From contig JAJPWX010000126.1 of NCBI GenBank assembly GCA_021205755.1, positions 1 to 64,000 on the forward strand: a stretch of DNA of 64,000 nt, in the 5' to 3' direction. The position numbers and the translations under genes were made by a program. Below are positions 1-64,000 of the stretch, piece by piece (the first letter of the stretch is position 1; the number at the start of each line of letters is the position of its first letter). This DNA comes from Lachnospiraceae bacterium (GTDB taxonomy: Bacteria > Bacillota > Clostridia > Lachnospirales > Lachnospiraceae). The notes under the pieces were generated by a model, which had not been told where the DNA came from, did no database searches, and was given only the letters and a program-made list of their open reading frames with translations.

Positions 1-32
1 GTTTTGAGAAATCCCGGCAGCATGGGATTTGA

Positions 33-401
33 GTGCAGGTTTCCCGACTTTTAGGGTATTATGTGTTTCCGACAGAAATTGGAGGCACGAGCATTCTCAT
101 CTGGAAATTATTGTTGATATATGGATGTTGGTTATGTTTGCTGGTTTCTTGCAGGACTAAGGTGCTGGATAATAAGGTCATGCATTATTTAGGATCAGTG
201 AGCTTAGAAATGTATCTGGCTCAAATGATAGCTTTTAGAGTGATTGAGAAGCTTGGATTGCTATATGTTTTTGGGCGAGGATGGATAGGATATATATGTG
301 CATGTATTATGGTTGTTGTCTCGTTGATTGTTTTTGTTGTATTAGCAAGGCACTTTCTTAATACGTTAGAGATCAAGATACTTAAGAATGCGAAGGGATG
401 A
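33..401 (+). pseudogene. C-terminal fragment of an acyltransferase-3 family membrane protein
   Basis: The frame reads about 122 residues with three hydrophobic segments and the stretch YLGSVSLEMYLAQ, which resembles the last helices of acyltransferase-3 (O-acetyltransferase) proteins. Those proteins are normally 330 residues or more and modify surface polysaccharides. An in-frame TGA sits at 30-32 directly before the GTG at 33, and the other two frames also close within 55 bases, so this cannot be the simple 3' end of an intact gene running in from the left. It is read as a frameshifted or recombined remnant. The frame ends 17 bases before the repeat that starts at 418. Confidence 0.5.
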
Positions 402-417
402 ATCTGTCTAAAGATTT

Positions 418-926
418 ATGAGTGCGTAGGCATTATTTTTCAATTAGGTCTTCAATAGAACACCCCAATGTCTTTGCAAGATTACGGACAGTAGTGACGT
501 TTGCTTTGTTAATGTCCTTCTGACGCTGTTCATACATTTGGATGGAACTCAGACTGACTCCGGAGAGCCTGGCTAATTCACTTTGGGAGCATCCGTATGC
601 AGTGCGCAGCCGTTTTAGGTTTGTGTCCGGAAAAGTTTCGCGAATTTTCTCATCCACTATGTCGGCGAATTTCGTGACATCTGCTTCATGGAGTGCGGGG
701 TACATGCAGAGTAGGTCTTCAAAAGAAATCGCCTTGAATATCTCGCTGTACTTTCTGGAGGAGAACCACTGATAATACGCCACGGCCCACCCGCACCAGT
801 ATTCCGGAGAACGGTCATAATGTATCTGCGGATCAACATCAAGTTCCTTTCCGGTTGTGCTTTTCACGCACTCGCGGGCGATCTCAATACCGCTTTTCCC
901 GGCGAGGTATGCCGGTTCCCCATTTT
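418..926 (-). repeat. Long direct repeat, copy A (HTH module)
   Basis: These 509 bases recur at 5221-5729 with no difference that I could find by eye. The repeat covers the last three quarters of the HTH gene plus 15 bases beyond its stop, and stops abruptly within the N-terminal coding part. A shorter, diverged copy lies at 3393-3595. The lack of divergence between A and the 5221 copy points to recent duplication or gene conversion. Confidence 0.9.
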
Positions 927-1074
927 CGATTCTGCTGCAGATGGAGCTGCCTGCCAGCATTTTGATAAAGCTGCTTCCGGCAATGCCGCAGTCATTCACC
1001 GCATAGTCAAAAGCCTCACCCATTGAAGACATTGCGCTGCTGAGGTAAATTTCCTGGTATGCGTGGGTCGTCAT
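433..1074 (-). CDS. HTH (XRE-type) protein, likely antitoxin of a DUF3990-type toxin
   Basis: The 213-residue protein has an N-terminal alpha-helical region (about 1-150) rich in Trp and Tyr around residues 90-105, and a C-terminal XRE helix-turn-helix (about 153-213) with the core SQSELARLSGVSLSSIQMYE. In Firmicutes such proteins sit next to DUF3990 proteins in toxin-antitoxin-like operons. Here the DUF3990 remnant lies just upstream on the same strand and its 3' end overlaps this start by 59 bases. Residues 15 or 18 are possible alternative starts. This is the only full-length copy of the three HTH modules in the first 6 kb. Antitoxin function is inferred from context. Confidence 0.7.
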   Translation of the reverse strand: MTTHAYQEIYLSSAMSSMGEAFDYAVNDCGIAGSSFIKMLAGSSICSRIENGEPAYLAGKSGIEIARECVKSTTGKELDVDPQIHYDRSPEYWCGWAVAYYQWFSSRKYSEIFKAISFEDLLCMYPALHEADVTKFADIVDEKIRETFPDTNLKRLRTAYGCSQSELARLSGVSLSSIQMYEQRQKDINKANVTTVRNLAKTLGCSIEDLIEK

Positions 1075-1378
1075 TTTTGATTCCTCCTCTCACAATGTCA
1101 CGGACATACAGTCCATCGTCATCTTCTTCTGCCATCTTGAGATAAGATTGATTGGCTTCATCATTCTGCACTTTCCGCAATACATAGTATGTGTCTTTCT
1201 CAGCAAGATCGAAGCCCTGAAACTGTAACTGAGAAAACGCAAATCTGGACTTGATGACAAACTGTTCTCCCAGCTTGCCTAACATCATTGCTTGCGCCAG
1301 CTGATTAACAGACAGAGCGTTATTCACGAAAGCTTCTGCATAGTCGAAATAAGAATCATCGGCACGATACCCGATCAC
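1016..1378 (-). pseudogene. DUF3990 toxin-like protein, N-terminus missing
   Basis: About 120 codons from VIGYRADDSYF onward match my memory of the C-terminal half of DUF3990 proteins: a segment GKLGEQFVIKSRFAFSQL, then RKVQNDEANQ and YVRDIV. The N-terminal half of the family (a His-Gly motif and the DFGPGFYLT-like block) is absent. Upstream of about 1380 the frame stays open but runs through a plus-strand terminator and promoter, so it does not encode the missing part. The gene is truncated by a junction at about 1380-1388 while its HTH partner is intact. Confidence 0.6.
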
Positions 1379-1388
1379 TAATAGGAAC

Positions 1389-1434
1389 GGGAGACAACGG
1401 ACAGTGCAAACTGGCCGTTGTCTCCCATTTTTTG
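1389..1434 (+). terminator. Rho-independent terminator without an upstream plus-strand gene
   Basis: A perfect 12-bp stem (GGGAGACAACGG at 1389-1400, CCGTTGTCTCCC at 1415-1426) is followed by ATTTTTT. It points along the plus strand although everything upstream for 900 bases is coded on the minus strand. It is probably the tail of a plus-strand gene lost in a rearrangement. Confidence 0.85.
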
Positions 1435-1447
1435 TTGACAGGCAGTG

Positions 1448-1475
1448 TTGATTTACTTGTAAATTTATGTATAAT
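1448..1475 (+). promoter_or_regulatory. Promoter of AAA-ATPase/nuclease copy 1
   Basis: TTGATT at 1448-1453 and TATAAT at 1470-1475 are separated by 16 bases. The same elements and spacing occur before the second paralog (5745-5772). The roughly 180-base leader between promoter and gene is also conserved in both copies. It contains an open frame running through WKFA(K/E)LIAE(I/A)EQKKA, which may be a short leader peptide or simply conserved untranslated RNA. Confidence 0.6.
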
Positions 1476-1656
1476 GGTCGTAGGGGAGAGACGAAGCAGC
1501 CTGCTTCGGAATGGATCAGTTTATAAATGGAAGTTTGCGAAGCTGATAGCGGAGATAGAGCAGAAAAAAGCTGCGCAGATGATGGAGCAGGATACGGCAG
1601 TTGATGCAAATTCATCAGGTGAATTGAGTTAGATGCAGGGAAGAGGCGTGTAGATT

Positions 1657-3393
1657 ATGACTGATAATGGTATGAAAAAGAAGCTTCCGATTGGGATTGA
1701 AGATTTTGTGGAAATCCGAACAGAAGATTTCTATTATGTTGACAAGACGGAGATGATCAGAGATTTGTTGAATGCGTGGGGAAAGGTAAATCTTTTTACG
1801 CGCCCACGGCGATTCGGAAAATCCCTGAATATGAGTATGCTGAAAACATTCCTGGAAATTAGATGCGATAAGTCATTATTTGAAGGGCTTGAAATTTCCA
1901 AAGAGACACAGCTCTGTGAAAAATACATGGGACAGTTTCCTGTGATTTCCATTAGCTTAAAGACCGTCCATGGAAGTGATTACGAATTTGCAAAAAATGA
2001 ACTCTGTACCGTTATTGCAAATGAAGCGTTAAGATTTCGTTTTCTTCTTGACAGCGATAAACTTTATGAGGAAGATAAAAGCCTATACCGTCAGCTTATT
2101 CATGTTGATAAGTCTTTAAAAAGCACTTTTGCTATGTCTGATGCTACAATCACCAGCAGTTTGAATACACTATCTCGACTTCTGGAGAAATACTACGAAC
2201 GTAAAGTCATTATTCTGATTGATGAGTACGATGTGCCCCTGGCAAAAGCAAATGAGCATAAATATTATGATGAAATGATTGTCCTGATCCGGAATATGTT
2301 GGATGCTGCGTTAAAGTCAAACCAGAGCCTGTATTTTGCGGTTATGACAGGCTGCCTGAGAGTTTCCAAGGAAAGTATTTTTACTGGTTTGAATAATCCG
2401 AAGATGTATTCCCTTCTGGACGCAGAATGTGATGAATACTTTGGATTTACCGATGATGAAGTTTGCCAGATGTTGGATTATTATGAGCTTTCCGAGTATT
2501 ACGATACTACGAAAGAATGGTATGATGGGTACAGAATTGCTAATGCTTATGTTTATAATCCCTGGGATGTCATCAACTGGTGCAATCAACTCATTACTAA
2601 CCCGGATAAAAAACCGAAGAGTTATTGGAAAAATTCGAGCGGCAATGAGGAAGTGAAAAAGTTTATCCGACGGATGGGCAATGGCGTGACAAAAGCGCAG
2701 ATTGAGCGTCTTGTTTCTGGAGAAACCGTTCAGAAAACAATAGAGGAACAACTGACCTATAATACCATGTATGACAACGTTGAAAATATGTGGAGCCTGC
2801 TGTTTGCAACCGGTTACCTGACTCCGAGCGAGATGCCGGATGGCAATCTGGTTCGCCTGAAAATCCCGAATAACGAAGTTCGCGATATTTTCAGCGATTT
2901 TATTTTGGAATTGTTTGAGGAGAAAGTTGCAGAAGATGGCGCTCTGGTGACAGAATTCTGCAACGCGCTGAAAAGTGGTGACACTGTTGATGTCGAGCGT
3001 GTGTTTACGAAAGGGATGGGAAAGACAATCAGCATCCGCGATACAGCAGTAAGGAAAGAGTTTAAGGAAAACTTTTATCACGGCCTTATTCTTGGAATCA
3101 CGCTTTTTAAGAGCGACTGGGGTATAACATCAAACAGGGAAGCAGGCGATGGGTATTACGATATCCAGATTGAAATTGAAGAGGAAGGGATCGGCATTGT
3201 CATCGAAGTGAAATACGCGGAAGGCGGTGATCTTGATTCGGCATGTAAGGATGCCCTGGATCAGATTAATAAGAATAATTATACCGCAGAGTTAAAAGAG
3301 GATGATATGAATAAAATCCTTAAATACGGTATCGCCTGCTTTAGGAAGAAGTGCAAGGTTGTATGTGAGAAAGAATATGGTTCGGAGGCATAA
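1657..3393 (+). CDS. AAA-ATPase-like protein with C-terminal PD-(D/E)XK nuclease domain, paralog 1
   Basis: The 578-residue protein has the architecture of the AAA-ATPase_like family (PF09820) joined to a PD-(D/E)XK nuclease-like region (PF08011). The start region contains LPIGIEDFVEIR and YYVDKT. A P-loop variant, RPRRFGKSLNMSML, sits near residue 50. A Walker B-like IILIDEYDVPL sits near residue 190. Near the C-terminus, IEIEEEGIGIVIEVKYA supplies the E-x-K of a PD-(D/E)XK core, and the protein ends KYGIACFRKKCKVV. The family is highly paralogous in gut Clostridia and Bacteroides and its cellular role is not established. A close paralog lies at 5955-7697. The stop abuts HTH repeat copy B. 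Confidence 0.85.
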   Translation: MTDNGMKKKLPIGIEDFVEIRTEDFYYVDKTEMIRDLLNAWGKVNLFTRPRRFGKSLNMSMLKTFLEIRCDKSLFEGLEISKETQLCEKYMGQFPVISISLKTVHGSDYEFAKNELCTVIANEALRFRFLLDSDKLYEEDKSLYRQLIHVDKSLKSTFAMSDATITSSLNTLSRLLEKYYERKVIILIDEYDVPLAKANEHKYYDEMIVLIRNMLDAALKSNQSLYFAVMTGCLRVSKESIFTGLNNPKMYSLLDAECDEYFGFTDDEVCQMLDYYELSEYYDTTKEWYDGYRIANAYVYNPWDVINWCNQLITNPDKKPKSYWKNSSGNEEVKKFIRRMGNGVTKAQIERLVSGETVQKTIEEQLTYNTMYDNVENMWSLLFATGYLTPSEMPDGNLVRLKIPNNEVRDIFSDFILELFEEKVAEDGALVTEFCNALKSGDTVDVERVFTKGMGKTISIRDTAVRKEFKENFYHGLILGITLFKSDWGITSNREAGDGYYDIQIEIEEEGIGIVIEVKYAEGGDLDSACKDALDQINKNNYTAELKEDDMNKILKYGIACFRKKCKVVCEKEYGSEA

Positions 3394-3595
3394 AAAGAAA
3401 TCGCCTTGAATATCTCGCTGTACTTTCTGGAGGAAAACCACTGATAATACGCCACGGCCCACCCGCACCAGTATTCCGGAGGACGGTCATAATGTATCTG
3501 CGGATCAACATCAAGTTCTTTTCCGGTTATGCTTTTCACGCACTCGCGGGCGATCTCAATACCGCTTTTCCCGGCGAGGTATGCAGGTTCCCCAT
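3393..3595 (-). repeat. HTH-module repeat, copy B (partial, diverged)
   Basis: This 203-base piece corresponds to 721-923 of copy A with about five to seven substitutions. It encodes only the middle of the HTH protein, from roughly GEPAYLAGKSG to KYSEIFKAIS, and lacks the HTH itself. It begins within the stop codon of the ATPase gene at a short AAAAG match, which marks a recombination joint. No product is expected. Confidence 0.85.
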
Positions 3596-3916
3596 ATACC
3601 AGCCTTTACCTTATTAGGGATACCACATTTATCCGTAAGGCTGTCGCTGCCTTTGTTGATGATGCTGCGGATTAGCTGCAGACCGGAACAATTCGCGCAT
3701 GGAAATGGAGGATTGCTGCCGTTCAGACGCAAAATACGGTGAGACCCCATTTCCAGAGGAGTCTCACCATATGAATCGAGTACTTAAGTTAGTGACATTG
3801 GAACGCAACCTGTAACCAATAAAAATCTTTATAAATGCTTTCCTTGTTAAAACTGTATTTTTATGGTATGCTGTTACTGTACCAGCAAGTCGTACTATAA
3901 TGAATGACTGCAACTA
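3596..3916. other. Gene-free spacer of the accessory island
   Basis: No convincing gene was found here. A 64-codon minus-strand frame (3556-3750) runs into the HTH remnant and I do not recognise it. A promoter for the next gene is listed separately. The rest is probably rearrangement debris. Confidence 0.5.
3844..3872 (+). promoter_or_regulatory. Promoter of Rpn-family gene
   Basis: TTGTTA (3844-3849) and TATGCT (3867-3872) are separated by 17 bases, 84 bases upstream of the preferred start codon. Confidence 0.5.
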
Positions 3917-3955
3917 ATGTCTACTACGTATATGGCAAAGGGAGAGGTGATTCCA

Positions 3956-4936
3956 ATGGGGGTGAAAGATACTGTTACCATAAGATATCTTCGGCAAAAA
4001 GATGTGTTTGCGGATGCATTTAATTACCTTATCTATAATGGAAAGAAGGTTATTTCACCGGATCAACTCGAAGAATTGGATACCAGAGAAGTAGATGTAC
4101 CTTACGGTGGAGAAGATGGGGCAAAACAGCCAGTTCAGAAAACAAGGGATGTTATCAAAACACTTAGGGCAATGACAGATGGTCATGCTGCTTATCTGGT
4201 TCTGGCAATCGAGGCTCAATCAAATATTCATTATGCAATGGCTGTAAAAAACATGGTTTACGATGCGTTGCAATATGCAAAGCAGGTTGAGGAATCAGTT
4301 GCATCCCACAGGGTTTCGGGTGATTATAAAAATGTAGGCAGCGATGAATATTTGTCTGGATTTATGAAGCAAGACAGGCTGATGCCTGTGGTTACCCTGG
4401 TTATTTATTTCGATTCAAAGAAATGGGATGGACCACGGACTATCCATGAGATGTTTTCAGTACAGGACGAGGAACTTCTTTCCTATGTTCCTGATTATAA
4501 AATCAATTTGATTGAACCGGCTATGATGAAAAAAGAAGATTTTGATAAATTCAGCACGACATTGAAAGAGGTTCTGACGTTTATCAAATATTCAAAGGAT
4601 GCAGATGGACTGAAAGAGGCATTGGATGCAGACCCGAATTTTCATCATTTAGGCAGGGAAGAGGTTGATGTACTGAATGCCTGTGTAAATGCAGATTTAC
4701 ACCTATCAGAAAGTGAGGCGACTATTGACGTGTGTGAAGCAATCCGTGTATTAAATCAAAGGGCTGCTGATGAGGCAGCAGAAAAAGCAACAGAAAATGC
4801 AGAAAAGAAAAGGATAACGACCTTGGTTGACAACATTAACAACTTAAAGAAGAATATGGGTTGGACTTCGGAAAAGGCTATGGAAATTCTGGGGCTGTCC
4901 GAAAGCGACCGTAAGGCTGCGGCGCCTTTTCTTTAA
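3956..4936 (+). CDS. Rpn family recombination-promoting nuclease / PD-(D/E)XK transposase-like protein
   Basis: The preferred start is ATG 3956, giving 326 residues that begin MGVKDTVT. GGGAGAGGTG lies 8 bases upstream, and the paralog at 56003 has the same GGTGATTCC-ATGGG context. The upstream ATG at 3917 has no ribosome site. The segment AYLVLAIEAQSNIHYAMAVK fits the E-x-Q variant of the PD-(D/E)XK core in Rpn/YhgA-type proteins. Rpn nucleases promote RecA-independent recombination and some act in phage defence. The C-terminal part is a coiled coil rich in Ala, Glu and Lys, followed by a short SEKAMEILGLSESDR segment. Its position among duplicated modules fits a role in, or origin from, rearrangement. 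Confidence 0.75.
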   Translation: MGVKDTVTIRYLRQKDVFADAFNYLIYNGKKVISPDQLEELDTREVDVPYGGEDGAKQPVQKTRDVIKTLRAMTDGHAAYLVLAIEAQSNIHYAMAVKNMVYDALQYAKQVEESVASHRVSGDYKNVGSDEYLSGFMKQDRLMPVVTLVIYFDSKKWDGPRTIHEMFSVQDEELLSYVPDYKINLIEPAMMKKEDFDKFSTTLKEVLTFIKYSKDADGLKEALDADPNFHHLGREEVDVLNACVNADLHLSESEATIDVCEAIRVLNQRAADEAAEKATENAEKKRITTLVDNINNLKKNMGWTSEKAMEILGLSESDRKAAAPFL

Positions 4937-4953
4937 TCTGCTTATGTTTGACG

Positions 4954-4987
4954 AAAAATCAGGTGCAGTAATTGCCCCTGATTTTTT
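4954..4987 (+). terminator. Terminator after the Rpn-family gene
   Basis: The stem AAAAATCAGG (4954-4963) pairs with CCTGATTTTT (from 4977), and T residues run to 4987. It lies just after the stop at 4936. Confidence 0.75.
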
Positions 4988-5046
4988 GATTGGGCTGAAT
5001 CATATTGTTGTTTGTAGGAAAAATGTAAGCTACGGGAGAAAGGCAG

Positions 5047-5106
5047 ATGAAAACATTAGGCATTGATATAGGAACCACATCAATCAGCGGAACTATAATA
5101 GACGGC
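5047..5106 (+). pseudogene. N-terminal stub of an FGGY-type carbohydrate kinase
   Basis: A ribosome site (GGGAGAAAGG) precedes ATG 5047, and the first 20 codons read MKTLGIDIGTTSISGTIIDG, the phosphate-1 motif of FGGY/sedoheptulokinase-type sugar kinases. After about 5106 the similarity ends, although the frame stays open to 5232 by chance. More than 400 codons are missing, so this is a deletion relic with its translation start preserved. Confidence 0.7.
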
Positions 5107-5217
5107 TATCAGATAGCCGGTCTGTTTAGCATATTCTTTAATCAATTCGTATTCGATATCGCTGTACCTTACATATATGCGGTGTTCATGTTGCAGGTAT
5201 GGGGTGATTTTCAGCTG
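5107..5217 (-). pseudogene. Remnant resembling a ribbon-helix-helix mobilization protein
   Basis: On the minus strand an uninterrupted stretch reads RIYVRYSDIEYELIKEYAKQ, similar in style to the DNA-binding start of MobC or relaxosome accessory proteins of Firmicute mobile elements. It has no start codon and is cut at both ends, by the kinase stub and by repeat copy C. The assignment is tentative. Confidence 0.3.
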
Positions 5218-5220
5218 GGA

Positions 5221-5729
5221 ATGAGTGCGTAGGCATTATTTTTCAATTAGGTCTTCAATAGAACACCCCAATGTCTTTGCAAGATTACGGACAGTAGTGA
5301 CGTTTGCTTTGTTAATGTCCTTCTGACGCTGTTCATACATTTGGATGGAACTCAGACTGACTCCGGAGAGCCTGGCTAATTCACTTTGGGAGCATCCGTA
5401 TGCAGTGCGCAGCCGTTTTAGGTTTGTGTCCGGAAAAGTTTCGCGAATTTTCTCATCCACTATGTCGGCGAATTTCGTGACATCTGCTTCATGGAGTGCG
5501 GGGTACATGCAGAGTAGGTCTTCAAAAGAAATCGCCTTGAATATCTCGCTGTACTTTCTGGAGGAGAACCACTGATAATACGCCACGGCCCACCCGCACC
5601 AGTATTCCGGAGAACGGTCATAATGTATCTGCGGATCAACATCAAGTTCCTTTCCGGTTGTGCTTTTCACGCACTCGCGGGCGATCTCAATACCGCTTTT
5701 CCCGGCGAGGTATGCCGGTTCCCCATTTT
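5221..5729 (-). repeat. Long direct repeat, copy C (HTH module)
   Basis: This copy matches 418-926 base for base by eye and starts and ends at sharp joints. See copy A. Confidence 0.9.
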
Positions 5730-5778
5730 TGTTGCCGGGCGGTGTTGATTTACCTGCAAATTTATGTATAATGGTCAT
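5236..5778 (-). CDS. Truncated HTH antitoxin-like protein with a replaced N-terminus
   Basis: The last 164 residues are identical to the intact HTH protein at 433-1074 and include the complete XRE helix-turn-helix. The first about 50 residues of that protein are gone. An ATG at 5778 happens to be in frame and would add 16 unrelated residues read from the promoter region of the next, oppositely oriented gene. No ribosome site is evident, so expression is doubtful. If made, it would be a free DNA-binding domain able to compete for the intact protein's operator. Confidence 0.45.
   Translation of the reverse strand: MTIIHKFAGKSTPPGNKNGEPAYLAGKSGIEIARECVKSTTGKELDVDPQIHYDRSPEYWCGWAVAYYQWFSSRKYSEIFKAISFEDLLCMYPALHEADVTKFADIVDEKIRETFPDTNLKRLRTAYGCSQSELARLSGVSLSSIQMYEQRQKDINKANVTTVRNLAKTLGCSIEDLIEK
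5745..5772 (+). promoter_or_regulatory. Promoter of AAA-ATPase/nuclease copy 2
   Basis: TTGATT (5745-5750) and TATAAT (5767-5772) have a 16-base spacer, as before paralog 1. Similarity to the paralog 1 upstream region begins right at the end of repeat C and continues into the gene. Confidence 0.6.
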
Positions 5779-5954
5779 AGGGAGAGACGAAGCAAAGCAG
5801 CCTGCTTCGGAATGGATCAGTTATAAATGGAAGTTTGCGGAGCTGATAGCGGAGGCAGAGCAGAAAAAAGCTACGCTGATGATGGAACAGGATACAGCTG
5901 TTGATGCAAATTCAGGTGGATATGAGTTAGATGCAGGGAAGGAGCGTGTAGATC

Positions 5955-7697
5955 ATGGCTGATAATGGTATGAAAAAGAAGCTTCCGATTGGGATTGACG
6001 ATTTTTGCAAGATTCGGACAGAAGGATTTTATTATGTCGATAAAACGGCTATGATTCGAGATTTACTGAATGCGTGGGGAGAAGTGAATCTTTTTACGCG
6101 TCCACGACGCTTTGGAAAATCTCTGAATATGAGTATGCTGAAAGCATTTTTGGAAATAGGATGCGATAAGTCATTATTTGAAGGTCTTGTAATTTCCAAA
6201 GAGACACAGCTCTGCGAAAAATACATGGGACAGTTTCCCGTGATTTCTATTAGTTTTAAAACCGTCCATGGAAACAATTATGAACTTGCAGAAAATGAAT
6301 TATGTACCATTATTGCAAATGAAGCATTGAGATTTCCTTTCCTTGCTACAAGCGAAAAGCTTACAGAGACTGATAGAAAAAGGTATGAGCAACTGATAAG
6401 GGTGGATGAAACACTAAAAGGCACTTTTGCTATGTCTGAAGCCACAATTACCAGCAGCCTGCAAACTTTATCCCTGCTTCTGGAAAAACACTATGGGCGC
6501 AAAGTAATTATCTTGATTGATGAGTATGATGTGCCGCTGACAAAAGCAAATGAGCGCAAATACTATGATAAAATGATCGACCTGATCCGAAATATGCTGG
6601 ATGCTGCGTTAAAATCAAACAAGAGCCTGTATTTTGCAGTTATGACTGGTTGCCTGCGCGTTTCAAAGGAGAGTATTTTTACAGGATTGAATAATCCACA
6701 GATTTTTTCGATTTCAACGGTAGGGTTTGATGAATATTTTGGCTTTACTGATGCTGAGGTAAAGGCAATGCTGGAATATTATGGCTTTATGGACAGATAC
6801 GAGATGATCAGAGATTGGTATGATGGATACCGTTTTGGAAACACGGATGTGTATTGCCCATGGGATGTGATCAGCTATTGCGCAGAGCTGCGCTTGGATT
6901 CGCAGGCAATGCCGAAAGCGTACTGGTCAAACACGAGTGGCAATGATGCTGTCCGGCACTTTATTGAAAAATCGAATAAGACGGCAAATACAAAAAGAGA
7001 GATTGAGGCGCTGGTTGCCGGGGAAACTGTAGAAAAGATAATTCGGGAAAATCTGACATATAATAACTTGTATGATGAGATAGAAAACATCTGGAGCGTC
7101 CTGTTCATGACCGGTTATTTGACGCAGCGGAGAAAACCAGAAGGGAAAAAATATCAGCTGGCAATTCCCAACCGGGAGATACGTGAAATTTTTACTGACC
7201 AGATCACAGACATGTTTCAAAAAGTGGTCAAGGCAAATACCAGCCGCCTCACAGAATTTGGAGAGGCCTTAAAATCTGGAGACGCCGCAAAAGTAGAAAA
7301 ACTATTTACATCCTACCTTTATGACTCGATTACAGTCAGGGATTCTTATGTACAGAATGACAAAAAAGAAATCCTTTACCATGGCGAGATGATCGGAATA
7401 TTGGTGAATATAGAGGGATGGGATTCGAAAACCAATGCAGATGCCGGTGATGGCTATAGTGATGTCATGGTTAAGATTGAAGATGAAGATATCGGCATTA
7501 TCATCGAGTTTAAATATGCACGAAATGCCAGCTTTGACGATGAATGTAAAGATGCGATGGCACAGATCGAGAGGATGAATTATACAAGCGAATTAAAGCA
7601 TGAAGGGTTCCACACGATATATAAATACGGCATCGCCTGCTTTAAGAAGAGATGCAAGGTTGTGTGCGAGAAAGAAGAGTATGTTTCGGAGCCGTAA
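5955..7697 (+). CDS. AAA-ATPase-like protein with PD-(D/E)XK nuclease domain, paralog 2
   Basis: The 580-residue protein has the same domain order as the gene at 1657. The P-loop variant is RPRRFGKSLNMSML, the Walker B-like segment is IILIDEYDVPL, and the nuclease core VKIEDEDIGIIIEFKYA contains E-x-K. The N-terminal 230 residues are much more alike between the paralogs than the rest, which suggests partial gene conversion. The upstream leader is shared with paralog 1. The stop is only 14 bases before the AraC-family gene, so the two may be co-transcribed. The molecular function in this family is not established. Confidence 0.85.
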   Translation: MADNGMKKKLPIGIDDFCKIRTEGFYYVDKTAMIRDLLNAWGEVNLFTRPRRFGKSLNMSMLKAFLEIGCDKSLFEGLVISKETQLCEKYMGQFPVISISFKTVHGNNYELAENELCTIIANEALRFPFLATSEKLTETDRKRYEQLIRVDETLKGTFAMSEATITSSLQTLSLLLEKHYGRKVIILIDEYDVPLTKANERKYYDKMIDLIRNMLDAALKSNKSLYFAVMTGCLRVSKESIFTGLNNPQIFSISTVGFDEYFGFTDAEVKAMLEYYGFMDRYEMIRDWYDGYRFGNTDVYCPWDVISYCAELRLDSQAMPKAYWSNTSGNDAVRHFIEKSNKTANTKREIEALVAGETVEKIIRENLTYNNLYDEIENIWSVLFMTGYLTQRRKPEGKKYQLAIPNREIREIFTDQITDMFQKVVKANTSRLTEFGEALKSGDAAKVEKLFTSYLYDSITVRDSYVQNDKKEILYHGEMIGILVNIEGWDSKTNADAGDGYSDVMVKIEDEDIGIIIEFKYARNASFDDECKDAMAQIERMNYTSELKHEGFHTIYKYGIACFKKRCKVVCEKEEYVSEP

Positions 7698-7711
7698 AGG
7701 AGAGTGTGCCT

Positions 7712-8575
7712 ATGGATCATTTATTTACGAACAGCCAGGTGTCTTCGAACCGGATTATTTATACGCCGTCTCTATTTGCCCGCACGTCTCTGCTGCATCT
7801 GCAGGAGTGCGGCACTCTGACGGCGATTCGGCCGCATGTGAGCAGCCGCAGCAGTTTGGCGTCGTATTTGTTTTTTATGGTGCTTGTAGGGGCTGGGGAG
7901 CTTACTTACGGGGGGCAGAGGTATGAGCTGGAGACCGGTGATTGTGTGTATATTGACTGCCGGCTGCCTTACAGTCAGACCTCAGGAGAGGATTTGTGGA
8001 CGCTGAAATGGTGTCATTTTTACGGGCCGAATGCCGCGGCGGTGTATCGGAAGTATAAAGAGCGCGGCGGGTATGATGTTTTGCGTGCATCGGAGCTTTC
8101 GGCTTATGAGCGTGTGATGGATGAGCTGTATGCGTTGGCGACTTCTGACAGTTATACGAGGGATATGCAGATCAATCTGAAGCTGACGGAGCTGACGACG
8201 CTGCTGATGGAGGAGAGTTGGCACGAGGAGAGCCAGATGCGGGAGACGGGGCGTGTGAATATCGCAGCAGTGAAGACTTATATTGACACGCATTACCGGG
8301 ACAGGCTTTCGCTGGAGAGGCTGGCGGCGGATTTTTATATTAACAAATCGTATCTGGCGCGGCGGTTTAAGGAGCAGTTTGGACTGACGGTGGCCGCCTA
8401 CATTCAGCAGGTGCGGGTGGGCAAAGGAAAGGAGCTGCTGCGCTTTTCCGCAGCGACGGTTGAGGAGATTGGCCTGGCCTGCGGCTATGAGGATGCGAAT
8501 TATTTTTGCAGGGTGTTTAAGAAGGTCGAAGGCTGCAGTCCGACGGAGTACCGGAAGATGTGGGGAAAGAAGTAG
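7712..8575 (+). CDS. AraC family transcriptional regulator
   Basis: ATG 7712 is chosen because AAAGGAGA (7696-7703) lies 8 bases upstream. Longer readings start inside the previous gene. The 287 residues comprise a cupin-like N-terminal ligand domain (about 15-150) and a C-terminal double helix-turn-helix (about 185-285) with LERLAADFYINKSYLARRFK and VEEIGLACGYEDANYFCRVF, typical of AraC/XylS regulators of sugar genes. No sugar transport or hydrolase gene is adjacent. The sugar-kinase stub at 5047 may be what is left of a former target locus, but that is speculation. Confidence 0.85.
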   Translation: MDHLFTNSQVSSNRIIYTPSLFARTSLLHLQECGTLTAIRPHVSSRSSLASYLFFMVLVGAGELTYGGQRYELETGDCVYIDCRLPYSQTSGEDLWTLKWCHFYGPNAAAVYRKYKERGGYDVLRASELSAYERVMDELYALATSDSYTRDMQINLKLTELTTLLMEESWHEESQMRETGRVNIAAVKTYIDTHYRDRLSLERLAADFYINKSYLARRFKEQFGLTVAAYIQQVRVGKGKELLRFSAATVEEIGLACGYEDANYFCRVFKKVEGCSPTEYRKMWGKK

Positions 8576-8663
8576 CAGGAGGAAGCTGGTACAGCGAAAA
8601 AAAGGGCTGAAAAAGAACGTGGAAAAGTAATGGAAAAAGAATTGTTAAAATTGAATAAAATGC

Positions 8664-8692
8664 TTGAACTGTTCCGATTTTTTTAGTAAAAT
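8664..8692 (+). promoter_or_regulatory. Promoter of the EF-G-2 gene
   Basis: TTGAAC (8664-8669) and TAAAAT (8687-8692) have a 17-base spacer. This predicts a leader of about 135 bases containing the repeat hairpin at 8731-8780. Confidence 0.65.
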
Positions 8693-8730
8693 GTAACTAT
8701 GTGAGTCGCTTCGGCTTTGAAAGCATTTTT

Positions 8731-8780
8731 GTAACTATTCAGGCTGGTATCTCGCAGCTGTGAAGGTACTGGGCAGTTAC
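8731..8780 (+). repeat. Dispersed hairpin repeat in the EF-G-2 leader
   Basis: GTAACT (8731-8736) and AGTTAC (8775-8780) bracket a segment with GTGAAGGTACTG. A shorter version with perfect GTAACTG/CAGTTAC arms lies in the exoA leader (35418-35444). The AACTATTCAG portion also resembles the ends of the repeat near scfA (25804-25975). Confidence 0.6.
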
Positions 8781-8834
8781 GTATTCTTATGAAGCCGGGC
8801 GGGCCGTATTACTAAATTATTGGAGGATAAGATT

Positions 8835-10907
8835 ATGAATGTTTACACAACTGACAAGATCCGGAACGTCGTAATTCTCGGACATGGCGGTGCAGGCAAG
8901 ACAAGCCTTGTGGAAGCTATGGCATATCTGTCGGGAATCACGAGCCGATTGGGCAGCGTAGCTGACGGGAATACCATCAGCGATTACGATAAAGAGGAGA
9001 TTAAGAGAAAGTTTTCAATTACGACTTCCATGGTACCGATCATCTGGGGCGATACGAAGATTAATATTCTGGATACGCCGGGATACTTTGATTTCGCCGG
9101 TGAGGCGGTGGAAGCCTGTGCGGCGGCAGATGCGGCTGTGATTGTCGTGAATGGCAAGAACGGCGTAGAAGTTGGCACGCAGAAGGCGTGGGATCTTTGC
9201 GAGAAGTTTAAGCTTCCGCGTTTCTTCTATGTTTCAAATATGGATTTTGACAATGCCAGCTACCGGAAAGTGGTAGAGGCTTTGACTGATTTGTATGGAA
9301 AGCGGATTGCCCCGATTCATGTGCCGTTCCGTGAGAATGAGAAGTTTGTCGGTTACGTGAATGTGGTGAAGATGGCAGCCCGGAGATATGTGAATAAGCA
9401 GGAGAAGGTGGAGTGCCCGATTCCGGATTATCTTCAGGAGTATGTAGAGAAGTATCGCGAGAACCTGATCGAGGCGGTTGCTGAGACCAGTGAAGAGTTT
9501 ATGGACCGCTATTTTAATGGCGAAGAGTTTTCTGAGGCGGAGATTAGGGCAGCGCTTCATTCGAACGTGGGCGATGGTTCGATCGTACCGGTGACCATGG
9601 GCGCCAGCGTGAATCTGCAGGGTATCCTAATTCTTCTGGATGATATCGTGAGCTATATGCCGTCTCCGGAGAAGCGTAAATTCGCGGGCGTGAATACAAA
9701 GACAAAGGAAGTATTTGAGGCGAACTATGACTTCTCGAAGTCGAAGTCGGCTTATGTGTGGAAGACGCTGGTCGACCCGTTTATCGGAAAATATTCGTTT
9801 ATTAAGGTTGCTTCCGGCGTGATCAAGGGGGATGATACCCTTTACAACGATGCCAAAGGAACAGAGGATCGTGTGGGCAAGCTGTATGTGATGGAAGGCA
9901 GCAAGCCGGTAGAGGTGAAAGAGCTGCATGCCGGTGATATCGGCGCGATCGGTAAGATTGAGGCAGCGACGGGCGATACGCTTTCGACCAAGGTGACTCC
10001 GATCGCTTATGGCAAGATCGAGACGCCGGTTCCGTACACCTACAAGAGATATGAGCCGAAAGTGAGAGGCGAGGAAGATAAAGTCGCGCAGGCGCTGATG
10101 AAGATGGCGCAGGAAGACCTGACACTGAAGGTTGTAAATGATGGTGAGAACCGTCAGACGCTTCTCTATGGCCTTGGCGATCAGCACCTGGATATCGTAG
10201 TCAGCCGTCTGTTGACCAAGTATAAAGTCGATGTGAACCTGGAGAAGCCGAAGGTGGCGTTCCGCGAGACGATCCGCAAGAGTTCTGATGTGGATTCCAA
10301 GTATAAGAAGCAGTCTGGCGGTCATGGTCAGTATGGACATGTAAAGATGCGTTTCTCACCGCTCGATACTCTGGATGAGCCGTATGAGTTCTCCCAGGAG
10401 GTTGTCGGCGGAGCAGTGCCGAAGAACTATTTCCCAGCTGTCGAGAAGGGTATCGCGGATTCCTGCCAGAAGGGACCTCTTGCCGGATATCCGGTGGTTG
10501 GCGTGAAGGCAGTTCTCTATGATGGATCTTACCATCCGGTAGATTCCTCTGAGATGGCGTTCAAGACCGCTGCTTCTCAGGCGTTTAAAAAGGGCTTCAT
10601 GGAAGCCAGCCCGGTTCTGCTTGAGCCGATCGCTACCGTAAAGGTTACGGTTCCGGATAAGTTCACCGGTGATGTGATGGGTGACCTGAATAAGAGACGC
10701 GGCCGTGTGCTTGGTATGAATCCAGATCACAAGGGCAACACAATCGTTGAGGCGGATGTGCCGATGTCTGAGCTGTATGGCTATTCGACACAGCTTCGCT
10801 CCATGACCGGCGGTTCTGGGGATTTCACTTATGAATTCGCTCGCTATGAGCAGGCTCCGAATGATGTGCAGGAGCGTGAGATTGCTGCACGGAATGCAGA
10901 AGAGTGA
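8835..10907 (+). CDS. EF-G-2 type translational GTPase
   Basis: ATG 8835 follows GGAGG (8822-8826). An apparent TTG start at 8820 overlaps that ribosome site and is rejected. The 690 residues show G1 GHGGAGKTS near residue 16, G3 DTPGYFDF near residue 80, and all later EF-G domains including the domain IV segment SGGHGQYGHVKM. Two features separate it from canonical EF-G. The catalytic His of DTPGH is Tyr, and the G4 motif NKxD is replaced by SNMDFD. This is the pattern of the EF-G-2/FusA2 family, whose role is less clear than canonical fusA. It is monocistronic with its own promoter and terminator. Confidence 0.85.
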   Translation: MNVYTTDKIRNVVILGHGGAGKTSLVEAMAYLSGITSRLGSVADGNTISDYDKEEIKRKFSITTSMVPIIWGDTKINILDTPGYFDFAGEAVEACAAADAAVIVVNGKNGVEVGTQKAWDLCEKFKLPRFFYVSNMDFDNASYRKVVEALTDLYGKRIAPIHVPFRENEKFVGYVNVVKMAARRYVNKQEKVECPIPDYLQEYVEKYRENLIEAVAETSEEFMDRYFNGEEFSEAEIRAALHSNVGDGSIVPVTMGASVNLQGILILLDDIVSYMPSPEKRKFAGVNTKTKEVFEANYDFSKSKSAYVWKTLVDPFIGKYSFIKVASGVIKGDDTLYNDAKGTEDRVGKLYVMEGSKPVEVKELHAGDIGAIGKIEAATGDTLSTKVTPIAYGKIETPVPYTYKRYEPKVRGEEDKVAQALMKMAQEDLTLKVVNDGENRQTLLYGLGDQHLDIVVSRLLTKYKVDVNLEKPKVAFRETIRKSSDVDSKYKKQSGGHGQYGHVKMRFSPLDTLDEPYEFSQEVVGGAVPKNYFPAVEKGIADSCQKGPLAGYPVVGVKAVLYDGSYHPVDSSEMAFKTAASQAFKKGFMEASPVLLEPIATVKVTVPDKFTGDVMGDLNKRRGRVLGMNPDHKGNTIVEADVPMSELYGYSTQLRSMTGGSGDFTYEFARYEQAPNDVQEREIAARNAEE

Positions 10908-10939
10908 TAAAAATATAGAAATGTAAATGTATTTGAAAA

Positions 10940-10961
10940 GGCGGCCATCGGCCGCCTTTTT
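10940..10961 (+). terminator. Terminator of the EF-G-2 gene
   Basis: GGCGGCC (10940-10946) pairs perfectly with GGCCGCC (10950-10956), followed by TTTTT. Confidence 0.9.
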
Positions 10962-11048
10962 GTGTGTCTGAAATTGATTATCGTTCGTTCGGACAATGCT
11001 GCCGGCGCCAAATTGCGCGGCGACTGTTGCGAACGGTATTCAGAGAAA

Positions 11049-11837
11049 CTATCGTAACGTAATTGCCTTTGCAGGGCATTTCTCGGCGCATTTGCCGCAG
11101 CCGACGCATTTCTCGTAATCGATGTGAGCGATGTTATTCTCTACCGTAATGGCTTCGTGCTCGCACTGTTTCACGCAGAGCTTACACCCGATACATCCCG
11201 TATCGCAGCTCTTTTTCACTGCAGGGCCTTTCTCCTTGCTGGAGCAGCGTACCGCATAGGCTGCTTTGTCCGGGATCAGCTCGATCAGGTGCTTCGGGCA
11301 GGCGGCTACGCATTTGCCGCAGGCCTTACAGAGAGCGCGGTCTACGACAGCGACTCCATTTACGACATGGATGGCGCCGAACGGACAGGCCTTTTCGCAG
11401 GTTCCAAGTCCCATGCAGCCGTAATCGCACGCCCAGGGAGACAGCCCGCTTGCCGCAGCTGCGGCGCAGTCATGAATGCCGACATAATTGCTTGTCTGTC
11501 TGGTGTGTTCGCAGGTGCCGAAGCACTTGACAAATGCGACTTGCTTTTCCTGCGCATCCGCGCTCACTCCCATGACCTGGCTGATTTTTTCCGCCACGGG
11601 TGCACCGCCGACCGGACAGCCGTTTACCGGCGCTTCTCCTTTTACAATCGCTTCGGCCATCGCGTCACAGCCGGCATAACCGCAGCCACCGCAGTTGTTG
11701 CCGGGCAGGTACTCGCGCACCGCAAGCTGTTTTTCATCTACTTCTACTTTAAATTTTTTGCCGACTGTGATGAGGAGCATCCCCATCACGAAGCCGATCA
11801 CCGCCACCGCTACTGTGGCGACAAGTACTGGATACAT
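11049..11837 (-). CDS. rnfB: Rnf complex ferredoxin subunit RnfB
   Basis: ATG 11837 is preferred over an in-frame GTG at 11843 because GGAGG lies 7 bases upstream of the ATG. The 262 residues start with a membrane anchor (about 3-25). A four-Cys [4Fe-4S] motif CGGCGYAGC..C follows near residue 53. Ferredoxin-type motifs come next: CKACGKCVAACP, CIGCKLCVKQC and CVGCGKCAEKCP, plus the pattern CDYGCMGLGTCEKACP. RnfB takes electrons from reduced ferredoxin on the cytosolic side and passes them into the membrane complex. It is last in the C-DG-E-A-B order typical of Clostridia. Confidence 0.95.
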   Translation of the reverse strand: MYPVLVATVAVAVIGFVMGMLLITVGKKFKVEVDEKQLAVREYLPGNNCGGCGYAGCDAMAEAIVKGEAPVNGCPVGGAPVAEKISQVMGVSADAQEKQVAFVKCFGTCEHTRQTSNYVGIHDCAAAAASGLSPWACDYGCMGLGTCEKACPFGAIHVVNGVAVVDRALCKACGKCVAACPKHLIELIPDKAAYAVRCSSKEKGPAVKKSCDTGCIGCKLCVKQCEHEAITVENNIAHIDYEKCVGCGKCAEKCPAKAITLR

Positions 11838-11855
11838 ATTCACCCTCCTTTCAAA

Positions 11856-12437
11856 TCAAAGCGACAGGCTGCTAAATCCCATAAATGCGATGGACATCAG
11901 GGCAGCGGAGAGCAGGACGACCGGAGCTCCGCGGAAAGGTGCCGGGATGGCCGACTCATCGATGCGCTCACGGATTCCTGCCAGCAGGACGATTGCGATG
12001 GTGTAACCGACGCCGGTGCCAAATCCTGCGGTGATGCTTTCCAGGAAGTTGTATTCATCCTGTACATTGGTCAGGGCTACGCCGAGTACCGCGCAGTTTG
12101 TGGTGATCAGCGGCAGATAAATGCCGAGTGCCTGATACAGCGGCGGAGCGACTTTTTTCAAAAACATTTCTACAATCTGTACCAGAGTCGCGATTACCAG
12201 GATGAACACGATGGTGTTCAGGTAAGTCAGATCCAGCGGTTTCAGGAGAAACGTATAGAGCAGGTTCGCCACAGCGGAGGCAATTGTGATGACAAAGATA
12301 ACCGCCGCGCCCAGACTGGCTGAGGTCTTGATCTGCTTCGACACGCCGAGGAAGGAGCAGATGCCCAGAAACTGGCTCAGGACGACGTTGTTGACCAGAG
12401 CGGTCGTGATTATAATTAACATCAGGGATGAATTCAT
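11856..12437 (-). CDS. rnfA: Rnf complex membrane subunit RnfA
   Basis: The 193 residues contain about six transmembrane helices with the RnfA/NqrE signature NNVVLSQFLGICSFLGVSK near the start. RnfA and RnfE are paired inverted-topology subunits that hold the intramembrane iron centre of the Rnf complex. Its start overlaps the rnfE stop by 4 bases (ATGA), which implies translational coupling. Confidence 0.95.
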   Translation of the reverse strand: MNSSLMLIIITTALVNNVVLSQFLGICSFLGVSKQIKTSASLGAAVIFVITIASAVANLLYTFLLKPLDLTYLNTIVFILVIATLVQIVEMFLKKVAPPLYQALGIYLPLITTNCAVLGVALTNVQDEYNFLESITAGFGTGVGYTIAIVLLAGIRERIDESAIPAPFRGAPVVLLSAALMSIAFMGFSSLSL

Positions 12438-13123
12438 GCTTTCGTCGCCTCCTTATCTGAACAGCCGGTATCATGGCTGACGGAGCAGGTTGCGCAGCAG
12501 CCGTCACAGCCTTCGACCTTTTTGTTTGCTTCTGTGTGGATATGTACGCCGTTCATAACGGCAATGATGAACGCAATCACGAGGAAAGCGCCCGGCGCCT
12601 TTACAAAAATGGCAATCGGCGGTATGGAATCCGGCAGAATGGTGAAGCCAAACGCAGTTCCTGCGCCGATCAGCTCGCGCACAAGGCCGATCACCGTCAG
12701 GGCGATGGTAAATCCCAGGCCCATGCCGATGCCGTCAAAAGCGGCGAGATCCGGGGTATGCTTATTGGCGTAAGCTTCTGCGCGGCCGAGAATAATGCAG
12801 TTTACCACGATCAGCGGGATGTAGATGCCCAGCGAATCATAGAGCCCCGGCGTGTAAGCCTGCATCAGCAGGTCGACGATGGTCACGAGAGAAGCTGTGA
12901 TGACGATGTATGCCGGCAGACGCACCTCATCCGGGATGACGTTGCGCAGCGCCGAGATAATCATATTTGAAAAAATAAGTACGATCATGGAAGAGACACC
13001 CATGCCGAGGCCGTTGATGGCGGAAGTGGTTACCGCGAGGGTAGGACACATGCCGAGCATCAGAACCAGAGAAGGATTCTCTTTTACCACGCCGTTGTAG
13101 ATTCGTTCCATGTATTGATTCAT
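12434..13123 (-). CDS. rnfE: Rnf complex membrane subunit RnfE
   Basis: The 229 residues contain about six transmembrane helices with the family motifs NPSLVLMLGMCPTLAVT and IVVNCIILGRAEAYA. The hydrophilic C-terminal tail carries several Cys (GCDGCCATCSVSHDTGCS), a cluster not needed for the conserved fold that may be a metal or redox site. The gene is tightly spaced between rnfDG and rnfA. Confidence 0.95.
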   Translation of the reverse strand: MNQYMERIYNGVVKENPSLVLMLGMCPTLAVTTSAINGLGMGVSSMIVLIFSNMIISALRNVIPDEVRLPAYIVITASLVTIVDLLMQAYTPGLYDSLGIYIPLIVVNCIILGRAEAYANKHTPDLAAFDGIGMGLGFTIALTVIGLVRELIGAGTAFGFTILPDSIPPIAIFVKAPGAFLVIAFIIAVMNGVHIHTEANKKVEGCDGCCATCSVSHDTGCSDKEATKA

Positions 13124-13137
13124 GTAAAAACCCCCCT

Positions 13138-14685
13138 TTATCCTATATACTCCGCGAAGAACGCGAGCGCGGTGTTGACTGCGTTGACAACGGCGCCGGA
13201 GGAAGTGGACGCACCGGATACAGTGTCAATCTCATTTTCTTCGGTGGAAGAGCCGGACTTGTTCAGGATGAATGCATCGGTATTGACGCCATCGAACTGG
13301 CTCTTAAACGCATCCTCGTCTACCCGCATACCCATACCGGCAGTTTCATTCAGCGTTGTAAAGGCGATCTTAATGACAGTACCGTCTGTGGTAAGGCCGA
13401 CAGAGAGGGTGATATCTCCTTCAAAGCCATCGCCGCTGGTGACGCTAATTACATAACCAACGATCTCGTCGTTATCGTCATAGCCGACCAGTACGTCGTT
13501 GATGTAGGTCTTTCCGAACGTAGAGGTGTCATATGCTTCGCCTGCGAGCGCTTCCACTGCGGCATCCAGATCGGAGTCATACTGGAAAGAAGCTGCATCC
13601 GGGCATACCTCGAGGTAAGATTCCTGGTTGGCTGCGATTTCCTGTTCCTCGATCTTGGTCTTTGTCATGGCGTACACGCCGCTTAAGAGCAGACCAGCGA
13701 TCAGAGTGATAACCGTCAGATTGATGGCAGCTTTCGGAAATTCACGCTCTTTGTACTCGCCGCCATTGTAGCCCAGTGGTTTCGGAATTGGCAGCTTATC
13801 AATAAACGGAACAAACATATTGGAAATTATGATGGCATAACTGAAGAAGTCCGCGGACGAACCGTACACGCGGAACAGTCCGGCCAGTAGGCCAATGATC
13901 GCTCCATAGAGAATATGTCCGCGGGAGGTTACCGGACTGGTAACGGGGTCAGTCGCCATAAAGAAGGCGCCCATCAGCAGGCCACCGCCGCAGATCTGGG
14001 CAATCAGATAAGCAGGCACAAAACCGCCTTCTCCGAAAAGCCCCATAAAAAGGGTAAAGACGGCGATACAGGAAACCGGAATTTCCAATGTGATGCCTCC
14101 GGCTACCCACAGGTAGAGTCCGCCGATCAGCAGGGCTACTGCAGAGCTTCCGATGACGCCATTGGTGGAGCCTAGATAGAGCTTTGCAACATTAATGGTA
14201 TCTCCTGCGTTCAAAGCCGCAAGCGGAGTCGCGGAGCTGATGCCGTCGACGCTGTAATTGGTCATAGCTGTTCCAAAAGAAATCAGAAGGAAGCAACGGG
14301 CTGTAAGCGCCGGGTTCAGGAAGTTTTTGCCAAGCCCGCCAAAAAAACACTTTACAACGAGGATGGCGAAGATGCTTCCAAGTATCGGCAGGTACAGAGG
14401 CGCTTCTGGCGGGAGCGTGAGTGCCAGCAGAAGACCGGTCACCACTGCGCTGCAGTCTTTTACGGTGTTTGGCCGTTTGGCAATTCGATCAAAGAGATAC
14501 TCAGAAAGAACAGCGGAGCCGACTGAGAGCAGAATCACCAGCAGGGCATGAAGCCCGTAATGTACGACGCCGACAATCGTCACAGGCATCAGCGCCAGCA
14601 CAACATCAAGCATGACCTGTCCGGTCGTCAGTTTGCTTCGGATGTGAGGGCTGGAAGAAATATTCAGTAACTTGTTTTCATTCAT
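13138..14685 (-). CDS. RnfD-RnfG fusion protein
   Basis: One uninterrupted 515-codon frame joins two normally separate subunits. Residues 1 to about 310 are RnfD: nine or so membrane helices and the covalent FMN motif DGISSATPLA, with the expected flavinylated Thr at about 153. Residues about 320-515 are RnfG: one membrane helix (AAINLTVITLIAGLLLSGVYAM), an extracytosolic domain, and the flavin-transferase target DTVSGAST near 490-494. In most Rnf operons rnfD and rnfG are adjacent separate genes, so this looks like loss of the intervening stop. A sequencing frameshift could mimic it, but the joint reads as a clean linker with no overlap debris. Confidence 0.9.
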   Translation of the reverse strand: MNENKLLNISSSPHIRSKLTTGQVMLDVVLALMPVTIVGVVHYGLHALLVILLSVGSAVLSEYLFDRIAKRPNTVKDCSAVVTGLLLALTLPPEAPLYLPILGSIFAILVVKCFFGGLGKNFLNPALTARCFLLISFGTAMTNYSVDGISSATPLAALNAGDTINVAKLYLGSTNGVIGSSAVALLIGGLYLWVAGGITLEIPVSCIAVFTLFMGLFGEGGFVPAYLIAQICGGGLLMGAFFMATDPVTSPVTSRGHILYGAIIGLLAGLFRVYGSSADFFSYAIIISNMFVPFIDKLPIPKPLGYNGGEYKEREFPKAAINLTVITLIAGLLLSGVYAMTKTKIEEQEIAANQESYLEVCPDAASFQYDSDLDAAVEALAGEAYDTSTFGKTYINDVLVGYDDNDEIVGYVISVTSGDGFEGDITLSVGLTTDGTVIKIAFTTLNETAGMGMRVDEDAFKSQFDGVNTDAFILNKSGSSTEENEIDTVSGASTSSGAVVNAVNTALAFFAEYIG

Positions 14686-14695
14686 GTCTCATCCC

Positions 14696-16030
14696 TCACT
14701 TTCTCTTAGCCGCCATGATTTCGGCCTTGGTTTGCTTGAATAGCTGCATCAGGGGACGCTTTGCCGGGCAGACCCAGGTGCAGGAACCACAGTTGATGCA
14801 GTCGAGGCCGTACAGACGGTGCTCATACTGCTCGTAATCTTTTCTCTGCGCGGCGTCCGCCATCATCTGCGGAATCAGGTGGATCGGACATACGCGGGAG
14901 CAGCGGCCGCAGCGGATGCAGGCGGTCATCTGCGTATCTGCCAGTTCTACTTCGTCTTCCGCAAGCAGCGTCAGTGCGTTGCTTGCCTTGGTGATCGGAG
15001 CGGAGAGAGAAGGCATGGCGATTCCCATCATCGGGCCGCCGCTCAGGGCTTTTTTCAGGGTAACACCGCTTTTCAGACCACCGGCGGCTTCCATTATTTC
15101 TTCGTAGGAAGTACCAATCGGTACGCGGAAGGTGCCCGGTTTTGCAACCGCGTCGCCAGATACCGTGAAATAACGCTGCATCAGCGGCTCTGAGTAATAG
15201 ACTGCGCGGTAAATCGCGTGCAGGGAAGCAACATTGCAGACAATGCAGCCTACGTCCGCGGGAAGCATACCGGCTTTCAGGTCGCGTCCGCTGATGACAG
15301 AGATCAGATTGCGCTCACCGCCTTCCGGATATTTGGTCTGGACAGGCTGTACCATGACGCCCTTTTCTCCGGCACAGACAGCTTCCATGGCTTTAATCGC
15401 TTCCGGTTTATTATCTTCGATTGCGATGACGCCCATCGCGTCCGGGAAGAGCTGCAGTACCAGGCGAAGACCGTCAAGAATGCCGCGGCTCTGATCCTGC
15501 ATCAGCCGGTCGTCGCAGGTGATATATGGCTCGCACTCGGAACCATTCGCAATGATATAATCAATCGAATCCGGATTTTTTGACGTCAGTTTTACATGCG
15601 TTGGGAAACCGGCGCCGCCCATGCCGACAATACCGGCCTTCTGGATCGCGTCCAGAATGTCTTTGTTCGAAAAGGTACCGGCTTTATGTTTTTTGCCAAC
15701 ACCGTCCGCCAGTGTGTATGCGCCGTCATTTTCGATGACAATACTCATTGCTTTCGCTCCGGATGCGGTGGGACGCTCCTCGATGGCTTTTACCTTGCCG
15801 GAGCAGGAGCTGATGATATTGGCAGAGACAAATCCGTCCGCTTCCGCAATGATCTGTCCCGCCTTTACGAGGTCGCCTTTGGCTACCACTGGTTTTGCCG
15901 GTTTGCCAATGTGCTGATTCACTGGGAAGACAAGGTCTCCTTTCGGGAGATAGGGTTCTACCGGTGCGCCGAGAGAAAGCTCCTTGTATTCCTCGGGATG
16001 GATGCCACCCCGGAATGTTTTTATCTTCAT
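14696..16030 (-). CDS. rnfC: Rnf complex NADH/FMN subunit RnfC
   Basis: ATG 16030 (MKIKTFRGGIHP) is preferred because GGAGG precedes it. An earlier in-frame start at 16045 overlaps that site. The 444 residues include the N-terminal barrel-sandwich domain, the FMN/NADH-binding region with GGAGFPTHVK and the conserved NGSECEPYI. Two [4Fe-4S] motifs follow near the C-terminus: CIRCGRCSRVCP and CINCGSCTWVCP. RnfC exchanges electrons with NAD. It lies 34 bases downstream of the hexa-FMN gene, evidently in the same transcript. Confidence 0.95.
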   Translation of the reverse strand: MKIKTFRGGIHPEEYKELSLGAPVEPYLPKGDLVFPVNQHIGKPAKPVVAKGDLVKAGQIIAEADGFVSANIISSCSGKVKAIEERPTASGAKAMSIVIENDGAYTLADGVGKKHKAGTFSNKDILDAIQKAGIVGMGGAGFPTHVKLTSKNPDSIDYIIANGSECEPYITCDDRLMQDQSRGILDGLRLVLQLFPDAMGVIAIEDNKPEAIKAMEAVCAGEKGVMVQPVQTKYPEGGERNLISVISGRDLKAGMLPADVGCIVCNVASLHAIYRAVYYSEPLMQRYFTVSGDAVAKPGTFRVPIGTSYEEIMEAAGGLKSGVTLKKALSGGPMMGIAMPSLSAPITKASNALTLLAEDEVELADTQMTACIRCGRCSRVCPIHLIPQMMADAAQRKDYEQYEHRLYGLDCINCGSCTWVCPAKRPLMQLFKQTKAEIMAAKRK

Positions 16031-16064
16031 ATGAGAAACCTCCATTCATATGGTAAGGGGTGGG

Positions 16065-18827
16065 TTATTCGGCTTCGTCTGTTTCAGGCTGTTCCGTTTC
16101 TCCTTCGTCTGTAGTTTCAGCCAGGAAAATCGAAGTCGGCCCGTCGGCGCCGCCGATGATGACAAGATCTGAACTGCCAGCCTGTGCCTGCGCGATGCAG
16201 TCAGCGACTGCTGCCTTAAAGGCTTCTGAAGTAATCGTGGCGCCGGATACGCCATCCACATCCGCAGACTGTGCGGTCAGAATCTGTCCGCTGATTTCCG
16301 GACCAATCACCGCGCCGATATCTGCCGTCTCACCGGAAAGGTCATAGCCGATTGATGAAATACTGTCGTCGTCAAAGGCCACAGTAACTACGATATCACT
16401 GCTGATGCCCGCCGCGGAAGCAGAATAAATGCCTGCCGTGTAGAGAGAGGAGAGGGATGCTTCTTCTGACGACTCCGAGGTCTCATCGCCATCCGTAGAT
16501 TCTGTTGCGGCAGTCTCTTCCGCTTCTGATTCCTCTTCATCAGCGTCCACCTCAGCTTCTGCATCTTCTTCACTTTCTTCCGCTTCTGCATTTTCGGAAC
16601 CCTCTGCCTGCGCAATACAGTCTGCCAGAGCTGCCTTGAATGCATCTGAGGTGACCGTAGCACCAGAGATACCGTCTACGTCTGCGGACTGTGCAGCCAG
16701 AATCTGTCCGCTGATTTCCGGTCCGATATCCGCGCCGATTCCGGCGGTTTCCCCGGAAACGTCATAGCCGATCGAGAGAATGCTGTTCTCATCTACAATG
16801 ATGGTAACTGTCACGTCACCGTTAATGCCGGCCGCGGAAGCTGTGTAGACCCCGGCAAAGAAGCGGGAGCCATCTGTCGCGGCTTCGGTTTCCTCCTCGG
16901 AATCTGCTTCGAAAACATCTTCGGTCATTTCTTCGGTTTCGGCCTCAGTAACATCTTCGGTCATTTTTTCCGTTTCGGCCTCAGTAACATCTTCGGTCAT
17001 TTCTTCGGTTTCGGCCTCAGTAACATCCTCGGCCATTTCTTCGGTTTCAGCTTCGGTATCTTCACTGTCCACTTTCGCCTGTGCGATACAGTCCGTAACG
17101 GCTTCCTTGACAGCGGTGGAAGTGACGGTAGCTCCCGACACGCCATCCACATCCGCAGACTGTGCTTCCAGAATCTGGTTGCTGATCTCTTCGCTTATGT
17201 CTGCGCCAACTCCGGCTGTCTCGCCTTCCAGCCAGGTGCCGACTGCTACAATATTATATTCGTCAAAGGTCACATTGACGGTGATTTCACTCTCCATACC
17301 CTGCGCAGTAGCCGTGTAGGTACCGGGAACAAATGGCGCGTCCGGAGCAGCGGCGAGTTCTGTGTCACTGCTGTCTGCTGCAGTGCTTGCTGCCTCTGTG
17401 TCGGGTTCTTCTTCTGTTTCCGTTTCGGCCTCCGCCGCCACAAATCCGGCCTGCTCCATGCAGTCCGCGACTGCGGTTTTAAACGCGTCAGAAGTGATCG
17501 TCGCGCCGGATACACCGTCTACTTCACTGGACTGTGCCTCCAGTACTCTGGCAATCATGGCATCTCCGATATCAGCACCTATGCCGGAAGTCTCACCGGA
17601 GACATCCGCCTCAATGGAAACCAGCCCGGTCTCATCAAAGGTACAGGTAACGGTTACATCGCTGCTGATTCCTGCAGCAGAAGCGGTGTAAGTGCCGGGA
17701 ACAAAGCCGCTGCCGCCTTCAATCGCAGCCGACTCATCTGCAGCCTCTGTTTCTGTCTCAGCAGCCTCAGTAGCAGCAGTCTCAGCTTCCGCAGCTTCGG
17801 TCTCAGTCTCTGCAGCTTCCGTTTCCCCTTCTGCGATAGCAGCAGCTGTATCGGTATCATCTGTGGAATCAGAAGAACCGCCTGCTGCCTGGTCAAGCGC
17901 ATCTGCCAGAGCTGTCTTTACTGCGGTAGAAGTAACGGTAGCGCCTGAAACGCCGTCGACATCCGCAGACTGCGCGTTCAGAATCTGTTCGCTGATTTCC
18001 GGTCCGATTGCCGCACCAATACTGTCGGTCTCGCCGGAGACATCGATTCCTAAGGAGAGGATGCTGGTTTCATCCACGGTGACAGTAACAGTGACGTCGC
18101 TTTCCATACCAGCGGCAGTAGCGGTATAGGTACCAGGTGTATAAATTCCGCTGCCGGAAGAAGCGTTGCTGTCAGAAGCGGCGGCAGTGATTTCGCTGTC
18201 CGCTTCCGATTCTGTCTCTGTTTCGCTGGTATCAACGACTGCTTCTGTAGCTCCCTCAGTGTTGCCAGTCTCGGTATCAGCTGCAGCGTCAGTCTCTGTC
18301 TCATCCGCAGCCTCTGTTTCTGCAGCGTCGGCATCTTTTTCGTCAGAAGAACTGGAGGCTTCCGTTGCTTCTTCGTCAACCTCATCAGAATCGCCCGAAC
18401 CTCCCGTGGCCTGTGCGATACAATCCTCCAGAGCTGCTTTCAGAGCGTCTGATGTGATGGTGGCTCCAGAGACTCCGTCCACATTCGAACTCTGTGCGGC
18501 CAAAAAGCTCTCGATCATTTCATCGCTGATATCCGCGCCGAGACCAGCCGTTTCACCGGATACGTCTACGGTAATGGAGGTAATGCTTCCTTCATCAAAC
18601 GTGCAGGAAACCGTTACATCGCTCTGGATACCGGCAGCGGTAGCCGTGTAGGTACCAGGCGTATAGGCAACGGTACCGGTGGTGGATGATACGGTAGTAT
18701 TTGCTGCTTCCTCAGAAGAATTGATGGAATACTCGCCGATCTGAACAATACCTAAACTGGCGGCAACCACTACACAGGCTGTGACTCCCTTAGCAAGGGT
18801 GGTCCGAGAAATTGTCTGTTTACCCAT
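16065..18827 (-). CDS. Membrane-anchored protein with six tandem FMN-binding domains
   Basis: The 920-residue protein has an N-terminal hydrophobic segment (about 13-30), read as a signal anchor. Six FMN_bind-type repeats of about 87 residues follow at roughly 55-141, 228-314, 374-460, 498-584, 656-742 and 795-882. Each ends in the flavin-transferase target D-G-(V/I)-S-G-A-T-(I/V)-T, with SGAT at 120, 294, 440, 564, 721 and 861. The repeats are joined by acidic linkers rich in Glu, Thr and Ala, including a fourfold TEAETEEMTEDV-like repeat at about 591-638. The C-terminus carries IIGGADGPTSIFLA (about 890-903), a signature of Na+-pumping decarboxylase beta subunits. AAGGAAGG precedes ATG 18827. 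As the first gene of the rnf transcript it is a plausible multi-flavin electron carrier outside the membrane, accepting electrons from RnfG. Confidence 0.9.
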   Translation of the reverse strand: MGKQTISRTTLAKGVTACVVVAASLGIVQIGEYSINSSEEAANTTVSSTTGTVAYTPGTYTATAAGIQSDVTVSCTFDEGSITSITVDVSGETAGLGADISDEMIESFLAAQSSNVDGVSGATITSDALKAALEDCIAQATGGSGDSDEVDEEATEASSSSDEKDADAAETEAADETETDAAADTETGNTEGATEAVVDTSETETESEADSEITAAASDSNASSGSGIYTPGTYTATAAGMESDVTVTVTVDETSILSLGIDVSGETDSIGAAIGPEISEQILNAQSADVDGVSGATVTSTAVKTALADALDQAAGGSSDSTDDTDTAAAIAEGETEAAETETEAAEAETAATEAAETETEAADESAAIEGGSGFVPGTYTASAAGISSDVTVTCTFDETGLVSIEADVSGETSGIGADIGDAMIARVLEAQSSEVDGVSGATITSDAFKTAVADCMEQAGFVAAEAETETEEEPDTEAASTAADSSDTELAAAPDAPFVPGTYTATAQGMESEITVNVTFDEYNIVAVGTWLEGETAGVGADISEEISNQILEAQSADVDGVSGATVTSTAVKEAVTDCIAQAKVDSEDTEAETEEMAEDVTEAETEEMTEDVTEAETEKMTEDVTEAETEEMTEDVFEADSEEETEAATDGSRFFAGVYTASAAGINGDVTVTIIVDENSILSIGYDVSGETAGIGADIGPEISGQILAAQSADVDGISGATVTSDAFKAALADCIAQAEGSENAEAEESEEDAEAEVDADEEESEAEETAATESTDGDETSESSEEASLSSLYTAGIYSASAAGISSDIVVTVAFDDDSISSIGYDLSGETADIGAVIGPEISGQILTAQSADVDGVSGATITSEAFKAAVADCIAQAQAGSSDLVIIGGADGPTSIFLAETTDEGETEQPETDEAE

Positions 18828-18866
18828 TTTTTCCTTCCTTTCCTTATTAAAGTATAAAACACAAAA

Positions 18867-18891
18867 AGTAAATGAATATTATTCATTTACT
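18867..18891. promoter_or_regulatory. Perfect palindrome upstream of the rnf operon
   Basis: Twelve-base arms AGTAAATGAATA and its reverse complement flank a single T, 40-64 bases upstream of the hexa-FMN start. There is no T run, so it is read as an operator rather than a terminator. The half-site GTAAATGAATA recurs upstream of tatB at 21101-21111. Confidence 0.6.
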
Positions 18892-18938
18892 ATTGCAATC
18901 CAAATAAAAGCAAAATGAAAACTCCTGAACTTGCCGAA

Positions 18939-18978
18939 TGACCGCAAAAGGAGACTGAGATACCTCCATATGCGGTCA
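18939..18978 (-). other. Stem-loop downstream of tatC
   Basis: TGACCGCA (18939-18946) pairs with TGCGGTCA (18971-18978), and an inner GGAG/CTCC pairing extends the hairpin. It lies between the tatC stop and the rnf palindrome and lacks a clear T tract. It may protect the tat mRNA 3' end or act as a weak terminator. Confidence 0.5.
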
Positions 18979-19017
18979 CAGGAATTTTAAAGCGTTAATT
19001 TGTAAAACGAAAGATAC

Positions 19018-19842
19018 TTAGTCATCATCATCACTGTCTTCCTCAATCTCAGTTTCCGGTTTCTTCTTTTTGAACTTAAGCAAGAAAGCGGAGAGATAGA
19101 TGCTGAGTATATAAAGACCAAGCATCGGGATAGCGACCATACTCTGTGATACGATATCCGGCGGTGTTACAATTGCCGCAATCAGGAAAATTACAATAAT
19201 GGCTGGCTTAATCCCTTTTTTCATCCATTCGACTTTGATCAGACCAAGCTGTGTCAGAAGAACAGCTACGACTGGAAGCTCGAAGATGAATCCCATTACG
19301 ACAAAAATCGTAATCTCAAAGTTCAGATAGTTCTGTACACTGATAGAAGCCTGAATGTTGGTGCCGGAACTGAGTTCAATCAAAAATCTCAGCATAAACG
19401 GCAACATAATTTTATAAGCGAAGAAGACACCGACCACAAAACAGATCAGGCCGGAGATAATAACTCCAATGAACAGTCTGCTTTCCGATTTTTTCAGAGC
19501 AGGATTGACATATGCCCAGATCTCATAGAGCAAAAGCGGAAGCATGACACATACGGCAACTACCAGTGAAATCGTAAATTGCTGCATCAGAAGCTCCTGC
19601 GGGGCGATGTAAACGAATACATAATTGTACTTCTCGCCCATGGCAGTCAGGAAATTGATAATGTCCTGAGAAAAGTACAGGGCAATCAGGAACGCAATCA
19701 CCAGCCCGACGAGACATACTGCCAAACGATTCCGGAACTCTTTCAGATGACCGGTAATCGTCATTTTGCCATCTTCTGACTTATCTTTTTCCTGCTTTTT
19801 AGAAGCAGGCTGCTTTGCTGCGTTTTGATCCTTTTTCATCAC
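19018..19842 (-). CDS. tatC: Twin-arginine translocase subunit TatC
   Basis: The 274 residues contain six transmembrane helices. They begin with a charged cytosolic tail and the conserved HLKEFRNRL motif near residue 32, which helps to recognise twin-arginine signal peptides. Later segments (FYFVCGF-like region, PPDIVSQ) fit TatC. The acidic C-terminus ends in a run of Asp. Tat exports folded proteins, often with cofactors inserted, and a twin-arginine flavoprotein is encoded at 23048. The start overlaps the tatA stop by 4 bases. Confidence 0.95.
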   Translation of the reverse strand: MMKKDQNAAKQPASKKQEKDKSEDGKMTITGHLKEFRNRLAVCLVGLVIAFLIALYFSQDIINFLTAMGEKYNYVFVYIAPQELLMQQFTISLVVAVCVMLPLLLYEIWAYVNPALKKSESRLFIGVIISGLICFVVGVFFAYKIMLPFMLRFLIELSSGTNIQASISVQNYLNFEITIFVVMGFIFELPVVAVLLTQLGLIKVEWMKKGIKPAIIVIFLIAAIVTPPDIVSQSMVAIPMLGLYILSIYLSAFLLKFKKKKPETEIEEDSDDDD

Positions 19843-20027
19843 TGCTCCGTAGTCTCAGATTTGGTTTCGCTGGCTGTAGTAGTTTTCACATCGTCTTCAT
19901 GTGCGGCTTCGTCAAAGTTCTTCTTTGCCTTTCCAAACATCTTGCTCAGCTTCGGGATCTGGCTAGGTCCAAAGAGCAGAAGAATAATTGCCAGGATTAT
20001 AAGTAATTCAGTCGTACCAAGTTTCAT
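19839..20027 (-). CDS. tatA: Twin-arginine translocase subunit TatA
   Basis: This 62-residue protein has one membrane helix (about 6-21), an FGPSQIPKLSKMFGKA hinge and amphipathic helix, then a polar tail. That is the TatA/TatE layout. AGGAGG precedes ATG 20027. TatA forms the translocation pore with TatC. Confidence 0.9.
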   Translation of the reverse strand: MKLGTTELLIILAIILLLFGPSQIPKLSKMFGKAKKNFDEAAHEDDVKTTTASETKSETTEQ

Positions 20028-20113
20028 GATTTGTTCCTCCTTTGATTGTGCAGCACCTAATAGCGGCTGCGTGTGTTTCCCGGTCGAACCGGAAGTGAAA
20101 TCAAATGTACATT

Positions 20114-20962
20114 TTATGCTTCCGCAGCTACAGGCTCAGTCTCTGCCTGGTCGCTCACAGCTGTCTGTGCGGCAGTATCCGCCGGCTGTGTGTCCGCAGC
20201 GGTATTTACCGGCTGTGCCGGTGCGTCTGCACTGCTGTCAGCTGTCTGTACCGGAGCTTCCGCAGCCGCTTCAACAGCTTCTGCTTCTGCGGCCAATGCA
20301 GCTGCTTCTGCCTGGGCTTTCTTTTCTTTTTCCCGGGCTTCTCTGGCTGCGCGAACCCGCTCGGCATTCGCTTTTGCTCTGGCGGCTCTGGCTTCTCTGG
20401 CGGCCTTTACCTTTTCCGGATCTGCCTTGGATGAGCTGGTCTTTTTATGTACCGTCGTGGCTGTTGCAGAACCATCCTCGTCCGAATTCTCTGCTGACAT
20501 ATTTTCCGCATCCGTCTGCTCGCTAACGGCAGCGTCAACAGCATTTTCTCCGTCAGCAGCTTCTGTCAATTCTTCTGAAGTGCTTTCTGCAGCATCATCC
20601 GTATTTTCTTCCGCTGCGGCAGCTTCCTCTTCCGCATTTTTCTTCGCTCTCGACTTTCTTGACGGACTCGTCTTTAACGGCTTCGTGACATCGCTGAATG
20701 ATTTCTTGATGTCGTTCATATCCGAATTGATTTCATCTGTAATGTCCGTGATCGGCTCCATCGCTTCCCGCAAAGGCTTCTGCGCTTCCGCGAGAGGTTC
20801 CACTACGGTCTCACGGAGTTCTTTGGTCGCTTCGTCTGTGACATTTTTAAAACCTTTCAGTACCTCGCCGATTTTCTTGGTGTACATGGAGAGCTTGTCA
20901 GGCCCGGCTACAAATAAGATAATTACGAATATGAGCATCATCTCTGTCGCGCCGATTTTCAT
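20114..20962 (-). CDS. TatA/TatB-like translocase subunit with a long low-complexity tail
   Basis: Residues 1-60 carry the Tat hallmark: a membrane helix (MMLIFVIILFVAG), then GPDKLSMYTKKIGEVLKG. The remaining about 220 residues are unusual. They contain helical acidic segments and an extended Ala/Glu/Lys-rich coiled-coil tract (REARAARAKANAERVRAARE). TatB proteins have longer amphipathic tails than TatA, so a TatB role is likely although many Firmicutes lack a true TatB. AGGAGG precedes ATG 20962. It is first in the tat operon, 86 bases before tatA. Confidence 0.8.
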   Translation of the reverse strand: MKIGATEMMLIFVIILFVAGPDKLSMYTKKIGEVLKGFKNVTDEATKELRETVVEPLAEAQKPLREAMEPITDITDEINSDMNDIKKSFSDVTKPLKTSPSRKSRAKKNAEEEAAAAEENTDDAAESTSEELTEAADGENAVDAAVSEQTDAENMSAENSDEDGSATATTVHKKTSSSKADPEKVKAAREARAARAKANAERVRAAREAREKEKKAQAEAAALAAEAEAVEAAAEAPVQTADSSADAPAQPVNTAADTQPADTAAQTAVSDQAETEPVAAEA

Positions 20963-21310
20963 ATCTCTGTCCTCCTTTCTATAGGGTAGTGAAAGCGTAA
21001 CCCAAATGTATTTGCTTTCCTTGAATCACCTCCCATAGAATAACAGGTTTTTTGACATCTTTCAGCGTATAATCTTTTGTTTTTTTTGTAATTATTTTGT
21101 GTAAATGAATAAAATGAAAAATTCTGTATTTGTAAAAAATGACAGATGGTATTTTGCGGTCCTATAGGCACTGAATACTAAATGCACCGAAGCATTCGAA
21201 GTCATTCTCAATTCTTTGCATAATTTTTTTCTCTTTCTTGGATTCTTGCTATGACATTCGTTGTATTTGTGTATTGGGTTTAAGATTTTTTTTTCATGCC
21301 GAAAGAAATG
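20963..21310. other. Intergenic region upstream of the tat operon
   Basis: No gene was found in this AT-rich stretch. On the minus strand it must hold the tat promoter, but I cannot pick a convincing -35/-10 pair. It contains the GTAAATGAATA half-site listed separately. Confidence 0.5.
21101..21111. promoter_or_regulatory. Half-site shared with the rnf palindrome
   Basis: GTAAATGAATA is identical to 11 of the 12 bases of each arm of the palindrome at 18867-18891. It lies about 140 bases upstream of the tatB start. Confidence 0.4.
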
Positions 21311-21343
21311 CAATAAAACAGGAGCCATGGTAACGGCTCCTGT
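21311..21343 (-). terminator. Terminator of the XRE/nucleotidyltransferase operon
   Basis: ACAGGAGCC (21318-21326) and GGCTCCTGT (21335-21343) form a 9-bp stem. On the minus strand it is followed by TTTATTG. It lies 25 bases after the nucleotidyltransferase stop. Confidence 0.8.
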
Positions 21344-21367
21344 GATGAAATTATAATTTTGATTGTA

Positions 21368-22153
21368 TTACGGTTTTGGGACATATGTTTCCGATGGATC
21401 TGAATTAGCTGTGATGTGTCTGGATTTTTCTTCCACAATCTCACCGCGGCTTTTCTTTTTGAGAGAGGATAGTATATCTTTGATATTATCACCGCTTAAA
21501 ACATTCGGATAATCCTGTTCAAACGTTATCAGCGTTTTTGCGTTTTCTTTTTCTTCTGACCGGATTCGCTGGTATTCGCTTTCATAATTTTTTCTATCCA
21601 GTGTAGCCTGTATATTGTCTTTTGCATGTTCCGGCATATTCTGCCAGCCGCCATATAAATCGCTTACGGCTTTATCAATACGTTCAAATGTTATTGGATC
21701 ATTTTTGCTTTCATGGGATAGCAGGATGCCGGCAATATCCGATTGGTCAGATCTGTAATCGCGGTTGGATTTCAGCTTCATGGCAATCAGGTGTTCGCTG
21801 TTGATGGTTCTTACTTCCATTACGTTTGCAAATGTGCGGTAGTATTTCGAGTATTGTACCAGTTGCGGAGAATAGGATTCCGTTTTCATGAAATCAGAAT
21901 TAAACCAGCCATTTTCCAGATTGTATTTGTCACCTGTTTCTCGGGCGATATCTTTTAGCATGGATGGGATTCGGCCGAAGGCGTCAATATCCATAGTGGA
22001 TTCTCTGAAATCATAATTAGCCAGGACAGATGCACCACCGATTAATATGATTTCCGCAGATGCATTTCGTCCAGCTTTTTTTCTGAACTGTTTTGCCATG
22101 TCATTCAGGATCACATTCATATTATCCTTTGTGACGGCTTCACACGGCTTCAT
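21368..22153 (-). CDS. DUF6036-type nucleotidyltransferase, likely toxin
   Basis: The 261-residue protein contains IILIGGASVLANYDF followed by TMDIDA at about residues 35-58. This is the G-G-(A/S)-x and D-x-D core of minimal nucleotidyltransferases related to DUF6036 and AbiEii-like toxins. The rest is helical, with a charged C-terminal tail that I do not recognise. It overlaps the upstream XRE gene by 14 bases, so the two are translationally coupled. In this arrangement the HTH protein is usually the antitoxin and repressor, and the nucleotidyltransferase is the toxin acting on RNA or protein. Confidence 0.7.
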   Translation of the reverse strand: MKPCEAVTKDNMNVILNDMAKQFRKKAGRNASAEIILIGGASVLANYDFRESTMDIDAFGRIPSMLKDIARETGDKYNLENGWFNSDFMKTESYSPQLVQYSKYYRTFANVMEVRTINSEHLIAMKLKSNRDYRSDQSDIAGILLSHESKNDPITFERIDKAVSDLYGGWQNMPEHAKDNIQATLDRKNYESEYQRIRSEEKENAKTLITFEQDYPNVLSGDNIKDILSSLKKKSRGEIVEEKSRHITANSDPSETYVPKP

Positions 22154-22712
22154 ACAGGCTCCTTTCTATGATCCCGTGTTCTAGAAATTCGGGGATACAT
22201 TCATCAATTGATTTCTGTTTCAGGTTTTGTTCCGGGAAAAGGCTGTCTTTTAACAGGATCCCGGTCGGGAAGATTAGTTTTTCGAATTTGTGGCAGCGAA
22301 TGTCATTGTAATTGGTGCATTTCTGGATATTATGTTTGCGTGACAGATAATCCAGTGCCGAGAGCAGGTACAGGCTTTCGAATGCAAGATCATTGTTCCA
22401 GTATGTCCGGATATCATCTGATTCGAGCAGCGCTATCATGAAATCGATGTCGCCTTTATTTTTCAGACTGTGCGAGACATTGCTTCGGAAGTTCCCGAAA
22501 TCACGTTTGGAATTAGAAAAAGGTGCCACCAGTTCTTCCATAGTCACATCCAGTGCTTTGGCTATTTTATATACTGTTTCAGCGGAACATTTTGACAGAG
22601 CCGTCTTGTAAGTGCAGATGTCCCGGATGGTGGAATAGGAAATTCCGCTCTTTTTTGCAAGAGCATACCGGGTCATGTTTTTGGATTCCAGTAATAGATT
22701 AATATTTATCAC
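22140..22712 (-). CDS. XRE family regulator, likely antitoxin
   Basis: GTG 22712 is preferred because AAAGAGG ends 8 bases upstream. The in-frame GTG at 22721 lies inside that ribosome site. The 190 residues begin with a helix-turn-helix (TRYALAKKSGISYSTIRDI) and LDVTMEELVAPF. A C-terminal domain contains SLYLLSALDYLSRK and HGIIERSLYEAV, as seen in HTH partners of nucleotidyltransferase toxins. The consensus promoter lies only about 25 bases before the start, which suits autorepression. Confidence 0.75.
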   Translation of the reverse strand: MININLLLESKNMTRYALAKKSGISYSTIRDICTYKTALSKCSAETVYKIAKALDVTMEELVAPFSNSKRDFGNFRSNVSHSLKNKGDIDFMIALLESDDIRTYWNNDLAFESLYLLSALDYLSRKHNIQKCTNYNDIRCHKFEKLIFPTGILLKDSLFPEQNLKQKSIDECIPEFLEHGIIERSLYEAV

Positions 22713-22733
22713 AGTATTCACCTCTTTGCAACA

Positions 22734-22762
22734 ATTATAGTGGTCTGCCGCAATAATGTCAA
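22734..22762 (-). promoter_or_regulatory. Consensus promoter of the XRE/nucleotidyltransferase operon
   Basis: On the minus strand TTGACA (22762-22757) and TATAAT (22739-22734) are separated by exactly 17 bases. The untranslated leader is predicted at about 15 bases. Confidence 0.85.
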
Positions 22763-23047
22763 TTCTTTTATTTGCATAAGTATAAAATTATGGAGACCAT
22801 CGCTGATCTCCATAGTCTTCAGGTCAGGACTTGTATTTTTACAGAGGATCTTAGCTTTAGAAGCAGATATGTTTACACCTGGAAGTTCCTTAGCGTATGA
22901 TCTTATTTTAATGACATTGGGGTGTGACTTGTAACTAAATATCACCAGAAAGAGCGTTAAGCTATACTGGACGCACCAGAATATTTGTGATATACTGGTC
23001 AAAAATCACGCGAAAAATGGAAGATTTTTCGAAATAAGGAGGACACT
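22763..23047. other. Regulatory gap upstream of the Tat flavoprotein
   Basis: A 7-bp stem (ATGGAGA at 22790-22796, TCTCCAT at 22807-22813) and a hairpin GAAAAAT/ATTTTTC near 23012-23029 lie here. TATACTGG occurs twice (22963-22970, 22991-22998), and the second copy could be the -10 region of the flavoprotein promoter. A minus-strand frame of 94 codons crosses the region, but I do not recognise it. Confidence 0.45.
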
Positions 23048-24751
23048 ATGGCAAAGGATTATGAAATGGAAAACGAAAGAGGGCTCTCGCGCCGTGATTT
23101 TCTTAAAGGCACAGCGACAGGCGCTGTTGGCGTAGCAGCAGTTGGGCTTCTTGGTGCGGGAACAACCTTTACCTCAATGGCGGAGGAGACAGTGGCGGAA
23201 CCGCAGACTGAGATCGAGAGAACGGAGCAGGGAATTTCCGGCAGCTACGAGATCAGTGAGATCATCGAGACAGACGCAGTTGTAGTCGGCTGCGGCGCGG
23301 CCGGGATCCAGGCGGCGCTTACACTGCAGGCGGGCGGTGTCAATACCTATTTATTAGAGAAGGGACTCAGCTGCGGCGTTTCGAATGGCTCCCAGGCAGG
23401 CGGACCGGCGCTGGCGGAGACGAGAGTGCAGGAAGCGGAAGATGCGACGGTTTCGGTTCAGACGCTTTACGAGTGTGAATATGGCTTCAGCAACGGAACG
23501 GTCAATGGCGCTCTGCTGAAAAAATGCATCGAGCAGGGTGAGCGGGTTGTTTCTAATTTTATGGATAATGGCGTTAATATGGGACTGCGCCGCGACGCAT
23601 ACGGCATGGGGTTCCGGGCACGGCACAATTTTGCGAATGATGAAGGAACACAGGTCAGCGGCACAGATCGTTTCCAGCCATTGATTGATAAATTCGAAGA
23701 AGACGGCGGCGTTTTTGAAACACTGCGGGAAGGCATTGCCCTGGTAAAAACCGGTGATACGGTAACTGGTATTATTGTTCAAAATCTGGAAGACAATACC
23801 TACATCCAGTACAATGCGAAAGCAGTTTTGGTCGCGACAGGCGGTTATGCTGGAAATGATACGCGTCTGCGCGAGCATTTTGGCGATATGGAAATCTATC
23901 CGCTGTGCAACACACTTTCCGATGGCAAGGGCTACGATATGGTGATTGCCGCGGGCGGTATCGCGGATCGCAACTGGGCTCTATGCTGCAATGAATTTGG
24001 CGGAGTGAATACAAAGATTGAGGGCGCGTCCGGTTCTGGCATGGCGTTTGCAAACGCAGCTGAGAAATTTGCGATTTACGGCGGACTTCTGGTCAATAGA
24101 ATGGGCGAGCGATTCATGAATGAGCAGTATATGTCCGACCGTCCGCTGGCGCTGGGCGGCGAGATGGTGCTTCGTGAAGGAAAGTTCTATGCTGTCATTG
24201 ATGAGGCGACTTATGAGACCAGCCGCGACGAGGGTATTTTTGCTTACTACGGAAGCCCGGAAGACTGGTATGTGGGCGCGACCGGCCTGGAGGGAGTCGT
24301 TCTTGATGCTCTGGATGACGATATGGAGACTGCGATTTCAGAAGGCTGGGCGGTAAAAGGAACGCTCGCAGAATGTGCGGAATTCTTCGGTATGACTGGC
24401 CTGGAGGAAGCGGTAGAGGCATATAATGAACTCTGTGAGGCAGGCGTGGATGAGCAGTTTTATAAAGATTCCTACCTGCTCAAAGCGCTGGAGGGCGACA
24501 CCTTTTATGTAATGGAATATATTCCTTCGATCTGGTGTACCTTTGGCGGCGTGAAGACAGATGCGTACTGCCGTGCTCTGACGAAGGCACAGGAGCCGAT
24601 TCCCGGTCTGTATGTAGCGGGCGTGGACAACGGCAGTATCTATGCAAGCCCATATTATGAGAATGAAGGGGCGGCTCTGGGTACCGCTTTTACCAGCGGG
24701 ATCGTGGCAGGAGACTGCATGATTGACTATATTAACGGATTATCTGAGTGA
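23048..24751 (+). CDS. Tat-exported FAD-binding flavoprotein (fumarate reductase/urocanate reductase family)
   Basis: AAGGAGG precedes ATG 23048. The 567 residues start with a twin-arginine signal (RRDFLKG at 15-21, hydrophobic core 22-40). A FAD_binding_2-type domain follows: DAVVVGCGAAGIQAA near 78-92, VLVATGGYAGN, and a C-terminal FAD-contact segment NEGAALGTAFTSGIVAGD. It has no FMN_bind or heme domain, so it needs an external electron donor. By manual comparison with flavocytochrome c fumarate reductase, the substrate-binding His of HTMGG is Cys (CTFGG), and the catalytic Arg positions around FVNE..R and NRLGG appear as Ser and a non-Arg residue. Fumarate is therefore unlikely as the substrate. 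An AraC-type regulator follows. Confidence 0.85.
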   Translation: MAKDYEMENERGLSRRDFLKGTATGAVGVAAVGLLGAGTTFTSMAEETVAEPQTEIERTEQGISGSYEISEIIETDAVVVGCGAAGIQAALTLQAGGVNTYLLEKGLSCGVSNGSQAGGPALAETRVQEAEDATVSVQTLYECEYGFSNGTVNGALLKKCIEQGERVVSNFMDNGVNMGLRRDAYGMGFRARHNFANDEGTQVSGTDRFQPLIDKFEEDGGVFETLREGIALVKTGDTVTGIIVQNLEDNTYIQYNAKAVLVATGGYAGNDTRLREHFGDMEIYPLCNTLSDGKGYDMVIAAGGIADRNWALCCNEFGGVNTKIEGASGSGMAFANAAEKFAIYGGLLVNRMGERFMNEQYMSDRPLALGGEMVLREGKFYAVIDEATYETSRDEGIFAYYGSPEDWYVGATGLEGVVLDALDDDMETAISEGWAVKGTLAECAEFFGMTGLEEAVEAYNELCEAGVDEQFYKDSYLLKALEGDTFYVMEYIPSIWCTFGGVKTDAYCRALTKAQEPIPGLYVAGVDNGSIYASPYYENEGAALGTAFTSGIVAGDCMIDYINGLSE

Positions 24752-24811
24752 TTTTATTCTGCTCTGTCAGGAGAATCAATGGATATACGTGAAAAATGAC
24801 TGAGTAAAACC

Positions 24812-25489
24812 ATGGATGAAAAGACCACAAGGCGGCGCTATGAGCTGATGGACCGTATCTGCTATAGCGTCTGCATTGGAAATGAATTTCAGACGGTGCG
24901 GGCGGTGCGTGCATGGGTGAAGCTGGGCGTCCAGGGTGAACTGCCGGATGAACTGACCGAATGGAAGTTTGACCTGATCCGGCAGAAAGCCCTGATTATC
25001 CAGAGCCTTCGGGACATTGGTGTACCGGAGTTATCCCTTGAGGATGTGAGTGTGGAATACACAGCGCGGATTTATCAGGCGGCGGATGTGCGAGAGTGCC
25101 GGCGTATTCTGGAAGAGATGGCGGTTCGCTTCTGCCATATGAATTCTTTGAAGGAGATTCAGCGCTATTCCTTACTGGTGCAGACCGTGCTTCAGACCGT
25201 CGACCGGGATCTGAGCCAGCCGCTGACACTGCAGGATTTTGCGAAAAAGCTGAATGTCAACAGCTCTTACCTCTCGAATCTTTTTAGTAAAGAGGTGGGA
25301 GTTACCCTGACGGAATATGTAACTGCGCAGCGGATTTCCTATGCGGCGGATCTTCTTCTGACGACGCAGGAGCCGATCAAGACAGTCGCCAAAAAAGCGG
25401 GGATTCCGGATGTGCAGTATTTCAGCCGTCTGTTTAAAAAGAGAACCGGGCAGACGCCGAGCCAGTATCGCATGCGAAGTGATAAATGA
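24812..25489 (+). CDS. AraC-type regulator adjacent to the flavoprotein
   Basis: The 225 residues have an alpha-helical N-terminal half unlike a cupin, with FCHMNSLKEIQRYSLLVQTV as found in YesN-like regulators. The C-terminal AraC double helix-turn-helix is at about 125-222 (LQDFAKKLNVNSSYLSNLFS and IKTVAKKAGIPDVQYFSRLF). It starts 60 bases after the flavoprotein on the same strand. The ribosome site is weak, so expression may be low or coupled. It probably senses the reductase substrate or its consumption, which is inferred from position. Confidence 0.8.
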   Translation: MDEKTTRRRYELMDRICYSVCIGNEFQTVRAVRAWVKLGVQGELPDELTEWKFDLIRQKALIIQSLRDIGVPELSLEDVSVEYTARIYQAADVRECRRILEEMAVRFCHMNSLKEIQRYSLLVQTVLQTVDRDLSQPLTLQDFAKKLNVNSSYLSNLFSKEVGVTLTEYVTAQRISYAADLLLTTQEPIKTVAKKAGIPDVQYFSRLFKKRTGQTPSQYRMRSDK

Positions 25490-25490
25490 T

Positions 25491-25556
25491 AATACAGCCT
25501 TTAGCAGGTAAACCTGCACAGACTGCCTTTTCATTTCGATGCTGTTCTGAACTATT
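25491..25556 (+). repeat. Inverted repeat flanking scfA, left arm
   Basis: About 65 bases starting 2 bases after the AraC-type stop match the reverse complement of 25804-25868 with three mismatches. Within the arm, GCAGGT-AA-ACCTGC is a perfect small hairpin, and the arm ends TGCTGTTCTGAACTATT. It may be a partial copy of the element at 25804-25975. Confidence 0.85.
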
Positions 25557-25605
25557 TCCAAAAAAAGCTTTTATTTTCCTGCGTAGTGTGATAAACTGTC
25601 AAAAG

Positions 25606-25628
25606 TTGTGTGGGAAGCTTCCACACAA
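25606..25628 (+). other. Stem-loop in the scfA leader
   Basis: TTGTGTGG (25606-25613) pairs perfectly with CCACACAA (25621-25628) around GAAGCTT. It lies between a plausible promoter near 25570-25597 and the scfA ribosome site. Confidence 0.6.
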
Positions 25629-25653
25629 AAGATTTTACAAGGAGGACGAGGCT

Positions 25654-25797
25654 ATGAAACATATCAAGACATTGAATACCAAGCCATTGCAGAACACTCT
25701 GAAAAAGGGCGGCTGCGGCGAGTGCCAGACTTCCTGCCAGTCAGCATGCAAGACCAGCTGTACGGTAGGCAATCAGACCTGCGAGAATGGCAAATAA
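25654..25797 (+). CDS. scfA: SCIFF ribosomally made precursor peptide
   Basis: This 47-residue peptide follows AAGGAGG and carries six Cys (21, 24, 28, 32, 36, 43) in the near-invariant tail CQTSCQSACKTSCTVGNQTC. SCIFF (six cysteines in forty-five residues) is the precursor on which the radical SAM maturase ScfB forms Cys-to-Thr thioether links. Its function is unknown although it is almost universal in Clostridia. Here the gene sits between two arms of a long inverted repeat, and a terminator separates it from scfB. Confidence 0.95.
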   Translation: MKHIKTLNTKPLQNTLKKGGCGECQTSCQSACKTSCTVGNQTCENGK

Positions 25798-25803
25798 TTT
25801 TGT

Positions 25804-25975
25804 AACAGTTCAGAACAGCATCGAAATGAAAAGACAGACTGTGCAGGTTTACCTGCTAAAGGCTGTATTTTCATTTCGGGATGGGCGGAACGCCCATCAA
25901 GCCTCAGACATATGACGCGTAAGCGGCATATAGCCTTCAAAGAAGGCGGTCTGTGGCCTGCTGTTCTGAATAGTT
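25804..25975. repeat. MITE-like element between scfA and scfB
   Basis: About 172 bases bounded by terminal inverted repeats. The left end AACAGTTCAGAACAGCA (25804-25820) and the reverse complement of the right end (25959-25975) agree at 15 of 17 bases. Inside are two further perfect hairpins, GCAGGT/ACCTGC and GATGGGCG/CGCCCATC. There is no open frame and no obvious target duplication. Its first 65 bases are the right arm of the inverted repeat around scfA. Confidence 0.65.
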
Positions 25976-26000
25976 GCATATTGTTTTGCGAGAGTGAGGA

Positions 26001-26044
26001 AAGCCCCGCATGCATAATTGCGCCAATGCGCAATGGCGGGGCTT
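26001..26044 (+). terminator. Hairpin between scfA and scfB
   Basis: AAGCCCCGC (26001-26009) pairs with GCGGGGCTT (26036-26044), with an inner ATTGCGC/GCGCAAT stem. The following T content is modest. It probably ends the scfA transcript. Confidence 0.7.
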
Positions 26045-26135
26045 ATCTGTTGTTACGAACCATTACCTGTTTTGATGATACAATTGGCAAAAGGTTGATT
26101 ATGAATGAGAAAACGTTTGAGAGAGGTGTAATGCT

Positions 26136-27581
26136 GTGATCCATCAGTATAAGAATAATGGATACAACATCGTGCTGGATGTGAACAGCGGAGCGATTCA
26201 TGTGGTGGATGATCTAACCTACGAAGTGATTGCCCTGCTGGATCAGGGAAAAAGCAGGGAGGAGATTGCGGACGGGCTTTGCTCGCGCTATCCGGCACAG
26301 GAGATTACGGAATCGTTGGATGAGTGCGCCCAGCTTAAGGAATTTGGCGTACTTTTTACAGAGGATATCTATGAGAAAGCGATTATTGATTATAAGGCGC
26401 GGAAGACGGTAGTAAAAGCGCTTTGCTTACATATTGCACACGACTGCAACCTGGCTTGCCGCTATTGTTTTGCGGAAGAAGGGGAATATCATGGGCGGCG
26501 TGCGCTTATGAGTTTTGAGGTTGGTAAAAAGGCGTTGGATTTCCTGATCGCGAACTCCGGTTCCAGACGGAATCTGGAGGTAGACTTCTTTGGCGGGGAG
26601 CCGCTGATGAACTGGCAGGTGGTGAAGGATATTGTTGCGTATGGGCGGGAGCAGGAGAAGATTTATAATAAGAACTTTCGCTTCACGATGACGACGAACG
26701 GCGTCCTGCTGAACGAGGAGATTATGGAGTTTTTGAACCGGGAGATGGCGAATGTTGTACTCAGCATTGACGGCCGTCCTGAGGTGCATGATTATATGCG
26801 TCCCTTCCGCAATGGAAAGGGCAGCTATGACCTGATTATGCCGAAGTTTAAGCACTTTGTCGAATTGCGGACGCAGGCGGCAGAAGCTTCTTCTGAGAGC
26901 ACAGCAGCTGACGAGGCTCCGGCAGCCTCCATGGATCCGCACCGGGCGGGTGCAGGCAATGGAAAGACGTGGTATGTGCGAGGCACCTTTACGCACAACA
27001 ACCTGGATTTCTGCAACGATGTGCTGCATCTGGCAGATGAAGGTTTCCGTCAGATTTCCGTGGAACCGGTTGTGGCGGATGCATCCGAGGATTATGCTAT
27101 CCGCGAGGAAGACCTGCCGCAGATTTTTTCAGAGTACGACCGCCTGGCGAAAGAAATGGTAAAACGGGAAAAAGAGGGAAATGGATTTACATTTTTCCAT
27201 TTTATGATTGATCTGACCGGCGGACCATGTGTCTACAAACGGCTGTCTGGATGCGGCTCTGGTACAGAGTATCTTGCTGTGACACCGTGGGGCGACCTGT
27301 ATCCGTGCCATCAGTTTGTCGGACATGAAGAATATCGGATGGGAAATGTGGACGAGGGCGTGACGCGGCCGGATATTGTGGATCAGTTCAAGGCCTGTAA
27401 TGTATATACGAAAGAAAAGTGCAGGAACTGTTTCGCGAAGTTTTACTGCAGCGGCGGCTGCGCGGCCAATTCCTACAATTTCCATGGCACGATTCAGGAT
27501 GCGTATGATATCGGCTGTGAGCTGCAGCGCAAACGTGTCGAATGTGCGATCATGATCAAAGCCGCGCAGGCGGAAGAGTGA
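26136..27581 (+). CDS. scfB: SCIFF maturase, radical SAM/SPASM protein
   Basis: GTG 26136 follows GAGAGGTG. An ATG at 26131 is out of frame. The 481 residues start with a peptide-binding RRE-like domain. The radical SAM motif CNLACRYC lies near 107, followed by FFGGEPLMNW. The C-terminal SPASM Cys set includes CGSGTEYLAVTPWGDLYPCHQF, CRNCFAKFYCSGGC and a later Cys. ScfB builds thioether crosslinks in SCIFF. An Ala/Ser/Glu-rich insertion of about 30 residues (about 245-277) interrupts the region before WYVRGTFT, and I do not recall it from typical homologues. secDF follows after 21 bases, as is common in this neighbourhood. Confidence 0.95.
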   Translation: MIHQYKNNGYNIVLDVNSGAIHVVDDLTYEVIALLDQGKSREEIADGLCSRYPAQEITESLDECAQLKEFGVLFTEDIYEKAIIDYKARKTVVKALCLHIAHDCNLACRYCFAEEGEYHGRRALMSFEVGKKALDFLIANSGSRRNLEVDFFGGEPLMNWQVVKDIVAYGREQEKIYNKNFRFTMTTNGVLLNEEIMEFLNREMANVVLSIDGRPEVHDYMRPFRNGKGSYDLIMPKFKHFVELRTQAAEASSESTAADEAPAASMDPHRAGAGNGKTWYVRGTFTHNNLDFCNDVLHLADEGFRQISVEPVVADASEDYAIREEDLPQIFSEYDRLAKEMVKREKEGNGFTFFHFMIDLTGGPCVYKRLSGCGSGTEYLAVTPWGDLYPCHQFVGHEEYRMGNVDEGVTRPDIVDQFKACNVYTKEKCRNCFAKFYCSGGCAANSYNFHGTIQDAYDIGCELQRKRVECAIMIKAAQAEE

Positions 27582-27602
27582 TTTGATGGAGGAGGAACGA
27601 TT

Positions 27603-29774
27603 ATGAAAATGAATAAGAGGAATGCAAGGATTACGCTGGTTGTGATGGCAGCACTGCTGATTTTTCTGGCGTATGTCTCTGCATTTGGTATTGGCTCTGC
27701 AGGGACGGGTGCGGCGAAGAACATTATCCTTGGCCTGGATCTGTCAGGCGGCGTCAGTGTAACCTATCAGGTGGTGGATGAAGATCCGACCGCCGAAGAG
27801 ATGAGCGACACGGTATACAAGCTGCAGCAGCGTGCGGATACCTACAGCACAGAGGCGAATGTATACCAGGAAGGCTCTGACCGGATCAGTATCGAAATTC
27901 CGGGTGTATCGGATGTAAATGCGGTTCTGGAGGAGCTGGGCCAGCCTGGCTCTCTGGAATTTCAGCTGGAGGACGGGACGGTGGTTCTGACTGGCTCTGA
28001 CATCCAGACAGCATCTGCAGCAACCCAGAAGGATGACCTGGGCAACCTGGAATACGTGGTGAAGCTGGAGCTGACAAGCTCAGGCGCGGAGGCCTTTGCG
28101 ACAGCGACGTCTGAGAATGTCGGCAATTACATCTATATTGTATATAATGATGAGATTATCAGCGCTCCGGTTGTAAACGAGGCGATTACGGGCGGTACGG
28201 CTTATATTTCGGGTATGAGCAGTGCGTCTGAAGCACAGACGCTGGCTTCTTCTATTCGAATTGGAGCACTTTCTCTGGAACTGGAGGAGATCAGCTCGAA
28301 GGTGGTCGGAGCGCAGCTTGGTCAGGATGCGATCAAGACCAGTCTTATTGCGGGCGGAATCGGCATTGCGATTGTCATGATCTTTATGATCATTGTGTAT
28401 GCGCTTCCAGGTGTTGTGGCGGCATTCTGCCTGCTTCTTTACACTTGCCTGACACTGGTCTGCCTGAATGCGTTTGACCTGACGCTTACGCTCCCGGGTA
28501 TTGCGGGTATTATTCTGACCATCGGTATGGCGGTGGACGCGAACGTGATTATTTATGCGCGTATCCGGGAAGAAATTTCCGCCGGAAAATCCGTGAAGGG
28601 AGCGATCCAGACCGGCTACAAGAAAGCGTTCAGTGCGATTCTGGATGGCAATGTTACGACGCTGATTGCTGCGTTTGTGCTGAATATGCTCGGCAGCGGC
28701 AGTGTCAAGGGCTTTGCGCAGACACTGGCGCTGGGCATCGTGCTCTCCATGATTACCGCGCTGGTGATTTCCAGACTGATTATGAATGCCCTTTATGAGG
28801 TTGGTTTCCGTGATGAGAAATATTATGGCAAAGCGAGAACCTATAAGAAAATTGATTTTGTCGGACACCGCCGTACGTTTTTCGCGATTTCTATCGTCCT
28901 GATTCTGCTCGGACCGGTCTCTATGGGGATTCATTCCGCGATGGGCGACGGAGTGCTGAATCTGAGCCTGGACTTTAAGGGCGGCACCTCCACGACGGTT
29001 ACATTTAATGAGGAGATGACTCTGGATGAACTGGAGGCGGATGTAAAACCGATTTTTACTGAAGTAACGGGAAATGCGGAGGTGCAGTTCCAGATCACAC
29101 AGGGCTCCACGGAAGTATACATTAAGACCAACGTTCTGGACCTCGATCAGCGCCAGAAGATTTCTGAGGCGCTAGAGGAAGCATACGGTCTGGAAGCGGA
29201 AGCAATCCTTTATGATTCTATTTCCGCAACGGTCAGCAATGAAATGAGGCAGGACGCGGTAGTGGCTGTGATTGTCGCTGCGATCTGTATGCTGATCTAT
29301 ATCACGATTCGCTTCCACGATGTCCGCTTCGCGGGCAGTGCAGTCATTGCCCTGCTGCATGACGTGCTGGTGGTGTTTGCGTGCTACGCGATTGTACGGA
29401 TTTCTGTTGGCAGTACCTTTATTGCCTGTATGCTGACCATTGTCGGATACTCCATCAACGCGACGATAGTCATTTTCGACCGGATCCGGGAGAACCAAAA
29501 GCTGATGGCAGGCTCCGAGCTTGCTGAGATTGTAAATGTAAGTATCACCCAGACCATGACCCGCAGCATTTACACTTCCTTTACAACGTTTATTACGATT
29601 TTTATGCTCTGGCTGATTGGTATTTCGACCATCAAGGAATTCGCTCTTCCGCTAATGGTTGGTGTGATAGCAGGCGCTTACTCCTCTGTCTGCGTGACAG
29701 GCTCGCTCTGGTATGTAATGAAGTCCCACTCTGCAGGAAAAGATTCTGAGACGGAGGATTCCGCAGAGGTCTAG
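27603..29774 (+). CDS. secDF: Protein translocase SecDF fusion
   Basis: The 723 residues contain SecD and SecF modules in one chain. The SecD part has GLDLSGGVSVTYQV, a P1 domain and six helices with IGMAVDANVIIYARIREE. The SecF part begins near VGHRRTFFAIS, has LDFKGGTSTTV, and ends with six helices including SINATIVIFDRIREN. SecDF uses the proton or sodium gradient to pull secreted proteins across the membrane. GGAGGA precedes the start. The stop is followed by the promoter of the polysaccharide operon. Confidence 0.95.
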   Translation: MKMNKRNARITLVVMAALLIFLAYVSAFGIGSAGTGAAKNIILGLDLSGGVSVTYQVVDEDPTAEEMSDTVYKLQQRADTYSTEANVYQEGSDRISIEIPGVSDVNAVLEELGQPGSLEFQLEDGTVVLTGSDIQTASAATQKDDLGNLEYVVKLELTSSGAEAFATATSENVGNYIYIVYNDEIISAPVVNEAITGGTAYISGMSSASEAQTLASSIRIGALSLELEEISSKVVGAQLGQDAIKTSLIAGGIGIAIVMIFMIIVYALPGVVAAFCLLLYTCLTLVCLNAFDLTLTLPGIAGIILTIGMAVDANVIIYARIREEISAGKSVKGAIQTGYKKAFSAILDGNVTTLIAAFVLNMLGSGSVKGFAQTLALGIVLSMITALVISRLIMNALYEVGFRDEKYYGKARTYKKIDFVGHRRTFFAISIVLILLGPVSMGIHSAMGDGVLNLSLDFKGGTSTTVTFNEEMTLDELEADVKPIFTEVTGNAEVQFQITQGSTEVYIKTNVLDLDQRQKISEALEEAYGLEAEAILYDSISATVSNEMRQDAVVAVIVAAICMLIYITIRFHDVRFAGSAVIALLHDVLVVFACYAIVRISVGSTFIACMLTIVGYSINATIVIFDRIRENQKLMAGSELAEIVNVSITQTMTRSIYTSFTTFITIFMLWLIGISTIKEFALPLMVGVIAGAYSSVCVTGSLWYVMKSHSAGKDSETEDSAEV

Positions 29775-29838
29775 GTTCTTATGTGACATTTTACGGAAAA
29801 TTGCAAAGATTTGGCAGAGAAAAAATGCAAACTTTATA

Positions 29839-29867
29839 TTGAAATCTTCCGAGAATAAGGTTATAAT
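29839..29867 (+). promoter_or_regulatory. Promoter of the exopolysaccharide operon
   Basis: TTGAAA (29839-29844) and TATAAT (29862-29867) have a 17-base spacer. A leader of about 100 bases precedes ATG 29977. Confidence 0.75.
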
Positions 29868-29976
29868 GTTTTTTGTGAGTTTCGGTTTTCAGAGACTTTT
29901 CTGCCAAAATGGCATAAATATCATGAACAATATGTATTAAAAATATTGATATCTAATTTAGTTGGAGTATATACAT

Positions 29977-30819
29977 ATGGAAATGAGCGGACAAACGGAT
30001 AACGGGAATGCATCCGGAAAGACAGCCCGAAAGACGAACATGGGGAATCAGGCGGAGCGGACAGCCCGTGATACAAAGCAGTACACGACAACCGGCAGTC
30101 CTGCTGCATTATCGCAGCAGCAGGCGCAGGCAATGGCGCGGCAGCGTCAGCAGCCGGAGCAGATTGATCTGAAGGAGCTCTTTTTCATGCTCCTCGCGCA
30201 CTGGAGGATGATTTTACTGGCCACTCTTGCGGGGGCTGCTCTTCTGGGCGCCTATTGTACATTCCTTCTTGATCCGTCCTATGAGACGACAGCGTCTATT
30301 TACATCACGAGTACAGATTCCGTGATCAGCATCTCGGATTTGCAGCTTTCTGCAGCGCTGACGGAGGATTACGCAAAGATTATCAAGAGCAGGACTACAT
30401 TGAATAAGGTGATTGAAGAACTTGGCCTTGATCTTGACTATAAAGCTCTTGGAAAACTTGTCTCTGTGAGCAATCCGGATTCCACGCACATCGTGGAGAT
30501 TACGGTTACCTGCAGTGATCCGGAGCTTTGCCGTGATATCGCAAATGCGCTGGTAGATATTGGTGTGAATCAGATCTATCAGGTGATTGGCAGCAGTATG
30601 CCGACCGTCATTGATTTCTCGGCGGCAGAGTCTGTGGAGGAGATCACCGACAGTCTGGCCTCATGGCTGGTAAAGGGCGGCCTGCTTGGCGCAGTGCTTG
30701 TGTGTGCAATTCTGGTATTGCGTTCTTTGCTGGACACAACATTGAAGACAGAAGAGGATATAGAAAAGTATCTGGGGCTTCCGGTACTCACGAGTATCCC
30801 TTATTATCAGGAACTATAG
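29977..30819 (+). CDS. Wzz/CpsC family chain-length regulator
   Basis: ATG 29977 follows GGAG (29964-29967). A TTG at 29962 overlaps that site and is rejected. The 280 residues start with a Gln/Ala-rich cytosolic tail of about 65 residues. Two membrane helices (about 77-97 and near 230) enclose an extracytosolic domain with the Wzz-type start DPSYETTASIYI. The end, EEDIEKYLGLPVLTSIP, is the usual CpsC tail that activates the partner kinase. It forms the membrane half of a bacterial tyrosine kinase with the next gene and controls polysaccharide chain length or export. Confidence 0.9.
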   Translation: MEMSGQTDNGNASGKTARKTNMGNQAERTARDTKQYTTTGSPAALSQQQAQAMARQRQQPEQIDLKELFFMLLAHWRMILLATLAGAALLGAYCTFLLDPSYETTASIYITSTDSVISISDLQLSAALTEDYAKIIKSRTTLNKVIEELGLDLDYKALGKLVSVSNPDSTHIVEITVTCSDPELCRDIANALVDIGVNQIYQVIGSSMPTVIDFSAAESVEEITDSLASWLVKGGLLGAVLVCAILVLRSLLDTTLKTEEDIEKYLGLPVLTSIPYYQEL

Positions 30820-30835
30820 AGAAAGGAGCCATACT

Positions 30836-31636
30836 ATGGCTGAATATGAACCTCTGGTTAGCTGGACGATGCCGGGGCAGAAGCCTGATCCGGAAGAAAA
30901 AAAGATCATTGCCCTGAAGTATGAACCTCTTCCTTTCCGCGTGAAGGAAGCGATCAATATCCTGCGAGGCAATATCCAGCTGAGCGGATATGATATTAAG
31001 CTGATTTCGGTTACGAGCGCAGTGCCGGACGAAGGGAAGTCTTCCGTTTCCTTTCACCTGGCGAGCAGCTTTGCGGCACTTGGGAAAAAAACTTTGTTCC
31101 TGGATTGCGACATTCGAAAATCCGTGATCAAAGAGCGGTACGGTATTGAGGGAAAGTATGATGGCCTGACGGAATTCCTGATAGGGAAATGCTCAATTCC
31201 GGAAATTGTAAGGCAGACCAATGAGAAGTCACTGGATGTAATTATGACCGGTGCACAGTCGCCGAATCCGAGTGAACTTATTTCCGGCGATCGGTTTCAG
31301 ATGCTCTGCAAATGGTGCAGACAGAAATACGATTACGTCATTATGGATACACCTCCGGTCAATACGGTGATCGATGGAACACTGGTTTCCAAGCACTGCG
31401 ACGGCACGGTGCTGGTCGTAGTGAGCGGGCAGACGGAGCGGAATCAGGCTTTGAAAGCCAAGCGGCAGCTGGAATACGCGGATGTACGCATTCTCGGGGT
31501 AGTGGCGAATAAGGTTGGCGCGCAGAAGAATGGCTATGGCTATGGATACGGTTATGGATATGGCTATGGTTATTACAATAAATATTATAGTAAATATGAA
31601 GACAAAGAGCCGGATGAGCGCGGCAGACATCGATGA
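30836..31636 (+). CDS. CpsD/CapB family tyrosine kinase
   Basis: The 266 residues carry the BY-kinase signature: Walker A variant PDEGKSSVSFHLA, Walker A' FLDCDIRKS and Walker B YVIMDTPPVN. A C-terminal tyrosine cluster consists of seven Gly-Tyr pairs followed by YNKYYSKY, the autophosphorylation tail. The tail DNA (about 31530-31580) is an imperfect six-base repeat, so its length may vary by slippage. It works with the preceding CpsC-type protein and overlaps the LCP start by 4 bases. Confidence 0.95.
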   Translation: MAEYEPLVSWTMPGQKPDPEEKKIIALKYEPLPFRVKEAINILRGNIQLSGYDIKLISVTSAVPDEGKSSVSFHLASSFAALGKKTLFLDCDIRKSVIKERYGIEGKYDGLTEFLIGKCSIPEIVRQTNEKSLDVIMTGAQSPNPSELISGDRFQMLCKWCRQKYDYVIMDTPPVNTVIDGTLVSKHCDGTVLVVVSGQTERNQALKAKRQLEYADVRILGVVANKVGAQKNGYGYGYGYGYGYGYYNKYYSKYEDKEPDERGRHR

Positions 31637-32778
31637 GCGGCGGGACATCCGGTGACAAAAAGCATGGTGAATCGCACTATGACGAACAGCATCATGAGCA
31701 CAGCCAGGAAGGAAATCATGCGCATCATCATACGCATCGTCACCATCATCACCATTATTTGAGCCATGCCAGACGCGCCAGAAGGCGGAGATTTTTCGTT
31801 TCCAGCGCAGCTGTCGTTGTGATTGTTATGGCGATCGCATTTGGCCTGGTACGGCAGGCATGGATCCGTCAGGAAAGCCTGCAGGTCACGGCAGAGAACA
31901 CCCATGACGTAAGCTCGGAAGGGTACCGTGAGATTACGTATGAGGGTGAAACCTGGAGTTATAATAATCTCGTTACTACCGTACTTTTTGCCGGCGTGGA
32001 TTCTACCGGGAAAATGGAAGCAAGCAAGCGGTATGGAACAGCGGCCCGCGCAGACAGCATTGAGCTGATTGTGATGGACAAATATAACAACAGGCTGACC
32101 GTTGTCGCGATCAACCGCGATACGATGACACAGATTCGCCGCTATTCCTCTGCGGGCAATGATGACGGACTTTATACTTCCCATCTGGGATATGCCTATA
32201 CCTGGGGAAATGGAGGGACGGTCAGCTGTGAAAATCTGCTGGAAGCGGTTTCCCTGTTGTTCGGAGAAATTCCGATTTCAGATTATGTGGTCTTGAATCA
32301 GGATTCGATGGTGTATGTGAATGACGTAGTTGGCGGCGTCACAGTTACGGTGCCAAATTCTGAACTTGCAGAGGAATACCCGGAATTGGTCGAAGGCGCG
32401 GTTGTTACCCTGGACGAAACAAATGTCCATGCATTTTTGCAATATCGGGATACCTCAGCGGACTTTAGCAATGAAGGACGCATGGATCGCCAGGAGGCGT
32501 ATGTGACCGCTTATATAGAGACGGTTCGCAAGATGAGCACTTCCGAGATTGAATCCGCTTGGGATTCCCTGGAAGAGATGGAGGATTACCTGCAGACCAG
32601 TGTTACCAGGAGCCAGTATCTGGATCTGGCCGAGCTGGTGCAGAGCCTGGATTTTTCAGAAGCTAATTATATTCAGCTGGATGGAGATGACGAGGCGGGT
32701 GAGCTTCACGATGAATTTTATGTGGATGAAGATGCTTTGCAGGAATTGATCCTCGAGTTATTTTATATAAAGGATTAA
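31633..32778 (+). CDS. LytR-CpsA-Psr family glycopolymer ligase with a His-rich tail
   Basis: The 381 residues have an N-terminal cytosolic tail with 16 His in the first 45 residues, a basic stretch, one membrane helix (about 54-72) and an extracytosolic LCP domain. The catalytic-site segments LFAGVDS, ARADSIELIVMD and VVAINRDTM are present, and a further conserved Arg lies in EGRMDRQEAY. LCP enzymes attach polymers from lipid carriers to peptidoglycan. The His tail is outside the catalytic fold and could bind metal ions. The final codons (TTTTATATAAAGGATTAA) are duplicated 21 bases downstream. Confidence 0.9.
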   Translation: MSGGTSGDKKHGESHYDEQHHEHSQEGNHAHHHTHRHHHHHYLSHARRARRRRFFVSSAAVVVIVMAIAFGLVRQAWIRQESLQVTAENTHDVSSEGYREITYEGETWSYNNLVTTVLFAGVDSTGKMEASKRYGTAARADSIELIVMDKYNNRLTVVAINRDTMTQIRRYSSAGNDDGLYTSHLGYAYTWGNGGTVSCENLLEAVSLLFGEIPISDYVVLNQDSMVYVNDVVGGVTVTVPNSELAEEYPELVEGAVVTLDETNVHAFLQYRDTSADFSNEGRMDRQEAYVTAYIETVRKMSTSEIESAWDSLEEMEDYLQTSVTRSQYLDLAELVQSLDFSEANYIQLDGDDEAGELHDEFYVDEDALQELILELFYIKD

Positions 32779-32795
32779 TTGTTTTATATAAAGGA
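32761..32795 (+). repeat. Short direct duplication at the LCP stop codon
   Basis: TTTTATATAAAGGA occurs at 32761-32774 and 32782-32795, 21 bases apart. The first copy spans the last sense codons of the LCP gene. Confidence 0.8.
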
Positions 32796-32816
32796 AAGAG
32801 ATTTTGAATTTTATTG

Positions 32817-32872
32817 TTTTCCAATCGATGCGGCTACCGCACCGGTAGAAATATAGCCAAGCAACAGGAAAA
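32817..32872 (+). other. Nested stem-loop structure in the leader of the next gene
   Basis: An outer TTTTCC/GGAAAA pair (32817-32822, 32867-32872) encloses GGCTA/TAGCC-type pairing and a perfect CTACCG-CAC-CGGTAG hairpin (32834-32848). It precedes the 32933 gene by about 60 bases. I compared it with riboswitch classes I know and could not match it. Confidence 0.45.
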
Positions 32873-32932
32873 TGTTTGTTTATGTTTTCCATCACTCAAA
32901 GAACCTGCCAATATTGAAATGGAGGAGAGATT

Positions 32933-34351
32933 ATGAAGAACAAGTCCATGCAGAAGAGAGTAGCAGCAATCATACTCGCAGCATCGATGACGGTTGGCTC
33001 TGCGTTCTCTGTTAATGCAGCGCCCAGCATCTCGGAGATTATTCCGGAGAACCCGGTTGTGGAGGAAGGCAGCCTGGAAGAAGGAGCGGAACTGATTGTT
33101 CAGAATGCAGACACATCCGCATATGCTGATGAGGCGGTAGCAGAGGTGGTTGAGCAGTTTAACGACGACAATTCGACCATGACGATTAAGGAAGTAGTCG
33201 AGACCCTTGGCGTTGACACGACAACGAACCAGACTACAGAGTCAGGCAAAGTAGTCAATGCCACACTTTATGAAGCCATTACAGCATTCGTAGATATCGC
33301 GATTAAAGAGAGCGACGGTTCTGTACATTATAACAGTAATGGCTCTATTACGGCGACTGTTACGATTGAGGCGGCAAAGGATCGCGACGCAAGTAATCTG
33401 CTGATCATTCAGATTGACCCGAATACCGGGAAAACGTATTTTGTTGCGATCGATGAGCTGGATTCTGAGACTGGTAAGGTAACAGCGACATTCCCGACCC
33501 TTGGTGCGATTGCCCTCGCAGAGAAAGTTCCGATTGTTGTGAAGAATACGACTCCAGAGCTTTATGAGGACGAAGTGACAGCAGAGGTTGTGACCGAGTT
33601 CCAGGAAGAAACACAGGATATCACGCTTTACGATGTTCTGAAAAGTCTGACAGACAAGACAGATGCTTATGACGTAGACTTCATTCAGCTGACTGAGGAG
33701 CTGGAGCGCATTCTGCAGGAACAGATTGAGGTAGCGGAAGGCGTTACCATCGATATCGCGGACTATACCAGTGCAATGGGCTTTGCTGATATGGCGATCA
33801 AGTATGGGAAAGATGAAGACGGAAACGATACGTATTCCTACAGCATGGGCGGTAGCCTGGATGCTGAGGCTTACCGTGATATCGAATACATTGACTGGGC
33901 GCGTATCGCAACCTATGGCGATGAAGATTTTGATACAGAAGCGGCAGAAGAGGATCTTTCTCTTCTGACGGAGCTGGATCCGTTTACTCTTGAGGACAGT
34001 TTCGTAATGCAGATTAATTCGGACACCGGAGAAGTGAACTTCATCTATGAGCCGGAAGTTTATTTCACGACACTGAGTGAACTGGAAGAGGAAGAGACGG
34101 AAGAAGAGACCGAAGCTGTTACTGAAGAGGCAACAGAGGCTGAGACAGAGGAAGTAACAGAGACTGAAACAGAAACTGAGGAAGAGACCGAAGACAGATC
34201 CTTACTTCAGTGGACGGTAAGCGATGAGGATAAAATCACGGATAAAGAGACTCCAGTGCTTGTAATTAAGGGTGAATTTGAGGCTATGGGTCCGTTCGCC
34301 ATCTTTATGCCGACAGAAGACAGCGCAAGCTATCATAAGAGCAGCAGATAA
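32933..34351 (+). CDS. Secreted acidic two-repeat surface protein, function unknown
   Basis: The 472 residues start with a Sec signal peptide (basic start, AAIILAASMTVGSAFS, cleavage near NAA-AP at about 29). Two related domains follow (roughly 55-200 and 205-385). Each begins with a DEAVAEVVEQF- or EDEVTAEVVTEF-like helix and contains VEGVT/GSI...ATV strands and IQI(D/N)..TG(K/E)V. A run rich in Glu and Thr (about 385-425) precedes a final short domain ending GPFAIFMPTED. I do not recognise the family. It lies in the polysaccharide operon region with its own leader. Confidence 0.7.
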   Translation: MKNKSMQKRVAAIILAASMTVGSAFSVNAAPSISEIIPENPVVEEGSLEEGAELIVQNADTSAYADEAVAEVVEQFNDDNSTMTIKEVVETLGVDTTTNQTTESGKVVNATLYEAITAFVDIAIKESDGSVHYNSNGSITATVTIEAAKDRDASNLLIIQIDPNTGKTYFVAIDELDSETGKVTATFPTLGAIALAEKVPIVVKNTTPELYEDEVTAEVVTEFQEETQDITLYDVLKSLTDKTDAYDVDFIQLTEELERILQEQIEVAEGVTIDIADYTSAMGFADMAIKYGKDEDGNDTYSYSMGGSLDAEAYRDIEYIDWARIATYGDEDFDTEAAEEDLSLLTELDPFTLEDSFVMQINSDTGEVNFIYEPEVYFTTLSELEEEETEEETEAVTEEATEAETEEVTETETETEEETEDRSLLQWTVSDEDKITDKETPVLVIKGEFEAMGPFAIFMPTEDSASYHKSSR

Positions 34352-34371
34352 TGATTTGAGGAAACGAAGGG

Positions 34372-34413
34372 TGTGTTCCGCGCTGGTGCTGACTGGACTG
34401 CGGAACACATTTT
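34372..34413 (+). terminator. Terminator after the acidic surface protein gene
   Basis: TGTGTTCCGC (34372-34381) pairs perfectly with GCGGAACACA (34400-34409), followed by TTTT. The ribosome site of the next gene follows within 15 bases. Confidence 0.75.
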
Positions 34414-34434
34414 GGTCAGAGGGAAAGGAGCTAT

Positions 34435-34776
34435 ATGGGTAGAAAGAACCGAAACTATACAAAAAAACGGAATCCGATTCTCATAATGCTATACATAGTT
34501 GCAGTCGTCTTTCTGGTTGCCTGTATCGGCTACTTCTATTATCTGTCCAAAGAGCAGAGCAATGCCTACAAGGAGCGCAAAGCGGCTCTTCAATCTGAAG
34601 AAGAATATGAAGCTCTCACGGAGACTCCAGAGACGGATCTGAAGACATTGGAAGGTGTCCTGAACGAGGATTATAATGCAGATACGTCAGAAGAGGAAAG
34701 TGAATCGGAACTCATACAGACCGAGAAAGAAGAGGAAGAATCTGAATCCTCGTCAAATGCGGAAGAGCAAGAATAA
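34435..34776 (+). CDS. Small single-helix membrane protein with acidic tail
   Basis: The 113 residues have a basic start (GRKNRNYTKKRNP), one membrane helix (about 16-37, ILIMLYIVAVVFLVACIGYFYY) and an outer region rich in Glu and Ser. GGAAAGGAG precedes the start. I know no specific family. Its position after the polysaccharide genes suggests an envelope role. Confidence 0.65.
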   Translation: MGRKNRNYTKKRNPILIMLYIVAVVFLVACIGYFYYLSKEQSNAYKERKAALQSEEEYEALTETPETDLKTLEGVLNEDYNADTSEEESESELIQTEKEEEESESSSNAEEQE

Positions 34777-34777
34777 G

Positions 34778-34822
34778 AAAAACACCCCTGTTTTCGGAAC
34801 TGCGGAAAACAGGGGTGTTTTC
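34778..34822. terminator. Strong bidirectional terminator
   Basis: AAAACACCCCTGTTTTC and its reverse complement form a stem of 17 bp (34779-34795 with 34805-34821) with A and T tracts on both sides. It lies between convergent genes ending at 34776 and 34867. Confidence 0.95.
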
Positions 34823-34866
34823 GATTAATTCTGGCATTTGATTCTCGTCAGGACTTGTCTGAATAA

Positions 34867-35220
34867 TTACTCATTCTCTTCCTCCTCGTCCTCTTCTACC
34901 AGCTCGTCGTACTCCAGGCCATCGAGCCACTCGTCAAAGCCATCCGATGCGGCTTCATACTCTTCATCGCTCTCGATATTCTCCAGAACAGGCATACCAT
35001 TCTCTGCGTGATAACGATAAAGATATACTTCGCCGTCTTCGTTGACACCCTGCTCATTCAGGGGCAGAAGAGCAATGTAATCCTTACCTGCTGCCTGGTA
35101 GAGAGTCAGGATCTGGCACTCCAGTACTTCATCGTTGTCTAACGTCAGCGTGATTGTGGCGCCGCCGCATTCTTCTGTGCATCCTTCGCAGCTGCCGCCG
35201 CAGTTTTCAAATTCACTCAT
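34867..35220 (-). CDS. DUF1292 family protein
   Basis: The 117 residues contain the DUF1292 core (ITLTLDNDEVLECQILTLYQ, DYIALLPLNE, VYLYRYHAENG). An N-terminal Cys cluster (CGGSCEGCTEEC) and a very acidic C-terminus complete it. DUF1292 proteins are small cytosolic proteins often encoded near yrrK/mltG-type genes in Firmicutes, and their function is unknown. The Cys pattern C-x3-C-x2-C-x3-C could bind zinc. Confidence 0.85.
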   Translation of the reverse strand: MSEFENCGGSCEGCTEECGGATITLTLDNDEVLECQILTLYQAAGKDYIALLPLNEQGVNEDGEVYLYRYHAENGMPVLENIESDEEYEAASDGFDEWLDGLEYDELVEEDEEEENE

Positions 35221-35322
35221 TTCTCATACCTCTCTTTTTCCGGTCTGCATTCTCTGCGTCCGGATGGATTTCTTGCTGCGAATACTTTAGCAGATGTAGT
35301 GCAAAATAGCAAGCAATTTATC

Positions 35323-35351
35323 TTGTTTTCCGCAATTGTTCATGTTATAGT
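35323..35351 (+). promoter_or_regulatory. Promoter of exoA
   Basis: TTGTTT (35323-35328) and TATAGT (35346-35351) have a 17-base spacer. The leader carries the repeat hairpin at 35418-35444. Confidence 0.6.
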
Positions 35352-35417
35352 AAAAGCAGGCAGTTCACCTTCTGACAGGTGACAGAAGTATAGCGATTTT
35401 AAATGGGCTTTTCCCTC

Positions 35418-35444
35418 GTAACTGTGAAGGTACTGAACAGTTAC
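35418..35444 (+). repeat. Dispersed hairpin repeat in the exoA leader
   Basis: GTAACTG (35418-35424) and CAGTTAC (35438-35444) form a 7-bp stem around TGAAGGTACTGAA. The same core, TGAAGGTACTG, occurs in the EF-G-2 leader at 8761-8771. Confidence 0.65.
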
Positions 35445-35479
35445 CTGTTTCTTAAATTGACCAGGGAGAAAAGAGATTC

Positions 35480-36232
35480 ATGAAACTGATATCGTGGAAT
35501 GTTAACGGTCTGCGCGCCTGTGTGCAGAAAGGATTTCTTGACTATTTTAAGGAGGCGGACGCAGATATTTTCTGCCTGCAGGAGACGAAGCTGCAGGCCG
35601 GACAGATCGACCTGGATTTGCGTCCATACCAGTATTGGAATTACGCTGTAAAGAAAGGATATTCCGGCACAGCCATATTTGCGAAGAAGGAACCGCTTTC
35701 TGTCGCGTATGGCCTGGGTATTGAGGAGCATGACCAGGAAGGGCGTGTGATCACTCTGGAGTATGAGAATTTTTACCTGGTGACTGTTTATACGCCGAAT
35801 TCAAAAGACGGGCTGGCGCGTCTGCCATACCGGATGCAGTGGGAGGACGCTTTTCTGGCTTATCTGAAGCACCTGGAAGAGAAGAAGCCGGTTATATTCT
35901 GCGGAGATCTCAATGTCGCTCATCGGGAGATTGACCTGAAGAATCCGAAGACAAATCATAAAAATGCGGGTTTTACGGACGAGGAGCGCGGAAAATTTAC
36001 TCATTTGCTGGAAAGCGGGTTTATTGATACGTTTCGCTACTTTTATCCGGATCAGGAGGGGATTTACAGCTGGTGGTCCTATCGGTTCCGCGCCAGGGAG
36101 AAGAACGCAGGGTGGCGTATTGACTATTTCTGTGTGTCGAACTGTCTGAAGGATCATCTTCTGGACGCGAAAATTCATACAGAGGTGTTTGGGTCGGATC
36201 ACTGCCCGGTAGAATTGACGGTGGATCTGTGA
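35480..36232 (+). CDS. exoA: Exodeoxyribonuclease III
   Basis: The 250 residues show the whole ExoIII/AP-endonuclease motif set: [46 protein letters not shown] and the C-terminal GSDHCPVEL with the catalytic Asp-His. The enzyme cuts DNA at abasic sites and degrades 3' ends in base-excision repair. GGGAGAAAAG precedes the start. Confidence 0.95.
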
Positions 36233-36288
36233 TTTACCGGAGATACAGCAGTGCGTCTTGATGAACAAATATAAGAACGGAGGACGGT

Positions 36289-38298
36289 ATGGGGGATTAC
36301 GGATTTAAAATTTTGCAGGATGAGAACAGAACCCCAGGAACGAGGGTTTGCAGGGATGGAGTGCATTTTGGGTTTTATGCTTCAACGGACGCGTGCCCGG
36401 CGCTTCTGCTTTACAAAAAAGGCAGCGAGGAGGTTGCTGCCACGATTGCGTTTCCGGAGCCGTCCTCGCCGGGGAATTTTTTCTCCATGAAAGTAAAAAT
36501 TCCTGCGGACGAGTATGAGTATAATTTTCTGGACGGAGATGAGGTAGTCACAGACCCATACGCCAGAAGACTGGCGGGTCGAGAAGTATATGGACAGGTG
36601 CCGTCCTTTTCTCCGCATGGGCTGCGTGGGGCGTTTGCAACGGGAAAATATTCATGGGGCCGGGATCAGCTTCCGGAGCTTTCGTTTCAAGAGACGGTGA
36701 TGTACCACTTGCATGTCCGTGGCTTTACGATGCATAAAAATTCCGGCGTTCGGGGAAAGGGTACATTTAGCGGTCTGCGGTCAAAAATTCCTTATTTAAA
36801 ATCGCTTGGTGTGAATCAGTTGAAGCTGATGCCTGTTTATGATTTCTCAGAGCTTGAGATCCCGGAGTATCTTTTTTCGCATCATCTGTCTGGGGCAGAC
36901 AAGAGTGAAAACCGCCGGGAAGCTGGAGAACGGTATCCGGAAGAAACGCATACAGCGCAGGCAGATGCGGCGGCGCACGCGTTTGATCCTCCATATATGC
37001 CAGAAAAGGAATTTCGAAAGAATTACTGGGGATATGGCTCCGGGTATTATTTTGCGCCCAAGGCTTCTTATGCAGCCTCAGAACGGGCAGATGTTGAGTT
37101 TAAGGATCTGGTGAAGGCACTTCATGCGAACGGGATGGAAATCATTCTTGAATTTTCTTTTACTATGGACACAGATATCAGAATGATCTGTGATTGCCTG
37201 AGCTATTGGGCAGAAGAGTACCATGTAGATGGATTTTCAATTGTGGGACGCGATGATCTGTCAGCGGAGCTTGCGAAGCTGCCGTTGTTTGTGAGCCGAA
37301 AGCTGATCTGCAGCTGGTTCCCGGACAGTATTGTAAAGGAAAATATAAGAGAATCCGGCCGGGAGAATAAGGAGCATCAGACGACGCAAAAGCATCGGAC
37401 TGCGCAGTCGAATGATGGTTTTATGAATGACGCGCGCCGCCTGCTCAAGGGGGATGCCGGCATGATTGATGCTTTTCGCAGCCGAACCCGTCAGAACCCA
37501 ATGGGTTGTGCGCAGATCAATTATATGACCAACCATGACGGATTTACGATGCTGGATCTGGTTTCTTATAACATGAAATACAATGAGGAGAATGGTGAGA
37601 TGGGGCGTGACGGCTCCGACTCTAATTTTAGCTGGAACTGCGGAGAAGAAGGACCGTGTGCGAAACGGAAGATTACGCAGCTGCGGCTGCAGCAGCGCAA
37701 AAATGCGTATGCCATGATGCTTCTCTCCCAGGGGACACCCATGCTGTTGGCTGGAGATGAGTTTGGCAACACACAGCATGGGAACAACAATCCATGGTGC
37801 CAGGACAATGAACGCACCTGGCTCGACTGGAGCCGCTCGAAAACAAACCGCGAACTGACAGAGTACGTCAGGGAACTGCTTGCGTTCCGAAAAAAGCACC
37901 CGATGCTGCATCAGAAATCCGAACCACAGTGCTCAGATTACCGGTCGACGGGCTACCCGGATCTTTCTTATCACGGGGAGCGAGCCTGGTATGGGGATCT
38001 TCGGCATTCCAGCCTGCATATGGGCTGTATGTATTCCGGATTCTATGCGGGTGAGCAGAGCTTCCTTTATATCGCCTGGAATTTTCATTGGGAAGAGCAG
38101 CAATTTGCTCTTCCGCTTTTGCCGGATAAATATGCATGGTACCGCGTACTGGATACAAGCCTTCCGAACAGTTTTCCCCGGGCGGATGAGCCGGAGCTGA
38201 TGGAGGATGTCCGCAGTTTTTCGGCGCCGCCGCGAACCGTGGTTGTTCTGGAGGGAAGAGAAGAGGAAAAGAGCCCGGAAATGAGAGGCATCAGATGA
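36289..38298 (+). CDS. Isoamylase-like GH13 protein with degenerate catalytic site
   Basis: The 669 residues have an N-terminal CBM48-like domain (about 15-95) and a glycogen-debranching-type GH13 barrel. Supporting segments are MYHLHVRGFTMHKNSGV, YLKSLGVNQLKLMPVYDF, NYWGYGSGYYFAPKASYA, NYMTNHDGFTMLDLVSYN and LAGDEFGNTQHGNNNPWCQDN. The expected region I DVVYNH is instead EFSFTM near residue 285. Region II GFRFD, with the nucleophile Asp, is GFSIV near 309. The region III acid Glu is not evident in LICSWFPDS. Only the region IV NHDG remains. The enzyme is therefore probably inactive, perhaps a glycan-binding relic. It overlaps the next gene by 4 bases. Confidence 0.8.
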   Translation: MGDYGFKILQDENRTPGTRVCRDGVHFGFYASTDACPALLLYKKGSEEVAATIAFPEPSSPGNFFSMKVKIPADEYEYNFLDGDEVVTDPYARRLAGREVYGQVPSFSPHGLRGAFATGKYSWGRDQLPELSFQETVMYHLHVRGFTMHKNSGVRGKGTFSGLRSKIPYLKSLGVNQLKLMPVYDFSELEIPEYLFSHHLSGADKSENRREAGERYPEETHTAQADAAAHAFDPPYMPEKEFRKNYWGYGSGYYFAPKASYAASERADVEFKDLVKALHANGMEIILEFSFTMDTDIRMICDCLSYWAEEYHVDGFSIVGRDDLSAELAKLPLFVSRKLICSWFPDSIVKENIRESGRENKEHQTTQKHRTAQSNDGFMNDARRLLKGDAGMIDAFRSRTRQNPMGCAQINYMTNHDGFTMLDLVSYNMKYNEENGEMGRDGSDSNFSWNCGEEGPCAKRKITQLRLQQRKNAYAMMLLSQGTPMLLAGDEFGNTQHGNNNPWCQDNERTWLDWSRSKTNRELTEYVRELLAFRKKHPMLHQKSEPQCSDYRSTGYPDLSYHGERAWYGDLRHSSLHMGCMYSGFYAGEQSFLYIAWNFHWEEQQFALPLLPDKYAWYRVLDTSLPNSFPRADEPELMEDVRSFSAPPRTVVVLEGREEEKSPEMRGIR

Positions 38299-38897
38299 AA
38301 CATAATTATTCTGCAAATCGGATTACATGGAGAAAGGTCAAAGGCCATCTGAAAACAATCACGGAGCACAAGCTCCTGGTGATGCGGCATTGTTTTCGGA
38401 TTGGCCTGTACTGGCAGGGGCTGACGCATGACCTGTCAAAATATACGCCGACGGAGCTGTTCGAGGGCTTCCGTTATTATGAGGACGGAAAGAGCAGCCC
38501 GAATAATGGCGAGCGCCGCGATAAGGGTTATTCAGATGCCTGGATGCATCATAAGGGGCGCAACCGTCATCATTATGAGTACTGGCAGGATTATCGCCTG
38601 CAGGAAGATCAGGATAAAAAACTGGGTGTGCCGTACCCGCTGCAGGCGGTGCAGATGCCGCGCAAATATGTCGCGGAGATGCTGATGGATCGCATTTCGG
38701 CATCTAAGAATTATAATAAAGAGAACTACACGCAGCATGATTCGCTCGCTTATTTTGAGAAAGGAAGAGGGCGTGCGCTGATGCATCCGCAGACAGAAAA
38801 AGAGCTGCGCGGGATGCTGCGCATCCTCGATGAACGCGGCGAGGAGGAACTGATGCGGTTCGTGCGGGATTATTATCTGAAAGGGTATCCGATCTGA
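38295..38897 (+). CDS. DUF5662 family protein
   Basis: The 200 residues contain many His, Tyr and Trp, with RHCFRIGLYWQGLTHDLSKY and WMHHKGRNRHHYEYW, the conserved blocks of DUF5662, a family common in Firmicutes. The HD and HH motifs suggest a metal-dependent hydrolase fold, but no activity is known to me. Its start overlaps the GH13-like stop, so the two are coupled. Confidence 0.8.
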   Translation: MKHNYSANRITWRKVKGHLKTITEHKLLVMRHCFRIGLYWQGLTHDLSKYTPTELFEGFRYYEDGKSSPNNGERRDKGYSDAWMHHKGRNRHHYEYWQDYRLQEDQDKKLGVPYPLQAVQMPRKYVAEMLMDRISASKNYNKENYTQHDSLAYFEKGRGRALMHPQTEKELRGMLRILDERGEEELMRFVRDYYLKGYPI

Positions 38898-38906
38898 GGA
38901 ACCCTT

Positions 38907-40211
38907 TCATTTTTTCCTCTTTTTTTCCACATAAGTTCGAAGGGCAGATGCTGTCGTTTTGATGCTGCTTGCGTGTTCTTTTAGTGATTTTCGGTTGGCA
39001 ATGCTCTTTTTCTTTCCGCTATCTTCTTTCAGGTAGATCAGTTCGCCATTTTCATCGATTTTATCAAGCTGGACGTAATCCATGGAATCCGTGGGCAGAC
39101 CCTGACGCGCGAGTTCCTCTTCTACGATTCTTTTGATGATATAGTAGAGTGTTGCGAAGATCGGGACACCGACGATCATGCCGACGACGCCGAGCAGTTT
39201 ACTGAACAGAAGGATGGACACGATCACCCAGAATGCGGATACGCCAGTGGAATCTCCGAGAATGCGCGGTCCGATGATATTGCCGTCAATCTGCTGCAGG
39301 ATCAGGATATAGATGGCGAAAACAAGCGCCTCCAGCGGGTGGGTAAAAAGCAGCAGAACCCCGCAGGGAATGGCTCCAATAAAAGGTCCGAATACCGGAA
39401 TGACATTGGTTATGCCGATCACAACGCTGATCAGCAGCGCATAATGAATTTTCAGGATGGAAAGGCAGGGGAAGCAGATCAGGCCCACAATCACGGAGTC
39501 AATAATTTTTCCGGTGATAAATCCGCTGAAGATGAGATTTGCCTGCCGAAAAATGTCGAGAATCCAGGTGGCTGCTCCCTTGTGGTGGCAGACGGCATAG
39601 AGCAGCTTCTTGCTCTGCCCGATGAAACGCTCTTTGGACATCTGTGCGTAGACCAGCACAATCAATGCGACAAAAAGATTTACAATGCCGGTGACCAGTC
39701 CCAAAAAGCTCTGTGTGATGGTATTAATGGCAGCGTACAGGTTTGTGTTGAACCAGTCTGTGGCGGCGGAAATCATATTGATGATGATATTGTATACATC
39801 CGGGTTCCACTCGTTTACACGGTTCAGGTAGCTGTTTATGGTATCCTGCACGCCGGGCAGATCACTGAGAAGACTGTTGATGGTCTCGCCAAGCCGCGGT
39901 ACCAGGCGGCTGATGATGAGGAACAGCAAAAACCCAATCAAAATCAGAACCGCCAGAAGAGTCAGGACACGGGCTGCGGTCTTGTTCACATTGTGTTCCC
40001 GCAGCTTGCGCTCACCGAACTGGATTAGCGGATCCAGAACATAGGCCAGTCCCAGTCCCAGCCAGATAGATGCCATGGACTTGAGGACGGAGTTGAACCA
40101 TCTCATAATAGAGGAGCCGTTTAGCAGCAGGAAATAAAATGCAATCACTGCCGCCAGTGTCAGAAAAATGGTGCTGCACCAGATCAATGCTTTCTTCCAG
40201 GTTGATTTCAT
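38907..40211 (-). CDS. AI-2E family transporter (TqsA/PerM-like)
   Basis: The 434 residues contain about eight membrane helices. The family's central segment GITNVIPVFGPFIGAIP and the C-terminal QQIDGNIIGPRILGDSTGVSAFWVI are present. Members export signals or drive Na+/H+ exchange. The substrate cannot be told from the sequence. It ends with a charged cytosolic tail and overlaps the upstream Rrf2 gene by 4 bases, so it may be regulated by it. Confidence 0.9.
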   Translation of the reverse strand: MKSTWKKALIWCSTIFLTLAAVIAFYFLLLNGSSIMRWFNSVLKSMASIWLGLGLAYVLDPLIQFGERKLREHNVNKTAARVLTLLAVLILIGFLLFLIISRLVPRLGETINSLLSDLPGVQDTINSYLNRVNEWNPDVYNIIINMISAATDWFNTNLYAAINTITQSFLGLVTGIVNLFVALIVLVYAQMSKERFIGQSKKLLYAVCHHKGAATWILDIFRQANLIFSGFITGKIIDSVIVGLICFPCLSILKIHYALLISVVIGITNVIPVFGPFIGAIPCGVLLLFTHPLEALVFAIYILILQQIDGNIIGPRILGDSTGVSAFWVIVSILLFSKLLGVVGMIVGVPIFATLYYIIKRIVEEELARQGLPTDSMDYVQLDKIDENGELIYLKEDSGKKKSIANRKSLKEHASSIKTTASALRTYVEKKRKK

Positions 40212-40627
40212 TTGACTTGTTTCCCCCCATCCATCAAGTCAGCAATAGTGATTGTGTAGAAAAAATCGTGTACGAGACTGTCAAAACGCTGCCACATGTG
40301 AAGCGTAGAGCAGATCTCAGAGCGCTCACATGGATCTGCGTCTTCCGTAAGGCAGGCGACCGGCGCGAGGGTACCTTCTGTGAGAGATAAGATCTCACCG
40401 ATCGGGTAGTCTTTCGGCTCACGGGTCAGTCGATAGCCGCCGCCTTTTCCGCGCAGCCCTTTCAAAAGCTTCTCCTTAACAAGAACCTTTAAAATGATTT
40501 CGAGATATTTTTCCGAAATTTCCTGCCTGGCGGCAATGTCTTTTAAGGGGATATATTCCTCTCCCTGCTGGTGTTCTGCCAGATCTACGATCACACGCAG
40601 CGCATATCTTCCTTTTGTCGATATCAT
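40208..40627 (-). CDS. Rrf2 family transcriptional regulator
   Basis: The 139 residues have an Rrf2 winged helix (STKGRYALRVIVDLAEH, ISEKYLEIILKVL, GLRGKGGGYRL). Cys at 92, 100 and 106 (ACLTEDADPCERSEIC) are in the position of the IscR cluster ligands, so Fe-S sensing is plausible. It forms a two-gene operon with the AI-2E transporter. The consensus promoter lies close upstream, which suits autoregulation. Confidence 0.9.
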   Translation of the reverse strand: MISTKGRYALRVIVDLAEHQQGEEYIPLKDIAARQEISEKYLEIILKVLVKEKLLKGLRGKGGGYRLTREPKDYPIGEILSLTEGTLAPVACLTEDADPCERSEICSTLHMWQRFDSLVHDFFYTITIADLMDGGKQVK

Positions 40628-40668
40628 CTCCGAATTATCCTCCGGGTAAATTAACTAATTTTAGCTGC

Positions 40669-40697
40669 ATTATACCGCAAACGTTATTTGATTTCAA
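40669..40697 (-). promoter_or_regulatory. Promoter of the Rrf2 operon
   Basis: On the minus strand TTGAAA (40697-40692) and TATAAT (40674-40669) have a 17-base spacer. Confidence 0.75.
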
Positions 40698-40727
40698 TTG
40701 GATTTCTGTCTTTTCCTTTTCAAGCTG

Positions 40728-40756
40728 TTGACATGGAAGGTTTCGATTGCTACAAT
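40728..40756 (+). promoter_or_regulatory. Promoter of larE
   Basis: TTGACA (40728-40733) and TACAAT (40751-40756) have a 17-base spacer. It is divergent from the Rrf2 promoter 30 bases away, so Rrf2 could control both. Confidence 0.8.
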
Positions 40757-40803
40757 TTGCGTAATCGTTTCGAGCAGTATGAAAAAGAAAAGGAGCCTGT
40801 GAG

Positions 40804-41655
40804 ATGGAAAAAGAACTGGAATTAAAGTATATGGAATTGAAACGGCTTCTGAGGGAGCGGGAAGGTGTTGCAGTCGCTTTTTCAGGCGGAGTGGATTCTA
40901 CGTTTCTGCTGAAAACAGCGCATGATGTTCTGGGGGATCGGGCGGTTGCGGTTACGGTGAAATCCAGCTCATTCCCGGAGCGGGAATTCCTGGAAGCGTC
41001 TGCGTTTTGTGAAAATCAGGGGATCCGACAGGTGATCTGTGAATGTAATGAGCTGGAGATCCCCGGGTTTCAGGAAAATCCGAAGAACCGCTGTTATCTT
41101 TGCAAGCGCGAGCTGTTTGGACAGATCCTCCGCATTGCGGAAAAAAATGGCATCCCTGCGGTGGCGGAAGGGTCGAATACGGATGATCTCGGGGATTATC
41201 GGCCGGGACTTCAGGCAATCCGGGAGCTTGGAATCCAAAGTCCGCTGCGGGAAGCGGATTTAAGCAAAGCAGATATCCGCGCATTGTCGAAAGAACTTGG
41301 CCTGCCGACCTGGGATAAACCTTCCTTTGCCTGTCTTGCCAGCCGGTTCCCATATGGTGAGAGGATTACGGAGGAAAAACTCTCCATGGTGGAACAGGCG
41401 GAGCAGTTCCTGATCGAACAGGGATTTCGCCAGGTGCGCGTACGAATCCATGGAGCGGGAGGCGGCACGGATTCCCTGTCAGGACGCGGACACTGGATCG
41501 CACGGATTGAGATTCTGCCGCAGGATTTTGGACGAATGATGAATGAAACATTGCGGGGGGAGATCTATGCGAGGCTGCAGTCGCTTGGGTTTTCGTTTGT
41601 GGCTCTTGATCTGAAGGGCTACCAGACTGGAAGTATGAATCTTTTACTTTCTTGA
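40804..41655 (+). CDS. larE: ATP-dependent sacrificial sulfur transferase LarE
   Basis: The 283 residues start with a PP-loop (VAVAFSGGVDSTFLL) and contain NRCYLCKRELF and KPSFACLASRFPYG. The latter Cys is the sulfur donor in the LarE family. LarE converts the pyridinium carboxylates of the nickel-pincer cofactor precursor to thiocarboxylates. No larB, larC or larA is present in this window, so the partner genes must be elsewhere or the protein serves another sulfur transfer. Confidence 0.9.
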   Translation: MEKELELKYMELKRLLREREGVAVAFSGGVDSTFLLKTAHDVLGDRAVAVTVKSSSFPEREFLEASAFCENQGIRQVICECNELEIPGFQENPKNRCYLCKRELFGQILRIAEKNGIPAVAEGSNTDDLGDYRPGLQAIRELGIQSPLREADLSKADIRALSKELGLPTWDKPSFACLASRFPYGERITEEKLSMVEQAEQFLIEQGFRQVRVRIHGAGGGTDSLSGRGHWIARIEILPQDFGRMMNETLRGEIYARLQSLGFSFVALDLKGYQTGSMNLLLS

Positions 41656-41680
41656 CTTTGCATGTGCGAGATGGTAGAAT
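41652..41680 (+). promoter_or_regulatory. Promoter of trpS
   Basis: TTGACT (41652-41657) and TAGAAT (41675-41680) have a 17-base spacer. The -35 box overlaps the larE stop codon. Confidence 0.65.
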
Positions 41681-41708
41681 GGCGAAAGGAAAAGAGGAGG
41701 ACAAGGCT

Positions 41709-42713
41709 ATGATTGACAACAAAAAGGTATTGTTTAGCGGTATGCAGGCAACCGGGAATCTTACACTGGGAAATTATCTCGGAGCATTGAAAAACTGGGT
41801 GACTCTGAGTGATGAGTATGAGTGTTTTTATTCTGTCGTAGACATGCATTCGATTACGATCCGCCAGGATCCGGCGACCCTACGCAAGCGTGCGCGGTCA
41901 CTTCTGATTTTATATATCGCGGCAGGACTTGATCCGGAGAAGAACTGCATTTACTATCAGTCCCACGTGTCGGGGCACGCGGAGCTGGCATGGATCCTGA
42001 ATTGTTTTACCTATATGGGCGAGCTGAACCGCATGACACAGTTCAAGGATAAGGCGGCGAAGCATGCGGACAATATCAATGCCGGACTTTTTACCTATCC
42101 GGTTCTGATGGCGGCGGATATCCTCCTTTATCAGGCGGACGTAGTGCCGGTGGGGATTGACCAGATGCAGCATCTCGAACTTACCCGGGACATCGCCCAG
42201 CGCTTTAACAGTATCTACGGAGATGTGTTCACGATTCCGGAAGCTTACATCGGCAAGGTTGGCGCGAAGATCATGAGCCTGCAGGATCCTTCGAAAAAGA
42301 TGAGCAAATCGGATGAGAATCCAAACGGCAGCATTTACCTGATGGATGACGCGGATACGATTCGGCGCAAATGCAAGCGTGCAGTGACAGACTCTCTTGG
42401 TGAATTCCGCTACAGCGACGAGCAGCCAGGTCTGCATAACCTGATTGATATTTACTGTGCCTGCACCGGCCTGGCGCCGGAGGAGGTAGTGAAAGAGTTC
42501 TCCGGCAGCGGCTATGGCCAATTCAAAGAAGCGGTCGGTGAAGCCGTTGTGAGTGTGCTCGAGCCGCTGCAGAAACGCGTGGCGGAGCTGGAAAAGGACA
42601 AGTCTTATATTGACAGCGTGATTAAGAATAACGCAGAGAAAGCGTCCTACTATTCACAGAAGACCCTGCGCAAGGTACAGAAAAAAGTGGGTTTTCCGGA
42701 AAAAATCCGCTGA
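41709..42713 (+). CDS. trpS: Tryptophan-tRNA ligase
   Basis: ATG 41709 is chosen because AGGAGG (41695-41700) lies 8 bases upstream. A longer reading would start inside larE and cross the promoter. The 334 residues carry the class I signatures TGNLTLGNYLGAL (HIGH variant) and KKMSKSDENP. The C-terminal helical part fits bacterial TrpRS. It charges tRNA-Trp. Confidence 0.95.
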   Translation: MIDNKKVLFSGMQATGNLTLGNYLGALKNWVTLSDEYECFYSVVDMHSITIRQDPATLRKRARSLLILYIAAGLDPEKNCIYYQSHVSGHAELAWILNCFTYMGELNRMTQFKDKAAKHADNINAGLFTYPVLMAADILLYQADVVPVGIDQMQHLELTRDIAQRFNSIYGDVFTIPEAYIGKVGAKIMSLQDPSKKMSKSDENPNGSIYLMDDADTIRRKCKRAVTDSLGEFRYSDEQPGLHNLIDIYCACTGLAPEEVVKEFSGSGYGQFKEAVGEAVVSVLEPLQKRVAELEKDKSYIDSVIKNNAEKASYYSQKTLRKVQKKVGFPEKIR

Positions 42714-42737
42714 AACACCCTGACAAAAATTGAGTAG

Positions 42738-42760
42738 CAGGCGGCTTTTTGCCGCCTGTT
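42738..42760 (+). terminator. Terminator of trpS
   Basis: CAGGCGGC (42738-42745) and GCCGCCTG (42751-42758) form a perfect stem around TTTTT. The T tract after the stem is short. Confidence 0.6.
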
Positions 42761-42812
42761 CGCCTGCGCGGGCGGCGTCCGGCGATAAGCGGAAAATTCC
42801 TCTCGCAGCTCT

Positions 42813-43820
42813 TTAAAATGTGCAGGGGCGTATAAGGCAGCTTTCCAGCAAGTTTCGCATATCCTCCGGCAGTTCGCTTACGAATGAAAGCGTTTTGCCT
42901 GAGATGGGGTGTGCGAAAGTGATCTGGTGAGAATGCAGCATCTGCCTCGGCGCACGCTCACAGACGGAATCCGGATTATACAGAAAGTCTCCGGGCAGCG
43001 GATGACCGATGGATTTCATATGCACACGAATCTGGTGAGTGCGTCCGGTCTCCAGCCGGATGGAGGCAAGCGAGAGAATGTCTGGAAGGCTGCAAGAATC
43101 TGCGGCAGACTGCGTCCGGCAGACGGCCAGCCGTTGATAATGTGTCACTGCGCGTTCTCCATTTTCTAAATCGACACAGCGCATCAGCAAAGACTCTCCC
43201 TGTCTGGCGATCGGCGCGTCAATGGTGCCGCAGACGGGGAGTTCTCCTTCCACAATCGCCAGATATTCCCGGTGAATCTGCCGATGGGCGGAATGTTCTG
43301 AAAGAATCGCACTGCTTAAACGGTTTTTCGCGAGAAGCACCAGCCCTGTCGTATCGCGGTCGAGGCGGGTCACGCAGCGGAAGACGAAGGGGATTCCTTT
43401 CGAGGAATAGTAATACATCACAGCGTTTGCAAGGGTATTTTCATAATTTCCCGCGGATGGGTGGACAGGCATATCGCCGGGCTTGTCGACGACCAGCACA
43501 TCCTCGTCCTCATAGACAATGGAGAGCGGGAGAGGAACCGGCAGAATCTGTTCCGACCCAACCGTTTCTTCTACGCGGATGGTAATCTTATCACCGGGAT
43601 TCACCGGCTGATTGCCATACGCCCAGACTCCGTTAAGCAAAATTCCGTGGTCTGTGCGCTTCAGAAGTGTGAGAACATGATGGGAGCAGCCCTTTGCACG
43701 CAGAAAACGCTCTACAGTGAGTACCGTCCTGCTGCGGTTCGGTGATACAGGGGCGTTTTCTTCCGGGACTGTCCATGTAACAATTCTAATGCCAGAATAA
43801 TTTTCCATCAATGGTGACAT
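42813..43820 (-). CDS. RluA family pseudouridine synthase
   Basis: The 335 residues from ATG 43820 contain an N-terminal S4-like region (TVERFLRAKGCSHHVLTLLK) and the RluA catalytic motif CVTRLDRDTTGLVLLAKN with the active-site Asp. LETGRTHQIRVHM follows near the C-terminus. A TTG at 43844 is an alternative start, and neither has an ideal ribosome site. It makes pseudouridine in rRNA or tRNA. The specific target is not evident. Confidence 0.9.
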   Translation of the reverse strand: MSPLMENYSGIRIVTWTVPEENAPVSPNRSRTVLTVERFLRAKGCSHHVLTLLKRTDHGILLNGVWAYGNQPVNPGDKITIRVEETVGSEQILPVPLPLSIVYEDEDVLVVDKPGDMPVHPSAGNYENTLANAVMYYYSSKGIPFVFRCVTRLDRDTTGLVLLAKNRLSSAILSEHSAHRQIHREYLAIVEGELPVCGTIDAPIARQGESLLMRCVDLENGERAVTHYQRLAVCRTQSAADSCSLPDILSLASIRLETGRTHQIRVHMKSIGHPLPGDFLYNPDSVCERAPRQMLHSHQITFAHPISGKTLSFVSELPEDMRNLLESCLIRPCTF

Positions 43821-43962
43821 ACCTTTTCTTTCTGGTTCAATCAAAGAAATTTGAAAACCCTGGATGATCGTTTGTTTATTTTAACGCAAAAGATCAGATC
43901 CCGCAATAGGGAGAGAAATGTTTGATTTTCTCTTTTTTTACAATAAAATACACAATGAAGGC

Positions 43963-43990
43963 TTGTTTACAAAAATAAATGTGATAAAAT
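43963..43990 (+). promoter_or_regulatory. Promoter of the eda-lactonase pair
   Basis: TTGTTT (43963-43968) and TAAAAT (43985-43990) have a 16-base spacer and a TG just upstream of the -10 region. Confidence 0.6.
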
Positions 43991-44024
43991 GGAGATACCG
44001 AATAAATTAAAGGAGAGCAAAACT

Positions 44025-44666
44025 ATGGCTGAGGAAATGCAAATGAAAATTCAGGAAATGGGTGTAGTACCGGTAGTGGTGCTTGAGAATGCGGCGGACG
44101 CCGAGCCACTGGCAAAAGCACTCTGTGAAGGCGGGCTTCCATGCGCGGAGGTAACATTCCGCACCGCGGCAGCGGAGGAGAGCATCCGTATTATGGCGCA
44201 GGCTTATCCGGATATGCTGATTGGAGCAGGGACTGTACTGACAAAGGATCAGGTAGACCGTGCGGTGGCTGCGGGAGCGAAGTTTATCGTGAGTCCGGGC
44301 TTTGATCCGGAGATCGTAGATTACTGCCTTGATAAAGGAATCCCGGTATTCCCGGGCTGTGTGACGCCTTCAGAAGTGGCACAGGCTGTGAAACGCGGTC
44401 TGAAGGTTGTGAAGTTCTTCCCGGCAGAGCAGTTTGGCGGTGTGAATACGATTAAGGCATTGTCCGCACCGTATGTGGGTCTGAAGTTCATGCCGACCGG
44501 CGGTGTCAATGCGGGCAATCTCAAGAATTATCTCACCTGCCCGGCGATCATCGCCTGCGGCGGCAGCTGGATGGTAAAGGGCGCTTTGATCAAAGAAGGG
44601 AAATTTGATGAGATTCGCGCGATGACCGCAGAAGCAGCTGCGCTGGTAAAGGAGATTCGTGGCTGA
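44025..44666 (+). CDS. eda: 2-dehydro-3-deoxyphosphogluconate aldolase / 4-hydroxy-2-oxoglutarate aldolase
   Basis: ATG 44025 follows AAAGGAGA. An upstream reading from 43989 overlaps the promoter. The 213 residues form a class I aldolase barrel: CAEVTFRTAAAEESI, IGAGTVLTKDQVD, FPGCVTPSE and the Schiff-base Lys in VVKFFPAEQFGG. The enzyme splits KDPG to pyruvate and glyceraldehyde 3-phosphate. It is followed by a sugar lactonase, which fits hexuronate or Entner-Doudoroff-like sugar acid use and matches the glucuronide hydrolases at 52-55 kb. Confidence 0.9.
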   Translation: MAEEMQMKIQEMGVVPVVVLENAADAEPLAKALCEGGLPCAEVTFRTAAAEESIRIMAQAYPDMLIGAGTVLTKDQVDRAVAAGAKFIVSPGFDPEIVDYCLDKGIPVFPGCVTPSEVAQAVKRGLKVVKFFPAEQFGGVNTIKALSAPYVGLKFMPTGGVNAGNLKNYLTCPAIIACGGSWMVKGALIKEGKFDEIRAMTAEAAALVKEIRG

Positions 44667-44761
44667 TCACACATGTGAAACGTTCGAATACCACACGGGG
44701 CGTTATACGGAGGTGGGAGAGCGGATACCCGGCATGAAGACAAGAAGGAGGGACTACCAGC

Positions 44762-45823
44762 ATGGCTGAACAGGAAAAATATGTGGCATACGTTGGCACC
44801 TACACACATGGAAGCAGCATCGGCATTCACATCTATGATCTGGACGTGGAAGCCGGGCATATGACAGAACGGGAAGTGATCCCGGTCAACAATGCGTCGC
44901 ATATGACGAAATCTTACAATGGAAAGTACCTGTATTCCATCGCAGATGAAGGCGTGGAGGTACTCAAGATCCTGCCGGACGGCGGGCTTTCTCCAATCAA
45001 TGAGGTTGGCATCGACGGCATGCGCGGCTGTTATCTCTCCGCGGATCAGACTGGGCGATTCCTCTTTGTGGGCGGCTATCACGACGGAAAGGTTACGGTC
45101 GTGCATACGCATAAGACTGGCCGCCTGGGTTCTGTGATGGATGGGGTGTTCCACAAAGGTCTGGGGCTTGGCAGCGTCGCGGGGCGGAATTTCCTCCCGC
45201 ATGTGAGTTGCGTGATCCCGACGCCGGATGACAAGTATCTTTGCGCAGTGGACAACGGCATCGATCAGGTCAAGATTTATCAGGTCAATGAGAAGACCGG
45301 AAAGCTGAAGCTTTTTGATATTCTGCGCTGTAAGCTTGATTCAGGTCCCCGTCTGCTGACCTTCAGCAAAGATGGAAGATTCGCGTACATCAACTGCGAC
45401 ATGACGAATGAGATCTGTGTCTACCGCTATGACGGCTCCGGAAAATCTCCGGAATTTGAGCTGGTGCAGACGGTGAACACCCTCCGTGATCCATCGACAA
45501 TCGGCAGTGCCTGCTGCGGGATGAAGATGTCCCCGAGCGGAAAGTATCTGTATGCATCCAACGCTGGAGAGAATACGGTGGCGGTTTTTGCCATTGATCC
45601 GGAGAGCGGGATGCTGACCAGGCTGTGCTGCCTGCCGATCAGCGGGGAATACCCGAAAGATCTCGATGTGTTCCCAGGCGAGAAAACGCTTGTTGTACTG
45701 AACCACGAGACAAACGATATTCGCTTCTTCACAATCGATTATGAGAAAGGGCTGCTCATCATGAAAGGGCGACCGCTGCAGATTGATACGCCGAACTGTA
45801 TCTTGATTTCTAAGGTGGAGTAA
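44762..45823 (+). CDS. Lactonase family beta-propeller (6-phosphogluconolactonase-like)
   Basis: The 353 residues carry the start VAYVGTYTHGSSIGIHIYDL and repeated blade motifs (SYNGKYLYSIAD, SPSGKYLYASNAGENTVAVF, PGEKTLVVLNHETNDI) of the seven-bladed Pgl/YbhE-type lactonase family. It hydrolyses sugar lactones such as 6-phosphogluconolactone. AAGGAGGG precedes ATG 44762. It probably shares a transcript with eda. Confidence 0.9.
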   Translation: MAEQEKYVAYVGTYTHGSSIGIHIYDLDVEAGHMTEREVIPVNNASHMTKSYNGKYLYSIADEGVEVLKILPDGGLSPINEVGIDGMRGCYLSADQTGRFLFVGGYHDGKVTVVHTHKTGRLGSVMDGVFHKGLGLGSVAGRNFLPHVSCVIPTPDDKYLCAVDNGIDQVKIYQVNEKTGKLKLFDILRCKLDSGPRLLTFSKDGRFAYINCDMTNEICVYRYDGSGKSPEFELVQTVNTLRDPSTIGSACCGMKMSPSGKYLYASNAGENTVAVFAIDPESGMLTRLCCLPISGEYPKDLDVFPGEKTLVVLNHETNDIRFFTIDYEKGLLIMKGRPLQIDTPNCILISKVE

Positions 45824-45874
45824 ATATGCAATAACAGGTTTTACAAAGCCTGCCAAAAACAAATATTTATCAGC

Positions 45875-45922
45875 AAAAACTCCGCATATCTGACTATGAC
45901 GCCGATATGCGGAGTTTTTTTT
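45875..45922. terminator. Bidirectional terminator between lactonase and aroC
   Basis: AAAACTCCGCATATC (ending 45890) and GATATGCGGAGTTTT (from 45904) form a stem of 15 bp flanked by A and T tracts. Confidence 0.95.
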
Positions 45923-45947
45923 GATGCGCAGGGGCGCGAAAGGAATT

Positions 45948-47054
45948 TTATTCACCCCAGATTTTTTTTACATAACGCATCTGCGAGGTCATCGACAGCA
46001 GCAGATGATCGGCAAGCGTGACTGCGGTCATTGCCTCGACAACCGGTACGGCTCTCGCCACGACGATAGGGTCATGTCTGCCGTGGATGGTCTCCACATG
46101 GCACTGCCCGTCTTTGCCCAGCATACTTTGCGGCTGCGCGATGGAAGGGGTTGGCTTGAAGGAAGCCCGCAGAAAAAGCGGTGAACCGTCGCTGATCCCG
46201 CCAAGGATTCCCCCGCTGTGGTTCGTGGTTTTATGAGGGACGCCGTCATCACCGCAGAGATAAGGGTCATTGTTTTCGGAACCCTTTGCCATCCGCACAG
46301 CGGTGCCATCGCCGATTTCTACCGCTTTTACCGCACCGATGGACATCAGTGCCTGTGCAAGGGTAGCGTCGAGTTTTTCAAAGCAGGGTTCCCCAAGTCC
46401 GGCAGGAAGGTGTTCTACGATACATTCGACCGCGCCGCCGCTCGAATCCTGTGAACGGATGCATTCCTCCAGCCAGGCAAGCGCCCGTTCCGTAGCCTGC
46501 GGATCCGGCATACGTACCGGACTTTCCTCTGCGTACGCAAAATCCATGGATGTCCGGTCAATCTCTACCGGTCCGATTGCGCTCACATAAGCCTTTACCG
46601 TAATGCCAAGCTCTGCGAGCAGCTTTTGTGCCACAGCACCGGCCGCTACGCGTCCGATCGTCTCCCGGCCGGAAGAACGTCCGCCGCCGCGGTAATCACG
46701 GATGCCGTATTTCTGATCATAAGTGTAGTCTGCGTGTCCGGGACGATAAAGCTCCGCAATCGTCCCATAATCCCGCGACCGCTGATCCTGATTGCGCACC
46801 AGCAGAGAGATCGGCGTCCCTGTGGTCTGTCCGTCAAAGATACCGGAGAGAATCTCCACCTGATCCGTCTCTGCGCGCGCCGTTGTATAGCGATTCTGAC
46901 CGGGACGCCTCCGGTCAAGCTGTTTCTGAATGTCCTCCTCTGAGAGGTCGATTCCGGCGGGACAGCCGTCGATCACGACGCCGATTCCCTTTCCGTGAGA
47001 TTCCCCCCAGGTGCTGATTTTGAAAATAGTGCCATATACTGAACCTGCCATCAT
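45948..47054 (-). CDS. aroC: Chorismate synthase
   Basis: The start is placed at ATG 47054 (MMAGSVYGTIFKIS) after AAAGGAAG. A longer reading to 47093 lacks a ribosome site. The 368 residues contain the family motifs WGESHGKGIG, RRPGQNRYTTAR, RDYRGGGRSSGRETIGRVAAGA and HDPIVVARAVPV. Chorismate synthase eliminates phosphate from EPSP with FMNH2 in the shikimate pathway. Confidence 0.95.
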   Translation of the reverse strand: MMAGSVYGTIFKISTWGESHGKGIGVVIDGCPAGIDLSEEDIQKQLDRRRPGQNRYTTARAETDQVEILSGIFDGQTTGTPISLLVRNQDQRSRDYGTIAELYRPGHADYTYDQKYGIRDYRGGGRSSGRETIGRVAAGAVAQKLLAELGITVKAYVSAIGPVEIDRTSMDFAYAEESPVRMPDPQATERALAWLEECIRSQDSSGGAVECIVEHLPAGLGEPCFEKLDATLAQALMSIGAVKAVEIGDGTAVRMAKGSENNDPYLCGDDGVPHKTTNHSGGILGGISDGSPLFLRASFKPTPSIAQPQSMLGKDGQCHVETIHGRHDPIVVARAVPVVEAMTAVTLADHLLLSMTSQMRYVKKIWGE

Positions 47055-47277
47055 GTCTTCCTTTTCTGTCAAGTATTGTGTTTCCTGAATCAATATCCAG
47101 TATAGTAAAGATCAGGAAAGTTGGCAAGAGGAAAACAAATATTTTGGGTAAAATCCCTGCACACGCGGCAGGAGCGAGGCGGGGGTGAACAAGAATGAAC
47201 AGGTAACCATTCGTGAACTTCTCTTTCGGATTACGCATAGGATAGATAGTAAAAAGAGGAAATCAGGGAGGCATACA

Positions 47278-47460
47278 ATGCAGACAGCCTGTACGAAATA
47301 TGGCATCATCCATACGGTAGATAAGGGGGATACTCTGTATCTTCTCGGCAAAAAATACAACGTGAAGGTATCTTCTATCATATATGCCAATCCGTGTGTG
47401 TCTATTTATAATCTGCAGCCGGGCGATCAGATATGCATACCGAGAGTTTGTATTTCTTAA
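47278..47460 (+). CDS. Small LysM-domain protein
   Basis: The start at ATG 47278 follows GGGAGG. An in-frame GTG at 47185 would add 31 residues. The 60-residue product is essentially one LysM domain (HTVDKGDTLYLLGKKYNV, NPCVSIYNLQPGDQICIP). It has no signal peptide, so how it would reach peptidoglycan is unclear unless export is non-classical. Similar tiny LysM proteins occur in spore-forming Clostridia, and a spore-coat role is possible. Confidence 0.75.
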   Translation: MQTACTKYGIIHTVDKGDTLYLLGKKYNVKVSSIIYANPCVSIYNLQPGDQICIPRVCIS

Positions 47461-47497
47461 AAAAACGAAAAATTTTGTGACAAACCGTTTTGCCGGA

Positions 47498-47526
47498 TTG
47501 ACAAAAAGAAGCCGTAATTCTATAAT
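47498..47526 (+). promoter_or_regulatory. Full-consensus sigma-A promoter
   Basis: TTGACA (47498-47503), a spacer of exactly 17 bases and TATAAT (47521-47526). A leader of about 105 bases follows before the rhomboid-like gene. Confidence 0.9.
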
Positions 47527-47585
47527 GCACACAGGAAAATTGTTTCGGGGCAAAGCCGTTTGAAAGCGAGTGCTGCGCCGGAACA

Positions 47586-47623
47586 CTTATGAGGTATATG
47601 ATGACGTAAAAACGTCTCATAAG
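47586..47623 (+). other. Leader stem-loop before the rhomboid-like gene
   Basis: CTTATGAG (47586-47593) pairs with CTCATAAG (47616-47623), with an inner GACG/CGTC pair. No T run follows and the ribosome site is 10 bases downstream. It could tune translation or mRNA stability. Confidence 0.55.
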
Positions 47624-47640
47624 TATAAGAAAGAGGATGG

Positions 47641-48474
47641 ATGATGAACTTTTTAAACAAGATGGAACGAAAATTTGGAAAATACGCCATTCCAAATCTT
47701 CCTGCAATTTTGATTGCTCTGTATGTGGCCGGATATGTGATTGAGCTTATGAATTCGAATGTGATCTGGTATCTGTATCTGTCGCCGACGATGATTCTGA
47801 GAGGACAGATCTGGAGGCTGATCACCTGGGTTATCATACCGCCGTACAGTCTGGATGTGTTTGTCATCATCACGCTGTATTTTTACTTTTCTATCGGAAA
47901 GACACTGGAGCGGACATGGGGCGTTTTCCGCTTTAATGTTTATATTTTTTCCGGTATGATCTTTACCGTTATTGGCGCCTTTTTGTTATACTTTATTGCG
48001 CACATAGATGGGGCGTATTACTTCAGCACGTATTATGTATGTATGTCCATGTTCCTCGCTTTTGCAGTGACTTACCCGGATATGCAGGTTCTGCTGATGT
48101 TTATCATTCCGATTAAGATGAAGTGGCTGGGAATTCTCTATGGCGTGCTGCTGCTGGCTTCTTTTGTGCAGGGTAATATTGCTACGCGTGTTGCGATAGT
48201 AAGCTCTTTGCTGAATTTTGTGATTTACTTTGCGATGACCAGAAATCTGCAGCGTTACACTCCGCATGAAATCCATCGGCGGCAGGATTTTAACCGCAAG
48301 GTGAAAAAGGTGCAGCCTGGCAAAGGGAATACCCGGCATCGGTGCGCAGTCTGCGGTCGCACGGAAAAAGACGGGGATCATCTGGAATTCCGCTATTGTT
48401 CGAAGTGCGAGGGCAATTATGAATACTGCCAGGATCACCTCTTTACGCATCAGCATAAGAGAAAAAGTCAATAG
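47641..48474 (+). CDS. Rhomboid-like membrane protein with C-terminal zinc ribbon
   Basis: The 277 residues have a six-helix rhomboid-type membrane domain (about 20-200) with the loop WRLITWVIIPP. The protease motif G-x-S-G and the partner His are not seen. The matching helix reads STYYVCMSMFLAFAVTYP. A cytosolic tail carries CAVCGRTEKDG...YCSKCEGNYEYC with further His, a likely zinc ribbon. It is therefore probably an inactive rhomboid that binds other membrane proteins. It lies 8 bases upstream of the LTA synthase-like gene and may act with it. Confidence 0.75.
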   Translation: MMNFLNKMERKFGKYAIPNLPAILIALYVAGYVIELMNSNVIWYLYLSPTMILRGQIWRLITWVIIPPYSLDVFVIITLYFYFSIGKTLERTWGVFRFNVYIFSGMIFTVIGAFLLYFIAHIDGAYYFSTYYVCMSMFLAFAVTYPDMQVLLMFIIPIKMKWLGILYGVLLLASFVQGNIATRVAIVSSLLNFVIYFAMTRNLQRYTPHEIHRRQDFNRKVKKVQPGKGNTRHRCAVCGRTEKDGDHLEFRYCSKCEGNYEYCQDHLFTHQHKRKSQ

Positions 48475-48482
48475 GAAGAAAA

Positions 48483-50708
48483 ATGAGTAGTAAGAAAAAA
48501 ACACAAAAAACACAGGACAGAAAAAAAACGGAAAACAATAGAAAAACAGAAGCTGATAAAAGTATAGACAGCAATAAAAATGTTAAGAAAAATTCTGCGA
48601 AAAACGGAGCTGATTTAAACGCCAAAAAGGAAAGCACATCGGCGAAAAATGCGGCGGAAAAGCAGCCCTGGTGGAAATCTTTATTCGATATCCGACCAAA
48701 ACGGATCGTGACAGCCGTGTTTTCTGCGGCTGTGATCCTGGTGGCAATGGCACTGGCGATCAGTGAAGCCGGAGTGAACACATCTTACGTTGTGTGTTCG
48801 GCTGCGCTGGCGGTTCTGGCCGCTGTGTTTGTCCTGATGGATATCAGCTATGGGCGGATTATCAGTGCGGTAATCGGGCTTGTGACGCCGGTTGTGACGC
48901 TGGTGGCGCTGGAAAATTACACCCATGTGATCTCAGACCTCTCGCTAATGATCATCATACTGAACCTGTTGTTTTTTTATGCGCTGTACGGCATGATGAC
49001 CTTTCTGCTGGGCAGTGTGAAGCGAGGCTTTCTGGTAGCTACGTTGATTCCGATGATTTTTGGCCTGGCCAATTATTTCGTTGTGAGCTTTCGCGGGTCG
49101 CCGATCGTTCCGTGGGATTTCTTTTCTATCGGGACAGCCGCTTCGGTTGCTGACAATTATACGTTTACCCTGAGCTGGAAGGGCTGTTTTTCTGTGATCA
49201 CCTTTGTGTGGATCATTCTGATCTCTTCAAAATCACGGGTGCAGTTTCGAAGAAAGGCTGTGCGTATTCCGCTGGCTGCTGCATTTGTGGCGGCTATGGT
49301 TCTATACATATCCGGCATTCAGAACAGTGCGTTCCAAAGCTTTTTCGGAATGGATACGACACTGTTTACGATCAATGTCTTTTACCGCAATAACGGGATT
49401 GCCGCCGCATTTCTGGGAAATCTGCGTTTCCTGAATGTGGAGGAGCCGGATGGGTATTCTGTGAGCGCGGTTACGGAGATTGCGAAGCAATACGCGGGCG
49501 ACTCAGATGATGCGGAAGAAGATGAGGAGGAAGCTGCGGACAAGGACAGTGAGGATACCGCGGCGGCAGATGCGGGCGATTCTGAGGTCACACAGTATCC
49601 GAATATCATCGTTATTATGGATGAAGCTTTTTCTGACCTTTCTGTGTGGGGGGATTTCGCGACCAGCGAAGAAGTGATGCCATTTTTCAAGTCTCTGCAG
49701 GAGGAAGCGATTGGCGGCGAGGTCTATGTGTCGGTGAAGGGCGGTAATACCGCGAATACGGAGTATGAGTTTCTGACCGGAGATACCATGGGTTTCCTTC
49801 CGACGGGGAGTGTACCTTACCAGCAGTACATCAAAAGCGATATGCCGTCCCTGGCTTCTTATCTGGGCGGTCTGGGCTACGACACGCTTGCCATCCATCC
49901 GTACAACGCGTCCGGGTGGGATCGGGACGATGTTTACGATTACTTTGGTTTTGATGACTTTCTGGATAAGACGGATTTTGATAATCCGACCTATGTCCGC
50001 AATTATATCAGTGACAGTTCGGCGTTTGATAAGATTATCGAGCAGTACGAGGAAAAAGAGGAAGAGGATCGCCTTTTCGTCTTCGAAGTGACGATGCAGA
50101 ACCACAGCGGCTATAGTTCGGATTCACCGGGATTTGATATCTATGTGGAATTGACGGATGTGGAGAATAAGACCACACAGGTCACGGCTACGGAAAAATA
50201 CCTGACTCTGATGAACATGACGGACAAAGCGCTGCAGGAACTGGTGGAATATTTTGAGGAAGAGGATGAGCCCACCATTATCCTGATGTTTGGCGACCAT
50301 CAGCCATCGGACTATATTACGAACCAGATTCGACGGATTTGCGGTGTCTCTGAGCCGGAGACGGTGGAAGAGATTCAGCAGGGCTATCGGGTGCCGTTTG
50401 TGATCTGGGCGAACTATGATCTGGAATCGGCTTACTATGATGGCATCAGTGTGAACTATCTGAGCGGGATTTTGCTTGAAGCTGCCGGTGTGCCGCTGAC
50501 CGATTACCAGACTTACTTAAGTGAACTGATGGAGACGCTGCCGGTCATCAATGGCAATGTCTACCGGGATGCGGATGGAAACTTTTATGCCTGGGATACG
50601 GACGATACTTATGACGATATCCTGAACGCGTACCAGATGCTGCAGTACAATCATCTGGTGGATACAAAGCACCGACTGAACTGGTTTTTCGGGCTGGGAA
50701 CGGAGTAA
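48483..50708 (+). CDS. LTA synthase family protein (phosphoglycerol transferase)
   Basis: The 741 residues start with a Lys-rich cytosolic tail of about 75 residues. Several membrane helices (about 80-290) follow, then a Glu/Asp/Ala-rich linker and a large extracytosolic sulfatase-fold domain. Metal and active-site segments are visible: IVIMDEAFSDL, GGNTANTEYEFLTG with the expected nucleophile Thr, and LMFGDHQPSDY. LtaS-type enzymes polymerise glycerol phosphate from phosphatidylglycerol. The exact polymer here is unknown. Confidence 0.9.
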   Translation: MSSKKKTQKTQDRKKTENNRKTEADKSIDSNKNVKKNSAKNGADLNAKKESTSAKNAAEKQPWWKSLFDIRPKRIVTAVFSAAVILVAMALAISEAGVNTSYVVCSAALAVLAAVFVLMDISYGRIISAVIGLVTPVVTLVALENYTHVISDLSLMIIILNLLFFYALYGMMTFLLGSVKRGFLVATLIPMIFGLANYFVVSFRGSPIVPWDFFSIGTAASVADNYTFTLSWKGCFSVITFVWIILISSKSRVQFRRKAVRIPLAAAFVAAMVLYISGIQNSAFQSFFGMDTTLFTINVFYRNNGIAAAFLGNLRFLNVEEPDGYSVSAVTEIAKQYAGDSDDAEEDEEEAADKDSEDTAAADAGDSEVTQYPNIIVIMDEAFSDLSVWGDFATSEEVMPFFKSLQEEAIGGEVYVSVKGGNTANTEYEFLTGDTMGFLPTGSVPYQQYIKSDMPSLASYLGGLGYDTLAIHPYNASGWDRDDVYDYFGFDDFLDKTDFDNPTYVRNYISDSSAFDKIIEQYEEKEEEDRLFVFEVTMQNHSGYSSDSPGFDIYVELTDVENKTTQVTATEKYLTLMNMTDKALQELVEYFEEEDEPTIILMFGDHQPSDYITNQIRRICGVSEPETVEEIQQGYRVPFVIWANYDLESAYYDGISVNYLSGILLEAAGVPLTDYQTYLSELMETLPVINGNVYRDADGNFYAWDTDDTYDDILNAYQMLQYNHLVDTKHRLNWFFGLGTE

Positions 50709-50747
50709 CACAACATTTTAATCTATACATATGAGGAGTACACTGTT

Positions 50748-52016
50748 ATGAAAAAAACGTTTGTAACCAAAGAGCAACTGGAGAAAATCACACAGCAGTA
50801 CCCAACGCCGTTTCATCTTTATGATGAGGCGGGCATTCGGGCGAATGTCAAAGAGCTTTACGACGCTTTTTCCTGGAATAAGGGCTATAAGGAGTTTTTT
50901 GCGGTCAAAGCGACTCCGAACCCATATCTGATTAATATTTTACATGAGTACGGCTGCGGCACAGACTGCTCTTCCATGACTGAGCTGATGCTGTCAGAGG
51001 CAATCGGGATCAAAGGTCATGATATTATGTTTTCTTCGAACGATACGCCGACCGAAGAGTTTAAAAAAGCGGCTGATCTGGGCGGTATTATCAATCTGGA
51101 TGACATTACGCATATTGAGAAAGTGGAGGCAGCTGTGGGCAAGCTCCCGAAGACGATGAGCTGCCGTTACAACCCGGGTGGAATTTTTAAAATCAGCAAT
51201 GATATCATGGACAATCCTGGCGATGCGAAATATGGTATGACGACGGAGCAGATAGAAGAGGCATTTCGCATCCTGAAAAGCAAGGGTGTGGAAGAGTTTG
51301 GCATTCATGCGTTCCTGGCAAGCAATACCGTAACCAACGATTATTATCCGATGCTTGCAAAGGTACTGTTCGAGCTCGCTGTAAAACTGCACGAATCGAC
51401 CGGCGCGAAGATTAAATTCGTGAACCTTTCCGGCGGCATCGGTATTCCTTACCGTCCGGATCAGGAGAAAAACGATATCTATAAGATTGCGGCAGGCGTA
51501 AAGAAAGTGTACGAGGAAGTGCTGATCCCGGCTGGTATGGGAGATGTGGCGCTTTACACGGAGCTTGGCCGCTATATGCTTGGACCTTATGGCGTGCTCG
51601 TGACGCGTGCGATTAATGAGAAGCATACGCACAAAGAATACATCGGTGTAGACGCCTGCGCGGCGAACCTTATGCGCCCGGCTATGTACGGCGCGTATCA
51701 TCATATCACGGTGATGGGGAAAGAGGACGCGCCCTGCGACCATGTGTATGATGTGACGGGTTCTCTTTGTGAAAATAATGATAAATTTGCCATTGACCGT
51801 TCACTGCCGAAGATTGATATGGGCGACCTGCTTGTGATCCATGACACCGGTGCGCATGGTTTTTCGATGGGATACAATTACAACGGGCGTCTGCGTTCCG
51901 CGGAGGTTCTGCTTCACGAGGACGGCAGCACACAGCTGATCCGGCGTGCCGAGACCCCGAAGGATTATTTTGCGACCTTTGACTTCAGCGATATTCTGAA
52001 GGATATGGCCTGGTGA
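50748..52016 (+). CDS. lysA: Diaminopimelate decarboxylase
   Basis: The 422 residues form a PLP-dependent alanine-racemase-type barrel with the cofactor Lys in FFAVKATPNP, FVNLSGGIGIPY, ELGRYMLGPYG, and the C-terminal VTGSLCENNDKFA with the Cys-Glu at the substrate site. It makes lysine from meso-diaminopimelate. It is somewhat divergent from the commonest LysA form, so a related amino-acid decarboxylase cannot be excluded. Confidence 0.85.
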   Translation: MKKTFVTKEQLEKITQQYPTPFHLYDEAGIRANVKELYDAFSWNKGYKEFFAVKATPNPYLINILHEYGCGTDCSSMTELMLSEAIGIKGHDIMFSSNDTPTEEFKKAADLGGIINLDDITHIEKVEAAVGKLPKTMSCRYNPGGIFKISNDIMDNPGDAKYGMTTEQIEEAFRILKSKGVEEFGIHAFLASNTVTNDYYPMLAKVLFELAVKLHESTGAKIKFVNLSGGIGIPYRPDQEKNDIYKIAAGVKKVYEEVLIPAGMGDVALYTELGRYMLGPYGVLVTRAINEKHTHKEYIGVDACAANLMRPAMYGAYHHITVMGKEDAPCDHVYDVTGSLCENNDKFAIDRSLPKIDMGDLLVIHDTGAHGFSMGYNYNGRLRSAEVLLHEDGSTQLIRRAETPKDYFATFDFSDILKDMAW

Positions 52017-52038
52017 GTATCAGTATTTTATAGAATCG

Positions 52039-52062
52039 AAAGGCAGCAAGTCAGCTGCCTTT
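52039..52062 (+). terminator. Terminator of lysA
   Basis: AAAGGCAGC and GCTGCCTTT form a 9-bp stem followed by T residues, 23 bases after the lysA stop. Confidence 0.8.
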
Positions 52063-52067
52063 TCTGT

Positions 52068-52100
52068 CCAATAGGAAAGTTCTCGGAGTTTCCCTATTGG
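52068..52100 (+). other. Inverted repeat upstream of the GH88 gene
   Basis: CCAATAGG (52068-52075) pairs with CCTATTGG (52093-52100) and a further AAA/TTT. A second small hairpin, CCTCC/GGAGG, follows near 52109-52119. It could be an operator or leader structure for the glucuronide genes. Confidence 0.5.
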
Positions 52101-52171
52101 CCAGAAACCCTCCGGGAGGATGTACAGGATAAATGTGAGAAGATATTTGAGAGAAACGGGAGAATTGCACA

Positions 52172-53362
52172 ATGCTGGGACAGGGAAAAACAGAATGGGC
52201 ATGGGAGACTTTGAACCGAGTCGAGCAGAAAATGGAAAAGGTCAGCGCACGGTCAGCGCATAAGATTCCATATACCACGCTCGACGGAGTGCACGATGAC
52301 CGGTCGGATGACGCGAACATCGCCTGGTGGACGAACGGATTCTGGGGCGGCATGATGTGGCAGCTTTATGCGCTGACCGGAAAAATGCAATACCGCCAGA
52401 TCGCAGAAGAGAATGAACAGAAGCTGGACCGTGTCCTGATGAATTACAACGGACTGGATCACGATAACGGGTTCCGCTGGCTGCCGACTGCGGTGGCCGA
52501 TTACCGCCTGACGAAGAATCCGCAGTCGAAAAACAGAGGATTACTGGCGGCGGGAAATCTTGCCGGGCGCTATAACAGCGCAGGAAAATTCATCCGCGCA
52601 TGGAATGACTGGGAAGAGAATACCGATGACCACAGAGGCTGGGCGATCATTGACTGTATGATGAATCTTCCTCTGTTGTACTGGGCGTATGAGGAGACAG
52701 GCGACCCGCGGTTTCGCCAGATTGCGGTGAACCATGCGAATACCGCAGCGGCTAATTTTATCCGGCCGGACGGTTCCGTAAACCATATCGTGGAGTTTGA
52801 TTTTGAAAAAGGCGGAATGATAAAAAGCTACGGCGGCCAGGGCTGCGGTGTGGGTTCTTCCTGGACCAGAGGACAGGCCTGGGGGCTGTATGGTTTTACC
52901 CTCAGCTATCTGCATACAGGGGAAACTCTGTATCTGGAAAGTGCACGGAAAATCGCGGATTATTTTGTCGCGAACATTCCGGAGAGCGGTCTGATTCCGG
53001 TTGATTTTTGCCAGCCTCAGGAAGTGACATGGGAAGATTCGACTGCTGCGGCGATCGCAGCCTGCGGTCTGATTGAGCTGGCCGGGGCAGAAGAGAAAAT
53101 AGAAAAAGATCGGGAAAATCAAGCGGAAGAGAACAATTACAGAAAACACGGACAGGAGAGTGTGTACCGGAACGCGGCTTTACGGTTGCTGGAAACTCTG
53201 GCTCTGATGCGCGTGAACTGGAACGACCAGGAGGACGAGCTTCTTACCAGGTGTACGGCGGCGTACCATGATGCGGAGCATGAATATTCGATTATTTATG
53301 GAGATTATTATTTTCTGGAAGCATTAATGAAGCTGACGGGGAAGGAATTATTTATCTGGTAA
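52172..53362 (+). CDS. Glycoside hydrolase family 88 (unsaturated glucuronyl hydrolase)
   Basis: The 396 residues form an (alpha/alpha)6-barrel with the GH88 motifs NIAWWTNGFWGGMMW, DHDNGFRWLPTAVADY, RGWAIIDCMMNLPLLYWA with the catalytic Asp, and SSWTRGQAWGLYGF. The family removes 4,5-unsaturated uronic acid from oligosaccharides left by polysaccharide lyases. It has no signal peptide, so it acts on imported oligosaccharides in the cytosol. A charged insertion sits near 310-330. The DUF2264 gene follows. Confidence 0.9.
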   Translation: MLGQGKTEWAWETLNRVEQKMEKVSARSAHKIPYTTLDGVHDDRSDDANIAWWTNGFWGGMMWQLYALTGKMQYRQIAEENEQKLDRVLMNYNGLDHDNGFRWLPTAVADYRLTKNPQSKNRGLLAAGNLAGRYNSAGKFIRAWNDWEENTDDHRGWAIIDCMMNLPLLYWAYEETGDPRFRQIAVNHANTAAANFIRPDGSVNHIVEFDFEKGGMIKSYGGQGCGVGSSWTRGQAWGLYGFTLSYLHTGETLYLESARKIADYFVANIPESGLIPVDFCQPQEVTWEDSTAAAIAACGLIELAGAEEKIEKDRENQAEENNYRKHGQESVYRNAALRLLETLALMRVNWNDQEDELLTRCTAAYHDAEHEYSIIYGDYYFLEALMKLTGKELFIW

Positions 53363-53431
53363 GCCGTGCATGACGGATTCCGTCATATTTCTGCGGATAT
53401 TGCCTGGTAAATGGAAAGAGAGTAAGACTGG

Positions 53432-55186
53432 ATGAAGCGATATCATTATACGGAGAAGGATTTTGCAACAAAAGAAGCGGCACAGGCTTCGCTGATGCGT
53501 TTGCTTATCCCCCTGAAGGAATTTTACAGTGAGGGCGGTGCGCGGCTTGAAATTGGCGTGACGAGTGCACATTATGAAAATGATACGGTTCCCATGGAGG
53601 CTTTCGCGCGCCCGCTCTGGGGGCTGGGGTCTTTCTGGATGGGAGGAGGAGCAGACAGAGATTTCGAAAAAATCTATGCAAACGGTCTTGCATCCGGCTC
53701 CAATCCGAAGCATCCGGAGTACTGGCATACCTGCCGGGATTTTGATCAGAAATTCTGTGAGATGGCGGCGATTGCCTACGCGATGCTGCTTGCTCCCAAA
53801 CAGACCTGGGAGCCGCTCTCTCAGAAAGCGAAGGAAGATCTGACGGAATGGCTCTGGGAGATCAACCGGCATGAATGCTGCGCCTGCAACTGGTACTGGT
53901 TCGCAATTCTGACGAATCTGGCGCTGAAGGTGTGTGGGATGCCCTATAGTCAGGAATGTATGGAATCCGGCCTTGCGAAGATGGAAGAATATTACGATGC
54001 GGGAGGATGGTACCACGACGGAAATGGCGGGGAAAAAGATTACTATAATCCGTACGTGATGGTTTCTTTTGGCCTGATTTACGCCATGTTCATGGAAAAC
54101 GAAGAGCCGGAGCGCTGCGCTAGGTTCCGTCAGAGAGCCAAAGACTTTGCGCAGGATTACCGCTACTGGTTCGCGGAGGACGGCGCCTCCATCGCCTATG
54201 GGCGCTCGATGACCTATCGATTCGCGCAGGTCGGTTTCTGGGCAATGGCTTTGCTGAGTGGAACCGATGTCCTGCCGCTGCCCCAGATCAAAGGAATCTT
54301 GTCGCGCCATCTGACGTGGTGGCTGAATCAGCCCATCTACGACAACGCGGGGATTCTGACCATTGGCTATGCCTATCCGAATCTGCAGATGTCCGAAAGC
54401 TACAATGCGCCCGGATCGCCTTACTGGGCACTGATGGCCTTTGCGTTCCTGGGACTTTCGGATGATCATCCTTATTGGAAAGCCGAGTGTGCACCAATGC
54501 CGGAGCTGGAAACACAGCATTATCTGAGCCATGCTTCGATGCTGATGCAGAGAAACCACAGCCATGTGGTTGCTCTCGTGCCTGGCCGTCTTCATGCTGA
54601 CGGGCACAGTCATTCCCTGGAAAAATACAGCAAATTTGCTTACTCCTCCAGATTTGGTTTCAGTATTGCCCGCTCATTCCTGACTCTTTATGAATGCGCT
54701 GCGGACAGCACGCTGCTCTTTGAAGTCAACGGGCATTTTTATCCGAAGGATACGATCGAGGAAGGGTATACCATCGATGCGGAAAAGATTTCTTTTCGCT
54801 GGTCACCTTTCTCGTCCATCTGGATCGAGACAGAGATTCGCCCGACTGAAAAGGGGCATATCCGTACACATCGAATCACCAGCGAGATTGCGTGTACCGC
54901 ATACGACGGCGGATTTGCGCTTCGTTCAGATGCCGGTATGCCATCGGGCGGCGGATGTACGGAGACATTGATGAATGTCCGTCAGTACGCTGGAGGAAAT
55001 ACAGCGACGGTAGAAAGCATGGGGGATTACTGTACGGTAACCTCCCTGTCCGGGAATGGAAAGGGACAGATACTCCGCCCGGATCCCAATACCAATCTGA
55101 TTGCGCCAAAGACAATGATTCCTATGGCAGTATATCAGATCGACGTGGGAACACAGATGATAGTGACAGAAGTAAACTATCTGTAA
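53432..55186 (+). CDS. DUF2264 family protein (GH154-type glucuronidase candidate)
   Basis: The 584 residues have an (alpha/alpha)6-type N-terminal half typical of DUF2264 (ENDTVPMEAFARPLWGLG, HECCACNWYWFAILTNLALK, DGASIAYGRSMTYRFAQVGFWAMAL). The C-terminal half is rich in beta strands. I recall that DUF2264 proteins include beta-glucuronidases classed as GH154. There is no signal peptide, so it is cytosolic. Pairing with GH88 and the eda/lactonase genes supports processing of uronic-acid oligosaccharides. Confidence 0.8.
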   Translation: MKRYHYTEKDFATKEAAQASLMRLLIPLKEFYSEGGARLEIGVTSAHYENDTVPMEAFARPLWGLGSFWMGGGADRDFEKIYANGLASGSNPKHPEYWHTCRDFDQKFCEMAAIAYAMLLAPKQTWEPLSQKAKEDLTEWLWEINRHECCACNWYWFAILTNLALKVCGMPYSQECMESGLAKMEEYYDAGGWYHDGNGGEKDYYNPYVMVSFGLIYAMFMENEEPERCARFRQRAKDFAQDYRYWFAEDGASIAYGRSMTYRFAQVGFWAMALLSGTDVLPLPQIKGILSRHLTWWLNQPIYDNAGILTIGYAYPNLQMSESYNAPGSPYWALMAFAFLGLSDDHPYWKAECAPMPELETQHYLSHASMLMQRNHSHVVALVPGRLHADGHSHSLEKYSKFAYSSRFGFSIARSFLTLYECAADSTLLFEVNGHFYPKDTIEEGYTIDAEKISFRWSPFSSIWIETEIRPTEKGHIRTHRITSEIACTAYDGGFALRSDAGMPSGGGCTETLMNVRQYAGGNTATVESMGDYCTVTSLSGNGKGQILRPDPNTNLIAPKTMIPMAVYQIDVGTQMIVTEVNYL

Positions 55187-55250
55187 ACCAAAAATACAGG
55201 AAATGCAGAAAAACAGCAACAAAAAATTTGCGAATCCGGTGAACTTTATC

Positions 55251-55279
55251 TTGCATTTGATTTGCGATTATGTTAATAT
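55251..55279 (+). promoter_or_regulatory. Promoter of tRNA-Leu copy 1
   Basis: TTGCAT (55251-55256) and TAATAT (55274-55279) have a 17-base spacer, about 35 bases before the tRNA. No comparable promoter precedes copy 2. Confidence 0.5.
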
Positions 55280-55314
55280 AGTCGAGTGCTGTGGAGCAAT
55301 CCAGTGCACATTCA

Positions 55315-55396
55315 GCCGCTGTGGCGGAATTGGCAGACGCACTTGACTCAAAATCAAGCGGGTAATACCGTGCCGGTTCGAGTCCGGCCAGCGGCA
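55315..55396 (+). tRNA. tRNA-Leu (anticodon CAA), copy 1
   Basis: This 82-base gene has acceptor arms GCCGCTG and CAGCGGC with discriminator A. The anticodon stem CTTGA/TCAAG surrounds the loop CTCAAAA (anticodon CAA, codon UUG). It has a class II variable arm and the T-arm GCCGGTTCGAGTCCGGC. CCA is not encoded. Confidence 0.97.
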
Positions 55397-55538
55397 CACT
55401 ACAGACTCATTTTTGTGGCGATAAACGTTGCAATAATGGGTCTTTTCATTTCTATAATATCTCTGATTATTGATAATATTTCGCTTGATTTTCTCCGAAA
55501 AAAACACCTAATCAAGTACACAAAAAAAGGAGAAAATC

Positions 55539-55588
55539 ATGAAAAAATCAGCATGGCAAAAAAGGACAATCTGACGATCGAAGATGCT
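55539..55588 (+). pseudogene. Integrase N-terminal stub
   Basis: AAAGGAG and ATG 55539 match the intact integrase at 57535, but one A is missing, which shifts the frame. After GAAGATGCT the sequence changes completely. This is the remains of a second integrase copy. Confidence 0.85.
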
Positions 55589-55818
55589 GAAAGACAGTGA
55601 ACTGGTCGGGAAGGTACATTCGTCTGTTTATCATCAATGCCAGAAGCGCGGCTAAGCTGCGCCTGTGGACGTCCGCTTCATTTATAGAAAGTTTACAGAG
55701 AAATTTTGAAAATACGTTGACTTTCCCATCTGGTTTGCATATAGTTGCAACAACAGTACCCGACACGCCTCTCAACGATGCGGACCACGTCGGGATCGCA
55801 TTGGAAAGCATTAAATAA
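55584..55818 (+). pseudogene. Fragments of mobile-element genes
   Basis: Two short reading segments lie here. MLKDSELVGKVHSSVYHQCQ (55584-55655, stop after KRG) resembles a small protein I associate with Lachnospiraceae conjugative elements. A second frame, ending at 55818, reads NTLTFPSGLHIVATTVPD. Neither is complete. They are joined directly to the integrase stub, as expected from deletion between two elements. Confidence 0.4.
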
Positions 55819-56002
55819 TCACATAGATGAGTTTTGAAATGAATGATGATATGAAGCTTTTACAGAAAGTTCAGGATTCTTCAGTCATGGCTGTCTTGTA
55901 AAAAGGCTTTTTGTGTGGTATCATAAAGACATCAGAAGAGAGCCATTCCTTCTGATGAACGAGGCAGATATTCTGATTTATCATAGTGGGGTGGTGATTC
56001 CG

Positions 56003-56950
56003 ATGGGCGTAAAAGATACGATGACTGCAAAATATATGCAGCGAAATGAAATCTTTGCAGATGCGTTCAATTATTATGTTTACGGTGGCAGGCAGGTCAT
56101 TGACCCGAACAGCCTTGAGGAACTGGATACACGGGAAATCGGTGTACCCTATGGGAGCGCGGAAGATGTGGAACAGCCAGTTCAGAGAATCCGCGATGTC
56201 ATAAAGTCTGTTACAGCAATGACGAATAAAAAAGCAGCGTTTTTGGTTCTGGCTGTCGAAAATCAAAGCAATGTGCATTATGCCATGGCTGTGAAGGATA
56301 TGGTTTATGATGCCCTGCAGTACGCGAAACAGGTCGAAAAGGCAATCGCATCCCATAAAAAGGCGGGAGATTACAAGGGCGCGGACAGTGACGAATATCT
56401 TTCCGGGTTTATGAAAGGTGATAAACTGATGCCAGTAGCGACACTCGTAATTTACTTTGGCCCGAAGGCGTGGGAGGGACCGATGTCTATTCACGAGATG
56501 TTTGAGTACGATGATGAAGAGATGCTCGCGATTGTCCCGGATTATAAAATCAATCTGATAGTTCCGGAGGCATTAAGCGATGATGATTTTGATAAATTCA
56601 ATACTTCACTGAAAGAGGTGCTGACTTTTATCAAATATTCCGGAGACGCGGATAAACTGGAAGATGCAGTGAATTCTGATGAAGGATTTCAGCATCTTGG
56701 AAGAATGGAAGTAGATGTATTGAACGCTTGCGTAAATGCAAGCTTGACGATGGGCGAAAGCGAGGTGGAATTAAACGTGTGCCAGGCAATTCAGACGCTC
56801 AATCAGCGGGCAGAGGAAAAGGGGCGGATTGAAAATCTCATTCAGAACATCAAAAGTTTGATGGAAAGTATGGGGTGGACAGCGGAAGAGACCATGAATA
56901 ATTTGAGGGTTTCGGAAAGTGATCGCAAGGTGATTGCGCCGAGATTCTAA
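56003..56950 (+). CDS. Rpn family nuclease / PD-(D/E)XK transposase-like protein, second paralog
   Basis: ATG 56003 (MGVKDTMTAKYM, 315 residues) is preferred over the in-frame start at 55913 because GGGGTGGTGATTCCG before it matches the context of the 3956 paralog. The core AAFLVLAVENQSNVHYAMAV corresponds to the E-x-Q nuclease motif. Spacing and the C-terminal NLRVSESDRKVI also match. It lies inside the segment between the two tRNA-Leu copies and may be cargo of the older element. A terminator follows. Confidence 0.75.
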   Translation: MGVKDTMTAKYMQRNEIFADAFNYYVYGGRQVIDPNSLEELDTREIGVPYGSAEDVEQPVQRIRDVIKSVTAMTNKKAAFLVLAVENQSNVHYAMAVKDMVYDALQYAKQVEKAIASHKKAGDYKGADSDEYLSGFMKGDKLMPVATLVIYFGPKAWEGPMSIHEMFEYDDEEMLAIVPDYKINLIVPEALSDDDFDKFNTSLKEVLTFIKYSGDADKLEDAVNSDEGFQHLGRMEVDVLNACVNASLTMGESEVELNVCQAIQTLNQRAEEKGRIENLIQNIKSLMESMGWTAEETMNNLRVSESDRKVIAPRF

Positions 56951-56987
56951 GCTGGTCTTATCCGAAAAAATCCTGTTGAGTAAATTT

Positions 56988-57036
56988 AAAGCTCCAGTCA
57001 GGGATTGATGTTTCCCTGATTGGAGTTTTTCTTATG
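56988..57036 (+). terminator. Terminator of the second Rpn-family gene
   Basis: CTCCAGTCAGGGA (56992-57004) pairs with TCCCTGATTGGAG, allowing one G-T pair. TTTTTCTT follows. Confidence 0.8.
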
Positions 57037-57309
57037 TGCGCATATGCACTTTTGAGTGTTCGTGTGATTTTGCCTGTTCCTGGCCGAGGATACTATCTAC
57101 GTTTGCGCAGACTGTCCGCAACTCTTTCTGATAGTCGCGGAAATAATGCCAGGTGTCGGTTTGTGCCTGCTTCTGGACGGTGAGCCTGTCGCGTTCTTCC
57201 TTCAAGGCTTTCATAGTCGGGAACCGGCTGTCAGGGAATTGCGCTTTCAGATATTTGCTCGGCGCTTTCTTCCTTAAGTTAATGACATTGCTTAAATTCA
57301 ACGTTTTTA
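57032..57309 (-). pseudogene. C-terminal fragment of a mobilization relaxase
   Basis: On the minus strand the last about 75 codons read APSKYLKAQFPD, MKALKEERDRLTVQKQAQTD, TWHYFRDYQKELRTVCANVD and SILGQEQ. This fits the coiled-coil tail of relaxases from Firmicute conjugative and mobilizable elements as I remember them. The frame runs upstream into the tRNA-Leu gene at 57310, where coding cannot be real. The relaxase is therefore cut exactly at the tRNA boundary. Confidence 0.55.
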
Positions 57310-57391
57310 GCCGCTGTGGCGGAATTGGCAGACGCACTTGACTCAAAATCAAGCGGGTAACACCGTGCCGGTTCGAGTCCGGCCAGCGGCA
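57310..57391 (+). tRNA. tRNA-Leu (anticodon CAA), copy 2
   Basis: It is identical to copy 1 except for one T to C change in the variable arm, with all stems intact. It lies 143 bases upstream of the complete integrase gene and marks the left boundary of the current element. No clear promoter precedes it. Confidence 0.97.
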
Positions 57392-57585
57392 CACTACAGA
57401 CCCATTTTTGTGGCGATAAACGTTGCAATAATGGGTCTTTTCATTTCTATAATATCTCTGATTATTGATAATATTTCGCTTGATTTTCTCCGAAAAAATC
57501 ACCTAATCAAGTACACAAAAAAAAGGAGAAAATCATGAAAAAAATCAGCATGGCAAAAAAGGACAATCTGACGATCGAAGATGCT
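57310..57585 (+). repeat. tRNA-Leu plus integrase 5' end duplication, copy 2
   Basis: This is the counterpart of 55315-55588, about 276 bases long. It includes the tRNA, the integrase leader and the first about 17 codons of the integrase. Confidence 0.9.
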
Positions 57586-58476
57586 TTCGCACAGTTCGTA
57601 AAGAAGTGTCGCATCAAAAACCTCTCGGACAAAACCATTCTTGATTATGAAACCAAAATGATACGGTTCTACAATTTCATTGAAAAAACGGAACCGGTTT
57701 CAAGCATTTCCGAGGAAACTATCGACGATTTTATACTTTCCTTACGCGACGAAGGTGTCAAGGACATCACCATCAATTCGTACCTGCGTAGCATCCGCGC
57801 CTTCTTGTACTACTGCATGGAGTGCGACTACATCGCTCCGAGTTTTAAAGTGCGGCTTCCGAAGGCAGAAAAGAAAATCAAGGAAACTTACTCGGATGAT
57901 GAACTGGAACGGCTCTTGAAAAAGCCTGACACTGATACCTGTTCTTTCAGCGAATATAAGACTTGGACTTTTGAAAATTACCTGATCGGTACAGGCAATC
58001 GTATCTCGACGGCTCTGAGTATCCATATCAGTGATATTGATTTTGAAAACGCAACAATCACGATTCGGAAGACGAAAAACCGGAAGCAGCAGATTATCCC
58101 GCTCTCACACTCTTTGAGCGAGGTACTGCGTGACTATCTTGTTATTCGTGGCGGGGATCCGGAGGACTTCCTGTTTTGTAATGACTACGGGGCCGAAGCA
58201 AGCGAACGGACATATCAGCAGTTAGTTCAGCGGTACAATATCAAGCGTAACGTCAACAAAACGAGTAGTCACCTGTTCCGGCACACGTTTGCGAAAAAAT
58301 GGATTCTGGCCGGGGGCGACATCTTCCGTTTGCAGAAGATCCTCGGACACAGCGACTTGTCTGTGACAAAGGAATATGTCAATATGTTCGGGCAGGACTT
58401 ACAGATGGATTTTGAAAAGTTCAATCCTCTTGATACTCTCTCTCAGAAGACAAATAAAAGTGCAATCAGAATGTAA
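57535..58476 (+). CDS. Tyrosine recombinase (integrase)
   Basis: The 313 residues have a SAM-like N-terminal DNA-binding domain (about 12-100) and a catalytic domain. Visible catalytic residues are the first Arg in GTGNRISTAL (about 155), HLFRHTFA (H-x-x-R, about 247) and LGHSDLSVTKEYV with the nucleophile Tyr (about 282). AAAGGAG precedes ATG 57535. It sits just downstream of tRNA-Leu, the typical place for an integrase of a tRNA-targeting element. A terminator ends its transcript. Confidence 0.95.
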   Translation: MKKISMAKKDNLTIEDAFAQFVKKCRIKNLSDKTILDYETKMIRFYNFIEKTEPVSSISEETIDDFILSLRDEGVKDITINSYLRSIRAFLYYCMECDYIAPSFKVRLPKAEKKIKETYSDDELERLLKKPDTDTCSFSEYKTWTFENYLIGTGNRISTALSIHISDIDFENATITIRKTKNRKQQIIPLSHSLSEVLRDYLVIRGGDPEDFLFCNDYGAEASERTYQQLVQRYNIKRNVNKTSSHLFRHTFAKKWILAGGDIFRLQKILGHSDLSVTKEYVNMFGQDLQMDFEKFNPLDTLSQKTNKSAIRM

Positions 58477-58484
58477 CAGCAATC

Positions 58485-58517
58485 AGACGGGGCGCTTACA
58501 GCATCCCGTCTTTTTTT
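58485..58517 (+). terminator. Terminator of the integrase gene
   Basis: AGACGGG (58485-58491) pairs with CCCGTCT (58505-58511), followed by seven T. The ribosome site of the next gene begins within 5 bases. Confidence 0.9.
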
Positions 58518-58533
58518 ATATAAGGAGGCGCAC

Positions 58534-58998
58534 ATGAATAACGATACATTAGATACTTCACTAAAGGCAATCCGCGAGTCGATGAACGCAATCTCACAGC
58601 AGATGCAGGAATATGAAGCGATCCGCGTCGCGCAGAATGCAGCAACGCTCGAACTAATGGGCAAACTTAATGACACAGTAAAAGAAATGGAGCAAAACAG
58701 CCTGAAGACAGAAGGGCGTCTCAATGCACTCTCTGCCGGAGTGATGGAACTGCTCGGAGATCGGATTGACGATAAATACAATTACTACATGGCTTTGGGT
58801 TATATTCCCGCTGACGAAGTGCACACGTTTGATAATCTCTATTTTGCCTACGCCGCTAACGGTGGCAACGGCAAACGCGCAAAGAAATATCAATATGTAA
58901 TGGACAATCTACAGCATAAGGAGGATAGAGATGAATTACGACAATCTACTATTACGCCGATTGGATGCAATGCTGTCGCGCGAAGGACATGCGGCTAG
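58534..58998 (+). CDS. Small phage-type coiled-coil protein
   Basis: The 154 residues start with a long helical or coiled-coil region (about 1-75). The segment YYMALGYIPADEVHTFDNLY then YAANGGNGKRAKKYQYVM resembles a short domain common in phage holin-region or tail-fibre-associated proteins (ENLY.AY..LGGNG). TAAGGAGG precedes the ATG. The last about 22 codons overlap the next gene in another frame. A stop may have been lost there, because the family motif ends near MDNLQHKED. The function is unknown. Confidence 0.6.
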   Translation: MNNDTLDTSLKAIRESMNAISQQMQEYEAIRVAQNAATLELMGKLNDTVKEMEQNSLKTEGRLNALSAGVMELLGDRIDDKYNYYMALGYIPADEVHTFDNLYFAYAANGGNGKRAKKYQYVMDNLQHKEDRDELRQSTITPIGCNAVARRTCG

Positions 58999-60103
58999 AA
59001 ACGTGATAACTGGTGATAAAGACACAATCCTGTTTCGGCGCAGCAATGCGACCGGAAGTCAGGAGCAAGTAACATTGTACTATCACAACGACAATTTTAT
59101 ATCTAAAGGCGATATTGTGTCCTATAACGGCGCAAATTATCTGACAATTAACAAGGCCCACTGGGAGAGTGACGCTCACTTCAAATCTAACGCGATCAAA
59201 TGTAATCAGGTCTGGTATCTGCCAGAAACAACTATCCCTGTACTCGTGGAGGAACTACAACAGGCACAGCCAACCGTGGGTAGCGTCATAACGACGACAG
59301 ACGGTTATGTGCAGGTACGCACTACGGATATCGAGTATTTTCACACGGATTTTCCGACAAACATACAGGTAAATATCTGGGGCGGCGCTTACTATCTCGT
59401 AAACAAGTATTTTCTGGACGGCGTTTGCTACCTGTATTTTGTGCGTGAAACTGCAAGTATGACTCTTTCGCCGGAACTCACTTGTAATATAAACGACTAC
59501 TATTCAGCAGGAGATACTATCACCCTACATCCTTATGTGACAATGACCTACTCTGACACAATTATTTATGTGCCGGATGCAACTTTTACGTTCGAATCTA
59601 ATGATGAGGAAACGGCTGTTTGTGAAGACCACATCATTTATCTCTTACAGGATGGCTCTCCTATTATTACCATTACAGCGACAGGCACTTATGAGACTGG
59701 CAGTGTGGGCTACACAGATATCTCACTGTATAAGGAAGTCACGCTCAATGTAGACAGCAGTTCCAATGGACTCAAGATGTCTTTAAATACGACTACTGGA
59801 GACACTACTATTAAAATTGGTGGCTCCTATAAGACAATAATTGCAAGTTTTACAGATGCGAATGGCGAAGACGTGACAGAAGCCACAATAGCCGACATGA
59901 CCACAGAGGATTTTGTCTGGGCATTTACGATTGACGGCGAAGACGCAAGTGACCAGATTACTACTACTACAGTGGACGGCTCGGTAAACTATTACAGAGT
60001 CAAGTACGGCAGCGATAAGACATATATTACCAAAACCTTACTGGTAACGTGTATCTGTGGAGATATGACTGCTACGTTAGAGTTTACGATAGCGGCAGTT
60101 TAA
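58931..60103 (+). CDS. Putative phage structural protein with Ig-like C-terminal domains
   Basis: The 390 residues from ATG 58931 follow AAGGAGG. The N-terminal part (MNYDNLLLRRLDAML, SKGDIVSYNGANYLTIN) resembles phage head-tail adaptor or neck proteins. The C-terminal two thirds are beta-rich, Thr/Ser-rich, and built from Ig-like segments (GDTITLHPYVTMTYSDT; TTGDTTIKIGGSYKTIIASF). I do not recognise a specific family. The hairpin array begins at its stop codon. Confidence 0.6.
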   Translation: MNYDNLLLRRLDAMLSREGHAARNVITGDKDTILFRRSNATGSQEQVTLYYHNDNFISKGDIVSYNGANYLTINKAHWESDAHFKSNAIKCNQVWYLPETTIPVLVEELQQAQPTVGSVITTTDGYVQVRTTDIEYFHTDFPTNIQVNIWGGAYYLVNKYFLDGVCYLYFVRETASMTLSPELTCNINDYYSAGDTITLHPYVTMTYSDTIIYVPDATFTFESNDEETAVCEDHIIYLLQDGSPIITITATGTYETGSVGYTDISLYKEVTLNVDSSSNGLKMSLNTTTGDTTIKIGGSYKTIIASFTDANGEDVTEATIADMTTEDFVWAFTIDGEDASDQITTTTVDGSVNYYRVKYGSDKTYITKTLLVTCICGDMTATLEFTIAAV

Positions 60104-61140
60104 AAAATGTCGACAAAATTCAAACTTGGGAAATTCAATAAATTAGCGGATTTCCGAAGACGGTTTCCGTTTTTCCCTTAATGAAAGGGAAATAAGGGAG
60201 CGACTATAAAAAAGTAGCGAAATCGAAAACTTCGGAAATTCAGTAAATTAGCGGATTTCCGAAGACGACGACCGTTTTCCCCTTAATGAGAGGAAACTAA
60301 AAAAATTAAAACTTCGGAAAACCATTAAGCTAGCAGATTTCCGAAGCCAGTTACTGTTTTCCCTTTAATGAAAGGAAATAATCAAAGTAATTCATTAAAT
60401 GTTACGGTTTGATAAAACTTAGAAAATCAGCAAAAGAGCGGATTTCAGAAGGCGGTTGCCGTTTTCCTCTTAATGAAAGGATAATCAGAGCAATTAAAGA
60501 AAATGTCGACAAATCAAAATCTTCAGAAATTCAATAAATTAGTGGATTTCCAGAGACAGTGACCGTTTTTCCCTTAATGAAACGAAAATGTCACGGAAGC
60601 CTCGTCGTCGGAAAACCGCTAATTTATTGAATTTCCCGAGTCGGATGCAATTTTGTAAATAATGAAAGGAAAATACAAAAAGCCAGTGACTAAAATGTTA
60701 ACAAAACCTTGTCGCGGGAAATACAGCAAATTAGCGGATTTCCAGAGCCGGGTGCAGTTTTCCTTCTAATGAAGGGGATATAAAGAGGCACGTTTAAAAA
60801 TGTGGATAGAGCCTCGTCGCAGGAAACTCAATAACTTCAAGGATTTCCGAGGACGAGTGCAGTTTTACCTCTAGTGAAGAGAATATACAAAAAGTATTCT
60901 GCCAAAAATGTTACGAAAGTTTCATCTCCGGAAATCCAATAAATATGCGTGTTTCCGAAGGCGACGACCGTTTTCCCCCTTAATGAAAGGAATATACAAA
61001 GTATAGTACATATATATTTTTTTGCGTGTAATGTTACCGCACAAAATTTAGGAAAAGCCTCGTCGCGGGAAAATCAGTAAATTAGCGGATTTCCGAAGAG
61101 AGAGACCGTTTTCCTCTTAGTGAAAGGAAATAAAAAAAAC
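60104..61140 (+). repeat. Array of ten degenerate two-hairpin repeats
   Basis: This stretch of about 1,040 bases has no gene. It consists of ten related units with first-hairpin starts near 60125, 60230, 60312, 60418, 60521, 60608, 60712, 60817, 60926 and 61063, so mostly about 105 bases apart. Each unit has up to three parts. The first is AAAATGT(N)AC, seen in eight units. The second is hairpin 1, with a GGAAA/TTTCC core stem and a 15-base loop usually ending AAATTAGCGG. The third is hairpin 2, with left arm TTTCC, loop near TTAATGA and right arm GGAAA. The unit at 60230-60264 has a perfect 10-bp hairpin 1 (CTTCGGAAAT/ATTTCCGAAG). In the unit at 60608 the loop is inverted. Units differ in sequence while keeping the stems. 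It is not CRISPR, because repeats are degenerate and the intervening sequence is itself repeated. Confidence 0.9.
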
Positions 61141-61165
61141 AGTCCGGTTTATCCCCGGACTTTTT
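61141..61165 (+). terminator. Terminator closing the hairpin array
   Basis: AGTCCGG (61141-61147) pairs with CCGGACT (61155-61161), followed by TTTTT. It would end any transcript crossing the array before the scaffold gene. Confidence 0.9.
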
Positions 61166-61247
61166 ACATACAAACACATAGCAACTGGGGCGCAATCCCG
61201 AACTGATGTTACCAGGGCGGCGCAGCGCAACAGAAAGGAGACATATC

Positions 61248-61739
61248 ATGACAATAGAAGAAATGAATTTAACAGAAGAACAGACTGCGGCTGTCCAAAA
61301 ACTTATCCAGTCGGAAACCGACAAGGTGAGAACGGACTACAGTAACAAACTCAGGGCGGCAAATGACGAACTGAACAAATACAAACCGCAGGAAAAAAGC
61401 GACACAGAAATCGCACTTGAGGAACGCCTGGCGCAACTCGAAGCGCGAGAAGCGGAAATTGCAGCGAAGGAAAAGACGCAGCAGATCTCCGCGAAACTTA
61501 AAGACGCAGGTTTACCTGCTGAGTTAAGCCAGTATCTCAGTCTCGGCGACAATATCGACGAGGGGATTAATCAGATTAGCACAGCACTCGGCGGCTTTTT
61601 TCTCGCAAACGGCAACAAGCCCGGCAATCATCAGACAAACGCCGGACTCACAAAAGCCGATTTTGCGAAGATGGGTTACGCCGAACGCGCACGGTTATAT
61701 CAGGAGAATCCGCAACTATATCAGGCACTCAGCAGATAA
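61248..61739 (+). CDS. Phage capsid assembly scaffolding protein (DUF4355/GP20-like)
   Basis: ATG 61248 follows AAAGGAG. The 163 residues have a central coiled coil rich in Glu, Lys and Ala (about 20-80: TDKVRTDYSNKLRAANDEL, LEERLAQLEAREAEIAAKEK). The C-terminal segment is LSQYLSLGDNIDEGINQIS...FAKMGYAERARLYQENPQLY. This is the usual layout of siphophage scaffold proteins encoded directly upstream of the major capsid gene, as here. Confidence 0.8.
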   Translation: MTIEEMNLTEEQTAAVQKLIQSETDKVRTDYSNKLRAANDELNKYKPQEKSDTEIALEERLAQLEAREAEIAAKEKTQQISAKLKDAGLPAELSQYLSLGDNIDEGINQISTALGGFFLANGNKPGNHQTNAGLTKADFAKMGYAERARLYQENPQLYQALSR

Positions 61740-61769
61740 CTATACACCTAAAAAGGAGTGATACATATT

Positions 61770-62630
61770 ATGGCAACAGTTAATACTAATCTTATTGTAC
61801 CAGAAGTATATGCAGAATTGGTGCGCGAAAAAATCGCGGGCCGCGTTCAGGTCGGTCAGTTTATGAAAACTGTCAGCACGCTTCAGGGTAATGTCGGCGA
61901 AACCGTTACATTCCCATATTGGGCCTATATCGGCGACGCTGAGGATTGGACAGTTGGCACCGCAATGGACGCAACCCAGATAAAGCAGACAACTACTACA
62001 GCGGCGATTAAAGCAATCGCGGCTCCTGGTGTGGAAGTCTATGACTATGACGATCAGGTGGCAATGGGCAACGCGCTCAATGAAGCAGCGTCTCAGCAGG
62101 CAATCTCAATCGCTCGCAAAATTGACACGGATGCAATTGCGGCGGCTTACACCACACCGCTTAAGGTCGCTCTGGCGGATGCAACCGCAGTGACACAGGA
62201 CGAACTGCTTGCGGCTCTCGGCGTTTACGGGGACGAGCGGGACGCTGCAGATTTTTCCAACGGCGCGATTGTGATGCACAGCACTTTTGCATCGTCTTTG
62301 TACGGGATGGATCTGTTTACCAGTCGTGAGCGCACTACAGTAGCATCCGGCAGCGATAACGGCATTACCAAGAACGGAGTCATTGGCTCTTTCCTTGGCA
62401 TTGACGTTGTGCTGAGTGACCGCCTGTACGATGCAACAACGCAGGAAGCATTCATTCTCTTTGTGAAAAACGACTCTATTGGTTGGATTCCCAAAGAAGC
62501 ACCTTTTGCTGAGGCTGCGCGTGATGCATCCAAACGTCTGACAACGGTTTATTGCAGTGAGTTCTATGCTCTTTCCCTGCTGCGCGAAGACGGGATCGTG
62601 CTGCTTAAGGGCACTTTGCCATCTGCATAA
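61770..62630 (+). CDS. Major capsid protein, N4-gp56-like family
   Basis: ATG 61770 follows AAAAGGAG. The 286 residues begin MATVNTNLIVPEVYAELV and contain VTFPYWAYIGDAEDW, DYDDQVAMGNALNEAASQQAISIA and IVMHSTFASSLYG. The end RLTTVYCSEFYALSLLREDGIVLLKG is typical of HK97-fold capsid proteins of the N4-gp56 type. The scaffold gene lies 30 bases upstream. No terminase, portal or protease gene lies between the integrase and this gene. Confidence 0.85.
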   Translation: MATVNTNLIVPEVYAELVREKIAGRVQVGQFMKTVSTLQGNVGETVTFPYWAYIGDAEDWTVGTAMDATQIKQTTTTAAIKAIAAPGVEVYDYDDQVAMGNALNEAASQQAISIARKIDTDAIAAAYTTPLKVALADATAVTQDELLAALGVYGDERDAADFSNGAIVMHSTFASSLYGMDLFTSRERTTVASGSDNGITKNGVIGSFLGIDVVLSDRLYDATTQEAFILFVKNDSIGWIPKEAPFAEAARDASKRLTTVYCSEFYALSLLREDGIVLLKGTLPSA

Positions 62631-62711
62631 AGCAATTTATGTAATAGCCATTTTCTCCATCCTTAAAAAGTAAATGCTGCCATTCTGAGCAGCGAGAATG
62701 CGAATCAAGTA

Positions 62712-62743
62712 AAGAGAGGGGTTACAGTCATTTCCCCTCTCTT
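62712..62743 (+). terminator. Stem-loop after the capsid gene
   Basis: AAGAGAGGGG (62712-62721) pairs perfectly with CCCCTCTCTT (62734-62743). The following bases are CCTCC rather than T-rich, so it may be a processing or stability element as well as a weak terminator. Confidence 0.6.
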
Positions 62744-62773
62744 CCTCCTAAAAAAGAAAGAGAGAGAAAAGAA

Positions 62774-63025
62774 ATGTTAGATGGAAGTAAACTAAAGTTT
62801 TTGCGATACACGCATAATAAGACTCAGGCAGAAGTCGCGGCTTTTTGTGACGTAAGTATACGAGCAATCAAGATGTTTGAGTCAAACGAGCGTAAACCGT
62901 CCGAGGAGGTTTATGCGGCCTATCTTAATTGTATCTATGACGTGGGTAAACCACTAGGCAATAGACCAAATAAGCGCGGCAAAAAGAAAGAATCGGCTGA
63001 ACAATCAGAACAGCCAGAGGAATAA
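62774..63025 (+). CDS. Small XRE family regulator
   Basis: The 83 residues comprise one helix-turn-helix (LKFLRYTHNKTQAEVAAFCD, VSIRAIKMFESNERKPSEEV) and a charged tail. It lies directly after the capsid gene, an unusual place for a phage repressor. The ribosome site is weak (GAGAGAAAAG). It probably regulates the element or the following gene. Confidence 0.75.
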   Translation: MLDGSKLKFLRYTHNKTQAEVAAFCDVSIRAIKMFESNERKPSEEVYAAYLNCIYDVGKPLGNRPNKRGKKKESAEQSEQPEE

Positions 63026-63028
63026 TAA

Positions 63029-63112
63029 ATGAGGATTAAAGGATATATGACGCTAGAGTTGAAATCACCCAAACGACGGGAGAAAGGACGGAGTGAGATA
63101 ACTTGCCTATAA
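63029..63112 (+). CDS. Possible 27-codon leader peptide
   Basis: ATG 63029 opens a 27-residue basic peptide (MRIKGYMTLELKSPKRREKG...) ending at TAA 63110-63112, inside the structured region. No strong ribosome site is present. It could act as a leader peptide, but chance is possible. Confidence 0.3.
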   Translation: MRIKGYMTLELKSPKRREKGRSEITCL

Positions 63113-63187
63113 TACAAGTTAAGATCATTCCATCAATTGTTACCAGACTGCGAGAGTTATCTCGCCCGAATGGTAACAATAATGGAA
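63095..63187 (+). promoter_or_regulatory. Pseudoknot-like RNA structure over the start of the last gene
   Basis: GAGATAACT (63095-63103) is the exact reverse complement of AGTTATCTC (63155-63163). ATTGTTACC (63136-63144) is the exact reverse complement of GGTAACAAT (63172-63180), extended by TTCCAT/ATGGAA. The two pairings cross, as in a pseudoknot. AACTTG/CAAGTT (63100-63105, 63115-63120) competes with the first. The start codon at 63170 or 63182 lies within the structure. Confidence 0.6.
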
Positions 63188-64000
63188 CACAGTTATTTAA
63201 AGAGACTACCACAATGGTACACGAACAATGAAACAGAATATGATTTAGTTCTATCGGATGATCTTGATGGACTTGTAGCAACAGCCGCTATTAAATCAGC
63301 AAACACAGATTGGCACGTCAATTACTTTTATGATTTTGACGGCCTGTACATATGTAAAAAAATACAGAATAAGAAAAATAAATCCGCCACAAGAGTTTGG
63401 ACGGACATTGCCTATATAGGCAATGAAATGACATTTGACAATCACGTCACACTGGCATCTGCACAAGATTCTTATAATCGGTTATCAATAAATCCCAATA
63501 TATTTGGAGACAAAACAGTGTCAAACGAAAATTATTATGACAAATACTGCGGTTCGACCGCGCTGATGGTATGGAGTATTTACAATTTACCTTTACCAGA
63601 AAGCGAATTAGGGAAGATGCTATTATTAGCAATTGATTCGACTTTTAAAGGATATTATGCTGCGGCTAAGTGGCATGACCTTAACAAGCATTTTATCATT
63701 GATGTATTCGGATTCGAAGACCTTTATGCTGTGCAGCAGCGACATACGGAAAAAGAATTTTTGCAATTGGCAGGTCAGTATCAGATTAATCGTAAGATTT
63801 ATATGAATAACGGAAAAATAAAATCGGAATTAGATATTGCGTTGTTGTCCGAATTACTGGGCATTGATTTATCTTTGCCTTTAGACGATTTTATCAACTT
63901 TGCAAAATTTGAATCTACAACGAAAGAATCTTCTTATACCGGAAGATATATAAAAAATATGTCAACAGATAACATACTAACAGCGGCTTTTACAGGAAAA
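63170..64000 (+). CDS. DHH-like phosphoesterase candidate, cut by the window end
   Basis: The frame is open from ATG 63170 (alternative ATG 63182) through the last base, more than 275 codons. The segment DLVLSDDLDGLVATAAIK near residue 24 followed by WHVNYFYDFDGLY recalls the first Asp motif of DHH-type proteins. WTDIAYIGNEMTFDNHVT near residue 83 could be the Asp-Asn-His counterpart of the DHH box. The remainder (CGSTALMVWSIYNLPLP, ELGKMLLLAIDSTFKGY) is unfamiliar. It is probably a phage-encoded phosphoesterase or nuclease acting on nucleotides or DNA ends, but this is a guess. No good ribosome site is seen upstream, and the start is buried in the structure described above. Confidence 0.55.
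   Translation, partial: MVTIMEHSYLKRLPQWYTNNETEYDLVLSDDLDGLVATAAIKSANTDWHVNYFYDFDGLYICKKIQNKKNKSATRVWTDIAYIGNEMTFDNHVTLASAQDSYNRLSINPNIFGDKTVSNENYYDKYCGSTALMVWSIYNLPLPESELGKMLLLAIDSTFKGYYAAAKWHDLNKHFIIDVFGFEDLYAVQQRHTEKEFLQLAGQYQINRKIYMNNGKIKSELDIALLSELLGIDLSLPLDDFINFAKFESTTKESSYTGRYIKNMSTDNILTAAFTGK

Follow-up and report, generated by a model that had tools for sequence, protein, structure and literature searches.

Why would a phage-like element carry ten tandem copies of a short unit immediately ahead of its capsid genes? The question is raised by a locus of a Lachnospiraceae bacterium, studied here in a window of 64,000 nt (by the window we mean the whole stretch of DNA analysed, positions 1-64000 of a contig that stops at 71902). 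The repeat search revealed an array at 60104-61132 made of ten copies of a 90-nt unit, all in the same direction, nine of which share 62-83% identity with the reference copy over 90 nt. On the plus strand, units 1 to 10 lie at 60104-60193, 60209-60298, 60291-60380, 60396-60485, 60500-60589, 60585-60674, 60692-60781, 60797-60886, 60905-60994 and 61043-61132, and their successive starts are 105, 82, 105, 104, 85, 107, 105, 108 and 138 nt apart. No ORF of 60 aa or more was found inside the array, and one 80-aa minus-strand ORF (61082-61324) overlaps its end. The repeat and ORF searches agree with the first-pass annotation, which had described ten units, mostly about 105 nt apart, in a gene-free stretch of about 1 kb. 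It had also placed a terminator and then capsid genes behind the array, and the terminator search did detect an intrinsic terminator-like hairpin at the array end (61141-61161, plus strand), with the scaffold and major capsid genes downstream. A CRISPR array was rejected on the identities given above and on the lack of a constant short repeat.

The far end of the element lies beyond the sequenced part of the contig. At its near end ARAGORN found a tRNA-Leu(CAA) gene (57310-57392, plus strand), which we presume to be the attachment site because the integrase gene comes directly after it. This tyrosine integrase (57535-58476, plus strand; Pfam PF00589, 1.7e-31) is 67% and 62% identical to its counterparts in two relatives. 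Two more phage-type genes lie between the integrase side and the array. Sequence comparison indicated that o390, directly 5' of the array (58931-60103, plus strand), encodes a virion-type protein; its relatives are 24-29% identical and one of them has a Big_2 match under the curated cut-off. Downstream of the array follow, in order, genes for a capsid scaffold protein (61250-61739, plus strand; phrog_172, 3.4e-14), the major capsid protein (61758-62630, plus strand; phrog_544, 1e-37), an HTH protein and the DHH-like protein o312. The scaffold start was set from the sequence at 61250, downstream of a leader described below, while the ORF list has 61206. The o312 gene (63137-64000, continuing to C70:64075) shows DDxDS, D, DNH and D motifs that resemble those of DHH phosphoesterases; it had no match in Pfam, PHROG or NCBIfam, and a PDB sequence search gave nothing useful. 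Past the window end come a TerS-like gene (named by its position before TerL and without a family match), TerL, an SPP1-type portal and a repressor-like gene.

With its own scaffold, capsid, portal, TerL and TerS-like genes and no tail family (no match among the 14 element ORFs scanned in the sequenced part), the gene content is like that of cf-PICIs, and on this content the element looks like a capsid-forming satellite. In satellite scale, capsid, portal and terminase genes and the lack of a recognised tail module it resembles, by gene content, the cf-PICIs and the Streptomyces satellites MiniFlayer and MulchRoom, while the accessible part of that account mentions no such array (PMC10690885). 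Among the relatives introduced below, one weak tail match (E 1e-5) was seen among six late ORFs of G312, and a tail-fibre-like gene (E 1e-12) is present in L041, which has no array. Read by eye, the tRNA-Leu and its flanks seem to be duplicated about 2 kb apart (about 55268-55600 and 57250-57540) with a Transposase_31-like gene between the two copies, which may reflect an earlier insertion there.

The main idea of the first-pass annotation was that the array holds many copies of a structured non-coding RNA whose stems are maintained by compensatory change, and stems that seemed to be replaced by another complementary pair had been taken as selection on structure. Both example pairs, CCTTC/GAAGG and CTCT/AGAG, are present in the sequence and the stems exist, but four tests (pair counts with covariation, arm swaps, folding and RNAalifold) were negative. 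Paired cells make up 75.3% in the ten units, a level that 110 of 500 shuffles matched (74.2 ± 1.1), and the covariation check that had been proposed gave 0.133 against 0.116 ± 0.016 (82 of 500 as high). Slid versions of the structure were lower, with at most 65.3% pairing and 0.110 covariation, an excess that is expected when a structure is derived from the same sequences. Swapped arms were as good as the original ones in 970 of 1000 trials for hairpin 1 and 400 of 1000 for hairpin 2. Three units do fold well (z-scores of -3.9, -3.2 and -1.9), the other seven ranging from -1.74 to +0.41, and across 43 units of ten elements, defined below, the mean folding z was -0.62 on the plus strand and -0.59 on the minus strand. 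RNAalifold gave no consensus pair on 39 units; it should be noted that the MAFFT alignment misplaces part of the unit (motif B, below) in some of them. In the best inverted repeat of each of the 43 units the mismatches were 13 G.T and 13 A.C, hence no excess of wobble pairs. Selection on a palindrome at the RNA level ought to leave wobble pairs and a bias between the strands; neither signature is seen here, and a structured RNA is unsupported.

It should also be noted that with the 43 units pooled, the own arms of hairpin 1 beat the swapped ones (as good in 13 of 300 by RNA energy and 2 of 300 by inverted-repeat score), as expected if the units of one element share ancestry. This advantage, the single orientation of the units and the terminator behind the array would all suit an RNA. 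Set against the lack of covariation inside the array, of a consensus fold across elements and of a strand bias, and against a dyad centre that by reading differs between the window's own units and those of Anaerostipes type, they leave a structured RNA very improbable.

A separate hairpin, outside the array, is well supported. It lies at 61186-61239 on the plus strand, 46-99 nt past the stretch 60104-61140 and just 5' of the scaffold start, and has the layout AGGG-P1-AACU-loop-AGGG-P1'-AACU. In 15 of 17 leaders (those of L034 and L062 were not parsed) the P1 strands pair with a mean of -4.8 kcal, a value reached by none of 2000 swaps (-1.9 ± 0.47). Among 13 distinct sequences the paired share of cells is 84% (63.0 ± 2.6 after shuffling), both sides differ in 36 cells (11.7 ± 2.6) and covariation reaches 0.504, against 0.149 in shuffles and at most 0.084 in slid versions. 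Folded one at a time, nine leaders adopt a common overall shape whose internal loops are symmetric GG/AA (z -0.9 to -4.4). With a covariance model the leader was found (E below 0.02) in 21 distinct loci, with or without an array, either at the scaffold start or a little ahead of it; the training set accounts for 14 of them (L054 had been omitted as too long and L055 as a near copy), L056, L043, L054, L062 and L034 were new, and L055 and L057 are copies. Weak matches were seen at the same place in L092, L036 and L090. The leader was detected in 2 of 329 genomes of the family and had no gathering-level match in Rfam. We suggest that this covarying RNA ahead of the capsid operon is probably a site through which the head operon is controlled.

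Relatives of the element were found through the capsid protein in named genomes, viral contigs and other genomes. The named ones are an uncultured Lachnoclostridium (L032), an uncultured Clostridium (L033), Konateibacter massiliensis (L034), Anaerostipes sp. MSJ-23 (L035), Lachnospiraceae RUI453 (L036) and Enterocloster alcoholdehydrogenati (L037), and the capsid proteins of the listed relatives are 35-73% identical to that of the window. In 12 of 21 loci, the window's own counted, the stretch 5' of the scaffold gene is long, gene-poor and repetitive, so related arrays, which the first-pass annotation had made a point to look for, do exist at the same place in relatives of the capsid satellite. 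Their nucleotide sequences have drifted far: when the window's array was compared by blastn with the other 11, the best E was only 0.059. Further blastn searches found no other copy in the own genome, best E values of 0.3 and 0.08 against phage and plasmid records, and, in 60 relatives, two matches outside the own genome (G031 and G054) which we read as chance. Five matches in an exact-pattern scan of viral contigs were also read as chance, and the first viral scans with single proteins gave nothing useful. A class-wide scan of 391 genomes with sequence model R1 (built from 37 of the 43 units plus two units ahead of o390) returned E ≤ 0.01 in 123, but among the matches listed no cluster lay outside the own genome and they were read as noise. 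Rfam had no gathering-level match in the array or in the scanned arrays of relatives, the best weak match being MIR7504 with 31.6 bits against a gathering score of 83. The earlier statement that no such repeat had been described is in line with the Rfam result and the lack of a convincing phage or plasmid match, and searches of the accessible literature, which includes few subscription journals, turned up no description of the array, these satellites or the leader.

Small ORFs lie between the units in some relatives and the units are tandem imperfect palindromes, as in integron attC sites. Further, G189 has an insert of about 9 kb with a second integrase adjoining its repeats. Recombination sites that carry gene cassettes, or alternatively packaging or replication iterons, might thus be considered. 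No shared core was seen by eye at the ends of the listed units, no integron integrase was identified, and the arms do not coevolve in the swap test. The first-pass annotation had suggested attC-like use by the nearby integrase, which has no support, given the missing core and the presumed insertion site at the tRNA-Leu 2.7 kb upstream. As to packaging and replication, 5.4 kb separate the array from the TerS-like gene, and the replication-type proteins vary between elements while the array stays. Taken together we consider this whole class of explanations hardly probable. Sequences like tRNA 3' ends (GGTTCRAATCC-like) were noticed by eye between array and scaffold gene in L064 (about 3450), L043 (about 3850), L030 (about 4130) and, on the reverse strand, L090; they are possible internal attachment cores.

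To see what the arrays share, an unsupervised (EM) motif search was applied over the 12 repetitive stretches. It resulted in two motifs. Motif A, ccttAAA.cCAgTaaTTt.acgg.tTTt, is a near-palindrome of about 25 bp with the core AAAnCC..GGnTTT. Motif B, ..TaTAtGAAgga.., is purine-rich and strand-specific; it reads, for example, TTAATGAAAGG in the window's element and CTATAGGAGAGA in an Anaerostipes relative. The unit set consists of 43 A+B pairs of at least 16 bits from the 12 array regions; these come from ten elements, as L030 and L054 gave no pair at 16 bits although both hold repeats. B starts 34-39 nt after the start of A (33-41 searched). In the window B always follows at 37 or 38: in units 1 to 10, A lies at 60127-60154, 60232-60259, 60314-60341, 60419-60446, 60523-60550, 60608-60635, 60715-60742, 60820-60847, 60928-60955 and 61066-61093, and B at 60164-60191, 60269-60296, 60351-60378, 60456-60483, 60560-60587, 60645-60672, 60752-60779, 60857-60884, 60966-60993 and 61103-61130.

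The bipartite unit was recovered when single elements were held out. With the window's element held out and spacing left free between 20 and 60, 8 of its 10 units were found at a spacing of 37 or 38, with no match elsewhere on the plus strand of 13.8 kb and two on the minus strand. Leaving out one element or clade at a time recovered 38 pairs within the ten arrays (31 spaced by 35-39, again free from 20 to 60), against 9 matches elsewhere on the plus strand (three upstream of o390 and two at array edges) and 20 on the minus strand of the whole loci; the unit positions themselves were taken from a motif search that saw every element. L090, which was outside the training, holds four sense-strand units within 0.9 kb and none on the other strand. 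The arrays lie between the integrase/o390 side and the scaffold gene, and at 18 bits every array match is on the plus strand.

The two motifs differ in kind. Motif A matched 69 times forward and 80 times in reverse (shuffles 10.8), and motif B 88 times forward and 21 in reverse. Unit 6 carries its first palindrome (60603-60641) in the opposite orientation to that of unit 1, with 92% complementarity over 39 nt, a feature absent from the first-pass annotation. Motif A thus behaves as a DNA dyad, since its half-site letters are conserved, its reverse complement matches equally well, wobble pairs are not in excess and one copy is turned around.

Such a dyad in many copies could be an operator for a repressor or for zinc-ribbon proteins, and ten copies of the operator would soak up the regulator as the satellite replicates. 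The fast divergence between elements with the architecture kept would suit titration of this kind. A plain decoy needs neither B nor its fixed distance, however, and no gene family (of those present in at least four loci) is restricted to array-bearing elements; the integrase occurs in 12 of 12 array-bearing and 3 of 9 array-less loci, and o312 in 11 of 12 and 3 of 9. We hold a plain decoy to be improbable. A decoy or regulator of phage factors had also been among the suggestions of the first-pass annotation: its RNA form has no support here, while a multi-copy site acting on phage factors comes close to the reading we favour below.

One gene family does separate the two kinds of loci, by its absence. 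ORF clustering placed a phrog_8308-type gene in none of the 12 array-bearing loci and in 8 of the 9 array-less ones, several contigs being partial and one of the eight (L055) a near copy of L033. The proteins have 892-1116 aa in the capsid-family loci, and DxDxD and RxP are invariant across nine aligned sequences. We take the DxDxD to resemble the metal loop of cellular RNA polymerase. A PDB sequence search gave nothing useful for this protein and NCBIfam no match. Among 14 control genomes the family was detected in Bacillus subtilis only. The SPbeta prophage of B. subtilis encodes the RNA polymerase YonO, a single-chain relative of the cellular enzyme (PMC5467207), and we infer that the match is yonO itself. 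From these motifs and this match phrog_8308 looks like a family of YonO-type RNA polymerases. It occurs in 20 of 200 genomes of the window's family, the own genome included, where an 846-aa YonO-like polymerase is encoded at C52:22066-24465 (L127:15883-18423). This gene adjoins a 3674-aa ORF and an integrase-like gene, and the stretch is a possible helper. The array hosts G312, G189 and G613 have no phrog_8308 gene, hence their helper would have to come from outside.

To investigate the polymerase genes themselves, a unit model trained on the arrays alone was run on the stretch behind 29 of them: 18 of 25 rows from other genomes (seven short or partial ones were omitted), the own-genome gene, nine capsid-family loci and SPbeta. 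For six of the 18, the chosen frame end is over 600 nt from the beginning of the stretch and could be something other than the polymerase stop. A sense-strand unit of at least 8 bits was detected in 6 of the 29 loci (8.2-26.7 bits), with a mean of 0.43 (at most 3) in dinucleotide shuffles, one on the antisense strand and 7 in 233 later windows (Fisher p 0.0011); at 10 bits the count was 4 of 29 against 0.22 in shuffles. The units start 26, 28, 31, 66, 67 and 69 nt behind the polymerase stop. Among the six are SPbeta yonO (69 nt, 9.8 bits), a prophage of the window's genus in G026 (26 nt) and L063. The test was partly non-blind, as the L063 unit was known beforehand and SPbeta was added later; dropping both leaves 4 of 27, to be compared with 7 of 233 (p 0.018). 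The own-genome polymerase has a weak match of 6.2 bits, first noticed by eye, 28 nt behind its stop and with a spacing of 36. In 23 of the 29 loci no unit of at least 8 bits was found within about 100 nt of the stop, and these include L033, L040, L041, L060 and L042 of the same capsid family.

Because of their position, direction and fixed spacing, the dyad A, the exclusion of the polymerase gene from array-bearing loci and the units behind polymerase genes, our preferred reading, to which we give somewhat less than even confidence, is that the array is made of ten tandem late transcription-start modules of YonO-type polymerases, carried by a satellite that lacks the enzyme. Single modules past a polymerase stop and ahead of phage genes suggest that A+B may be a late promoter, or a regulator site plus a start site. 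The satellites without a polymerase gene would then carry an array of these modules ahead of the head operon; upon infection by a helper the array would recruit the helper's polymerase, which would drive late transcription of the satellite and be drawn away from the helper's genes. The computation shows the unit with its spacing, orientation and position, its exclusion with the polymerase gene and the excess of units close behind such genes; promoter function and capture of a helper enzyme are what we infer. If arrays do capture a helper's polymerase, they would be a transcription-level form of phage piracy, whose fast divergence suggests an arms race. The fuller version, in which the satellites lost their own enzyme and multiplied its promoter into a bank of about ten for a foreign YonO-type polymerase, with A+B as the first consensus for the family from SPbeta to Lachnospiraceae phages, is a speculation we regard as doubtful. 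Against the late-promoter reading stand the 23 unit-less polymerase loci, the three array hosts without a polymerase and the coincidence of B with ribosome-binding sites, and it also leaves the need for ten copies unexplained. A conventional sigma-70 promoter array was rejected, as promoter-like sites equal those in shuffles.

The overlap of B with ribosome-binding sites deserves more room. Units lie directly 5' of o390 in L034 and L061, a position that in itself counts for a promoter, and B is there the ribosome-binding site of this gene. All ten B motifs of the window hold an ATG (8) or GTG (2) at one fixed place, and the purine run of B contains an SD-like 4-mer in 30 of the 43 units, against 19.8 ± 2.7 with the run shuffled. 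An ATG follows within 17 nt after B in 19 of the 43 (9.0 ± 2.7 expected). As B serves o390 as ribosome-binding site in these two loci and has an ATG after it in 15 of 18 Anaerostipes-type units, B may be a translation signal. Lambda-bar-like minigenes were rejected, since very short ORFs after B were by reading found in the Anaerostipes-type clade only.

Further, zinc-ribbon ORFs or fragments lie between units in L034, L032, L061, L062, L043, L064 and L090. In L034 (8086-8286, 8225-8587 and 5656-5853), L061, L062 and L090 some of them have in-frame stops or no start codon. The L034 ORF at 8086 starts at an ATG inside B, and an in-frame ATG in B is also present for a second L034 ORF, whose frame is open further upstream, and for one L062 ORF. 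The unit might then be the front end of a small gene, a control site A with a ribosome-binding and start module B, which was duplicated in tandem while the coding parts were lost; the zinc-ribbon ORFs would be survivors, and the window would keep only front ends and tiny ORFs. This is the main rival to the late-promoter reading because several relatives have such ORFs between their units, of which one at least starts inside B. We nevertheless find it unlikely. The zinc-ribbon patterns applied matched in none of the own, L035, L038, L039, L030 and L054 arrays, and in the first four A and B are still in register. An ATG downstream of B, present in 15 of 18 Anaerostipes-type units, occurs in just 1 of the window's 10. 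Lost small genes also leave the units behind polymerase genes and the exclusion of the polymerase gene unexplained.

Two known systems bear on the late-promoter reading. In phages P2 and P4, the small zinc-finger proteins Ogr and Delta act with a dyad about 50-55 bp upstream of the late starts, in a satellite-helper setting. The present arrays are alike by description in their zinc-finger proteins, dyad site and setting, and tandem arrays are not known at the P2/P4 late promoters. The second system is SPbeta itself, where a unit candidate can be set beside a mapped start. According to the paper that described the enzyme, the late genes of SPbeta form a single operon, which YonO reads from a start site upstream of yonK, mapped to position 2225998 of B. 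subtilis 168, and the promoter sequence was left for later determination (PMC5467207). The A+B unit is a concrete candidate for this promoter. We found unit-like sites behind yonO (9.8 bits, above) and, with 13.7 bits, as one match in the gene-free 1.68-kb gap between yonN and yonK (59152-60834; L165:7153-8835), so the correspondence with the mapped start is at the level of the gap (PMC5467207). SPbeta has no ten-copy array, and within 32 kb other matches reach 14.4 and 14.0 bits on the sense strand, with one of 14.1 bits on the opposite strand; since these are equally strong, the 9.8- and 13.7-bit matches are weak evidence.

Two minor observations were made along the way. The yonN gene is annotated as encoding a DNA-binding protein, and by eye an HU-like ORF was seen beside the array in L032. 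In the window's own element, two similar inverted repeats of 31-33 nt flank the terminase-portal part, at C70:64303-64386 and 70142-70217 (L008:7303-7386 and 13142-13217).
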